Assembly (NCBI GenBank): GCA_963969395.1 | Contig: OZ017798.1 | Span: 10,842,173-10,906,172 of the forward strand | DNA length: 64,000 nucleotides | DNA from: Pseudoscleropodium purum | Taxonomy: Eukaryota > Streptophyta > Bryopsida > Hypnales > Brachytheciaceae | Direction of reading: 5' to 3' | In this document: in pieces, positions 1 through 64,000 of the stretch | Position numbering within the stretch: the first letter of the stretch is position 1 | Layout: each line of letters opens with the position of its first letter | The notes under the pieces: model-generated | Told to the model about the DNA's origin: nothing | What the model saw: only the letters and a program-made list of their open reading frames with translations | Databases searched by the model: none | Program-made: the position numbers and the translations under genes

Positions 1-2724
1 TTTAGAACAACTCAATCAAAAAAAGATTAGTAAAAAAGGAGGAGTGTGGGCTGATTTTGGTAGAAAACACTCAACAGTGCATAGATTGGAACATGATTCT
101 AATGAAAATTCAGAGGATGGAAATTCAATTGCTGAAGAAGAAATTACAGAAGAAGCAAATTTCTCAATACCAATACTTGATATTCCCGACGATTTAATTA
201 CAGATTCTTTTATTCCTAATCAAGAAATTGATTTAATAAAACCTTTGCGTGTAACTGTAATTGCTCGCCTACTTGTTCCAAGGTACCAAATAAAAAATTC
301 AAATATTAATTTATAATTTGTATATTTTAAATTATGTTTTAATCAATGTGATCTTTACAACCAATAAGCACTTAAACATCAATATTGATGTAATTTGGCT
401 AATGTATCATAATGAGTACAACAACATCAACTTCAAATGGTTGTTTAGAAGAAAGAATTTTAAATATCTTGAATGGTTGTTTTCAAAAGACTTTCACACA
501 ATAGAAATCAATTGAAATCATTGTATTTTGAGTTTTTAGGAAATGACATTCTTTGATTAATTGCAATTAATTATTATTTTTTAAATTTATAAATAATTGG
601 CCTTTTATTTTGTTGAATTGGTTTTTGGAATTTCAAATTAATGATGATTGAATTTATATTTGAAACTTAAGAGAAGTAACTATTTGTATAAATATATTTG
701 GATTTTTTGCAGGTTGCATTGTAATGTAGATGATTTGCTCAATTTTTTGTTGCTTGGAAGCCTTCCCACAGAGCTAAGATTTGATACAAAGTCTTTGTTT
801 CTTACTAACACATATTTAGACCGCATTCTATTTTCTATCTCTATTCCTCCACCTTTTTTTGTATATAATGTTCACCATGGCATTATTGAACCAAATAATG
901 ATGGTTCTGCAATACAAAGATTATCGATATTGAAAGACCCTCAACGAGAAATAGAAGAATCACATTATAGGTTGCCAACCAATTGGAGTTTACAACTAAA
1001 TCTTCGATTTAGGCCCTTTATAGATGAAGGAGATTGGAATCCACAAGATGAAGTTATTGAAAGGGATATTGTGATTTCATTTCAAGATGCCCACCAACAA
1101 GTAAAATGTTCACATTGCACTACTTTATAATGATGCACTAAATTTAATTTCTCATTAGTCTATCGATGCCCCACCCTTAGTTCAAAGGGGGGCCAATTCT
1201 ATTCAACCAAGTCAATCAACAAATATTAGTTTGAGTTGATTAAAATCTAGTAGCTTTCACCTAATCTTGATAGATTCATTAAGTTGAATTGGCTACCCTC
1301 TATGCCAAATGTATGAAAAAAATATAGAATAAAAATACCATGAATATCAAACCTGAGAAAAGATATATGCTTTGAAATCTAAGTTCTAATTCAACAAAAT
1401 GATTTTAAAATAAAGTTTAAAACATTAGCATTTGATGTTTGAAATTCAATTTTCTTTCAAATTTTCTTCCATATTTGTGTGCAGATAATTACTCTTCATG
1501 GGGATGTGAGATTTCCGGAAGTGACTTTGCAAACAGAAACCCTTTGGTTTGGAACTGTTGTTTGTCCAGACTGCGTTTTATGTCAAGATTTCAGCATTTC
1601 AAATACAAGTATTGTTCCTCTTGAATGGCGCATAGTCACCGAACAAAGTCACCAAGATATGATTGAATGCGCTAAACTTGATGGTTTTATAAATTGGGTA
1701 AGGATGTGAACTTCCATTGGATGAATTTCATTTTTTCTCACTTGGTGTAATATATCGATCATTAACCCCTAAGCAACTAGATTTTTTTTTCGGAAATTGA
1801 AAACATGGGAAAAATTGTTATAAAGTGCTATTTGGAAGAATATTTTGGAATTGATATACAAATGAAAGTTGTAGATTTTGAGTTTTAGATTCCATCCATA
1901 CAATTAGATTTACTAGTGCTATCATTGATCTTTTTTTCTTTTAATAAATTTTGAAAGGGAAATTTCTAAATTCCTTCTAAATTCAATTACAAGCATAATA
2001 TTATCATTTTTTAAGTAAAACTTGTTGGAATGGATTTGAAATGAGTTTCTCTACATATGGTCATTTTTTGAAATTTTTGTATTCTATAAATTTATGACCT
2101 CTCTTTTACAAATCCAATTTTGAACTAAAATCAGTGCAGTTTTTGGCTTGACACACTCCCACATTCATAATTTTAGAAAAACATGAACTTTGGTAATACC
2201 AAATCCAACCGATGGATAGGACAACAACTTGATAAAGTATCTCCACAAATTAGATGACTTCCATCCACGCACAACTTATTGAGAAAGAAAACTGAATTTC
2301 AATTTGTTTGTGGTCCAAAAATTGGACGTTGGAGCGCTCGAGGGTTAATAATCACATATTATTAATCAATGTATAATTTATGAAATTGTTGCAGGGTCAT
2401 CTAAAAGATCTTAATAAAACATGGCCCATGATTTGGAAAGCAACGCCAGAGTCAGGTCGATTGCCAGGTCGAGAAGGTTATATGGGTGAAATATACAAAC
2501 AAATGGTTACCATAACATTCTCTCCATTTGAACCTGTTTCGTATAAAGAAACAATATGGATTGAAGTACTCCGTGGTCGGGGGAGTCGGCTTGTGTTGGA
2601 AGGGCAAGGAACGGAAACTGCAATAGCAACACCTGGACTTGATCCTTCTAATTGTGCACCTGCAACAGCACCACCACCTCAAGAGCGCAAGGGTTCGAAA
2701 TGTAAATCTTCAGAAAAAAAATAA
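1..2724 (+). CDS. Axonemal ASH/MSP-domain protein, HYDIN/DLEC1-like, 3' portion (4 exons)
   Basis: Four exons join in frame: <2-282, 713-1100, 1485-1697 and 2395-2724. All introns are GT-AG (430, 384 and 697 bp), and the first exon is open to the window edge, so the 5' part lies outside. The predicted piece is about 310 residues. An acidic stretch is followed by beta-rich segments typical of ASH/MSP (immunoglobulin-like) modules: exon 2 has IPPPFFVYNVHHGIIEP, exon 3 HGDVRFPEV and LWFGTVV, and exon 4 closes a module with LVLEGQGTE before a proline-rich, lysine-rich tail and TAA. ASH/MSP repeats occur in ciliary and flagellar proteins such as HYDIN, DLEC1 and several CFAPs. I infer an axonemal role in sperm flagella. 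Which family member it is cannot be settled from this fragment. Exon 4 might have a further donor near 2702, but no later exon is visible. Confidence 0.72.
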
Positions 2725-2746
2725 AAGGCATGAATTTGAATTTAAT

Positions 2747-3050
2747 GTGTTTAACCCTGGAAGGATGTGGCCCTCCATAACCAAGGTAGTCATCAAAATG
2801 CTCTGATTCTTGAACCAATTGGTGCATTCTTTGTTTCTAGATACAATGAATAGTTCAAGGCGTCCATCGGACATTTTTTGGCCTTAATGTTGTTTAAGGG
2901 TTAACCCTACAAGAATGCCACTTGGTGATAGGTACACACTCAAACATGATTCACTTTTGGGATTAATAGGTGCATTCTCTATTTCTATAAGGTAAGTACA
3001 TCTAAAATTGCACTAATGAGCAATTCAACGTGGGTCCCTTTATTATATTG
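2747..3050 (+). repeat. Two diverged ~150-bp repeat units just 3' of the ciliary gene
   Basis: The stretch from about 2752 (AACCCTGGAAGGATG) recurs about 150 bp later (AACCCTACAAGAATG at 2904), and GGTGCATTCT at 2821 recurs at 2970. An inverted relative lies at 19721-19870. The junction holds the perfect palindrome AGGGTTAACCCT. The units may be two adjoining small TTAA-type elements or a tandem duplication. Confidence 0.45.
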
Positions 3051-3877
3051 AATTTTTTTTATAGGATCTTGTTTGTAGTCAAAAGGAGATTTTAGATTTT
3101 TTAAGAATGCATTTTTTGAATACAGACTACAAATACAACACATGTATGAACTACAAATTTATACAAATTATAAACTACAAATTTTCAAAGTGTTGAAAAG
3201 AGGTATTTCAAAAATTGACCATATACTCTTGTAGATGGTGGGAGTACATTTTAGGCAAGAATTTGTAGAGGTTGATTATAAGATAAATATGCATTCTACT
3301 GTATTTAAACCTTGGTAGTAAAAACATGAAGCCATGCTATGAAGCCATTTCAAATTTCAATTAATTTTGGAATATATTAATATTTATTCACTTGTTTTAT
3401 AAAGTTGTTAATAAGATTGGAAGTACATACTATAAAGTGAGTAAAAGGTATTGTAATTTTTTGAAACTAAAATATTTAGTGAGATATCTTCACACATACA
3501 AAATTCTATAGACACAACTTTTTAATATTTACCATAATGAATTTTTTAAACATATAAAGGGCATGGTAAGAAAGTCATGCACTAAAAAACTTTGCATCTT
3601 ATGTAAGTAAATGTTTTTCAAACACAACTTCAAGAATAATGACTTCCAATGTAGTTGAATTTATAGTGTAGGTGGGGGTGAACATTTAATTTTATATTTA
3701 ATTTATTTTTTAAAGTTTGAAGTATTCTTGAAAATCTGTTCTAAGAATTTTGGAGCTAAAATTTGGAGGTGATGATCTTCTAATAGATTAGTAGACATTT
3801 AAAAAAATTAAATTTAGAAATAGTTAATTTTATATTATATTGATGTCTTGCAAAGTGAGCTTCATTCAAAATGTTAA

Positions 3878-4681
3878 TCTCTAAAGATCCAAGACTTTGT
3901 TTTCAACAAAAATATTCCAAACTGTTATTTCTAGTGCAAGTATCAAATTTTAGAAAAAAAAACATTTTTGGACAAATGTAATCATAGCATCTTGTAGTAA
4001 ACTAGTTTGAGGAGATGTGGAAAAATTTCAAAAATTTCCACTATGTAGATTGAAAGATATTAGCATTTAAATTGACAAAAATCATGTGAAAACATGGGTA
4101 GCAACAATTCATTCTTCAGGGCATGTTGGCTTGTTAGTAAATAGAAAGAAGTAGAAAATTATTCAAAATACTAAATTGGTAAGAATTTAATTGTGGAATT
4201 GAAAAATGCCAATCCCAATGGATGTAATGTTGTAATAAACAATATTCATCCTATTATTTTATTTTCTTAAATTATTGAAAACTGACTTAAAATAAAAGAT
4301 TGCAAAGTTCATTTGAGAGTGGATCCACAAACAAAACTCCTCACAACTTTCACCTTATTAATCCAAATGGAATGATTCAAAGCGTTCCATATATATATAA
4401 ATCTAGAAAACCAATTTCAAAATTTTAATTCTTAAAAAGTGATTTTTTAAGAATTTTTTTGAGCCAACCGCCATGGCATCAAAACTACATATCATGTAAT
4501 AATTTTGTAACCACGTAGTTTTTAACCATGTAGTCAAAAGTTATGAAAATTGTTGGGCCTTAAAGCTACTCCTTGACTACATGTTTTGTGAAAATTTCAA
4601 AGAAAAAAATGAAAATTCCACTTGTAGTGAGCTACTTAAAATGTATATAATGCCAAAAAAGAATGATGTGGCCTTTAGTGG
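3878..4681 (+). mobile_element. TTAA-flanked MITE, family A, copy 1
   Basis: The element is 804 bp. It starts TCTCTAAAGATCC and ends GCCTTTAGTGG, with TTAA directly outside both ends (3874-3877 and 4682-4685). Its interior can be followed along its length in the elements at 27488-28387 and 38922-39873 (same strand) and 28832-29635 and 37670-38587 (reverse), for example the shared stretch CCAATCCCAATGGATGTAAT. No coding capacity is seen, so it is non-autonomous. Confidence 0.7.
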
Positions 4682-5819
4682 TTAATGTTCCAAGATGTGG
4701 AAAAGATGATTTGGTGGTTCTTTCATTAACAACCACCTTCATAGAGCTTTTGTCATTGGCCAAATTTTGTTCTATTTAAAAAAATCTTTTTATATTGCAA
4801 ATTAAAATGTCAAATACCTACTTTCTTGAGATTTTGCACCATTTTAGCCTTTTTAACGTAGAGAGTTATTCTATGCATGCCGTTCCTAGGATACAATCTC
4901 TTCAAGGATCTACACATGACCTATATTTAATTATGTATTGATTAAATATTTTTTGAATTTTAAAGGACTCCAAATTTATTCCTCAAGTACTGATGCAAAT
5001 GCAGCAAATAGTATTAATATTTCTCGAAATCATCTACATCCTTATAAAGACTTCAAAATGTTTTATTTTCCTTTCATTTGTTACAGAAAAGAACCAAAAT
5101 GTTTTATTTTTAAAGTTCTATATTTCATTTAAAACTAAACAACGTGTAGAATCTTAGTTGATGAGAGTAGATTTTTTAAATGAAAAAATTGAACTCAATA
5201 ATGGAACAAACATAGTTGGGAATATGTTTTTTCATGATTCATTTCAAGGTCAGTAAAGCAAGGGCCTATTTCGCTGACCTTGCCAGCTTCCCTATATTTT
5301 ATTTTTTCCAACCCTGACCACCGGGGGGTACAGTATGATAATGTTTGACGTGAAGGTCAAAAGTGATTTAGTGTCTTCTCTGACTTGGAGATTAAATAAA
5401 AAATAAATAAAGTAACATTACAGAGAACTTAAGTTATTAGGACAATTTGAATCTGCGGAATGTAGGAAGGAATTTTTATGAGTTTTGTAAATTTTCAAAA
5501 TCTACTTTACGTTGAACTTAAAGTGAGTGAGTTAGATTAGTTTGTCAGCAGCCTATGATCAATTCACTGAACTAAAGAAAAGTCATAAGCTAATAAGTTG
5601 GCTAACTTGTGCCAAAAGATTTGTTGAAGATAGTGCAGTTGTTGGACAGTGTGCCACATCGTAACTTCTACTCGCACCAAAGCCAGGCTGCACTGACAAG
5701 ACACTGAGTTAGAACTAAGTTAACAAGGGAACTGCCTATTTTGTGTTGTGGGGGATCAAACGAAAAAGGATTGTGCACTCATGTGCGTGCCGAAGCCACC
5801 TTCACCCCTCACCGCCCAA

Positions 5820-6180
5820 GGGGCCCAAAAGTGGCCTCTCATAGAATTCAAAGTATTGTAACTCTTGTATCCGATGTCCGAATTCAATAAAATTTGTTGG
5901 GAAATTTGCGCCTTTTCTTCTATTTTATGTGGTAAGAGTTTCAGAACAATCCAAGAGGTAATGATTTTTTGAAAGCAAATCGAAGTTCACAAGTTCAATT
6001 TGATTCACCAAAGTGCACTTCATGGCTGCAAACTTCGGGGGCTTGTATCTCCTTCATTCAATGTTCGATTTCAATAAAAAAAATTTTGAAAAGTTGCGCA
6101 TACTAGTCTAGTTTGTGAGGCTAAAATTTCATATCAATCCAAGAATTTATGAATGACTGAGAGGCATTTTAGTAGAAGGA
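5820..6180 (+). repeat. Degenerate ~178-bp direct duplication
   Basis: A segment with CTTGTATCCGATGTCCG followed by TTCAATAAAATTT (from 5864) recurs in diverged form from 6042 (CTTGTATCTCCTTCATTC, then TTCAATAAAAAAAATTTTG). The phrasing resembles internal repeats of plant retrotransposon remnants, but no coding part is seen. Confidence 0.3.
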
Positions 6181-6734
6181 GGTTCAAACCTAGATGTGTT
6201 TTCTGCAACTGTACTTGCATATTTTTTGACATTTGCAGGCCATTTTGCAAACACATTGAGTTTTTCCATTTGATTAGGTTTAGAAGTCAAATTTTGCCTC
6301 TAAATGTGTTTTTAGGAAAATTTCAGCATTCTTTTTCAACACTAAAACATTATAATCTTGCAATCTATGTGGTTAAATGACTTCAAATTTGATACACATC
6401 CTTAACAACATGTACACTACAAGATTGTATAGTTAAGATCTCTATAGCGTAGTGACATTTAGATCTACATCACTTCAAAAGCACCGATGTTTTGGGCGGT
6501 GAGGGGTTAACCTTAACCTACTGTTTTGTTCATGATTCTGAGTGCTTTTTTAAGATTATTAAACTTTGACCTGAAAGACTATCTCTACAAATTTTGGAAA
6601 ATGGTTATTCGGAAAATAACTCACGAATATGGAGTTCTAGAAAAATCCCACTGTGACGTTCTAAGACTCATATACCATTGGAAGAATTCAACTGTTGAAA
6701 GGGACTTATAATCTACAATGCATATTGTACCATT

Positions 6735-6842
6735 CCAACAACAACAGCGCCTTCCCTCGGTCCCAGTCTGACTGATGCAAAAAGTAGGAGGAGTCAGCCT
6801 AAAGAGTCGGCTAGAATATTCTGCGTAACAACAACAACAAAT
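6735..6842 (+). repeat. Possible SINE/LINE-like 3' tail
   Basis: A CAACAACAACAGCGCCTTCC start, a GAGTCGGCTAGAATATTC core and a closing run of CAA trinucleotides recall the 3' region of Au-type plant SINEs. No tRNA-like head or target duplication was found, so the call is weak. It overlaps no exon. Confidence 0.25.
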
Positions 6843-6964
6843 TGTTTCAATTGCAATGGGAGTTTTTCGGTGCACTTGGAAATTATTCCATCATTTCCAT
6901 GCACTGATTCACAAACAATAAGGCAAGGTAAAAGTTGAAATAGACGGAAAAAACAAACAGAATT

Positions 6965-7775
6965 TCAATCAATGGAGTCTTCTTCAATGGGCTCATTGAT
7001 GACCTTTTCCAACTGTATATGTTGACCTCCCCCTGTCAAAAACTCAAGGGTCCATGTCGGCTGAGTTGGATCAAACAATTGTCCCCCAGTCCCCCTCCTT
7101 CCAGGCTTGCACCCTGCTATAAAATAATCGAGAGAGGAAAAATTAAAAGTTAGAGGAAGGCTGAGATATATTATACAAGTTTATGCCAAGCAAACAGAGA
7201 GGGAGGGGGACTGTAGAGTATCTGACTGAGGGGATGCAAGAAGGAAGCAATCATGATGGCGAGCATTGATGCACATATATGAGGTAGGCAGAAGATCTGG
7301 ACAGAGCACTGCCCCACTGCCCCTCGGCTATCCCAGAGGCTCTGGGACCTATCTGGTTTCAAGAGGAAAAACAGCACCGGGAGAGGGACGAGCGTAATTG
7401 CTGAGACAGGTCTACCTTTACTGCCTATGCGCAGAGTGTACGGTTTCAGCATTCCATGCTCCTTTCTGCACCTACACAGCCGTTTCCGCATGTTGTACAC
7501 ACATTCTGCATCATTCTGGACATAAATGACGTTGAGGGACCAGTGCTGCACCTCCGAGGGATTTCAACGCCGTGGGTGGGTAGGAGTGGGCCCCTGGAAA
7601 CATCAGCCTGTGGAAGCAGAGAGCCCAAAATCCGCACTGTGTCCGAAGGTGCTTCGTTACCTTCGTTGTGACTGTCGTTCAGTCTAGAGACCAATGATGA
7701 AGATGCTCGCTGCGTGCAATGTGAGTCGCGATGGTTTGATTGCGGAGTGCCTGCTTTTGAGCTGTTTGACTCCAT
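6965..7775 (-). CDS. Unrecognised small spliced gene, ~117 aa
   Basis: The proposed exons are 7775-7661, 7505-7416 and 7113-6965. Phases agree at both junctions and no stop occurs inside. The last intron is convincing: donor AAAG/GTAGAC at 7416/7415 and a pyrimidine-rich tract ending TATAGCAG at 7114. The last exon reads GCKPGRRGTGGQLFDPTQ and ends with an acidic tail, EEDSID, then TGA. The middle exon is basic and cysteine-bearing (MRKRLCRCRKEHG). The first exon is Ser/Asn-rich, beginning MESNSSKAG. The 5' junction is less certain because a second acceptor exists at 7548, and untranslated exons may lie up to about 8100, where a long CT tract precedes CAG. I recognise no family. It is transcribed away from the kinase at 8667 and may share its upstream region. 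Confidence 0.45.
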
Positions 7776-8666
7776 GAACCTATCGCCAACCCTGTGAAGA
7801 GGGCGAGGACGGGGAGAGAACGGAGGAACAGAGATAGGAGAAGAGGCAGGGGGAGAGAGGAGAGGGTAAAATAGGGTCTTAAGAGACTCCGAGTGGGGAG
7901 ATTGAAGTTGCTTCATCTAGCTCTTTGCAAAGCGACCATTTCGTCTCTGCATTAGTGAATGGCGAGCACAGAGAAGCGTTAGGAGAGCGAGTAGAATATC
8001 CAAATACTAGCGCTGGGAAATTATACCTCAGTAGCAGGCTTGCCAACCCTGGCAACTTCACGTGATCACCACGGTTCCGAGCATGCTTCTCTCTGCTACT
8101 TAATGCATCATGTTGAAACGGGTCTGGGCGTCTGTGAGAGATCGGCTATCTGACGCTCAGCGCTGCTGTATGGGTACGTGCTCGCCCCTTCGAACTCTTG
8201 GTAATTTTCGTTACAGAATTTTCACTAGACCCGTGCTTTTTCCTTGTGAGTGGTGGGCTTGCTCAGCCTACCTGCAGCACATGGTTTTGTGGAGTTTAGT
8301 GCCATGCCAAGCCATTGACCTGTTGCAACCTTCACCAATGATTAAGTATGCATTTTCATTGCTTCGTTGATGTAGAAACCTCAAGGTCAGAACTTCAACA
8401 ACAAATAGGTTTTGCACACTCGACTCGCAGCACGTTGTTCACCTGCCTTCGCATCAGTTAAGATGTTCAGGTGGAGGCTTTGCAGTGAGCGTCCATGAAT
8501 GTAAGGCTTAAGACAGCAAATGGAGCTTCAGATATCGAGATGGAGGAAGTCAGGTGCATACTGATAGAACACCTTTCTCCACGAACTTAGAATTTAGGTC
8601 AAAGAAGGGGGCCCAAAAAACTCGTGAGCAAAGTTATGGTTTCTCTACACCTGTGATTGAGTGACG
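7776..8666. promoter_or_regulatory. Shared divergent upstream region
   Basis: About 890 bp separate the start codons of two divergent genes. Composition is near 50% G+C, unlike the AT-rich surroundings. On the minus strand a strong pyrimidine tract (about 7880-7795) ends in CAG at 7792, which looks like an intron 3' end or CT-rich leader of the small gene. No clear TATA box was assigned. Confidence 0.3.
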
Positions 8667-11102
8667 ATGCCTCCAAGGCGGGTATTGCAGGCCGATGTGC
8701 CCTTTGCATACTCCCCTCTCGCCCCCACTCAAGCGAATGTGCGACACTCTAGTAAGAATGATCTTGCACTGGGGCTTGGGCTTGGATGCAGCCTGGGTGT
8801 ACTCCTAGTATTGATCTTGTCCGCTTTGTTCTTCTACAATCGGATGAAAACCAGGAGGACGAGTCCTTATGACCTCAGTACCTCCAAAAGCCTCCAGAGA
8901 TTCTCCTATCAGCAACTCAAGAAAGCAACTGGAAGTTTTTCAGAAGCCCAGAAACTTGGTCAAGGGGGATTTGGGGAAGTTTTCAAAGGACAGCTCCGTA
9001 ATGGAGACCTAATCGCCGTCAAAAGTGTCGACGTTTCTTCAGTACAAGGGGAAGTTGCCTTTCAGAGTGAAATCTCGATTCTCGGTCAAGTCACTTCTCC
9101 GCACATTGTCCGACTTCTAGGATTTTGTGCACATGGTCCACGGCGACTACTTGTGTATGAATTCATGGCCAATCGAAACTTACAAGAAGCCCTCTTTGAC
9201 GAGGTTTACGCTGTTCCATTAAATTGGGACATGCGTTTCCGGATCATTCTCAATGTCGCTGAAGCCTTGGCCTGTTTGCATTTCAAGTGTGACCCGCCGA
9301 TCATCCACGGTGATGTCAAGCCAAGCAACGTCCTGCTGAACGCCAATTTTCAGGCCAAACTGGCAGATTTTGGACTCGCCAGAGTTAAGACTTCAGAAAG
9401 CATCCTCGAAGTTCAGACCCTGGAAGCACAGAGGGAGGCCATAGAGAAGGAGAGGGTGCGCTATGAGAAGATAGTACGAGATCGGGCCAGGCGGCAGAAA
9501 CGAAGAGAGGAAGCTGAAAGGAAGAAGGCGGATGACGCTGCGCTGGCCAAATCCGTGAAGGGCGACTCCATGGAATCATTTGCATTCGATCCTAATCCTG
9601 AAGGGGAAAGGAGAAGTTCAGCATCCATGTTCGACGGTCTGTCAACTGAGGAAGAAACGAGCGGCTTCACACTGGAGTCTCCCTGCTCTAAGGCTGGGAA
9701 TAACACACCCACCAGCATTGTAAGAACCGGTGATGTTGCGTCCGAATCGCCAGCGCTAGCAAATGGAAAGGGTTTAAGATCTATTAATGATGTCCCAGAC
9801 ACAGAAGAGACCAGCTGGCAGGATTGTGACGAGAGCCGCTCGTATCCACCGTCGCCAATATCAATTATAAACGAAATTGGCGTAGACGCAGACGGCGAAC
9901 ATTTCATGAGTGCAGAAGAAGGAGAGACGGATGTCGACAAGAGTGTGATGAGTATGGACGGTACTGGAGAGGAAGGCTGGAGTACCGTGAGCCCCTCGCA
10001 ACCTGATTTGGAGTTCAATTTCGAAAGCAGTGACGCGCATAAGCAGCAGAAAGGAGAAGCGAAGGGAAACAGGCTTCGGTCATGGAGTCGGGAATGGTGG
10101 CGAAAACAGGACAAAGAAGATGGAAACCGAAGCCAACACAAACAAGACTCCGACACGAAGAGCATTCGAAGCAGTATAATAGAGCTCCAACGAAGTGGAG
10201 AGCTTACCAGTGAGGCCGGGGAGACACGGCGACCAAAGCACCGCAGCGACCTTCGAAGGCAGCGATCCAAAAGCTCCGGTTGGATTGGCGCCATCGTCGG
10301 CGAGTTGAGCAAAGAAACGAGGAAGAAGACTCCTGTCAAACACGACAAGCTCAAAGGGCGCGAGTGGTGGCGTGAAGAGTATTGCGAGGAGCTGACCAAC
10401 AAGAGCCGCGAATTCAAGAAAGGCTCGAGCATGAGACTCGACCGCAACCGTAGCAGTCGTCGGCACAAGAAAGACGATTACACCAAGTGGATACGCGACT
10501 TCAGCCAAGAATTCAGCGCCGAATTAGGTCACAGCAAAAACCTCGAGAGCCGAAGAGAGAGTCGGAAATCAAGATCCCGGCGGGAAGAGTTTTGGAGTGG
10601 CGATTCTGCGTACCGAGGGATTAGTAGCACTCCAAGCATGCGCGGAACCATCTGCTACGTCGCACCGGAGTCTGGCGGAGCAGGGTCGACCTCCGAGAAA
10701 GCTGATGTTTACAGCTTCGGTGTTCTGCTTCTGGTCTTGATTTCAGGCCGCCGACCTTTGCAAGTAAACGCCTCCCCCGTAACCGACTTCGAGAGAGCAA
10801 ATCTCATATCCTGGGCAAGGTTGCTGGCGCAAACCGGAAATGTCCTCGACCTCGTGGATGCCAACCTCCAATCGGCATTCTCCGATGATCAAGCCGTGCT
10901 GTGCATCACGGTGGCGCTCCTGTGTCTACAAAGATTACCAGCCGCGCGTCCAAGTATGAGTGACATTGTCAGAATCCTAAACGGCGAGCTCGTCGCTCCG
11001 GATCTTCCATTCGAATTTTCCCCCTCACCTCCAGGGTTCCGGTCCCGCCGCAAGCCCTCATCTGAAGAGATTGTTCTCGAACGCGCACCTGTCACTTTCT
11101 AA
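8667..11102 (+). CDS. Receptor-like Ser/Thr kinase with a large activation-segment insertion (At2g45590-type)
   Basis: This is an intronless frame of 811 residues from ATG 8667 (GTG at 8661 is not a plant start). The N-terminus is short and without an ectodomain, followed by a membrane span at about 33-57. The kinase domain has the Gly loop GQGGFGEV (98-105), AVK with Lys119, alpha-C Glu135, HGDVKPSN with catalytic Asp216, DFG (234-236), APE (666-668) and ADVYSFG beyond it. HGD replaces HRD, so it is a non-RD kinase. About 420 residues lie between DFGLAR and GTICYVAPE. They are highly charged, with recurring Trp/Arg/Glu motifs (SREWWRKQ, GREWWREEYCEEL, YTKWIRDFSQEF). Arabidopsis At2g45590, At4g25390 and At5g51770 share this layout with, as I recall, a shorter insertion. 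It should be a plasma-membrane signalling kinase; ligand and targets are unknown. A retained intron is unlikely because the frame stays open and coding-like throughout. Confidence 0.9.
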   Translation: MPPRRVLQADVPFAYSPLAPTQANVRHSSKNDLALGLGLGCSLGVLLVLILSALFFYNRMKTRRTSPYDLSTSKSLQRFSYQQLKKATGSFSEAQKLGQGGFGEVFKGQLRNGDLIAVKSVDVSSVQGEVAFQSEISILGQVTSPHIVRLLGFCAHGPRRLLVYEFMANRNLQEALFDEVYAVPLNWDMRFRIILNVAEALACLHFKCDPPIIHGDVKPSNVLLNANFQAKLADFGLARVKTSESILEVQTLEAQREAIEKERVRYEKIVRDRARRQKRREEAERKKADDAALAKSVKGDSMESFAFDPNPEGERRSSASMFDGLSTEEETSGFTLESPCSKAGNNTPTSIVRTGDVASESPALANGKGLRSINDVPDTEETSWQDCDESRSYPPSPISIINEIGVDADGEHFMSAEEGETDVDKSVMSMDGTGEEGWSTVSPSQPDLEFNFESSDAHKQQKGEAKGNRLRSWSREWWRKQDKEDGNRSQHKQDSDTKSIRSSIIELQRSGELTSEAGETRRPKHRSDLRRQRSKSSGWIGAIVGELSKETRKKTPVKHDKLKGREWWREEYCEELTNKSREFKKGSSMRLDRNRSSRRHKKDDYTKWIRDFSQEFSAELGHSKNLESRRESRKSRSRREEFWSGDSAYRGISSTPSMRGTICYVAPESGGAGSTSEKADVYSFGVLLLVLISGRRPLQVNASPVTDFERANLISWARLLAQTGNVLDLVDANLQSAFSDDQAVLCITVALLCLQRLPAARPSMSDIVRILNGELVAPDLPFEFSPSPPGFRSRRKPSSEEIVLERAPVTF

Positions 11103-12160
11103 ACCAGAGGGTTGCGATCAAATGAAAAGAAGAAGAACTCCCAAGTAAGGCGACGATTATAAGAATTACATGTACTGCTTGGTTCGTCTTCGTCTTCTCT
11201 AGGTCAGCGCACTTCCCGTCTTCCATTGTTTGAGATTTCAAGACAATGGATCGAATGCATGCTTTAATGTAACGATTCGGTGATCGGCTTTCAGGATTGG
11301 GTTGGTGATCAAGGACGGAGCAACCACAACATCGGGCATTAATCTGTAGCTGAAGGCTAGATTGACATGTACCATACTACAGAGGACGACATGTATTAAT
11401 AGTGACTCTTGGAAATGGAAGTAAATTGTCTTGATTAGAAACCCTTTTGCAAAAAGTGGATCTGGTTCCATCTTCAGAGAATGGAAGAAGTCTCCCATTT
11501 CAAAAGGAAAATTCTCCCATTTGGGGAGAAAGTGGTTGTGTTCTTTCTGCATTGATACGCACCTCATTGTCCAGTAAGTTCTCTTGTCATGTTCTTATGA
11601 AAACCTGCAGGTGATGTGTAGTGGAACTGTTTGGAAATGGAAGTGATTTCTCTTGACGTGAATCGCTTTGTGTGATCTGGGAGCTGGGTTCACTGTCAGA
11701 GAATGGAAGAATTCTCCCCTTTGCAGGAATGTGGTGATGGACGTCTGGTACACCTACACTGCCTTATTTTCCAGTAAGTTCTCTTTCGCAGGTGCTTATG
11801 AAAAAACTGCAGGTGGGGACTATTAGAAACGTAAGTAATGTGTCTTGATGGGAAACCTTTGTGCGAATGATCTGAGCTTGAGCCAGAGAATGAAAGAGTT
11901 TTCGGCCATTTGAGCTGAGGATTCTCCTATTGAGGAGAGAATGTGGTAATGCATGTCTTTCTACAGTAAAGCTGTGTCATTGTCCAGTGAATTCTCACAT
12001 GCATGTCTGTATGCCATGGAAGACTGCAGGTGATGCTTATATGTGGGATCCTTGGAAATGGAAGTGGAATGCCTTGGTGAGAACTGCAGTTTATTTCATG
12101 ACTGACGACAGGAAGAATTCAATTTAAGGGAGAATGTGGTACTTGTACTGTTTTTCTATG
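11103..12160 (+). repeat. Four diverged ~190-230 bp tandem repeats downstream of the kinase
   Basis: The repeats proper run from about 11410; 11103-11409 is the kinase 3' flank. Units begin near 11410, 11632, 11824 and 12053, each with a version of TGGAAATGGAAGT, then TCTTGAT, GAGAATGGAAGAATTCTCCC, GGAGAATGTGGT, CATTGTCCAGTAAGTTCTC and CTGCAGGTGATG. Units are about 70-80% alike by eye, with indels. No long open frame crosses them. Several carry a GTAAGT core followed by CTGCAG/GT, resembling splice sites. Confidence 0.7.
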
Positions 12161-15100
12161 ACACCCCCTGGATATATGCCTCACCTCCTCTTATGCTTGT
12201 AATTTTTCACAACTGTAGGAGATGCATTAAGTGTGGGACATTTTAGTCTTCTACTGAGGTTCAATATCTTGAAGTTTAACATGAATGATGAACCCATGTG
12301 TGAACTATACATAATAACTTAGCTGTGGGAAATGGAGAGTTAATACAGTCCTTCTGCACAAATAGCCTATCCTACAAGGCCAGATATTGTTTGCCAATAT
12401 GCACTACCTTAGTGAAGAACACACTCAATTTTTTTTCAAGTGACCAAAGAACAAAGATATCACTACTTCATTAACCCTAGGCCGCCCAGCCCTCGTTTGC
12501 CTCAAGAGCACGCTTCGATACCTGACATTGAAGAATGAGAGCCCAACATTGATCTAGGGTGAAATTTATCGAATCCGCCATTGGCGACAAGCATCAAGGG
12601 CGGGGCGAGGCGAGGCAAGATGCAAGCAGTTCGTTGCGATTGAGCGGTTGGTTATGCAGAATCCGGCCTCTTTCTAAAGATGGAACTGCTCCGGGTCACT
12701 GTATTTTTCAACGCTTGTGTACAGATTCTGGCCGATTGTAGACAACTGCGAGTTCGTTTGGTCACAAGCATACGAGGGATTCACGAAGACCAGACAAACG
12801 ACCTGGAGATAAACAAAAATTTGGCTCCAACGATTGCAAAATGGCCTAAAGGGAATCCATGTAAGGTGAGTAGTTGTTGACGGGTGACCGGGACAAACTG
12901 GGAGGTGGTCGCAGGGGCAACGGGGTACTGCCGGTACTCCGTGAGTGCAACATCAACGAAGGAGCAAGTCGACAGCGATCACTGAACAAAAGAACAAAAC
13001 TGAACAGAATTCCTATATACAAGAGTTGAGAGTTGATTTGAGGTACACCTTTCTAGCAATTTGAAAATTCATATATTTTTTGTAGATGGAGTTTGAAATC
13101 TAGAATCCCCTTTCAACCACCAACACAACTTAACAAAAGCTTTTACAAGTCAATAATAGGAACGATTTTCAAACCCTTATTTGGTGTTGTTACCTTATTA
13201 GAGGTAGGATGCCCAAATGACCCCAAAGTTGGCCAAATTCATAAAGAAAACAGTGAACGTGAAGTTTTGATTAGATTTATTAATCCAAGAAGGACAAGCT
13301 AATCATAGTGGAAATCAACCTTTTCGGTACTGTGTGAATCATTTGCTTACCAAAACCCAAGAATACTCTTTGGAGGTCAAAATACTGTTCAAGATTCTCC
13401 CCTGCTTCCCATAGATTTCCAAGTCTGAACGTCTTCTTCACATTTGTCTTACATAACTTAGAGGGATTCTGTATTATCCATCAGACACTTAGTGTCTGCA
13501 ACGTTCTTCTAAAGTCATTGACATTGTATTTGAATGGTGCGTCGTTATGACAAATGGTCACTCCAATCTATGTCGGGCCGCTGGAGCTACACTGCAACAG
13601 TTTCTCAAAGTCCAACTTCAGTCACCCCTGCTCGTTTTGTCAGACAGGTCTGTTCTTGGAGTTGTCCTCCGTAGTTCTTGTCGTCCAGGTTGTCTCCCAC
13701 CAGGCCACTCGTGGCTGGTGGTCGTTTGCAACTTATTTTGCCCTCTTTGCAACATTTGGAATTCTCTTTCCACTTGTTAAGATTGAAAAAACAAAAAGGT
13801 CCAACTTCGGCAGCACGAGGTTCAGTTCGTGGTCTTAAATTGTCTGTAAGTGAACCGCAAAGTTGGGCACAAAGTCAGACATACTCGCTGTGCTGTACAG
13901 TCCATGTGGCACATGCATGTGGCAACTTAACTACTACCACAAATGGCCATGGAGTGCAAATCTACGAGTAGGTCAAGGTGTGATCGTCATACGCATTTGT
14001 ACTGAAATCCAGTTTGATGAAAACAGCTGGGTATGGGAAAGGTCTAATGAATCTGCCTTGGGGGAAGAGCAGTGATTTTTCTGGACTTACTTGTTTGGAA
14101 GCTCCCCGAACCGCCACTTTTTGCTACTGGGAAGAGCAGTCATTTTTCTGGACTTACTTGTTTGGAAGCTCCCAAAACTGCCACTTTTTGCTATCGAGCC
14201 TACTTGCTATTCTTAGACTGGTCAGATTTTCATATGTTCTTGTTGGCAAGTGAAAGGAGGTTCCAACACACTAGAGAATGTTGCATTTGGATACCACATG
14301 CAAAAGTTATAAAGGAACAAAGGTTGGTTCTAAAAGTGTTTCTTCTGTATAGGTACAGAACTAACTTTGGAAATGTACATAGAGTATAGATGGTGGTTTA
14401 AGGTTAGTGGCACATTTGGGTGTACCTACCGTAGGTGGCTTTCATATTATTTGTTGCACCAATATTTTGGCAATTTTTTAAGTTGTAGGGAGGGAATATA
14501 ATTCATTTAGCAATAATGTTGAATTGAGAGGCAAATATTTAGGCTTCAAAGGCTATTCTAAGCATCACAACAAATGAAAGTAGGTGACGGTATCTTTTTT
14601 TTTCTAAAAAACTATTTGATGATAATGTTAAATTGAAAGGCAAATATTCTAAGCATTAGAATAAATTAAAGTAGACGACAATATCTTTTTCTAGAAAACT
14701 ATTGCAAGTGCAAGAACTGCAAGCTCAAGATCCTTTAATTAAACTACTAAACTCCCAATTGAAGTTGATGATATTAACTTATAAGTTACAGACTGCAAGA
14801 ATTCAAGCAAAAAAAATGTAGAACTCATGACTTTGAGGTTTGAAGAATAGTACTTGCAATGATGCAATTTAGTTATATTGAAACGTGGACAATGACCTGC
14901 AAAGTTGCACCTTGACACTACAATTGTTAATCTTTGAAATGCTAATTTTGGATCATAGAGGTCGTTACTAGTTATGCACAATAATATTTTCAAATTAAGG
15001 CAATCTTGAAAGCATTTTCAAAGTATGTAAATGAAGTATTGAAAAAAAATTTGTGGGGAAAAAAAATTTATAATACTATCTTTGAAGTATAATAATTAAG

Positions 15101-16716
15101 TGACAACTTAACAACAATATTTGAAGTCCTACAAGAGAAATTGGAGAATTCAATTCTCTAACACTAAAAGCAAACTAGCACTAATAGTATTAAGTTGAAA
15201 GAGAAGGAGGTGAAAAGAGGAATTCAAATGTGTGAAACCTTGGCAAAGAAGCATAGAGACATTACAATTGCTCACAGAAAGTGGCACCAATAATGGTTGA
15301 AAGGGTAAGCTTGCTCTTGTGCCTAATAAAGTGAGCATCATAAATGGCTAATTGTTGGCTCCCACTATTAGATAGCTACCAAATTTCTAGCAATAAAAAA
15401 TCAAAATTATTTCTTTATTTTCCATTGGTGAGAGAATCCAACCTTGCCATGTCAAAAATTAGTTGTTTTTCACCTATTAAAAAATTGTTGGCAAGAGTGT
15501 TGCCTATTGAAAAATATTTTAATTTCTTTGCCAAAAGGCTCCCCTGTCTCCCTTTGTATTTTTAAATCTCCTCTCTCTCTTTTGGTTGGGGTATTGTAAA
15601 TCTTTTGGCTTTGAATAAAATTATTTTCATTTGTGTGAAAAAATAAAAAAATAAAAAAATATGAAAATGTTGTAAATTAACATGTCCAAAAAGTGACCTT
15701 TATTAGTAGAATTGAAATTGAAATTGAAATCAATTGGTGCAATGGATGAATTTTCTATGAATTTTTAGTAAAAAGAGAATGAAATTCATAGTGAACTTAA
15801 GAATTTTCATAACCTTGGGAATGCTAAACATTTAGTTATAATTTCCAAAAGTGAAAGCTAATAAACTACTACTAACTTTAGTTCATAGGTAGTGGCATAG
15901 TATTCACATAGCATAGTTCTAGGAATGGATCATGATGTATTCCAAAAGTGATCCTTTTATATATAAATGGCACACAATATGGGTTCACATAGTAACCTTC
16001 ACTAATTGAAAATCAAACACTATAATAGACATTCATTACCATGTTTTTACTAATTGAAAATAGAATATTTATGGCTTTTCATTTGTTTATAATTTTTCTT
16101 GTGTGCTACATAGCTTTCTTCTTTTCATTTATTTTAGGGACACATTTTGTCCCTCATCACTTCCCATTTTGTTTGGACACCATATGGAGACAAGTATTGA
16201 ACTTTTGCATATTAATTCTTTAGTTTTGCATCAACCATACTAGATCTTTCATAGGGTTGATATGAAGAACCTAGTCACTTTAAAGACCTATTACCTTACA
16301 CAAACATTTTACAAGTATAATGTAGGTGAATTCAAAATTCATTTCATACATATTCAAATAAGGTATTTGAATTATTACATATTTGCCCTAATAAGAGGTT
16401 AAATTAAAAGAAAAACTATAGTACCAAAAATTATCCCCTAAATACAAAGTTGACACCTCTAGGGTACTATAAATGAACCCAAAGACACTAGCATGGGAGC
16501 CTATAAATGTGAATCTATGAGCCTTGAGCCTAGATTTGGTAAGCTTAGAGTTTGAAATCCAAAACATGAAATTTTAGATATTATCTTTGAAAGTTTTAAA
16601 AGTGGTGGGTTTTGTTTTTTTAAATTCAATGTTTAGAAAAATATGGTACCTATGACCGTAAAAAATGTATGTACCATATAACCATGGAAGATAATCTAAA
16701 TCACCAAATTCAAAAT
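12161..16716. other. Interval without a convincing gene
   Basis: The part from 12540 to 14260 is richer in G+C than its surroundings but has only short, mutually overlapping frames. One, from ATG 12680, ends in PKGNPCK at a strong donor (AAG/GTGAGT, 12868/12869) and could be an exon, but no partner exon was found. A 67-bp tandem duplication lies at 14062-14195. From 14400 to 16700 the DNA is AT-rich with nothing recognisable except an A-rich tail near 15635-15665 and a fragment resembling family E ends at 16486-16540. Confidence 0.5.
14062..14195 (+). repeat. 67-bp tandem duplication, 2 copies
   Basis: GGGAAGAGCAGTGATTTTTC starts unit 1 at 14062, and GGGAAGAGCAGTCATTTTTC starts unit 2 at 14129. 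The two 67-bp units differ at only a few positions, so the duplication is recent. Confidence 0.9.
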
Positions 16717-16955
16717 CAGGGTTGATAGGACGGTCGGACGTCTAGGACATCCGGACGCGGACGTTGTGTCCACAGCGTCCGCTGACATTCGCGGTTCGCC
16801 TGTCCGCCCCGTCTCGCCCCGTCTTGTTTGCCCCGTCCGTTCGCCTTCCGACGGTGGGAGGGACGCTGCGTCCGCTGGCGTCTGTGAGGATGGACGTTTG
16901 AACGTCCGGGTTACGGACGCTATTTGGGGGCGGACGTACTGATTTGTCAACCCTG
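16717..16955. mobile_element. hAT-type GC-rich MITE, copy 1
   Basis: The element is 239 bp with ends CAGGGTTGATA and TGTCAACCCTG, flanked by a perfect 8-bp duplication TTCAAAAT (16709-16716 and 16956-16963). An 8-bp target duplication and CAGGG-type ends are hAT hallmarks. The interior is far richer in G+C and CpG than its surroundings and packed with GGACG/CGTCC words forming short palindromes. It has no coding capacity, so it needs a transposase supplied from elsewhere. Confidence 0.9.
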
Positions 16956-18050
16956 TTCAAAATGGTTCAAATTCCTTAAGTGAATTATTAAAAAATGTTC
17001 AAGTATGAGAAAGACGATGTTATCAAAAGTATGATACTTATGACAATGGAAGTGTAGAGACCTATCTCTATGTCTTATGATTGCATGTCACACATGGCTA
17101 TTGTCTGAACCTGTCAATACATAATATAGAATCAGTAGAAAATTTCTTGAATTTCTCAATATCTCCCCCTACTAAGAACAAATTTTTGGCCATGAAAAGA
17201 GTTTGTGTGTATGTGAGAATTTAACTTAATTTTTTAAAGCATTTACATAGTGTACCCTAATGACTTATTTTGTATTCCTTAACTGTAAATTCTAAAATTT
17301 TCTAAACCACGATCATGAATCATAAACTAAAAATCCAAAAGAAATATCTCAAAATATGGAGATTCCCAAGTTCATATACTAGAGTACCTATAAATGAACC
17401 AGTTCATAACCAAAATTGACCACCAACTTCACATTGTTGTTGTCTTTTTCCTACTCACCATTCTATTTGCTTAGGTTTCATCCAAATGTAGGGACCCACA
17501 TTCTATAGGAATTTGTTCCACATTTGGTTACCCCATACTCAGCTTCTATATGTCACATCTTGCCAATTTGGAAGCCAATTTATCCGCCAAAGCAATGTGA
17601 TTATAGTTATTTCTCACTATGTCCCACAGATTCCAAATCCCACAGAATTTTTAAAATCTCATTGGTAGAGAATTAAAAATTAGAACTTAGGGTTTTATAC
17701 TAAGTTCCAAGACCCAGGATACATCTCAAAAATGCCTACATAGCTTGGAGGTTTTGGCCTAAGAAAATAGGACTTGAAGTCCAAGTTGCTAGACCCAACT
17801 CTACTTAAAAATTAAGTCCCACCTATTGTTTTGTATATAATATGAGAAGAATAACATTACATCAAGCATCATTATAAGTTGGTTTTGTAGACTTTTCTAT
17901 TCATTGTAGATTCAATACCTAAAATGCCTTCAAAATGTGTTATTTAGTTTTTGAATCATTTTTGGACATCATAGTATGGATGAAGAAATTTGGAATTTAG
18001 AGATGGGACTTTGATCTTCACTTTGTGAAACTTCAAGTCCTTCATACAAT

Positions 18051-18128
18051 GATGCTAGCGTATGAGCATAGAGACATGAGCCTACAAACCTTGAACCTAA
18101 TTGTAGGTATGTACTTACAACTATTTAA

Positions 18129-18174
<46 letters not shown>

Positions 18175-18274
18175 CATATATACCTATGATATAGGCACAC
18201 TATAACATGAAACGAGTCTATAATATAGATTCATAGGCTCATATAGATTCTATGTTCATATGCCAGCACTCCCC
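18051..18274. mobile_element. Terminal-inverted-repeat MITE, family E, copy 1
   Basis: The left end has GATGCTAGCGTATGAGCAT and the right end is the inverse of GGGGAGTGCTGGCATATGAAC. A second copy lies at 53599-53856 with the same ends. An (AT)n run (about 18131-18173) sits in the middle and could act as the hairpin apex. Target duplication is not clear. Confidence 0.65.
18131..18173. repeat. (AT)n microsatellite
   Basis: About 21 uninterrupted AT dinucleotides inside the family E element. Confidence 0.95.
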
Positions 18275-18575
18275 TTTAGAGGACATTGAGTATAAGGTAA
18301 GAGGAGCTAAATTACCAATTGTATATTAGTGAAGTGTGATACTTTAGTCACATATAAACAATTCACAACTAAGATTAGGTGATGCTTAAAAATAACTTTT
18401 GAATACTATATATTAAAAAAATTATAAGAGATCAAAGTTCAATTTGTAGTTTTTCTTCATCCATAACCTAATTTAAAACCTTAATGGTCATTTGAAGTCA
18501 TATGAAGATTGCTCAAAAAAAATTTAATCAAAATTTCTAATGCGTAAACTACAAATTCAAATTAAGATTCGAAAT

Positions 18576-18896
18576 TAGGGTTGACAGGATGATCGGACGT
18601 CCGAGATGTCCGGACGCGGACGCTGTGTTTGCAGTGTCCGCTGACATTCGTGGATGCCGTCCGCCCCATTCGCCTGTCCCCCCGTCTACCCTGATACCTG
18701 TCTGCCCGGTTACGGCTGTCCGATCGACACGCGGACTGATTTGGTCCGCATAATCTGGGCGTCCGCCTTGGGCCGTCCGCCCCGCCCGTCCGCCTTCCGA
18801 CGGCGGGAGGGACGCTGCGTCCGTTGGCATCCGTGAGGATAGACGTTCGGATTACGGACGCCTTTTTCGGGCGGACGTAGAGATTCATCAACCCTG
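18576..18896. mobile_element. hAT-type GC-rich MITE, copy 2
   Basis: The element is 321 bp, same family as 16717-16955: starts TAGGGTTGACA, ends TCATCAACCCTG, and shares the GC-rich interior with about 80 bp extra in the middle. Flanks are TTCGAAAT (18568-18575) and TTTGAAAT (18897-18904), an 8-bp duplication with one C-to-T change at a CpG. The start base is T instead of C. Confidence 0.87.
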
Positions 18897-20738
18897 TTTG
18901 AAATCCAAGATTAAGATTGATAGATGCATTTTGTGAAGACAAAGTGAATGATATCAAGAAATTCACATGCAATTGAATATTGGAATATTTTTATAGAGAT
19001 TTTCTAAAAATCAAGCCTTCAAAATTGGTCTATCATTTAAGGATTAGTGTCCTAGTGTTAAACATTGTGCAATGATCATCTAATCATCTAGATTTATTAA
19101 AACTTACTCACTACAAAGCACTTCTAATTAGCTAATCTTTCCTTGTTAATCCTCAAAAGATCAAGTGGTTGTTCAACAACCAATTGAAAATTCAAATAAG
19201 TTATTACAATCTCAATTTCCAATAGATCTTTTTGAAATTTTGATACAAGGTGTGAACATGTATCCCTATGCAAGAATATAATTTTTTTTAGACCAAGTGT
19301 CAAATCAAAAGTTATAGTGCTTGAAAAGTTTATGCAATTCATGTGATTAGGAAATCTTTTTAAAAACTTTGCATCTATTTGTGAAATTTGATTGGTATAT
19401 AATGCATATAATTTATTGGATGCAACTGTAAAAGAACCCCTATGTATAGTACTAAAATCTAATTCTAGGAGGAATTAAAGTCTATTGACCTTGTTGGACA
19501 AAGTCACAAAAAAATTCTTCTTACATCAAACACTATAATCTTTCAATCTATATGGTCAAATTTTTTGAATTTTTTTCCACATATTCCCAACGTAGTCTAG
19601 TACAAATCTAAACAATTGAGCATAAAAAAAACTTTTTTTTTTATCATTTCTTCCTCACTAAACTACAAATTGATAGTTTTTAACAATTTATACCAAAAAT
19701 ATTCTCTAATCTTTTAGGAATTAACCATGTAAGGACTATGGAGAACAAATAGGTTCATTATATGCATTCTTTGTTGATTGTAGAAATAAAGAATGCATCA
19801 ATTGGTTCAATAATGAGAGTATTTTTGGTGATTACATTGGTCATAAAGGTCACGTCCTTCCATGGTCAAAGCAATGAAATCTACTTTTGATTTGTTTCAA
19901 AAAAATTCAATTATCTCATTGGGAAAAGAAATAAGCTAGGTTACAAACACATCAACATAATATTGTTTACCAATTAGGCAAGGGGACTTTATGCATCCTT
20001 GAAAAAAGGATCCCTACAGTGAACCTAAAAAATCTTATATGGCTACTTAGCACACTTCAATCCTGGAATTACCGGATAAGTCCCTCCAAGGTATCTAGCA
20101 CGGCATAGTACCTTCCAAACAAGCATGGAAGGTATTATACTGACCATTGTGCAGTTATCATAAGATATACGATGTTATGTGAGGGACCAGTTTGCTTTCA
20201 GTTCTTTATAATTAAACAAAGTGGATAACATTGCTTCACTGGCATTAATGCTTGCATCATCACCACAATCTACAGCACTACCTTTTCAGGTTGGAATCTC
20301 TCCTCTTACTGGTACAGTTGTCGAAAGTGATAAGCTGTTTCCAGATGCTTCTAGAAAATTCCAGTGAAGAATTCAAAATCAAAATTCGATAAAAACATGC
20401 ATTCTTGTCTAAAGCAAGCGTTACAGTAGAAACAGTCACAGATCTGACACGATAGAAATGAAAAAAATCCTTCGTTCCAAGTTGCGGAGAAGACTAAGTT
20501 TCAGGTATATACAGCCATGCAGGCACTGAGGAAGCTATGGTATCAATTAGATATCGACGTAATACCGGATAGGTTGCTGGTTCCTGGAGATGACTAATTC
20601 TCGCTGTGGTGCAACACTATAAAGAGCATGCACAACATTACGGTGTAATATAACTGCTTGAAGCGCCGATTCTAATCTCATTCTAAATATCAAAGGCCTG
20701 TACAAAATTGTTAGGCGAGAGGTCTGTTCAAACTTAAT
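18897..20738. other. AT-rich interval 3' of the HMA gene
   Basis: No gene is seen. It holds one small inverted-repeat element (19721-19870) and, from about 20000, the 3' flank of the minus-strand HMA gene. Confidence 0.5.
19721..19870 (-). repeat. Small fold-back element related to 2747-3050
   Basis: The left end TTAACCATGTAAGGAC mirrors the right end GTCCTTCCATGGTCAAA. The interior (AAAGAATGCATCAATTGGTT) is the reverse complement of the repeat near 2800-2830. It is about 150 bp, a likely miniature element. Confidence 0.5.
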
Positions 20739-21687
20739 TTACTTCTTTTTAGGCCATATCTCTGCATCCTTCTTCACCTTCTTCACCGTCTTCAGAATGT
20801 CCTCCGGTTTCGCAGTGGCTGTGACGGACACCTTCATGTCGTACAAGTCACAAACGACAGGCTTCTCTACCCCTGCATAAATGCCAAAAAGATCGCTAAA
20901 TTAAAGAGATTCATTCCAAAAATTGCATCCCCTTCACTGCGACTCCAAGCAGAGGAATGGTAGCGAAATTGCACAAAATCGAAGTGGGTTGGCGAGAAAA
21001 AGATTTAACTCCTCACCCTTCATACTCTCGAGTTTTTTCCTCACTTTGCGGGCGCACGATTCGCAGCATAGAGGCACCTTTAACTCGATGAGCTGCATCA
21101 AAAATTAAACGCGTGAGCTCCATCTGAACTAGCACTGAAACGACAAACCAGTGACACAAGCGCAAGCACACATACCCTCGCAAATCTAGCCATGACCAAA
21201 CAGAAATTCCTTCTAGGATAATTGCGCAGCAGCAATTCAAACTCGCAAGAAGCACAACAACGCGGCACATTCAATTTCCAGATACACACTGTACCTGCGG
21301 TTTCTTGTCATCCTTCTTGTCGTCTTTCTTCTCCTCTTTCTTCTCTTCTTTCTTCTCCTCCTTCTTCTCGTCCTTTTTCTCCTCCTTCTTCTCCTCCTTC
21401 TTCTCCTTGTCCTTCTTCTCCTGCTTCAACGCTTCCTGCCGCAATGTCTCGAGATAAACTTGGTTGGGATATCCAAACCACTGCTCGCAAAAAACACAGC
21501 AAAAAATCGTCAGTACAGTCGTATCCCTCACACCAGTAAAACTAACCTTCCCAAACGCACTCGAAAGATTCTAACTCAAAAGCAAAGCTGATTAACGAAA
21601 TCTCACATAATTCATAGACTGATCGGGCTGAAGCGGTGTCGTGCTGTGGAACGGCTGAGGATAGTCATAGTAGTACAACTCCACCAT
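20739..21687 (-). CDS. Heavy-metal-associated (HMA) domain protein, HPP/HIPP-type, 158 aa
   Basis: Exons are 21687-21607, 21480-21295, 21092-21017 and 20872-20739. All junctions are GT-AG and phases match, giving 158 residues ending AEIWPKKK. Residues 1-45 are Tyr-rich and include YYYDYPQPF. Residues 52-88 are a low-complexity KKEEKKEE/KKDDKK tract encoded by a GAA/AAG repeat. Residues 90-158 form an HMA fold, with LKVPLCCESCARKVRKKLE (metal-binding C99-x-x-C102) followed by GVEKPVVCDLYDMKVSVT. HMA proteins bind soft metals or act as chaperones and signalling partners in the cytosol or nucleus. The usual M-x-C-x-x-C is altered to L-C-C-E-S-C, keeping both ligands. The C-terminus lacks a CaaX box, so by sequence it is not isoprenylated and fits the HPP subgroup. 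The start is the only ATG upstream in frame with plant-like context (ACAATGG). Confidence 0.88.
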
Positions 21688-24600
21688 TGTGATTGTACTG
21701 AAATTCTCTCAATCAAATCTTCTCAAGAATTCGTCACAAGCACTGCACAAGCAAACTCTTCACACTCTCGCTCTCACCAACTCTCAGGACATTCGGACCA
21801 CAACAGCAAAGCAGAACTTTCCAGAACGCACAAGAGATGCGGGATAAGCACAAATTGGCAAGTGTCAGCAAAGAGCAGGGATTGATATAGCAAGGCGAAT
21901 CTTGTCTTTGAGGTGGAAGAAAGGAAGCTAGGGACCTGGACTCCTGGACCAGCGGCGAAGGCGACGACGACCACCCCGCCCCACAGGGGAAGGAAGGCCC
22001 TCATCAGTCCACACGGTTTGCCACTTTTGCTTCCCTTTTCTTGTCGGTACCTAAACTTCAGGGCCGGAGTATCAACCTCGGTCGCCGGTTCTCAACTGCT
22101 CCGGTCGGTCTTCGCTGAATCGCGGTTGGGTTGGGCATGTGCGCCTGCGCACACCACAACGGACTGCGCATAATGTGCGGGGTTTTGAACTCTCCGTGAA
22201 AACCGCGTAAAAGGAGACCCCTCGTTTCGCTTCTCGAATTCCGATGTGGCGTACGTTCCATGTCTTTTCTTTTTCTGCCCATTTCTTTATTTAAGTTACT
22301 CATTTCTTTTTCATTCGGTGCCGGAAGGAAGGAAGTCGGTTTCTGATGTACTACTACTGGAGTAAGGAAGGAGGTCCACGAACTAACCATTTAAGAGCTG
22401 GAACTGATTTTGGGGGAGGTGAAACTTCTTCAACTATTTTTCAGTAAATTTTCCTTGAAAGACAAGTAGAATTGGCATCTAACCCAACTTGATTCATATC
22501 TTTGGGAGCTTTGTGGAATTAGTTACAAAATTTTGAAGATGAAGTGGCATAGGGCTCTAATAGCATCCACCTCTTAAAATGTGCATTGTTAGTACATGGT
22601 TGAAGGTTACAAAAAAGAAACATGTGCATGCAATGTACATTTAAGGAGGTGTACGCTTTTAGAACTTGTATGCTTTTGAGAACCTCCTACCTTACTCTAA
22701 GATGCATGTTCGTACTATGATAGGAGATAAGGAAGACTTCCATGTGCAAGCAAAGCTAGCAAAGGTTCAACCTACATCTTCAAAAGTTCACAAAATATCT
22801 TCTGTTAAAGTATGTGCACCTATTACTATTATCACTAATTACAATTGAACATAGTTACTATTAGTAAACATAAATTAGTTTCATTAGATCTTATTGGTAG
22901 CTAAAAGAAGATTCCAACACACTTTGGAATGCATTATTTGGCCTCTGTATAAAGAAGTTATAAATGTTCAAAAGTACTTTATCTTGATATGATATTGTGA
23001 TGAAACTATATGAAATATTATTCAAGCTAAATGTACATATTTTGATTCAAAATTTATAAATGTTCTTATTGGAATGTTTTTTAATGTATAATTTATATAT
23101 TTTAGATTAAATTATATTAATTTTAGTATTTTATTTATTTTGGAAGCATTTCATTGCTTCAAATAGACCTTGAATATTGTAGATTTTTGTATGAATGTGA
23201 CTTGCAAAATCACTTGATTTCAGTATTAGAACCAAGTTTTGCCCTATTTTTACACAAATAATGTGGGTTTGGCAAAACACTTCAAAAATTCATACATTGA
23301 ATAAAAAAATATAATCTCAATTGCTATGGCCTTCTCTAGTATTAGTCTAAATTGGAAAAAGAAATAAAGTCTTTCATCCTTTCCCAAAAGGGCAAGGCAA
23401 CCATTATTACAACAATCAGCTCATTCATGTGAATTGAAATAAGTGGTGTCTAACCAATTGAAATAAGCCATGTAGAAAAAATGACCATTACAATAGACAA
23501 ACAACCCAACATTCTAATTCTAACACCTACTCTTGTATCCAATTTTGCTTTGTAGCACCCTCATGTAGTGAAATTGGTATGTATTCAAGTTCAGATTACA
23601 ACAAATACATGGTGTGGAATTGGAGATGAAAGAGTTGGTAATCATTTGAAAAGAATATCATTATGAATTCAATGAAAACATCTATCATACGTATAGGTCA
23701 GTTTTGGAAATAATTAGGGAAATTTTGGATCGTGTCTAAAATTTTAAAAATTGTATAACTCTTTTCAAAAATCTGAAATTTTTTATTGTTGCTAATTTTG
23801 AATATCCAAGAATTATTCTTGAGAAAATATAGAAAAAAGAAATAGATAGGGGTCAGTGTATGATACATTTATGCATGAATAGAAAAAATCAATCAAAAAT
23901 TAGGAAAGCAAAGTGCCAAAAGCCAAGAAATCCAAATCAAGCTACCAAATTGTCGAACTCCAAAAAGTAAATTGTTTTGGCAGTAACGTGTCGAGATTGC
24001 CCAAATTGCCTATTTACAAAAAAAGTAACATACTAGGCCATAACTTTTGATTCATATTTTCAAAAATCATGAAAATTGGTGTATATGAAAGATAATCCTT
24101 GTACCTACTTTATTTTTTAAATTTGGGCCAAAAATATGGAAACATCTAATTACATGTACCTACCTAAAATTATTATGTAGCCAAAAAAACACATGTTGGG
24201 CTTTTAGCGGTTATTAAATATATATATCTCCAATTTTCAAAAAATCAAAGGATTCATAGGACATGTGACATATTAATATATGTATTAACCTGTAAATTGC
24301 TTTTACTATTTTACACAAAAAAAATTTTAAATTGCTATTTTTAGTACATTGAACTTAATTGAAATATGAAAACATTTTTTAAACTATCAACCATACAAAC
24401 TTGTACTAAACTACATCTACCTCAAATTCTTAACAATTTAGTGTTCTGAATCATCCTTTAAAAAGTTTTCTTTTAAAAAATTTTGTACGTGTACTTAAAA
24501 TGGCAATTTTTGAGCATTTTTAGTGAAAACATAGTCATTGAACTTTTGGAGTTAAGATGAGAAAATTAGAAGTTCAAAAGATATGAGATAATCCATATTT

Positions 24601-27279
24601 GTGCATTTATATTTGTATTCTTGTCCAAATTTGTATCAACATTGATAACCATATACGCATGTATTGATATACATGATGTTTATCCATATATTATATTTGC
24701 ATTGCAACTTAGGATGGGACATAGAACACATGGTTGTCAATTTTTGGGTGATAGTAGCTAAGAGATTGTGCCCAAAACTAGTTTTTTTTTAATTTTATTT
24801 GACTCCTAAATTTCCAATGTCCCCTCAAGAGACAAATGGAAATTTTGGAAAGCTTCTATAATCTCAATTTTTGGGGCAATATTTTGAAACTTTTAATATG
24901 GTAGAAAAAAACATTAACTTCATGAAAATATAATTTTTATTTTAGTCAATGTCTAAGATCCAAAGTTATACCATCCTAAACCCCAAAAGTAGTTTGCAAA
25001 GTAGCAATAAATCCACAAAAATTTGAAATAAATAAATAATTTAAATTATAGAAAATATTTATATCTATACAAAAAGCTTGGATTTATTCCATTCGGATGA
25101 TGATGTTAAAGTTATGGAGTTATGATCTTATAAGGCGATCGTAGCATCAAAAATAATGTATAGGATTCATTTTTAAACTCAATTTTAAAAAAATTTAAAA
25201 AACAAAAAATCCTCCACACTAGTCAAACAAGGTGAAAAACAAACATTTTCTACTCTTTAATTGCAAGTATCTTGCAATCTACATAGTCAATTTAAGAAAA
25301 AATTCTTATCCACATTTTTATATAAGTTTATTGCACAATTTTATAGATGCTACTTTTAACTACTTCTAGACTTTTGAAATTCCAAGATTAATAATGGTCA
25401 TCATGAGAAAAAAAATTATCATCAAGAGATAATGCAAAACATTGGAAAATCTATGCAAAATATCAAGGGAACTCCCAAACCTATGATTGGAAGACCCCAT
25501 GATCTTTAGTCCAAAATTCAATGAATAATCTAGAAGTAGTTAAATGTGGCCACATATAGTTAAATATGAAAAAAAATTGTTTCTTTTTTTGGAATAAAAA
25601 TGGTAGTTTATAGTGATTTTTTATTTTAAAAATGCCTTGAGACTATAGGGATTAATTTAGAATGATGCAGTATTGCCCCTTTGGATATTGCATATATTTA
25701 AATTTATAAGATTCAAATTTTCTCCACTTTTGAACAACAAGATTAGAGAAATTTTCAATGTAGTTTGGTCAACTTATTTTTGAGGGAAAAAAAGACACAT
25801 TATAGGTGGTTAAATAAAAAAAACATGTAGCCTCTTGGAGGGGGGCTTCTTCGTGTCCATTTAGATTTTAATGTGGCTCTTTTAATTCCCTACGTGTTTT
25901 CAGTGGTAACCCAAAAGTATTTCTTTCTAAAGTTTGTAGAATAATTAATGAAGCTTCTACCATGAATAGAAACTCTATAGAGGTGTTCATTGAATTCAAG
26001 AAAATAGTGGCTTTTGAATTTTAATTCCAACTTTTGTATATTCAATTCTAGAAGGAAAATGTTGTAATGTAAACTCTTTTTAGTTCTACTACATTAGAAT
26101 GCAATAGGACTAATTAAATCGGAACCACAACAAATTAGACAATTGGACTAGGGGAGATTTTGGGTCTACCTAAATTATTTTGGGAAGTATAGATTGCAAT
26201 CTTTATTGGAGCAATCAAGCTATTTAAATTCATGAATATGAATGAATCATGTATATTATGGATTAAAAAATAATATATTCATTCAATCTAAAAAAGTAGC
26301 ATTGTTTTAGATTTTGTAGCAATTGAAAGATTTTCTTCTTTCTAGGTGATTGACTTTTATGATGCAAAGAAAAAGACAAAGGATACAAGATAACTTGGGT
26401 CCCAAGTTTGAATGGGAAGAGAAGCATTGGAAGTGAAGGTAGGAGGAAGTTCCTATTTAAGATTAGTTGCATCACTTTCACAAAAGACTCAGTGCTTGCA
26501 CCAAATTAAAAATAAAGTGTCTCTGAAGGCTTTATTTCTCTAGATTTATCTAAGATGACGTCAACCTTGAGACATGTGAAGTTGGGCATGCTACCATACA
26601 TGACATTCATCATAGCTAAGAGCAAACTTTCATATACAAAAAGTAGCCAAATTTTGTAGAAAAGACAAAATAATTCTACATGGATTCTACTTGGAAGTGT
26701 GCAATATTTGCCAAAGGGGAATCAAAATCATTGGCCATCAAAAATATAGAGAAAGGCCAATAAGAAGTGGAGGAGGCAACTTTTTGACTTCCAGAAAACT
26801 AATTTTAACATTGAACATCAACTTTTTGATCACTTTTAATTTGACAACAAGACAAAGCTACCCTGAAATATAGTTTCTCAATACTCACAGAAAAGTGTAA
26901 ACAGGTGTCAAGAAACTTGGACCAAAAGCAATTACGATTCTAGAATACTTAAAAATTGTTTTCCAACTCTATATGGGTTATGTACTGTAACCAGAAGCCT
27001 TCTTGTGCAATGAGTAACTTACGGTAGATGCTTTCTATGTACTTTCAAAACATCATATTTTTTAATGTTCTATTTCCCCTGCTTGAATAATGATTTGAAC
27101 TCCATAGGCTCAGAATGAGAGACTGAAAGTTATTCAAGTTTTAGAAAATTTGAGATTTTTAACCCCTAAAGCCATGAGCTTTTTTGAGAACTTAGCATTT
27201 TGGAGCAGCTCATTACAATGGATTTTTTCTTTCTTTCTTTAGGATTTTCATACAACTTGTGCCCAAGGACTAGCTTTAA
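21688..27279. other. HMA-gene upstream region and AT-rich DNA
   Basis: From 21688 to about 22430 the DNA is moderately GC-rich with only shadow frames and probably holds the HMA promoter and leader. The rest is AT-rich without coding signal. At about 24000-24210 a stretch matches the right-hand part of family A and ends GGGCTTTTAGCGG/TTAT, probably an eroded copy whose left end I could not place. Confidence 0.5.
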
Positions 27280-28827
27280 CCCCTAAATGCCCAAGGCATG
27301 TTTTGAGCTTCTTAGAATTTGCTCCAAACGGAACAAAATGCCAACATTTTGATATGTTTTACCAATTTAAAAAAAATTGTAATCATATAAATTCAAACTA
27401 GAAATGTTAGAGATCTCATAGGAAAAAAAACATAGCAATATCACTTATGGAGTGAAAGATTATAATGTTTGACCTTGAGGGTGTTAACCCCTAAAGTTCT
27501 ATAACCTTGAAACCGCTCAAAAATTGCCATTTTTAGTATAAGTACCAAATTTTTGGAAAAAAACTTTTTTTGACACTTATAAACATAGGATCTTGTAGAA
27601 TATTGATTTGAAAAGATGTAGTAAAAATTTCAGAACTTTTCACCGCGTGGATTGCAAGATTTTAGCATTTGAATTGACAAAAATATTTTTTTTAACCCTG
27701 CAAAAAATCGGGCAACAACACTTTACAAGCTCACTTTTCTATTAAAAAAAATGTTCAACATGGTGGTGCTTCTTTGGAATTTTTTACTAAACAAGTTTTG
27801 TACATGCTTGAAAATTTCTAGGTCATTTGGAATTATACAGCATATAGGGAAAAAAACAATAAGTAGAAAGAGATAGAGAATGATTCAAAATACTAAATTG
27901 TTAATAATTTAATTATGGAACTGAAAAATGTCAATCCCAATGGTTGTAATGTTTTTATAAACAATATACCCTATGATTTTATTTTTTTCAAAAAATATTG
28001 AAAATTGAGTGAAATAAACAACTTCAAAGTTTATTTTAGCGGACAAAATCTATAACTACCCACAAACTAAAATTCCTCATAATTTTTGACTCATTGATTG
28101 AAATGGAATGATTCAAAGCTTTCCACACATATATAAATATAGAAAATCAATTTCAAATTTTTATTTTTGAAAAAAGTGAATTTTTCACCCAACTTGAGAA
28201 ACAAACAACATATTGGGCCATAACTTTTGACTCCTATTTCCAATGTCATGAAATTTGTTGCATGTGAAAGATATTCCTCGTCCATACCTTCTAATAAAAC
28301 TTGAGCCTAAAATGTGGAAATTTCTGGTCACAATGACCTGCCTAAAAATTCTATACAACCAAACTACACAGTCTGGTCCTTTAGGGGTTAAAATTGCAAA
28401 AATGATGTGATCTTTCACTTCTCTTTTTACAAGTCAAATCTAAAAAGTTGGTGACCAAAAACATATGAGGTTAGAGGGCCTCACATGTATAACCCGAATC
28501 AATTTATGTCTTCTTAATATCTACTCTATCATTTTTTTAATTGAATTTTGAATATGATTTTTTCTCCAAGAATTAGTGTATTTGAGGCTCATCTCTAAGA
28601 GCTCTCAACACTATGGAAAGTTAGGATTGCAATGGGTACCCTTGCACAAAATCTTGAATAGAAAAATCACTATCATTTACATTTAAGATCGGATTTGTGA
28701 TGCTAAAATTAGACTTCAAAAAGAACTTTTCATAAATATAAACTACTAAAAATAGCAACTTGATTAGGTTTTATTTAACTTCAAAGTTTTGCAAACACCA
28801 TATTTTGGTGCCTCGGGCATTTAGGAG
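27280..28827 (+). mobile_element. TTAA-flanked MITE, family B, copy 1 (split by a nested element)
   Basis: It begins CCCCTAAATGCCCAAGGCA at 27280 and ends TGCCTCGGGCATTTAGGAG at 28827, with TTAA on both sides (27276-27279 and 28828-28831). A 900-bp family A element plus one TTAA copy is inserted at 27488-28391. Without it the element is 644 bp, matching the other copies (632 and about 626 bp). Long matching inverted ends, no coding capacity. Confidence 0.88.
27488..28387 (+). mobile_element. TTAA-flanked MITE, family A, copy 2, nested in family B
   Basis: The 900-bp element starts CCCCTAAAGTTC and ends GTCCTTTAGGGG, flanked by TTAA (27484-27487 and 28388-28391). The intact family B copies have a single TTAA at this spot (near 30120 on the minus strand and near 49834), so the boundaries are confirmed by internal empty sites. 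No open frame of note. Confidence 0.9.
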
Positions 28828-28831
28828 TTAA

Positions 28832-29635
28832 GGCACAACAATTTTCATAACTTTTGACTACGTAGTAAAAAAATTATTGTTTGATATGTTATTTTTAGCA
28901 AAGTGTGGGCAACTCAAAAAAATTCTTAAAATTTATCTATTTAACAAATCAAAATTTGAAAATGGTTTTCTAGATTTATATCTTAGCAAAAAGATTTGAT
29001 TTATTCCATTTTGATTAATTAGATGAATGTTATGAGGAGTTTTAGTTTGCGGGTAGGTATGGAAACTCTCCTCTAAAATAAACTTTGAAGTCCTTTAATT
29101 AATTTAGTTTTCAATATTTTTGAAAAATAAATAAAAACATTGGATGTACCAATTGTTCATTACAACATTACAACAATTGAGATTGGCATTTTCAATTCCA
29201 TAATTAAATTCTTAACAATTTAGTATTTTGAATCATTCTCTACTTTTTTTTATGTACTATTCATTTCTCATATGTTGTACAATTCCAAATGATTCAAATT
29301 TTTTCAAGCATATAGCCAACTTGCCTTGAAGAATGAATCCAAATAATTACCACCATTTTGGACATTTTTTCATACAAATAAGACCTTGTGAAGTGCATCT
29401 TTATGGTTTATTGCAAGGCCAAAAAAAGAATTTTTGTCAATTCAAATGCTAATATCTTGCAATGTACATGGTAGAAATTTTTGGATATTTTTGCACATCT
29501 TTTCAAACCAATGTACTACAAGATCCTACAATTACATGTATCCAAAAAAAATTTTCTTTCTAAAATTTGGTGCTTATACTAGAAGTGACAATTTTGGAGT
29601 GCTTTTGGTGAAAAAATAGTCAAAAATTTTAAAGG
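28832..29635 (-). mobile_element. TTAA-flanked MITE, family A, copy 3, reverse
   Basis: It is the reverse complement of the family A interior, abutting the family B right end and sharing TTAA 28828-28831. The other side ends in TTAA 29636-29639. The end near 28832 lacks CCCCTAAA and starts internally (GGCACAACAATTTTC), so this copy is truncated or eroded there. Confidence 0.7.
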
Positions 29636-29701
29636 TTAATTCAACATCGTAATAGAAATATTCCATGCACTTCCAATATGCCTTGCATGGCAAACATTTA
29701 A

Positions 29702-30333
29702 CCTCTAAATGCCTAAGGCATCAAATTTCGGTATCGATAATATTTTGAAGTTTAATAAAACCAAACCAAGTTAGTATTTTTGTAGTTTATATTCTTGAAT
29801 TTTTTTTAAAAGTCTAGTTTTAGCATTAAGAATCCAACTTTGAAAATAATTGATTATAATTTTTTAATTCAAGATTTTGTACAAGGGAGTTCATTGCAAA
29901 GCTTGATTTTCTAGTGTTGATCGAGGTCTTTTGGACACTAAATCTTAGAAAAAAAATCACATTACAAATTCATTTCAAAAAAATTGTAGAGTATATTTTG
30001 AGAAGTTGTAAATTGGTTGGGGTTATGCACATTATGCCCTATATCTTGTATTTTTTTATGACCAATTTTTAGATTTGACATGTAAAAAGAGGATTAAAAG
30101 ACTTCAAATCACTTTCATGGTTTTAACACCCTCATGATTAAACATTATAATCTTTCAATCCATAATTGATATTGTTGAGTTTTCTTTTCCTATGTGATCT
30201 CTAACATGTCTAGTTTGATTTTGTACAATTACAATTAAAGAAAAATGATAAAAACATATCAAAATGTTGACTTTTTCTTCAATTTGAAGCACATTCCAAG
30301 GAGCTAAAAGAAAAGGCCTTAGGCATTTAGGGG
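29702..30333 (-). mobile_element. TTAA-flanked MITE, family B, copy 2, intact
   Basis: The 632-bp element has ends CCTCTAAATGCCTAAGGCA (left) and AAGGCCTTAGGCATTTAGGGG (right), about 20 bp of inverted identity. It is flanked by TTAA (29698-29701) and CTAA (30334-30337, one change). It is uninterrupted and serves as the empty-site reference for the nested insertions in the other two copies. Confidence 0.88.
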
Positions 30334-30685
30334 CTAAGTTACACATTTGCACATTACACACTTGCACTTGCAAATTACAGCCTCCATCAATAATACATGT
30401 ATATGTATGTATTAGCCTATTTGTCCCTTAATATTAAACATTTCTTAGTCCTTTGTCAATCGTCATTGTATAATGAAAAGATAATATATTAAGATTATAT
30501 CCTTTTGCAAACTCAATCAATCATGCTAATTTCACTTTTTGAAAACAAAATCTCTATTTATGATGAAAGCTTTTCAATTAATTTTGTCATTTTACTTGAT
30601 AATTGATCAAAATTGTTGATGATGAAGTTTAAAATGTTAATTATACAATCAAGTAGGAAATATTAGCTTCCGTATCTTTTTTGAA

Positions 30686-31265
30686 TCCCTAAAGTTCTAA
30701 GGCCATTTTTCTATCTAAGAACACTCAAAATTGCCACTTTTATTGCAATCATTCAAAAATTATTTTTTTTTCTAATTTCAGAATCTAACCATAGTGGATC
30801 TTGTACTACACTTTTTTCAAATTGTGTGGTAAAAATTAGGTGATGTTTGACCATTTGGATTGAAAGATGTTAGGATTCAAAATGAAAGCAAAATAATTTG
30901 TAAAGAAAGTGCTCTAATTGCCTGCAAAAGAAGAAACTCTATGATTTTTACACTAGTAATCAAAATAGAATGAATCAAAGCTTTCATTTAGAAAAAAACA
31001 TAATCTATGAGAAAAAAATTATGAAAATTTTTATTTCAATTTTTTATTTCAATTTTGTTGTTGTTGTGTTTCCCTCATTTTAAGATTATCATGGCATAAA
31101 TTTTGCTCTTGGGCTTTGATTGAAATAAGAATTATATTTATATGAAGCAAATAAATTTTAAGCTATCTTATGATAAAGTTTCAAAAAGTTTCACCAAGAA
31201 TGGAGCTCATAGAAACCTACCAAAAATCTATTTTATCTCTCTTAGAGACAATAGGACTTTAGAGG
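30686..31265 (+). mobile_element. TTAA-flanked MITE, family A-like, diverged short copy
   Basis: It starts TCCCTAAAGTTC and ends ACTTTAGAGG followed by TTAA 31266-31269; the left flank is TGAA. The interior follows family A in order (for example GATTGAAAGATGTTAG, then GAATGAATCAAAGCTTTC) but is only 580 bp. Confidence 0.6.
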
Positions 31266-31810
31266 TTAAACAAAAATTTAAAAAAAAATTGCGATATTCA
31301 CTACCTCTTCAGAAGAGTTAGATGGCCCATTTCAATTATCTTAAAAACAAATAAATAAATAAATAAAATTTGAGAGACACATTCAAAGATGAGTACAGAT
31401 ACAAATATTAAAATGAAGTGCAAATGCAAAAGTAAATATGAATATAAGCATAAATATTGATTACATATAAAGAGTAAATACATACTTACGTTAGGATGTA
31501 AAAAAAACATAAGAGGTTTTAGTTCAAGAATTTTTTTGAAAAGAAAATCATTGTTACTATTACAACAACCCATTTCAATTACCCCCTTCCAAAATAAATG
31601 AAAACAACAACCAAAACACATTCCTTCACTATTCACTCAAAAGAATAAATTAACAACAACCACAAAGTCCAAAATGAAGTTGTGATATTTGCAATACAAC
31701 CATTTTATTGGCATGGTATTGTCTACCCAAAGTTTGTAAATTAGCCCCCTTGTCCTATATTACTAGTTCCCTATGTTTTTTTGTTTGTTTTAAATTACTT
31801 GTCCCTTTAA

Positions 31811-32684
31811 CTCCTAAAATTCTATGGTATTTTGAAGCCTACAATTACTTCAAAATACTTATATCCAAAGTAAGGCTAAATTCTTCATCCATATTTATTC
31901 TTTAACAAATACAACCATAGGATCCTTTAGTTTACTTATTTAAGTACATTTTAAAAGAATTTTAGAGTAAAAATCCTTGCTAATTGCAAATTCAATGTAT
32001 TATTATTTAAAAAAGTATTTTTTTCTGGACCTTCCTAAAGGTGAAGTTTTGTCTTTTGACATTGTTAGGGAAAAACACATGTGCAATCTACCTAGTATAT
32101 TGTAAAGTGGTTTGAAAATACATGTTAATAAATTCAACTAAAGAAACTTTCATTTTCATCTTAAAAAATTTATAAAATAGGAGGTATATAATGAAAGAAA
32201 AAAAATCGTTGATAATTCTTGTAAGAAGTTGAAAATTGACAATTCCTATGGTGAGAATGTTCTTGTAAAAATATTATTCACTTTCTTATTATTTGAAATC
32301 TTTCAAAATTGAGTTCAAAAAACAACTTTATATATTTTTTCTACCTTCATTACGTGCAAAATAAAACTCTTCACAACTTTCACCTTGTATTATTTGGAAT
32401 TGAATGGTTCAATTGTTTTTGAGGAGGTATAAATCTATACAATTAAATCAAACTAAATAATTTTTTTGGGAGAATAATTTTAGCTATCCACTTTGACATT
32501 GAAATCAAAATAAATCTTATAAATTTTGCAATTTTTACTGAAATGACATGAAACAAAGTTTCATATGCAGATAAAGATGATTAGTATTCATTTGAAAATC
32601 TCATGCAAAAATTACAAATTATGAAGTCAAGAGAGCCTACCCAAGTCCTAAAAAATTCAAAATGGGCTCTTTAGTAGTTTAGGA
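31811..32684 (+). mobile_element. TTAA-flanked MITE, family D, copy 1
   Basis: The 874-bp element starts CTCCTAAAATTC and ends AGTTTAGGA, with TTAA on both sides (31807-31810 and 32685-32688). It matches 53348-54530 through its length (shared GTGAAGTTTTGTCTTTT near the middle and GAGCTCTTTAG / GGGCTCTTTAG near the right end). Confidence 0.7.
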
Positions 32685-35390
32685 TTAAGCAATGTATTGT
32701 AATCTTAAAATTTCTTCCCTTGGCTCATGAATGAAGGTAGAAAAATTTGGTATATTAACTACTTTGTAAATCAAAGATTCTAAAAATTGAAGTTTCACAA
32801 TAATTTGAAGTAAATTGGATCTATAACCAAAACTCATTACAAATCCAAAACTATGAAGAAGTTTGAACTATGACCCATTCTACGTCCATAAAATACTATG
32901 GAGTACTAGTTAATAGTTTTATAAATGTTTACTTTTCCAAATTCACAAATTTAGAATATTACAAATTAAAATAAATAAAATAAAATCTTTTAAATTCATA
33001 AATTTGCAAAATTTATCAGATTTTGATTTTTTTCCTAAACTTCTAGCTAAATTTCTATATTTACCAATATAAAATTTACAAGTGTTCATTTATAATTTAA
33101 AATGGAAATTATAATTAAAGACATGACTTTAAATTTACAGTGTGCTTATAGGTTTAAATTTGAGGTTCCTTAGATAAACCTTCCTTGGTAAGTCAGTTGT
33201 GATGTTTTTGCTTCAGTTTGCAATTTTAATGAGTTTCAGAGAGATTTTTATTCAGATTTGAGTGGAACTTCTTTCAATTTTGAATAAATTACATTAAATT
33301 ATATCCAAACGTTAGGATTGCCAAAAATATTTCTGAAAATTGGTTTCATAATTTTTGGATGCATATTTTCCAATTGAGAATGCCGACTCAAACCACTCAA
33401 ACATATTATTTTTTCTTTGTTTGAGAAATTGAAGAAAATAAACATTTACATTTTACAAATTTCTTTCAAATATGATTCTACAAATTGTGTTTGTTGTTCT
33501 TCATTGTCTTAGCATAGTTTCTTCGTTTTGTAAGGTTGCAAAGGACATAAGGTGGCTTACAAATGATTTCAAATAAACATAAGAAGATGAAGATTTGCAG
33601 TTTTTTTCCAATCATTTGTACTTCCTCAAATGTGTTTGCAACCTATGATGGCAAAATCCCCTCACAAATGTAGATATTATTGAGTTTTCTATGAAGATTT
33701 TGAATAAAAGAAAGGATTGCAAAAAATGCCATTTTGATTTACTTTTGGCTACTCATACTTCTTTGCTCTAGTTTAAATTTTAGCCAAAAAATTAATCATT
33801 AAAAAAAATTTATTCAACTAATGAAATGAATCTAATGAAGTCTACTTTCTACTCCAATTTGAAAAATTCCTAAAATTCCTAAAATTGAATATTTTATTGT
33901 AATTAGAACTTTGATCTTTTTACTAAAAGTTTAGTAATTTTTTAACTGTAAAATGACACAAAAATTTCTTTTACATTATAATAATCTTCACTATGATATG
34001 CACCTATAATAAAATTTTCATAATTTTCAATAAATTTTCTATTTGATATGAGTTTTCTTCATATTTTCTTCCAAGATTCACAATCATTCCAAATCATCAC
34101 AAAAAAATATGAAATTTTTATAATAGATACAAGGCATATGATTTCATCATAGGAGAATAAAACTATAGAAACCTATTCATATATAGAAGTAAAATAAAGC
34201 ATTCAATGAGAAAGAATTTGAAGTTTGGATGTATGGTCATAGGCTTTGTATTTGAAGAAATAAGTTGCTCTATGATGGCATCCAATTTAACACCTAATTG
34301 CCTCCAAATTCCATATTTTGAATGATGACCCTTGGGTTTGACATGCTCCTCTCAAGTGTCTAATGAGGAGGAAAAAAATTGTTACTTTTTTTCTAAATGG
34401 CAAATTTTCTTATATCTTTGTAAATATATAACAAGCAACTAATTGCAAGTATCTCTACCCAAATAAATGTATATTATTTTTGCACCATCTTGTTTCATAT
34501 GATATTTACTAAGTTTCTCTATAAATTTTTATTGATTAAAGATTCATATGTTACAATTTTAGAATGCTACTACTCATATATCTATATAAACACATATTAG
34601 AGATCTATTAGGCATTTGAAATGAAACCTTAAGAATAATAGGCTTCCAAATGCTACTATTGTTTTTAACACATGTTTCATTTTCATTTGTCAACATAAGA
34701 GCATCACCACCATTGCGCGGCCAAGCAACCCAACCAAGCAAGTGAGTGGTTAATTCAACTTTTTTTCCCCCACCGTGGCACATTTCACATATATTAGGTA
34801 ATTAGGTTTGCTCAAAATCAATTTGAACTTAGTAGGATATGGCGTCCGCTGACTTCTTGATTGAGCCCACATTTTGCCATATTCTTGTATGATCTTATCT
34901 TGTTTCTTGTTGTTGGCCAATTGAAAGAGCACATCATAGGGATATGAAAAAACTTGACCCTCAAATATAAGGAATATACACCCAATTTTCAAGGTTTTAT
35001 TATTTTAAGAAGTTGCAAGCAAGGACTAAGATGGTCGGGGATGTGGGACTAGCTAAGTTAGGAGACGAGCTCTCATCTTGAACTTGCCAAACAACCTTTG
35101 ACATGGCAAAGTGACTAGGCCATAGTGGCAATGCTCTAACTTTTGAACCATTGCACACCATTGCTATTTTATAACACTCTTTGTGGGAAGAACCAACAAT
35201 TGCATATCATTTGAAGTTCTTGCTAGCCATGTTCAAAACTTATGCACTAATGGGCACTTGATAACTTGATAGGCCGATTAAATCTTTACTTATTCAAACC
35301 TATAATTGAAGTGTTTGTAGGTTGGAATGTTGTATTTGTTTGTTTAGACTTCAGTCCACACCAAAATCCCTAGAGAGAACAAAGGATAAC
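32685..35390. other. AT-rich interval, no gene recognised
   Basis: Only short frames. On the minus strand around 34800-34960 a frame reads NNKKQDKIIQEYGKMWAQSR and may be an old coding remnant, but I could not assign it to a family. Confidence 0.4.
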
Positions 35391-35868
35391 TAAGGACGGC
35401 TTTACATCTAGAGGCCGAGTCAATTTACTATACCAAAGGCTAAGAACCCTCGCTTGTAATTGGACAAAATGGTGAAATTGGTCCCAACCCCTTTACACCT
35501 AGAGGCTAGGCCAATTTGGTGCAATGAATTTTTTATTCAAAAATGACACAATCTTACACATTCCGAGCTTGTTGAATTAGGTGCACCAAAAATGGGAGGC
35601 CAATTCATGGCTTAGGGGCCAATGTCAAATTTCAATTAAAAAAATTATTTTTTTCAACAAATCAGATCCGTTGGATTTTGGGCAATTGACCTCTAGGTAT
35701 AAAATAGCCTTAAAAATTTTAGCCCTCCTCTCTCTCTCCCTTCTAATTTTTTTGAAATTGGCCCAACTTAATTGAGGTCAACCTCTAATCCAAAAGGGGC
35801 TGAAATTTGGTGCAATTCACCTTAAGGAAAATTGACCCAGCCATTCGGTGTAAAGTAGCCCTAACTTA
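35391..35868. mobile_element. Nested inverted-repeat element(s), family F
   Basis: The outer ends GGCTTTACATCTAGAGGCC (35398 on) and the inverse of GGGCTACTTTACACCGAATG (ending 35868) form an imperfect repeat of about 45 bp. A second, inner pair has the same motif (CTTTACACCTAGAGGCTAGG at about 35490, and its inverse CTCTAGGTATAAAATAGCC at about 35690). One copy seems to have landed inside another. Exact limits are uncertain. Confidence 0.45.
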
Positions 35869-35871
35869 TTA

Positions 35872-36066
35872 AAGTTAATTGTAAAGTGTATACAATGCGG
35901 GATCAGAAGCCGAATTTTGGAAAAAACACATAATGAAACTCCTTAAAGCACCAAAACTAACTTAAGGTCCAATAGAGTTTGGTGTTGTATTTCTTTTGTA
36001 CTATTCTTAGTTATACCTTCCTCTGACACCCCTGTTTTAAATTGGGGTTTCCTTTACAATTAACTC
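35872..36066. mobile_element. TA-flanked MITE, family M, copy 1
   Basis: The 195-bp element starts AAGTTAATTGTAAAGTG and ends CTTTACAATTAACTC, flanked by TA on both sides. A homologous copy lies at 45612-45796. The TA duplication and short inverted ends fit a Tc1/mariner-type MITE, though the end sequence is not the Stowaway consensus. No coding capacity. Confidence 0.8.
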
Positions 36067-36621
36067 TACTGCCAAAAACCTTTTTTTTTAATTTTTTATG
36101 AGCAAATGCCACCACACTGTGCAACTGCTTGTTAAGGTAGTAGCTGAGAAAGAGCCTGAAGTTTCACCTTGAAGCTTCTTTGCAAGTATTTAGGATTCTG
36201 TGTTCCTCCTCAACACGTCTCATGTGGACCCATACGATGACTCAAGGATTATCTCCTCCTAGACAAACGTCACCTGGTACTGGTACATTGATGTATCCCA
36301 CAACAGCCAAGGCTTGAAAGTACTGTCCCTACAACCAACAATTTTGTGAAAAATAGTGCAATCAATTGAATATTTTTGGTGTACACTAGTTTAACGATAT
36401 GAAAAATAGTCTGACTTTGGTAAAATATTGATAGTGCCACATGCACTAATAGGATAAATCAATACAATAGACAATTAAATTGACTGCATAGTATACACAA
36501 AAAAGAAATGTTTGAAACTATAAAGATGTATAAATGAATTGAGTCTGAATTTGGAACAAGAATGAATGAAGAACACAAAAGTTGTAGTATGGAAGATGTT
36601 ACACACTTCTAGTGAAAGCAA

Positions 36622-36622
<1 letters not shown>

Positions 36623-36654
<32 letters not shown>

Positions 36655-36696
36655 TTATATATATTTATATATATTTATATATATTTATATATATTT
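36623..36696. repeat. (AT)n plus 10-bp tandem repeat
   Basis: AT dinucleotides run into about six copies of the decamer TATATATTTA. Confidence 0.95.
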
Positions 36697-37669
36697 TTTG
36701 ATTGATTGACTGAGACATTTTTTTGTCCTTGTCTTTAGTTGTAGAAGTTGTTTTTTGGACCATAATTTTTCCTCATAATAAGTAGGCACTAGAGGTTGTT
36801 ATTTGAGAAATTGGATTTTCACCTTTCTTTAAGAGGATTCACCCACTAGAACATTTGACATCTAGGTGCTCACCAAGGTTTTCTCAAAATTGTGCCCATG
36901 GTCGATTACCTTAAAGATGGGGAAGAAAATTTAGTTTCTTGAAATTCCAACTATGATGCCTTCTATTGCTTGCAAATTTTTCACAAATACAATATTGTAG
37001 AAACAATTGTTAGGTTTTGGGATTATAATATGAATTGAAATCCTCATCCTTACTAGCTAGAGTCATATGATTTAGTTGAAATAGCTATGGGTGAAGGTAT
37101 ATCAAGTGAGACATAAAGTAAAGGAGAGTGAAATTGCATTGTGCACAGGACTTCTGAGCCTCTAACTCTTGTAAAATGAATGAATAAGTACTTCTTTTAG
37201 AGTGCACTAATTTTTAAGGTGATTTTTGTAAGGTCCAAGCTTATCCAATTGTAGAGCCTTTATCTCAAAAATTATTTAGAACCTAGGACTAAACTTGTCA
37301 ATGAGAATTTTAGACTAATATAATTTCTTTTCTAATCATGGCTATGCATCAATAAAACATATTAGTTTATTTTAGGTCTTGGATGAGATGGAAAAATCCA
37401 TAAAGGCTTGGTTGCTAGCCAATTTGATGATAGAAGAGTATTCTAGTGTCTTTCATATCTAAAGAACTATTTTAATTTATAATTTGATGAGTGGCTCAAA
37501 TCATATATACCTACTTATTATAGGTTTGATCCTACATGACATTTTCTTGGATATTTTTTACTAGTTACACTTGTTTCCTGCTTATTCTTGAAAAAAACCT
37601 ATGTATCAAAAAGATAATTAGGTAAAGTAGCATAAGTTTTGTGGATCATACAATAGGTAATTCCTTTTA

Positions 37670-38587
37670 CCCCTAAAAGATCAACTTATGTTTTTGGCAA
37701 TATAACTTTTGGAGGTAGGTGCATGTGAGTGGAGATTTGACTTATTTAGGCTACATTTTTTTACAAGGTGGATGAAGAATATCTTTAATGAGTATGAAAA
37801 TTTATTTCATTTGAATATACAAGTGAAAAGTTATAATGCAAAATGTTGTTTGTTTACCAACTTGGGCAACCCGGGTATATCTAAAATATCATTTTTTTAA
37901 AAATAAAAATTTGAAATTGGTTCTCTAGATTTATATGTAAGTGCAAAGCTTTGAATCATTCCATTTTGATCAATGAGTCAACAGTTATGAGGACTTTTAG
38001 TTTGTAGGTAGTTATGGATTATCTACTCTCAAATAAACTTTGAAGTCCTTTATTTAACTCAATTTTCAATATTTTTGAAAAAAACACCCAACCATAGGAT
38101 GTATATTGCTTATGATAGAATTACAATCATTGGGATTGGAATTTTTCAATTCTATAACTAATTATTAACAATTGAGTATTTTTATTCATTCTCTACTTTT
38201 TTCTATTTACTATTTTTTTCCTATATGTTATACAATTCCAAATGATCTGAAAATTTTCAATCATGTAGAGAACTTGCCTTGAAGAATGAATTCAAAGACT
38301 TGGAACCAATCTGGACATTTTTTCATACAGATATAAACGTTGTGAAGTGCAGCTGCCTGATTTTTTGTAGGGCTAGAAAAAGGCTTTTTGTCAATTCAAA
38401 TCCTAATATCTTGCAATCTATATGGCAAAAAATTCTAAAAAGAATTCCACATTTTTTAAAATTAGCTTACTACAAGATCCTTTGGTTACATATGTCCAAA
38501 AATGATTTTTTCTAAAGTTTAGTACTTGTACTGGAAATGTCAGTTTTGGAACATTTTTATGAAAATATAGTCAAATAAGTTTAGAAG
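37670..38587 (-). mobile_element. TTAA-flanked MITE, family A, copy 4, reverse
   Basis: The 918-bp element has left end CCCCTAAAAGATC at 37670 (preceded by TTTA) and right end TTTAGAAG before TTAA 38588-38591. It is the reverse complement of the family A interior across most of its length. It lies head to head with copy 5 across about 335 bp. Confidence 0.8.
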
Positions 38588-38921
38588 TTAAGTGAATCAA
38601 GAGTATTTGGGGGCCAATAATCATTCTTTAGAAGATTATGCTTTAGTAAGTTAGAACTCTTATTCCAATGTTATGCATTATTACCATAGTCTAAATTTAG
38701 GCTCTGTTTTCTTCTTTATTTTGCTCTAGATGACTTTTGTTTCCATTAGGTAAAATTTGTTGATCATCCCCAAATAGAAGAGATTTTTTAAAGCAATTTT
38801 ATCAATCTTGTAAAAAATTCACATGAGAAGAAAGATCCCCAACTATGGACTATTCTTAGAATTTTAAAAGCATAAAAATGCATAACATTGAGGGATTGAT
38901 TGGAATTTTCTCACTGGTTAA

Positions 38922-39873
38922 TTCCTAAAGGTTTTTGACTATGTCTTTGCCAAAAACGCTCCAAAATTGTTATTTCTAGTACAAATATCAAATTTTAGAA
39001 AAAATCCATTTTTGAACACATATAACCATATGATCTTGTAGTAAGCTAATTTAAAAATATGTGGAAAATATTTCAAAATTTTTTAAAATTTCTACTATAT
39101 ACATTGTAAGATATTAGTGTTTAAATTCATAAAAATCCTTTTTTTGGCCCTACGATAAATCACATAGTTACACTTTACAAGGTCACATTTGTATGAAAAA
39201 AATGTTGAAAATGGTGGGGCTTCTTTGAATTCATTCTTCAAGGCAAGTTGTCTACATTCTTGATAATTTTCACATCATTTGGAATTGTACAACATATAGG
39301 AAAAAATATTTAGTAAGTAGAAAGAAATAAAGAATGATTCAAAATACTACATTGTTAAAAATTTAGTTAGAGAATTGAAAAATTGCCAATCCCAATGGAT
39401 GTAATGTTGTGATAAACAATCTTCATCATATTCTTTATTTATTTTCAAAAAATATTGAAAATTGAGTTAAAATAAAGGACTTCAAAATTTATTTTAGAGT
39501 AGAGATTCTATAAACTACCCGCAAACTAAAACTCCTCATAACTTTCATCTCATTAATTAAAATAGAATGATTTGAAGCTTTCCATGTATATATACATCTA
39601 AAAAACTAAATTCAAATTTTTATTTATGAAAAAAGTGATTTTTTAAAGAACTTTTTTGAGCAACTTAGGTTGCCTATAGTTCATTAAAAATTACATATCA
39701 AACAATAACTCTTTAACCATGTAGTCAAAAGTTATGAAAATTGTTGGGTTTTATAACTACTCTTTGGATACATGTTGTGTGAAAATTTCAAAGAAAATAA
39801 ATAAATTATGTTCATAGAAAGCTATTTAAAATTGCTACAATGCCTAAAAAATGCCATTTGGTTCTTTTGGGGG
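38922..39873 (+). mobile_element. TTAA-flanked MITE, family A, copy 5
   Basis: It starts TTCCTAAAGG after TTAA 38918-38921 and ends CTTTTGGGGG before TAAT (eroded TTAA). The interior is collinear with copies 1 and 2. Together with copy 4 it forms a large inverted pair. Confidence 0.78.
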
Positions 39874-42224
39874 TAATCTTTTAACACCTTTATCCCTTTT
39901 TGAAATTTTGTATATTTTTTTTATATTTTTGCATAAAAAGAAATAGAAAATAAATCCCAACCCTAACAATTTAAAGCAGAAAAATAAGTTCAAAGCAATA
40001 CTACTCTATTTAAACATTTGAAACAAGTTGATTGTTGCAACAAATTAAATGTGTTGATTTTGAAGCAATTTTCTATTTGTAGAATACTCTATTTACCTTT
40101 GTTCATCAAATTGATCATAAATTTTATTTTTCTAAATTCAAATATTATTTCGGTTGAATGAGAAGGTATTTGGACAAAACATCACTTCAAAGATTTGTTC
40201 ATCATCTTGATTAGTAACTTTAAAATGCTTAAAGTAGTGACATCTATTTCAAATGTAACAAGTATGTTAAAAAGCCATCATGACAATATTTGACAAAGTA
40301 TTTATATTGAATTTGAGAATATCAACAATATTAACATTAGAACTTGTGTCTATTATAAGTCATCAACTAAATTATTATCAATGAGTCCTTATAATTTTGC
40401 TTCTAGTATATAGTATATAGAAACATATGCTAAATTGCCTTAAATTCTCTTCATAATTGCTCACAATAATGAAATGATCATTATCTTATTTAATGTAAAA
40501 ACTAATCAATGATTTAAAATGTGGGTGTTAGATGCATTAGAAGAAATTCACCTACTCAAAAAGTCCGCGAGTTATCAGCTGTAGGAATTCTTTGGGAACT
40601 TGATTGTGCACTGACAACGTAGCAATCTGATGTGGCCGAGCCCCTGCCACGTCATTGTCCCATTTTTAAAATTTTATTTTCCAATTTTTTCAATTTTTTT
40701 TTGCATTTGGTGATTAAATTTAAAAAATAAATAAAATTTTGACAGCAGGTTGTTCCCCTTGTTGCACAGAACATGCCCAAAACAAGCTCTCCAAGCCTCA
40801 AATTTCTTCTAATGTATCACCTTTCTAAATGGATCTACATTGAACATGTTTCCATGCAACTTGTCTTTCCATTTCTGCAAGGACAAGAGTACTCCCATGT
40901 AGACTTTTACTTTCTCAATCCATCTTCTCTCTAATAGGTCTTTATAAGAAAATGTGGGCCTCTCAAGGATGTGTAGCAAGGTCTTTCCAACTTTATGGGT
41001 ATTATTTTGATTTTTAAAAACCAAAATAGGAAGTAAATAGTTTTTGTCTCTCTGTTTTTAGCTTCTTCCTTGAAAAACTCCTAAAATTTAAAGAAAAATT
41101 TGAGAGAGCTTATATTTTTATTTAGTCTTGTTGAGTGAGCACAAAGATACGACCCATCCAATTTTTGCTATGATGAATCAAAATAAGAAGCTAAATTTCA
41201 AAATTATGAAGACATCAATGGGTGCTTATTATTTTAGTGCTTCATTTTCTAGATATATTCAAAAGAAAAAATTATTCTTTCAAATGTCAAAATAAAGTTT
41301 TAAGAACTTAATTCAAAGTACAAAAATATTTTGCAACAATTATTATTTATTTATTGAATATAACATCCCATCTAAAATAAGAAAATAATTAAGATGATGA
41401 ACTTAACTACTTGATGTGGATATACCATTAACAAAGTTGCGTACATAAATTTGAATGGAAATCATCTTTTGTTCAACATAGAAAGAAAATTGTTTCATCA
41501 TTCATAAGCCACTTCTCAACTCTTGACAACTTTATAAGTTAGTATTAGAGTGCAACTACATATAAGTACATCTTTGTCAATTGAAATGTAGCTTCAAATT
41601 TTGACTTGTTTACACAATCATGGAAAAGTTGGGTGGGTCAAATGTTCCTATATGCTCACCCAACATTGCTAACAACAATAAAAAAATAAAAATTCTTTCA
41701 AGATTCTTTAATTTTTAGAAGCTTTAAAAGGAAAAAAAGAGAAAGAGAATTGTAAAAGGATATTGACTTCCTATTTTGGTCCACATTTGAATGACTCTAT
41801 CCTTGTCCAAATGCAAGGATAGTAGTTACGTGAATACAACTCTTAGAGCATTTCCTATTCACTTGTATATCTAGCCCTCATTCATCAATTTGGAGGTCCG
41901 GCATGAAGCAAAAGAAATTTGAATGGCCTACCCACTGCAATCCAAGAGACTAATGATGTATGCTTGAAAAATTCAACTCCCCTATTTGCTTTCTAGATTG
42001 GATTTTGAGGGCTAGCTAAATAAAAAATAAGTAAGATATTAATATCAAATTTTACATGTGTATATTTGTCATGACCCTTGTGACAATCTTCAAACCTTTG
42101 ATGGATGAATTCATTGATAGATGAAAGAATTTATGATGATTGTGTCATGACTTTCATGTCATGACCTTTGATGAATAATGCATTTATGGATCATGAATTA
42201 GTGAATAAGCTGAGATTGCTTCAA

Positions 42225-42390
42225 GATAGAGATCTCTAGATGGTGGATTTGTGCATTGAAGTTGGACAACTTCAATTGGATGACAAGGGCACTAGAGTGA
42301 TTGGAGATAGATATCTACACGTGATAGATTTATGTAGTGAAGTTGACAACTCCACTTGGATGACTAGTGCATTGGAGTTGGACAACTTCT
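42225..42390 (+). repeat. Two diverged ~81-bp direct repeats
   Basis: GATAGAGATCTCTAGATGG (42225) and GATAGATATCTACACGTG (42306) start two units that both continue with a GAAGTTG-ACAACT-C-TTGGATGAC pattern. Confidence 0.55.
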
Positions 42391-43208
42391 AAACAAAGAC
42401 AAGTAGATAGAACTTAGAGTTAGATAACTCCAATTAGAATATCAAGATAAGGATAAGAAATTTAGATAAGATATGATTGGAGAAGTACATTTAGGACTTA
42501 AATTACTTAAATGGATGGTTTTAGATAGAACCATTGATAGAAAGCTAAAAGTAAAAAAGAAGTCCTAGTTTATATTAATCCTTGAACGCCTAGTCTATTT
42601 TTTGTGAACTAGAGACCCAGGTGACCTACTTCCAATTGATCTTGCACTGCAAATTGGAAAATGAGATCAATGGGGATTCACCATACAAAAGCATTTGGGA
42701 CACCTAATTAAAAGACTTGGAAATTCAAACATGAGTTCTGACCGTATAAATCGAAAGATTATAGTAGTCAAAACTATATTGACATTGTACAAGGGAGTAA
42801 AACTGTGGGGGTTCAAGCACTTTCAAGAATAATTGCAAGATATACATGTGGAATGTGTCTGTGAAATTTAGCTAGGCATTGCGAGTTGGGGGTCTTTGTT
42901 AGCCTACCAATTTCCACCTTTTTCTGATGTTGGTAGGACCCTTGCATGTAACATAAATGCAAGTCGGAAGGAGCGGAAGGACCAATCAACCCCATTTTCT
43001 GCAACAAATAGCAAAACAATACTTTCCTCTTGCAACTAGCCAAAATCGGAGTACAATTACTTCCCAAACCTGTACCCCCACTCAATATCCCCTCTGCCTA
43101 GCCTCCATATCCTTTTTTGCATAGTATAGGCCCATCTAACATTGTCAGGGCTGTTTTTTCAATTTTGAGCAATAAGATCTTGTTGCTAGGGTGCTTAGGG
43201 GTTAAGGA

Positions 43209-43391
43209 CTAATAGTCTTTATTGATCCTCTCAATGATATAAAATGGAGCTTGGAGATGAGGAGACAATTTCTTCCTAGAGATTGATTTCTCTCTATGAT
43301 TGGGTGGTTTGAGCTCTTGTGTAACGTTCTTGTAATAAGTATATTTTGTATTCATACTTAGAGTACATTGTGATTTGACGTTATAAGCCAT
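43209..43391 (-). pseudogene. Possible Ty3/gypsy-type pol C-terminal remnant
   Basis: The minus-strand frame of 60 codons contains RKKLSPHLQAPFYIIERI, which resembles the 'KLSP..xGPFxIIERI' strand of gypsy integrase C-terminal regions. No other pol motif is visible nearby, so this is a short relic at most. Confidence 0.3.
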
Positions 43392-44462
43392 AGGAGGTTT
43401 GTAACAATATTAAATTTGGGAAGCAACACCCTTAAACAAGGTAAAAGTTTTTGTATTGGAAATTTGTTGCCAATACACAATTTGGTCTAAGTACCAACGA
43501 CAAGCTAAGCTTAAAGGAAATTTGAGATTTTCTGGAGAAACTTTTTACCAATTCCATCTAAGCTTGGGCCTAAAATTTGAGAAAATTTTCTTATTATAAT
43601 AAATCATGTAACTAAAATTGATCAATAGGGATTAATAGAGCATAAAATAACAAAAATAGTTTTTTTCATCCTATTGTTGACAATATGCAAAAATCCAAAA
43701 AATTTACACTACCTTTGACATCCAAATTGAGCATCAACACCTCAAAGTTTGCACAAATAATTTCCTTGAATATTTGATGATGTGTCATATCTCTTTTCTA
43801 TCAGTTGTAGGGGTTATCAAAGCCAATATCCTTGCCAATCAAATTAGAGGGTGGCTATTTTTCTTATAGCATCCACACTCATTTTCTAGAGAAATGAAAA
43901 AATAGTGGTAGTTACACCTTCACCCCATTTTCAAGTCTCAGGGATTGGGGAGGTGGCTCTTTCTCGTTGGCTATTTGTGGCCTACAGAGGTTCCATTCTC
44001 CAAGAGTTGAGAATACCCATTCTTCTCCTTCGAAAGTAAAAAATGATCATGAAGAAAATTTCTTGAAGAATTTTTAATCTAGCTTTCACTCTCCATGTGT
44101 CACTTTCACACTCAGTTGCATTGACGCTCAAAAATCCAATCTTGCAATCCAATCTTGCAAGTGAACCCATTCTCTAGTTTCTATTCTCCATACTCGACCC
44201 ATCAAAAAGGGGTGTTACACCTTCTTCACCCAAAACTGCTCCCCACTGCCTCCTCTTTTCTCTCACCAACTTCTCATTCTTTGTACAAGTTTGCTTCTCA
44301 AAGGAGGTGTGGCTACCCTTAATGGGAGCCTCTTGCCTGACCCTTGTAGTGTAGCCAGATGCCTCAGTTTTACACGTTGGTTTGGCTTGCTAACTTACTT
44401 GCAAGTGGGTTATCCTCTCCGACTTTATCAAGACAATTTCGTCGTCTCTCCTACATAATTAA

Positions 44463-44927
44463 GTGCAAAAGGATAGCAAAGAGAAGACCATGATGCTCCA
44501 AAATGTTAGCTCCCTCACAGAACTTGAGCGCTACGCGCTGGAAACTGGCGTGCCAAGCACTGTTTTCGAAGGGTCCGAGCAGAATTTGGCCTTTGGCAAG
44601 TCTGCAGTGGGTCTCTCTTTTCTTCCCGAACCGCGCCAGCAGTAAGTGACTGCTACGGGCCACTCCAGCGCGCATGAGCCAGTGCGGACGGATGCTCGTA
44701 CGGAGGGGAAAATTGAGGACGACAGGGGATGCCCTTCCCCTTCAAGATTACCCGCCTTGACGAAGAAAGGAAAAACGAGAGAATGTAGTTTCCAACGTGG
44801 AAGCCAATCCACACCAAGTAGTAGTACAGCCTGGCTATATTGGCGAGCCTCGTATACTTCGGAGGTCGTCCAAGTGGCTCGCACCATAGCCAAAGCCATT
44901 TTCGAGCGGGAGGTCTGGAGCGTTTAG
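44463..44927 (+). other. Possible coding remnant: two in-phase frames split by one TAA
   Basis: From ATG 44490 or 44493 a 50-codon frame (LQNVSSLTELERYALETG onward) ends at TAA 44643-44645. The same frame then stays open for 93 codons to 44927, ending VVQVARTIAKAIFEREVW. The stop lies inside GCAGTAAGTG, which is also a strong splice donor, so this may be the end of a first exon. G+C is far above the flanks. I recognise no family and cannot tell a gene from a relic. Confidence 0.25.
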
Positions 44928-45286
44928 TTGCGGACTCACGGCAAGAGACTCGAGAGCAGCTGGAGACTTCCCCCTAGAGATTTCTTCCTCGCAATTCCTC
45001 TCTGAAAGTCCACCCCAAAACCTTCACGATGATCCATCCAACTGAAGGCTCAAACAGAACCAAGGCAATGCAGATAGATTTTCTTGGGGATTTCAAACGA
45101 AAAAAACGGTAAAGTAATTTTCAGTTTTTTTCAGTCCTTTTTTCCCGATGTAGCGTTTTGCCAATTTCAGTTCATCCAAGATGATGAAGAGATTTGCCAG
45201 AGATTTCTTATTACCGTAAATTATTTAACCCGACTGGATTTAATGCAGTGAAAAAGCAGGAATAGGCGTCTTCATCTCGCAGTGGA

Positions 45287-45611
45287 TTGCGACGAGAGTA
45301 TTCTGTAAAAATCCAAAAATTTTACGCTGAACCATTGATGTATAATAAGGCTTGGTGCATGACTGTGGGAAGGATGGAAAGTCCAACACAGCCTGTTCCA
45401 TTATCTGTTTCCAGTGGCGCGTGGGTGGCGATCGCTACAGCCCTGGAACAAGCGGATTCTCATGAACCCCTTTGCCAAAATTATCCGTGGACTCTTGAAC
45501 ATGCTGTGGTCCGCTGGGAAGGACGTTCAATTGAATCTTCCGTCGCAGACTTCCACATGCGTTTCACCTAAATTCCACGACGAAAACAATTGCATTACTC
45601 TCGTGTTATTA
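45287..45611 (+). other. Possible coding remnant interrupted by a MITE
   Basis: The frame from ATG 45414 reads FAKIIRGLLNMLWSAGKDVQ and runs into the family M element at 45612. An overlapping frame from 45287 is also open. G+C is raised. Not recognised; could be the tail of whatever lies at 44463-44927. Confidence 0.2.
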
Positions 45612-45796
45612 GAGTTAATAGTAAAGTGCGTGCAATAAGGGACCAGAAGCCGGAGTTTGAGAAAAAGACAGGACCAAACACCCAAACTTGGTCTAATGGA
45701 GTTCGGTGATATCAGTGTGTTTCTTTTGTACTACTCTTATTTAAACCTTCCTCTTACACCCCTTCTACAAACTGGGGTTCACTTTAGGATTAACTC
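45612..45796. mobile_element. TA-flanked MITE, family M, copy 2
   Basis: The 185-bp element starts GAGTTAATAGTAAAGTG and ends CACTTTAGGATTAACTC, with TA at 45610-45611 and 45797-45798. It is about 75-80% alike to 35872-36066, sharing GGACCAGAAGCCGGA / GGATCAGAAGCCGAA and TTTCTTTTGTACTA. Confidence 0.85.
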
Positions 45797-46606
45797 TATT
45801 TGAAATCAAATTTCACAAAACTAAATCGTCTCTCAATCGTCTCTCAAAATTGACAGATATCTCTTGTGCCGACGTTCGCTTGTGGTTTGGTGTACAGTAT
45901 ACTGTATGCCGTTAATTCTTTCAATGGAGTCGATCGATGCCCAGGCATATGGTTGAAAAAAAGTTAATTACTTTTTCCCAATGTGACTCATACACCAAAA
46001 GAGGAGCCTACATGATAGACGAGGATCAATATAAAGCTCGCTGTGATTTAACGTTGTGGACAAGCAACTACAGTGGTAAATCACAAGCTGGTGAATTGTA
46101 GTGACGAAATGATCTCGAACTGGAAGCTCATTGCCAGTAGGCCACTGGTCACGAGATGAATGTCATTGCAATCTGACCTTCATGAAGAAATTCCTTGGTC
46201 TATTCTAAGATTTGGTGGTCGGTGTGGATCTTCCGAAGCCCTACCGAAAAATTTACTGCATCAAGAGCTGATGGGGAGCACGAGACTCATTTGTGATCAT
46301 ACCAGGATTACCAGCTAAACTGGGAGGAGCCAATCCTGCAGCCAGTAGCCCGCCCCTTTGTCACAGAGGTGCTCTCCTTCGAAAGCGGAGGTGCCTGTAG
46401 CAAGGAATTCTTTTCCATTTTAAGCTTCCAGAATTCCCGACGAAGCTCATTCGTCATCAAGCGTTTACATTTAAATTCTTGACTGCTACCCTACTTCTTC
46501 TACCTTCCGGCATGTTGAATCCAGTCTTCTGATTCACACTGCACCTTCCTGCTCCTTCCTGCTCCTTCACAGACATGCAGATTATTGCAGTCTTGTAACA
46601 GAAGTC
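45797..46606 (+). promoter_or_regulatory. Upstream region of the peroxidase gene
   Basis: This is 810 bp of moderate G+C without an open frame of note. A TATA-like CAATATAAAGC lies at about 46028, which would imply a long leader. CTCCTTCCTGCTCCTTC pyrimidine repeats at about 46545-46568 just precede the start codon. Confidence 0.35.
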
Positions 46607-48705
46607 ATGGCCGTACTCCAACTAGTGCCCGTTGTTGTTGTTGTCTTGTGCTCTCTAGCACTTGCAGGCTTGCCAGTGGCTTCTGCATTTGGGAGGAACG
46701 ATGGTAACCGTGGTACCCGTGGTCTACAATGGAGATTTTATCAGAGGAGTTGTCCCAACGCGGAGAGGATTGTTTTCTCTTCCATGCAAAACTCTTACAA
46801 TATCGACAGAAGCATTGCTCCCGGTGTACTCCGTGCGTCCTTTCACGACTGCTTTGTTCGGGTGAGTACTATGGCCGGCATTGCAATATATCGTCCTTGC
46901 AATGTCACTACTTAACTACCCCGATCGAATAGGAGCTCGCCTCATGGATACGAGCGTGTTTTTTTCTTTCCATCTGTGGAGGCTCCACGAAACTGTGTGA
47001 CGCTACGAATTCTAGCGAGTTTTGCGTGGGATTCTTGTGATTCTGGTAGCGACAATAGAATTCCTGGGAATGTGCAATTTTCATCCAACTTTCTTCATAA
47101 TCAGTGATGCTAAGTGATCGCATTGTGTGATGATTGTCAGGGATGCGATGGCTCCTTTCTTCTAGATGGACCGAACACGGAACGCAAAAGCTTCGCCAAT
47201 AATTTCCGCCAGTCCACGTTAGATGCCATTGATGCCGCTAAGAAAGCGGTGGAGCAGGCCTGTCCAGGCATTGTGTCGTGCGCTGATGTCCTGCAGTTCG
47301 CCGCTCGAGACGCGGTTATACTTGTAAGCCTAGCTCTCTCTACCTGGAGTATTCCATGCTGCATTCGTGAAGTCATTGCTGCCATCGCAAACTCTTGTAT
47401 TCTGAATGATCATTCGAATTTGAATAGTACTCATATTTGTTTCGGTTCACGTGATTGTTCAGGCGGGTGGACGAGGATGGGCTGTGCCTGCTGGACGCAG
47501 GGACGGGAGGATCTCACTAGCATCAGAGGCGAATGCAAATTTGCCCGGCCCGGGATCCAAGGCACCCCAGCTCATTGCGATGTTCGCGAACAAGGGTCTC
47601 AGTACCGAGCAAATGGTGACTCTCTCAGGTAAATCTAGAACTCTCGTTTTGATTAAATGACACCACATTGGCGACTGAGCAGTTTAGAATCGCCAAACTG
47701 AAAACTGAACCTATTATGTGCACCCACCCTAGACGTATTTCTGAGCTCAGGGTCTGCGTTTGCCCACCTGAAAACCCATCTGAGCACTTGAATGTCGTAG
47801 TTCTGAGAGTTTTTAGCACTTCATGTCGGTTTCACTAGAAATTATATATTAAAGAGTTACATACATTGTCCTTTGGATTCTGTTGTGTGACCTTAAGTAA
47901 ACAGACTCTTCAAGTCCGTCAGTTCTAAAGAAGGAACTGGAGTTCCTTCTCCTTTTTTGAGCAGTTGAATCTCTCATTTTCGACGCTCTGAAATCAGCCA
48001 ATTCTGTAACGAATTTGACCATATGATCTGAATAGCACGAGTCGAATCACGTTCTTCAATTCGTCCTGCAGCTCTCGAATCTGTCTACTAACTCTCCAAT
48101 CATCGTAAAGTGTTATGTCCAGTGACCGAGATCCACATATTATTCCCGAATTTGGCAATGTGACGTCAACATGTATGAAAGTGCGTCTTCCTTGAATTGA
48201 AGAACTAGATTGGGTCTACATTTAAAACTACTTCAGCTGCACAAAATTTCGCCAGCCTAACTGCATGATAATTTCCAATGTAACTGAAATTGCCGTGCTC
48301 TCTGATATGACAGGCGCGCACACAATTGGAACAGCCTCGTGCGTGACAATCGACAACCGCCTGTTTTCGACGCCGCGCGACCTGACGCTGCCGCTGAAAC
48401 TGGCGGTCTCCTTATTGCAGCAATGCCCCAAGCCGAGATCCTTCAACCGCGTGCCCTTCGACTCCACTCCGCAGAGATTCGACTCCCAATACTTCGTCGG
48501 CGTCGCTTCAGGCTCCGGTCTGCTCACCTCCGACGTGGCCCTCGTGGAAGACCCCCGCACGCGACGCACCGTGTTTGCGAATATCTTCCCATTCGTGTTC
48601 AGCCGGAATTTCGGAGACGCCATGGTGGCCATGAGTAAGATCGATGTGCTCACGGGTAGCCAGGGGGAGATTCGTCGACAAATATACCAGGTGAACAGTC
48701 CCTGA
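46607..48705 (+). CDS. Class III (secretory) peroxidase, 331 aa
   Basis: Exons are 46607-46861, 47141-47323, 47463-47628 and 48314-48705, all GT-AG with matching phases. This is the classic four-exon layout of plant class III peroxidases. A signal peptide occupies about residues 1-27. The distal haem site is LRASFHDCFVR (R76, F79, H80), followed by the Ca-binding GCDGS; the proximal site is LSGAHTIGTASC (H204). Conserved cysteines C49, C82, C87, C126, C132, C211 and C239 are present, giving three of the four usual disulfides (C49-C126, C82-C87, C211-C239). The eighth cysteine, normally near the C-terminus in an IR..C motif, is absent (EIRRQIYQVNSP), leaving C132 unpaired. The enzyme should use H2O2 to oxidise phenolic substrates in the cell wall or apoplast. 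No frameshift or stop interrupts it. Confidence 0.95.
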
Positions 48706-49620
48706 GCTTTGAAGCTCGGAGATCGAAGCCGGCGTCTGCTCGGCGTCTATTGGCGTTCATTCGGCGTCCGGTTGCGGGGGTCCAGCGTCGGACTGATAGA
48801 GCGAACCTTCTTTTTGTGTCGAAGGTAAAGTGAAAAAGCATTCTTTAGCTCCTGTGATATACGAGGAGCTTACATCAGTTTCGTTTTATTGGCGGATATT
48901 CTTGACATTGGCACCATCATGTTGGCTTGCCTTGAGACGTAATTCTTTAGTTGTTGCAGTTTCTAGAGCTTTTTGTAGTTGAGTGTTCACATTGGGTGCT
49001 CTGATTCACGCCAATACAACGAAATTGATGTTGTCATTTGTTACTCGATGTAACTCAATGTGATCACCAGAATCAATGATGAACACAGCAGGTGCTTAAG
49101 AAAACGATTGCTGCTACAGAATGGTAGTATAGCAGAATTCTTTTGCAGGTAATGTGTTCATATAAAGCCGTATATAGTATTAGAAGAAGAAATCAACACC
49201 ATACAGTAGTATAAGAGGAGAGCTAGTAGTCTTGTAATATCACTTGAAACTCGTCAAATTCGGACATTGTAGACGTGCAGTTCATGGTGTCATGAGAATT
49301 TCTGCAGCTAAGTTGCATCAATTTGTATTACTGTAGTGAGTTCACAGAATTAGTATCAAACAGATATTTCATTACAATGGCGCCATTTTTCTGCCATTTT
49401 TTCATTCTTTTTCTAAGATAGGTATAGATTTCAGACCTCAAAACCCTGAAATCTAGGACAGGTAAACAATTCAGACTGCATGTTCTAAACCTAAAAGAGC
49501 CAAGTTTGTGGAATACCGCCATTGTAATGAAATATTAGTTGGCACTGCAAAAGTAGCATCTTTGAATGTTTGGGTGGGAATTAAAATAATATGCTAATAT
49601 TTGTGCCCGCACTAATTGAA
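48706..49620. other. 3' flank of the peroxidase gene
   Basis: No gene is seen. The first 150 bp contain CGGCGTC/TGGCGTT direct repeats; the rest is ordinary AT-rich flank. Confidence 0.4.
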
Positions 49621-50989
49621 CCCCCAAATATCCAAGGTCTTTTTTGAGCTTCTAAAAAAATTGCTATAAATTAAACAAAAAGCCAACATTTTGATAAGTT
49701 GTATCAATTTTTTAACTAAAACTGTACAAATTCAAAGTAAATAGTAGATATGCTAGAAATCACATAAGAAAAGAAAACACATCAAAAGCAATTACAGATT
49801 GAAAGATTATAATGTTTGAACATGATGTTGTTAAAATCACAAAAGTGATTTGAACTCTTTCAATCCTCTTTTCACATGTCAAATCTAAAAAATTTGGTTA
49901 TCAAAAAAATTTGAGGTTAAAGGATATAATTTACATAAGGGTGAATGCAAGAAACTATGGCCGTTTTTGTTGCATTGTCTATAGTTCTTACAATTTTTTG
50001 AGAAGTATTGTTGGTATAATTAGAAAAACAAATTTAATGTCAAAAATCTGTTTGATGTATACACCTTTAAGGAAAAAATATCTTAGGAAGGAAAAGCATA
50101 GAATTTTTTTTTAAGGAGGGGAACTAGAAAAGTAAAAAATCTGATGAAAATAGGTACTTTGACATTTAAATTTGTAATTAATAGGAAATTTTTTTTCAAA
50201 AAAACTAAAAGTTTGAAATTTGAAAAGACTTCATGATGAAGAGATTTCACCAAAAGAATCATCTTCAAACCATTTTCAATGTTTTGAATTGCACGTGCAT
50301 TCGAGCAAGGAAGACCTATTTGCATGAATGTAGAAGACATATAATATTATTTTTAAGTCTTTTTTGGTGGGCACATGCTTCTCTAGTGTGGGAATAGACC
50401 ACAACAATTTCCACTATAGATCATTAATTTTGGGTAGTCCATAGTATTAAAGAACCTTAAATCGCAAATTGTGACAAATTAGCAGATTAGCTAAATAGAA
50501 ATTTCAAATAAAGTGATTTCTGAGATTTTTTGAAAAATAAGTTTTAATTATTGTCTAGTAACTAATCTTCATAAAAAAACTCAAATACATTGGCTTCAAT
50601 TTGCAAAAGTTATAGCCAATGACAACTCATAAACTAAAAATGTGATGCAATATAATACTAGTATTTCTTGCATTCACCTATAACCCCAATCAATTTACAG
50701 CTTTTCAAAAACTATTCTACAATTTTTCTCTACCATCTAGTACATTTGAGGCTCATTTCCATGAGCTCTCAACACTACAAAAAGTCAAGATTGCAATGGA
50801 AACCCTTGCACAAAATCTTGGATAGAAAAATTAGTCAATTGTTTTTAAAATCGGATTTTTGATGCTAAAGCTATACTTCAAAAAGAGTTTTTCAAAAATA
50901 TAACCTACTAAAAATAATAAATTAGTAAGATTTTATTTATCTTCAAAATTTTGTCTACACTAGAATTTGGTGCCTCAAACATTTAAGGG
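49621..50989 (+). mobile_element. TTAA-flanked MITE, family B, copy 3 (split by a nested element)
   Basis: It starts CCCCCAAATATCCAAGG (preceded by TGAA, eroded) and ends GCCTCAAACATTTAAGGG before TTAA 50990-50993. A 741-bp foreign element sits at 49938-50678. Without it the copy is about 626 bp, as in the other two. Confidence 0.82.
49938..50678. mobile_element. TIR element nested in family B copy 3
   Basis: The ends GGTGAATGCAAGAAA and TTTCTTGCATTCACC are perfect 15-bp inverted repeats, at 49940 and 50664. TA lies outside both (49936-49937 and 50679-50680). The intact family B copies read straight across this point. No transposase frame; a TA-inserting MITE of 741 bp is the best guess. Confidence 0.78.
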
Positions 50990-52395
50990 TTAAATATTCT
51001 TCAAATAGTGTAAGTTTGGCAACATAGCCTCACATGCACAAATAGGATAAATTAGTGACGGATGACTTCAAACAATTCAGAACAAGCAAGGTGACATGTT
51101 ATTTGGGGGCCAAATTGCCCAAATGATCAAAATGGTCAATGGGATTTATATCTGATTAAAAAAAATGAAAAGAAAAGAAAACTTGGATATTACTCTTGTG
51201 CCTTTACCATCTCTAAACTACTTCATCCTATTATTTTTACTAATTTATCAAAGTCATACTATTTCAATTTAGTAGAGGTTGAAATGTTACTATATTGTAA
51301 TAATTCACACAATTTATTTTTATAGTGACTTCACTTTTGTAGATGATACTAATTTTGTGCCCTCAAAAAGAAGACAAATCTATATCAGCCTATATTTACG
51401 TTTTTGTAAAAGTGACAAGATTGCAATATGGGTCTATAATGCCCTTCTATAGGCAATGGTTGCGAAAACTACTAGTTGCAATGTCAAATTACTATTTTAT
51501 TCCTAAAGGACTAAAAGCCCATTTTGCCTTTATGTATTTTCTTTTTCAATGATGACAAGCCATTCTAAAATTTAAAAAAACAATTTTTATATTCTTTTTT
51601 AAGAAATATTTATTATGTCAATAGCTTTCCAAAATTCTCTAATTTGAGATTGGTTTAACAAATTAAGTAGTTGTAAATTTATGAGGTGGAATATATTTTT
51701 GGTCTCAAACTATGTAGTTAGAATATATTTTATTTTCATTAATTTTTTTAATTCAATTGTAACATCAATACATACAAATAATTCATTCAAGTATATTGCA
51801 TTAAAATTTCAGAGTTATAGTAAGATATTTACCTTGAAATTAAATAAATATATATATATGACATTGCATGTGCTCAATTTCACTTTCATAAAATTCTATA
51901 AAAGTGTATATGTTTCACAACATGTGCAATGTTATGACTTGATTTAAAATTTAATTGAGAATATATTTAAAAATGAAGAAAAAAATCTCATATATAAATA
52001 GTTTTTTCTATTACTTAAGTGGCCTATAATGTGAACAAAAAGACTAAATTAGATATGACTTTGTAATTGTTAATTATCAAAATTCTACAAAATTTGGCTA
52101 CATTTAAGACAACCATAGGATCAAAAAATTGAAATCATATTTGCCTAGCCAAAATTGATTGAAGCTTGAAAAATGCCCTTTAGTCATTCAGAGGCTAAAG
52201 ACAAGGATTTTTAAAGACTAGATTTCAAAAATTGTAAAGATGTATTATCAAATTTAAATTAAGGTCATTGCAAGAAACATCTACCTGTTTTCAAGTCACA
52301 ATTAGAGTGACTTTTTTTTTATCCACTACAACTTTTGAATTTTAAATCCAATGGTCAGAATAAAAATATATATTTCTATTTAACTTGATTGTAAT

Positions 52396-52471
<76 letters not shown>

Positions 52472-53347
52472 CATTTTATATTTAAATGTCAATTTTGTTA
52501 ATATGTTACACTTTTAAATTTAGAATTTTTAATACTAAATACCAGTTTAAATTACTGATTTTTGTTTGAAATTTTTGTGGTATATTTCTAAAGTAGGTAG
52601 GCATTTTCCTACTCCCTACCAAAGGGCATCTAAAAAAACATTATTTTATGTCCTCCATGTTCATGCAAAGAGGCCTCCTTACGCACACACTCAACACTTG
52701 TAAACATTAGGAATGGTTTTGACTTCATTTTTTAAATCAAATCTCATAACCATGAAGTCTTTTCTAATAGGAAATTTTTCATTATATTGAAAATTGATTT
52801 TCCTATTGCCTACAAAAAAAAATTCAACTCAATCACTATTCCATGTTAGACAATAGCTATCGTAAGTTTGGATAAGGTGAAAACCTTCAAGAACTTACAA
52901 CCCTCTAGACTAGGTAAATCTCTTCTAATGATAATTTTTTTAGATGCCCTTTGATAGGGTCATAGGGACATGTCTATCCACTATAGAAATATGTTACATA
53001 AATTTCAACCAAAAATCATTAATTTAAATTCGTATTTAGTATAAAAAATCCTAAATTAGAAAGTATGATTACTTAACAAAATTTATTTTTAAATATAAAA
53101 TGATTTTCTTAATTTAAAAAAGTAAGGGATATCATTACAATAAATAACTTTAGAAAATAGAAATTGATTATTTTGGGAGGAATTGGGTTCATAATTCAAA
53201 TTATAGTGTTGGACACAATTTGATTTTTCAAAACGCTATGCAAAATGACTAGTGTTTCTTGCAATGATCCCTTATAATAATACTTTAATTATTAATTTCA
53301 AAGACATGATGTAGGAGATGCATGTTTGAATTCAAATCATTGTTTTA
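50990..53347. other. AT-rich interval without genes
   Basis: Only short AT-driven frames. It contains a long (AT)n run (52401-52469). A fragment ending CCCTTTAGTCATTCAGAGGC at about 52170-52190 may be another eroded TTAA-type end. Confidence 0.5.
52401..52469. repeat. (AT)n microsatellite
   Basis: About 34 uninterrupted AT dinucleotides. Confidence 0.97.
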
Positions 53348-54530
53348 CCCATAAAGTTCTTTCGTATATAGAGGCTCAAAACTACTTCAAAAGTTCAAAC
53401 TATCCATTCCAAAAGTGAAGCTAAAATCTTCATCTATATTTAATTTTTACCAAATTCAACCATGAGATCTCTTTGTTAACTTGTTCAAGTAGATAAGTAC
53501 CAATTGTCCCAAAATTTAAGAATGAATATCTCTACAAATTGCAAGTTCAATGTGCCTAAGCATTTAAGTGTAGGCTTTTGCATGTAGTCCTTTTCAAAGG
53601 GGAGTGCTAGTATGTGAGCATAGAATCTATGAGTTTAGGAGTTTAGAAGTATACATAATTATAGACACCTCATATAGTTATAATTTATAAGTGTTTATGT
53701 TATTGGTATTCATGTTATAAACTCTTTCCATATTATAGTATATTTATGTTAAAGATACATATATTATAAACACCTTCAAATAGTTTGGGTATATACCTAC
53801 AACTAGATTCAAGCCTCTTAGGCTCACATCTTAGTGTTCATGTGCTAGCACTATTACTTCCAAAAAGTGAAGTTTTGTCTTTTAATATTTTCAAAAACAA
53901 CAATTCATATATCCTATTACTTGTACGTTTTAGTCAATATGTTTGTTGAAAATAAATTGAATATATACATATGTACAAAAATTTAAGTAAAAATAACTTT
54001 CATATTTACTTTTCAAAAAAATTATAAAGTAGAAGGTAGTATTGATGAATAGAAAAATCTAACGGCTAATAATTTTTAAGAGAAATTGAGAATTTTTTTA
54101 TTCCAATAGTGAAAATGTTCTAACTATTATCTCTTTTGTTATTTAGATTGAAAATTTTCAAAATTGAGTTCAAAAGATGACTTCATATCTTTTTTCTACC
54201 TTCATTGTCCATAAAAGAAAACCCCTTCAATGTAATTCTTCACCTCATTATTTGAAATTGCATGGTTCAAATAGATATGAATCTATATAATCCCAAATAA
54301 TTAATTAATTAATTTTTTGAATATATATTTTTTTATCTAATTTGTAAAAAATATACTTCTTTTAATTTTTGAAATATATGTTAGAATGATGTGAAACAAC
54401 ACTTCAAATGTAGATTAAAATGATTAGAATCTACTTTAAAATTTTCACGGAAAAATTTCAAATTTTGCAATCAATAGAACTAGCCCAAGTTTATAAAAAA
54501 TCCAAAGTGAGCTCTTTAGACCTTTAGGGA
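53348..54530 (+). mobile_element. TTAA-flanked MITE, family D, copy 2 (split by family E)
   Basis: It starts CCCATAAAGTTC after TTTA and ends CTTTAGGGA before TTAA 54531-54534. It is collinear with 31811-32684 except for the family E insertion at 53599-53856. Minus that, it is about 0.92 kb, close to the 0.87 kb of copy 1. Confidence 0.72.
53599..53856. mobile_element. TIR MITE, family E, copy 2, nested in family D
   Basis: The left end GGGGAGTGCTAGTATGTGAG and the inverse right end (…CATGTGCTAGCACTATTA) share the TGCTAG core with the copy at 18051-18274. The family D copy 1 lacks it. Possible 9-bp duplication CTTTTCAAA / CTTCCAAAA is imperfect. Confidence 0.7.
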
Positions 54531-55514
54531 TTAAAAGATGGAAGTGTTAGAAGATATCCATTTCCTACAAGGTTGTCACATTGGGTGCACTATTTATCCA
54601 AAGCATTTGATTTGTTTGTTGTCTGTGTGATAGACATGTCCAATTACTCTAACCCACTTGATGTGACAACCTGAGTCCTATTTGTGTCCTTTCTATGTAC
54701 CCAGGTTTGATACCTTTGGATCTGTTAATGTAAAGATTGACCTTGTTTGTAGTCACATAGGGCAACTTTCTAAGAATCAACCACAACCTCCGTTGACTTA
54801 GGCACATGTAAAAAGTTCACAAGTAGAAAGGATAACCTTCATAACCACAATGCAATGTATAAAGAACTAGATAATGTAAGTTGGAGCCTAGGAAGTAAAT
54901 ATCTTCTTTGTGTATACTTTCCTAGTCATATAAGGACACTATGATCCAAACTTCCAAAGTGGTTTGAAGGATGACTTCACAATTGACTATAGAAAAAAAT
55001 AATGCACGTACTGATTAGTCCATCAATCAGAGCATTTTGGTAACTACCGTGCTCATGGGGGATATGTCCCTCAAGAATTAATATGCCCATCATTGGAAAA
55101 ATGGCCCCACAAACAAAATAGGGACAACCATTTCACAACGTGGCCTATGGGGAAGTAGAAAGTTCACACATACGAAGGATTTCCTCTGCAAGGTGATGTA
55201 GGAGGTATTGACTTGCATTTAAAGAGATTCCTGCTCGTGGGTCATTCAACGCCGTTGAAAAAATGAGTTTCCGAGCACAAAAGCATGGCTCTGCGAGAGT
55301 GCCAAGCCTACTAATTATCTGACTAATAGTTACTCGAGAGACACAGAAACTCGCTTGCACAGAGCACCAACACCAACAGTTCGACCATTGCTTGCTAGCT
55401 GCTCGACTTAAATCTCCATTTCGAAGCAAGCTACGTGAAGTGAAATGCAAGGTTCATACGTCCCTACAACTCCAGAGTTGAAGGCAACAAGAATCAGCAA
55501 GGCAAGAGGTTACT
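54531..55514. other. Interval upstream of the lectin-kinase pseudogene
   Basis: No gene is seen; AT-rich until about 55140, then composition approaches 48% G+C as the flank of the following pseudogene begins. Confidence 0.45.
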
Positions 55515-55880
55515 TGAGAGGATCGTGTTCCTTTGAGCAGATTGCAATTGGTTCACAGACATCTGAAGAGTTCTTAGAAGAGTCTTCACTGCCACACAAT
55601 TTTATGCAGGCTCATCCTCCTGATTGCCGAGTTTCGTTTCCATGAGAAGATCGTGTCCCTTTGAGCAGATTGCAATTGGCTTCCAGATGAAGAGTGTTCT
55701 CTAAAACACGATTCAATGCACTAGTCTCATCATCTTGTTTAATTTGCCGAGTTTCAATTCGTCTGCATGAGAAGATCGTGTTCCTTTGAGTAGATTCCAA
55801 TTGGTTACAGATGAAGACTACTCACTGTGACAGGCTTCTATGTAGTCTCATCCTCTTCTTTGCCGAGTTGCGTCTCGCAG
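55515..55880 (+). repeat. Three tandem ~110-130 bp units spanning the leader and signal-peptide start of the lectin kinase
   Basis: Units start at about 55515, 55644 and 55769. Each opens with a form of GAGAAGATCGTGTTCCTTTG and AGATTGCAATTGG, then CTCATC-TC and TTGCCGAGTT. The third unit contains the presumed start codon (55811) and signal-peptide codons, so the first two are duplications of the leader and gene start. Confidence 0.85.
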
Positions 55881-58016
55881 TTGGCAGTGAAGGCGTCGAC
55901 ATCGAGTTCCCGAACTTCCCGGAAGACGACCACCTCACCGTCTATGGAGACACCAAATACAACCCCACCCATCGATCGCACATCCTCAACGCCCACGCCA
56001 GGAAGCAGACGACCGGCAATTGCGGGGCACTGATGCATAAGCATGGAGTGCGCCTTCAGGAGGTGGCCACCGGACGAGTGGCTTCTTTCAGTACGTCGTT
56101 CTCCTTTTCTTTCACCACTTACGAGGAGCCTTGGGATGCCAGTGGGAATCCCACGGCGGGGACTGTATTGGCCTTCAAATTTGAAAGCATCATCAAGTAC
56201 CCGTTCCCAAAGCAAACCAGTGCCTTCCAAGTTGATTATTATGACAGTTGCAACGGAGCCCGAAATGAAACCGGACTCGCCAACCATGAAGTTTTTGGCT
56301 TAACAAGTTTTTGGCTTAACATTTGACCTGGACTATGCTCCCTATCGTGATGTCCACAGCAACAATTACATACAGATCGTGAAGAGCTATGCCTACGAGG
56401 TGGGGAACCCCGCATATTCACACAATCTGTGTGGCCAAAATCGCACACACTGCTCGTACTTCTCCAATGGAAGAGTTTTCACGGCTTGGGTGGACTTCAC
56501 GAGCTCCTCCTAGACCCTGGAAGTGTGCCTGGCGAATGGGTCCGAGTCGAACGTAACGAAGCCCCTGCATCCTCTGCTGCATTTCCCGAATTACAACTTG
56601 GCCAAGGAGCTCGGAGATGAGGTTTACCTCACGTTTTGGGGAGGTTCTGGTGTCAACCATTTCCAAGAGCACGAGCTCTTGTCATGGAGCTTCCTTAGTG
56701 CTGGGATTCCAGAGTCGACCGGCCCTTCCTTCCTCAGGTTCCTTCAAATTTCCAAGACGAGAACAGATATGCGGATCCTGTTCGGCGTCTTGGGATCGGT
56801 GGCGACGCTCGTGATGCTCTGGACGATCTCTTCGCTTGTCAAGTCCTTCCGAAACCACTACGGATACAGATCGATACGTGATCCTACGGCTGGCCCGCAT
56901 ATGTTCTCATATACTGAGCTTCGGAAGGCCACTTCGAATTTCCACCCAAGCAATCTGCTGGGAAGTGGTGGATCAGGATCTGTTCATCGAGGCTCTTTGG
57001 AAGGGGGAACTTGGGTTGCTGTGAAACAGATCAACTTCTCGGAATCGGAGCAGGCCAAGGCCGTCTTTCATGCGGAAGTGTCCAGTCTCGGTCAAGTTCG
57101 GCATCGGAATGTGGTGCGACTGCAAGGCTCGTGTCAAGAGAAAGGTCGACTGTTATTGATTTACGACTACCTGCCCAATGGAAGCCTCGATGCGTGGCTT
57201 TACAAGAGGAGCAGCCGTTTCCAACGTCCCTTGTCATTAGAGATACGGCATTGCATTCTGGAAGGGGTGGGGGCAGCTTTGGAATACTTAGACGAGGACT
57301 GCCTGAAATGCATTTTGCATCGAGACATCAAGTCCAGCAATGTGCTTTTGGATGCGGATTTCAAAGCTCAGCTAGGAGACTTTGGACTTGCTCAGTTGAT
57401 GGACCATCACAAGCCACACAAAACTACTTTGGCAGCTGGGACTCTTGGCTACATGGCTCCGGAGATACCCTACACCAGCAAGGCAACCAAAGAATCGGAT
57501 GTCTTTAGTTTTGGCATCTTGGTGTTGGAAGTGGTGTGTCGAAGGCATCCTTTGGATATGCAAACAATGGAGCCAGAGGATCTTGTGTTTTTGTATGCTA
57601 TTTGGTGAGCTCATGAAGATGGAACACTCATGAGTGTGGTAGATCCAAGGCTATTTGGAACTTTGGATCCTATTGCTTCATCTCGAGATTCTCATGGTGA
57701 GAGACAAAGTAATATAGCCACATCAATGGTTGTGGATGTGGACTTTGAAGTTCAAAAGTTAGCAGTCGTTAATCTTCTTCATTTGGGGCTCTTATGTTGT
57801 CTTCCCAACCCAAAGGCTCGACTGCCCATGGCATAAGTGAATGGAATCTTACAAGAGATAGGACACATTATAGGGAATATATCCACTGTCACCTCTATAC
57901 CCATGCCTTCCTTACCAGCCACAAAGCCTTTGGGACTCTTTCATTAAAATTCTCACAAGTGACTCTCTTGAGAGTAACTCATCAGCACCTTCTTCTGAAG
58001 CATCACCCTAGCTAGT
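55811..58016 (+). pseudogene. L-type lectin receptor kinase, disrupted
   Basis: The protein order is intact: signal peptide (residues 1-25), legume-type lectin domain closing with LLSWSFLSAGIP, membrane span (MRILFGVLGSVATLVMLW), then a kinase with LGSGGSGSV, VAVKQI, ILHRDIKSSNVLLD (RD type), DFGLA, GTLGYMAPE and DVFSFG. It is broken by a 16-bp tandem duplication (GTTTTTGGCTTAACAA, 56291-56306 and 56307-56322) that shifts the frame, and by in-frame stops TAG 56511, TGA 57606 and TAA 57834. The frame is otherwise coherent to a proline-rich tail ending near TAA 57945. No introns are needed. Members sense extracellular signals at the plasma membrane. The few, clean lesions suggest recent death; sequencing or assembly error for one of them is possible but not for all four. 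Confidence 0.85.
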
Positions 58017-58473
58017 TGACACTCCGAATAGTAGGACACAATTTTAGACTTTTATTTCAATACTGTTTTATCACTCTATACGACAGTTATTTCTGACTGT
58101 GGTTTTCAAAATGTGAACCAACGACATGCCAAGTTCATGCCAATGTCAAGTCACGGTTGCTACAGCACCTGTATAGTAAGCGCCTGGCAAGTGATGGAGA
58201 TCAAATTGCACTCCACGATTCTCTTGCACGTTTGCTAATCGGTAAGTTACTAGTCCGCCCATTGAGGATCTTCGTCACCTGCTCCTTTCTAGTGGACAGT
58301 AGCAGCCATGGCAGGCTTGAGAGAAGACGACCACCGTGTGAGAAGCAGCAGTGTCTTGCATAGAAGCAGATACGAAGCTCCACCAGTTTGAAGAGTTAGA
58401 AAACCCTAAACCTACGTAAAGAGACGGATTGCCACACTGCAGAACTTTAGGGATTCGTCAATGACAAGGAGTT

Positions 58474-58990
58474 GGAATCCTCCCAGGAGTGAATCAGGTT
58501 GAAGGAGACTTCCGCACGTGAATCCGTTCCTGCTGGCGGTGACGCCATCTTCAGAAGGTCAGTCTCCCACCACCACCAATTCACAAAGCTCCCACGCTCT
58601 CCTCCAAAAGAAAAATACGTTGAGGATTTGTCACCAGCTGCGAACAGACTAGTTTGCAAATGCTCGCTAAATTCTGTCCGTTTGTTCTCCAGTTAATATT
58701 GCACGGCTCAGACGATGAAAGCTGCCCCTGAATACTGAAAAAATATCTCAAGGCTTTGGCGGCACATGGTAAGGTGGTTCTTGTCGACAGCATCTTACCC
58801 GACAGTCTTGTCTACGACTGCGGCGATTCCTTGGCCTTCCAATTCGATGTCTGCAAGATGCTTTCCTCGGGCTCGAATAGGCAAGATTAAACAGAGTGTG
58901 AGGTGCGGAAGCTGGCTTCGGATGCCGGACTCCAACAACTCAGCGTGAGCTGCGAAGTAGTCCACCGTACAGGGCTACACAAAACTTGAT
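58474..58990 (+). pseudogene. O-methyltransferase C-terminal fragment, degenerate
   Basis: Conserved steps of plant small-molecule O-methyltransferases appear in order but in different frames: GVNQVEGDF (58480s), ESVPAGGDAIFRR (58522 on), ILHGSDDESC (58700s), LKALAAHGKVVLVDSILPD (58750 on) and EVRKLASDAGL (58900s). A stop (TGA) follows DESCP, and TAA interrupts SNRQD. An intron relic with GTCAGT…TTCTCCAG seems to lie between the second and third blocks. The N-terminal and dimerisation part is not recognisable upstream. Living homologues use S-adenosyl-methionine to methylate phenolics. Confidence 0.7.
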
Positions 58991-59224
58991 TTGGCTCTTG
59001 ATTTGGCTTCATGTCTACCACTAGAAAGTCGTCTTGTGAGTATCCTGTTGGATACGTAAATAAAAAATTTCAACTGTTCACAATAAAATTCTCCATCGAT
59101 TTATTCACAACAGAATTCAAGATCAGTATTGCTCAGTACAGATTTGGTATGGATAACTGCAAGCACAAACTCGAAACACAAACTCGGCATGGAGGAGGCG
59201 TGCAAAGAGGCAGAGAATAGTATC

Positions 59225-59985
59225 AAACAGAAATGGTGGCGTCATTTTGTGGTTCCCACAACTGTTTATACCTGACGTTAGGGTTTGAGAAAATCGAGTA
59301 AGGTAAGCCCTCCTCGATTGCCCGCGGCAGAATGCGGCTGCGGATGTGCTTGGCAGTACTCGCAGTCCTCTCAAACCGAATTTCGATCGATTCACGATTT
59401 TCCATAAGCTCCAGACGCTTTGCCGGTACCCAGGGATGGCACAGGTTGGACGATTCGCAAGCTTCTAATAACAAAGGCTTACATCCATGTCCCTCTGGAT
59501 TGCTATGACGGCATCACTTCGCGGATGGGAATTTGATCTTTTTGACACATTTCGATGACAATCTGGCGAATAACACCAGAAAGTACTCTATCGCCTAGAG
59601 CTGTTGTCTGCACCCCCACACCATGGTTCGTTGCAACGACAAAGAAGTTCAAATCGAACCTTCCAAAAGTTCATCCCCAGCGTTGGACAACAAGATTTCG
59701 GTTGCACCGACCGGCTTCGCCTTCTCCAGGGGTTCACGGGTGCTTCCCACGCCGAGTATTTGGCAAAAGGGGTGGTCACGCCCGGATCCTCGCACTGCCA
59801 TATGCAGAGGAATGAGCGTCGCTCTTGGGACATAATTTGATAAACGAATACTGATGTTCCAGCAGAGATCGACAGGGGGAATGGTCATCAGGCGGAACCA
59901 GCTCGCTGATGTTGAGTTCCTCGCCAAATCCTCGAAACGACAATGCTCTCTGGAGCCCAGCTTGCCATAGCCAGCTCAATCTGTC
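59225..59985 (-). pseudogene. Class IV PLP-dependent aminotransferase-like fragment, degenerate
   Basis: On the minus strand, blocks typical of branched-chain/D-amino-acid aminotransferase-like proteins follow each other: EKAKPVGATEILLSNAGDEL, LEGSI, then NFFVVATNHGVGVQTTALG, DRVLSGVIRQIVIE, IPIREVMPS, AFVIRSLRIVQPV and AIEEGLPYS. They lie in several frames. A 1-bp loss near 59650 breaks the LEGS-x-x-NFF motif that normally lies at the cofactor site, another shift falls near 59720, and TAG 59503-59505 and TAA 59479-59481 stop the frame. Introns are not evident, so it could be a processed copy or a large exon. The N-terminal half is unclear. Confidence 0.68.
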
Positions 59986-60737
59986 ACATATACCACGCCC
60001 TAAACCCTAAAATTTAAACCAAATCAACCGCGAACCATCACTGGTCCCTCAAAGAGAGGATGATGCGGGTCGCTGTCTGCATCAAACTCCGAATCACAAT
60101 GCAGATAAAATCTTGAATTGCAGCAACCAATAAACCTATTGAGTGGGATGCACAGCAATTTCTAACCAGACAAAATGCACGAACCTGCAGAGTTGGCGTG
60201 GCCAGGTCTCGTAATCTCCTCAGGGAATGAGGAAAGTGGTCGGGCATGACCAGGGACGGAATCTGCACAAAGTTCGCCCATCTTCTCCTCATAGGATAAT
60301 TCCAAAATGGAAATGGGGCAAATTTCCTATGTGCCCAAATTCCATTCCTTGTGTATACTCTTCTCATTCTATCATCTCGGGACATTGACAATGGAATTCT
60401 TCAAAGAATCCATAGATAGACATTTCGGATTTCTTCCACAGCAACAAGCACGCCCCATGGATGCCAGTGTCGCGTACACACGAGGCGGACTGGACTTGAG
60501 AAAGACTGCTGCAAGAGAAGAATCTGGAGAATTGCCGCCACGGCGAGGGAGCAACGTCCAAGGTGCACCATCGCCAGCAACTGTGCCCTCCCCGTATGAG
60601 ATATTCTTACAGGGAAATTTGATTGAGATTGTGGCTCATGTAACTTAGAAAGAACTTTGGGGACTAAAAGTATTTGATGAATGATTTTCAAGAAAACTCT
60701 AGAATTGAAGCCTATGGGTAGAGTATTGTGTTTTTGT
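59986..60737. other. GC-richer segment with unassigned short frames
   Basis: A plus-strand frame from ATG 60391 (MEFFKESIDRHFGFLP, 85 codons, ends 60648) and a minus-strand frame 60391-60038 (MRRRWANFVQIPSLVMPDHF) are open. I recognise neither. The minus frame lies upstream of the aminotransferase relic on the same strand and might be part of it. Confidence 0.25.
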
Positions 60738-60779
60738 ATTGAATGCACCTTTTTGGAAACATGAAAAGGTGCATTCAAT
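60738..60779. repeat. Perfect 16-bp hairpin
   Basis: ATTGAATGCACCTTTT (60738-60753) and its exact inverse (60764-60779) around a 10-base loop. It may be a small fold-back element; the flanks show no clear target duplication. Confidence 0.85.
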
Positions 60780-63700
60780 GCAAGGTTGTAAGGCAAGGTG
60801 GGTGCAAAATAATTCAAATTTTTTGCTTTTTGAAAAAATGATTTTTCTAAAATTTTGGCATTCATTTTTAAGAACTAACCCGGCCCTATACTTATGGTAA
60901 TTTATGTTGACTACCTTGGTGACTGAATCACTCCTTCTAAGGTTAAAATATATGATTGATGTCCCACTACTTTTCATTTTGTTTCTAATGTGCAAATGTT
61001 GGTGATTTTGGACATACCTATACAATTGTGAAATATTTCTCTCAAAATTGAGAGTTAGTTCACACAAAGAAAGGGAACATAACCTTGAAAGGATGAGTAA
61101 GGAACAAAAAGATTCACTCTCCTGTTTATACACCCTTGTTATTCCCTTCCAAAATATAATTATAAGATTATTATCCTGTAGGTGTAAATCATTGAATTTC
61201 ATCATCAAATTCTTAGGAATCCCTATAACCTCATGCCATTTACAAAATGACATGTGGAATTATTTTACTGAAATGATGTAAATTTTGTTAGATTTGACCT
61301 TTGCATAGGGTATTAGTTTTCAAAGTAGAAGCATAGTAATATCTATTCATCCTCCTAATGACTTCCTTTAATCAAACACCTTTGAAAGACAAAATACTTA
61401 ACAACCAATGGTTGCCTCAAAGAACTCCAAGCCTCCACTCCCATTGGTTTTTCTTGAAACCTTGTGGCCATTTTGGATGAAGGTGAATGACTATTCAAGG
61501 CAAAAATATAGATGGAGATTTAGGAAGCTTTCACTTTAGAAGCCTCCTACCTTAATTAAAAGGGTTGTGAACATGTGCATTTTAAAATACAAGTATCTGA
61601 AGGTGCAAGAAAGATTCATAATTTGACTTGAGAAGTTCAATCTTGTACACTCATAAAATATTAATGGAAGTGATGCATAAAATTTGCAACTTTTGGAGTG
61701 TATACTATTACTTGAATTGGTATTTTTCCTTATATATTACTACTTTAAGAATACATATCACAAACAATGGAAGTAAAATTCATTTCACTTCATATTATAA
61801 AACTCCAAATTTTATGAAAATAATTTTATATTTTCTTTTTACAATTTAACAAAGTTAGATTTTTGCTTTGAATTGGAACTTAGGGCAAAGTAAAAAGTAG
61901 GCTTTAGACTATATATGACCTTCAATCAAAGTCAATTTCATTGAATAAAAAGTTTCTAGAAGGTTGTAATGTACATTATTGAATGCATTAAAAAGATATT
62001 TATAGATATAGATATTTTACAATGTTAATGTCTTTTTATAGGTGTGTACTTCATTTTATTTTTTATATATAAAACAATCATAAGCCAAATGCTTTTGCTT
62101 ATTAGAAAATTCATTAAATATTGAAGATTTTCATTATTTGAATGCAAATAATAAAACTAGCATTTTTGTTATCTAATTTTGATTGATTTAGAGATTTCAT
62201 CTATTATTTCCAAATTTTCAAATGCTAAGAATAGAAATGGCATTTTTGAAGTCGATTGATGCTTCTAAATGAATTTGATAAAGATCTATAAACTATGTTT
62301 TCAAATTTCACCAAATATATAATTTCTAAATTTTATATTTAACATCTTTGTTTTTTGTGCAAATTTCAAAACAAAGATATAGAATTGATGTTCAAATAGA
62401 AGATTTGAAGCTAAATAAGTAGAGAGGATTTATTGCAAAGATTTCACATAATACATGCATTATTGACATAAGGAAGTACATAAAACAAACTTGTCTATAA
62501 ATATAAAACGGATTAATTTAGATGCCTAAAGACTTGAATACTCATTAAAATTTAATCTTAATTTTTCAAACTATAAACTTGAGGGATCATCCAAAAATTG
62601 TTTGTTGATTCAATAGAACTAATGACTTACTAATGTTGTAAAGATTGTGCTAGCATATTAATGATGAATTCCTAAAGGAATTTTCATACATTTGACTTAC
62701 TATTATAGAACAATATATTTTAAATATACAAATATCCATATCCATAGTTACATGCAATACCTTATTTTCAAAAGAGTGTCACATTTTCTATAGTTTTTTT
62801 TCAAAGTCAAATAAACTTAGGTCAACAAAAGACTAATTTAGATGTTCACATGCAATAAACCTCATTGTTTATCAATATAAACACTTCAGTGGATAGTTTC
62901 AATACTAGTTTCAATATCTACATGTTTTCAACAAATTATAATGCATTTCAACTAAAAAAATCAACAAGTGTTTCAACCTTCAACAAGGAAAAAATATACA
63001 TCTTTTAAGGTATTATATGAAGATATTAAATGTCTCCAAATCAAAATATTTTGTACAACTTCAATACTCCAAATAAAGGTTTCAAATTGTCATATAAGGT
63101 TCTAATTTTCTAAATTACATGATATTGTACATGTGAGTATAGCCTTTAACCACTTTAGAATGTACAATTTTATAGATATTCAAATCCAATATTTTTTTAA
63201 TTTTAAAGATTTAAGAATTTTTTATACTTCTTGCATCAAATACAATGGCATATAGATATTGTTCTTCACAACTACAAGATTATGGAATTCATTGAATCTT
63301 TCTATCTTCACTTCTCAAAATTTTTCAAATTTTTCTTTATTTGATAGATGTAAGAAACTGTCAAAGTGAAGTGTAACATTCAAGGTAAAATATAGCATGA
63401 AACATAAGGGCTTTTTATTTGTTAAAGATCATAAGTTCAAATTTTGAACAATGTTCCAAACACTCAAAAAGTTCATCTAATATTTTTATCCACAATTTCT
63501 TTTTATGGATTTAATTATTAATTTTTGAACATTTTTATTATGTGTAGATGTTCAAATCCATCTCTTAAATTTTTAATAGTTCAAAAAATGCAAGTATGTG
63601 TAACTTCAAAATGAACTTTTCCAATTAAAATATCACCTTTAAAAATGACTATAATAAATAAATATAGTTGATTATCTTTTAGATTCACGTAATAAGGATT

Positions 63701-64000
63701 TTAAGTCTAGATCTAAAAGAAACATAAATCATTTGAAATTGAAAATATCTTACTCAATATCAAATTTAGAAAATAATTGCAAATTTTATTGATAAATATT
63801 AGTAAGTGTATTGGAAGAATCCTATTTCTTTGATATGTCGTACAACTCATAGTTTAGAAATTTTGTCTTAAATTAATCATTATCTAATTCTTCTAATTGT
63901 ACTATATGAAATTTTTAGAAATTTGGACTACTTTTAGCTCCTTAAGGAATTAAAAGATAATATGCAATCCAAAAGCTTCAATAGATTAGAACACAGTTTA
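60780..64000. other. AT-rich interval without genes
   Basis: No coding, RNA or mobile-element signal that I can support; only AT-driven short frames. Confidence 0.5.

Follow-up and report, generated by a model that had tools for sequence, protein, structure and literature searches.

The family A elements of the moss Pseudoscleropodium purum are almost certainly MITEs derived from piggyBac transposons through internal deletion and mobilized in trans by piggyBac transposase. They have defined ends, duplicate TTAA on insertion, are absent from empty sites in related sequences, and are kin to elements whose transposase conserves three aspartates. The evidence comes from a 64,000-nucleotide stretch of DNA (the window), 10842173-10906172 of contig C42, and from searches of the genome assembly (313,191,705 bases in 52 contigs). 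In the window, a family A element and three copies of a second family, B, are arranged as follows.

27488..28387, forward strand: 900-bp MITE of family A, with CCCCTAAAG at its start and CTTTAGGGG at its end
27484..27487: TTAA, left half of the family A target duplication
28388..28391: TTAA, right half of the family A target duplication
27280..28827, forward strand: family B copy 1, split by the family A element; 644 bp when A and one TTAA are subtracted
27276..27279: TTAA outside family B copy 1, left
28828..28831: TTAA outside family B copy 1, right
29702..30333, reverse strand: family B copy 2, 632 bp, no interruption
30123..30126: single TTAA, the empty site in B copy 2 at the A insertion point
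49621..50989, forward strand: family B copy 3, with another insert, 741 bp long, inside it
49831..49834: single TTAA, the empty site in B copy 3 at the A insertion point

The family A element and both its TTAA (27484-28391) thus form an insert within B copy 1. We aligned copy 1, with the flanks of A joined, to copies 2 and 3, and the alignment confirmed what the earlier note had claimed from the window, that A is bounded by two TTAA in copy 1 where the other copies hold a single one. The coordinates proposed there for the B copies agree with ours, as do the lengths without inserts, here 644, 632, and 624 bp (previously 644, 632, and about 626), the last after the 741-bp insert of that copy and a repeat of 4 bp were subtracted. 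At locus L003, a further family A copy sits within a further B copy, at a TTAA other than the one used in copy 1. When A and one TTAA are taken out of the alignment, that TTAA is found uninterrupted in B copy 1, copies 2 and 3 are without TTAA there, and L003 carries a single TTAA at the point used in copy 1. The two alignments therefore record two distinct A insertions, each with an empty site in another copy. The outer flanks of family B are TTAA except for two, each one base off: CTAA at copy 2 (30334-30337) and TGAA to the left of copy 3.

The window also holds older copies and distant relatives of family A.

37666..38591, reverse strand: older family A copy with 77% identity to a reference A copy, L005
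38918..39876, forward strand: older family A copy, 74% (reference A copy L005)
28836..29639, reverse strand: older family A copy, 75%, without about 130 bp at one end
3874..4685, forward strand: older copy of family A, split into two pieces (78% and 70%), with TTAA and a degenerate CCCCTAAAG at each end
31807..32683, forward strand: distant family A relative, 59%, starting TTAACTCCTAAA
30682..31269, forward strand: distant relative of family A, weakly matched in two pieces (65% and 55%) that overlap, with CTTTAGAGGTTAA at its right end

Altogether, 18 matched stretches of family A relatives lie across the window at identities from 87% down to about 54%, the weakest of which may be background, and this spread of ages suggests repeated waves rather than a single burst. 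The family A end CCCCTAAA (for example, 27488-27495) includes CCCTAAA, the plant telomere repeat unit; the likeness is probably a coincidence.

Counted as end-motif places and not as whole elements, TTAACCCCTAAAG occurs 7,845 times in the genome (3,972 + 3,873) versus 14 for its reversed control pattern, and CCCCTAAAG alone occurs 11,938 times versus 1,415 for its reversed control. It follows that 66% of the CCCCTAAAG places are directly preceded by TTAA and, from the comparison with the reversed controls, that the association of TTAA with the end is not due to chance. Where hundreds of copies with these ends next to TTAA had been anticipated, the end motifs run to thousands. Among the first 100 places listed, 15 pairs of neighbors face each other within 8 kb, seven of them spanning 914-941 bp, near the length of a family A copy. 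TTAACCCCTAAA is an end motif bounding elements of this kind. On contig C1 (3081018-3081039), two ends face outward over one common TTAA (CTTTAGGGG-TTAA-CCCCTAAAG), as if two elements shared one target.

A DNA search with a B-plus-A query gave 12,746 first-look candidates, 40 of which were scored and yielded 61 matches; we read the family A ends at eight loci, the window copy (L001) and the next seven of the 61. An exact 13-mer stands at one end or both in seven of the eight, and at both ends in four (L001, L003, L004, and L008). L005, L006, and L007 have it exact at one end and with a one-base change at the other, and L002 is degenerate at both. With CCCCTAAAG at both ends, family A has short inverted ends beginning CCY. 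Exact TTAA lies on both sides at six loci, the remaining two deviate by one base (CTAA right of L005, GTAA left of L007), and the likeness between copies, judged by eye, ends at TTAA. The flanks of the copies and the two empty sites alike document a TTAA target duplicated on insertion. The copies are 86-88% identical to each other and lie 3.6-6.0% from their majority. At a borrowed rate of 6.5e-9 substitutions per site per year, as used in the part of PMC6890710 available to us, these eight copies, drawn from among the best-scoring of the 12,746 candidates, would be some 6-9 million years old, which is to be taken as an order of magnitude only.

The kinship of family A to piggyBac emerged from nine loci with matches to the transposase profile PF13843 (DDE_Tnp_1_7), read at 7-9 kb. 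L039 to L043 were chosen because L031, which lies inside L039, showed a CTTTAGGGGTTAA end, the others being its nearest relatives; L044 and L045 were next in likeness, and L046 and L047 represent a distant clade. The BLAST settings used for A-likeness are permissive on AT-rich sequence, so a shuffled control was added. In seven of the nine loci, all from one transposase clade, A-like sequence flanks the transposase on either side, with its order and orientation conserved, and mostly ends at TTAA plus CCCCTAAA. The likeness is strong on both sides in L044 and weaker in the other six; A-like flanks on both sides of the transposase are absent from L046 and L047. The ends of the seven elements are as follows.

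L039, 2142 to 5948: TTAACCCCTAAAG left, CTTTAGGGGTTAA right
L041, 840 to 7587: TTAACCCCTAAAG left, CTTTAGGGGTTAA right
L043, 2262 to 8981: TTAACCCCTAAATG left, GTTTAGGGGTTAA right
L045, 521 to 7040: TTAACCCCTAAAG left, CTTTAGGGGTTAG right
L044, 374 to 7033: TTAACCCCTAAAG left, CTTTAGGGTTAA right, one base short
L042, 751 to 8633: TTAACCCCTAAAG left, right end degenerate with TTAA kept
L040, to 8221: right end with one change, left end not recognizable

These relatives span 3.8 to about 7.9 kb and encode a transposase of about 640 amino acids. The left part of family A resembles the transposase-3' termini of piggyBac elements and the right part their transposase-5' termini, and we read the window element as a probable, non-autonomous deletion derivative of piggyBac. 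Further repeats occur within these loci: a tandem array of a 55-bp unit in 10.4 copies on the transposase-3' side of the 3.8-kb element (L039, 3346-3914), an A-like MITE that starts 57 bp inward from the left end of the L041 element (897-1803), and a copy related to that MITE at L046 (626-1524).

PF13843 has at least 117 matches in the genome, all above the curated cut-off, with 116 of 512 first-look candidates scored, and no matches in 14 control genomes, a weak control if these are prokaryotes. In-frame stops interrupt 115 of the 117 stretches, the other two being fragments of about 174 and 99 residues, and every scored match longer than about 220 residues contains stop codons. Many of these stops are TAG and TGA, and C-to-T change in methylated DNA could be their source. 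The three conserved aspartates of piggyBac transposase are catalytic. When 13 translated domains were aligned with stops read as residues, D144 and D232 were present in every row and D349 in at least 90% of them; we take these to be the catalytic residues, which fits the alignment to piggyBat. The elements related to family A thus carry a DDE_Tnp_1_7 transposase with three conserved aspartates, and all of these elements are degenerate. Transposase-bearing partners with the same ends, for which the earlier note had suggested a search, were thus found; no autonomous one came to light among those seen.

The only solved sequences that a profile of this alignment matched at E <= 0.001 were piggyBat (9c0f, E 2.1e-43) and Transposase 6x67 (E 3.7e-31). 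From 2,336 candidates in a set of 5.8 billion proteins, the profile retrieved 173 relatives, of which the best, P0001, is an uninterrupted reading frame of 646 amino acids from another source, 73% identical to the first row of the alignment. Searched back into the genome, P0001 gave 79 matches (68 scored of 833 candidates), the best covering residues 12-641 of 646 at 67% identity with 11 stops; the only stop-free matches in the scored set cover 158, 218, and 59 query residues. The C terminus is Cys/His-rich by eye in P0001 and L039, and no Pfam zinc finger matched it. In a tree of 38 rows, the seven close-clade transposases and P0001 form one clade (100/99), and the 13 sequences from this genome need five label changes overall, with outside sequences falling between them.

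Could another superfamily have moved these MITEs? TTAA contains both TTA and TAA, and a MITE review gives a TAA/TTA duplication for plant Tourist MITEs in the part available to us (PMC10004981), so that PIF/Harbinger (Tourist-like) elements with a 3-bp target and a coincidental fourth base might be considered. We find this highly improbable, since TTAA is intact on both sides of six of the eight copies and one base off in two, the empty sites hold all four bases, and same-ended elements with subterminal likeness, at the seven loci read, hold piggyBac transposase; the target is 4-bp TTAA rather than 3-bp TWA. TTAA is used by more than one superfamily, Kolobok and Sola3 among them, and one of these could have moved the MITEs while piggyBac genes came to be nested inside A-like elements, an insertion that would likewise put A-like sequence to either side of the gene. 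A recent nest of this kind, however, predicts halves 86-88% alike, as A copies are mutually, whereas the element ends are 32-45% diverged from family A, and A-like ends recur in all seven loci of one transposase clade; we find this account, too, highly improbable. In the material examined, then, neither did the ends lie off TTAA in most copies nor did the partner belong to another superfamily, and the proposal of piggyBac-type transposition is supported for family A by its link to these partners.

For family B, no transposase-bearing element resembling it in subterminal sequence was found among the piggyBac loci read. Its copy 1 has inverted ends of about 19 bp (CCCCTAAATGCCCAAGGCA / TGCCTCGGGCATTTAGGAG, with two mismatches) that start CCCCTAAATG / CATTTAGGAG, also given as CCCCTAAATG / CTCCTAAATG; the family's end motifs are CCCCTAAATGCC and its end pattern is TTAACCCCTAAATGCC. 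Family B therefore combines a TTAA target with CCY ends, copy 1 being bounded by TTAA and these starts, and on the strength of its target and ends it is probably another piggyBac-type MITE family, parent not found. A possible but unlikely reading is that only family A derives from piggyBac and that B is an unrelated family using TTAA. Consistent with it, a search of 30 piggyBac loci gave no match to B at E 1e-3, B subterminal sequence is unlike any piggyBac element end read (Z -1.7 to 2.9), and the piggyBac loci examined include no transposase-bearing relative with B-like ends and subterminal sequence. Against it, B has TTAA and a CCCCTAAA start in common with piggyBac elements, and the piggyBac element L043 starts TTAACCCCTAAATG, as B does. 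The 741-bp insert in B copy 3 (49939-50679) has inverted ends GGGTGAATGCAAGAAA / TTTCTTGCATTCACC(T) with ATAA on both sides; it does not belong to family A and seems to represent a further MITE family, one whose AT-rich target is at most 4 bp.

For family A, we infer a deletion origin, mobilization in trans, and eventual cessation. Full-length elements would have made piggyBac transposase. Shorter copies in which both ends were retained would have been mobilized by it in trans: it would have bound the common ends (CCCCTAAAG... and its inverted partner), excised the elements, and inserted them into TTAA with duplication of that target. Family A would thereby have become widespread as the coding copies fell into decay. 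Its burst has probably ended, since the transposase-bearing relatives seen are decayed, and some plant may yet harbor active members of the piggyBac group, given that the P0001 frame is uninterrupted elsewhere. We see about an even chance that an old, diverse piggyBac population with several deep transposase lineages in one genome has long been resident in this moss lineage and was a main source of its MITEs.

Two stretches of the window resemble plant genes, one for a kinase (Pkinase E 9e-41; a legume-lectin match there fell short of the cut-off) and one for a peroxidase (E 1e-18). A 65-nt stretch is duplicated in tandem at 14062-14193, its copies 94% identical and 67 bases apart, and Rfam gave no match within the window. 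The chlorophyll a/b-binding family has 50 matches in the genome. Against solved structures, the LHCII stretch matched the multi-domain chain 9vfj best, then 7xqp and 8htu (358 bits), both of which we take to be from the moss Physcomitrium patens; other plants scored only slightly lower (about 340-346 bits). Such matches support a land-plant host well and a moss host mildly.

Family A is thus a known kind of element, piggyBac, familiar from animals, in a host group where it is little documented. The earlier note's remark to that effect agrees with the open-access papers listed, where we met labels or general statements only: in the portions accessible to us, a fern repeat table labels 1,230 piggyBac elements covering 122,417 bp (PMC6890710), Stipa has one 75-bp piggyBac label (PMC8319324), a MITE review lists piggyBac-type MITEs for angiosperms (PMC10004981), and piggyBac in "plants" is mentioned in general terms (PMC10140906). 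The accessible portions of PMC7466625, PMC9942856, PMC10619864, and PMC10954464 report none in land plants, and the open-access matches listed include no dedicated land-plant study, though such papers may exist beyond them. A land-plant genome with more than 100 piggyBac transposase matches tied to thousands of derived end motifs widens the known range of the superfamily, offers plant annotators an end motif to look for (TTAACCCCTAAAG), and makes native scar-free transposases in plants a testable question.

The system shares with the piggyBac superfamily, including Trichoplusia ni piggyBac and piggyBat, the TTAA duplication, short inverted ends starting CCC, and a DDE_Tnp_1_7 transposase with three conserved aspartates and a profile match to 9c0f and 6x67. 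It differs from those two in its land-plant host and in the decay of the transposase copies seen; the elements read here are longer than beetle piggyBac elements, and several deeply diverged lineages occur in one genome. Small size, high copy number, and an AT-rich target are held in common with Tourist/PIF-Harbinger MITEs, which, in the sources as available to us, differ in their 3-bp TAA/TTA target and their transposase. A parallel in plants may be drawn with the piggyBac-type MITEs of angiosperms, which are likewise non-coding; the accessible part of the review describes them as grouped by internal sequence, ends, and target duplication (PMC10004981), whereas here the transposase-bearing relatives are present in the same genome.
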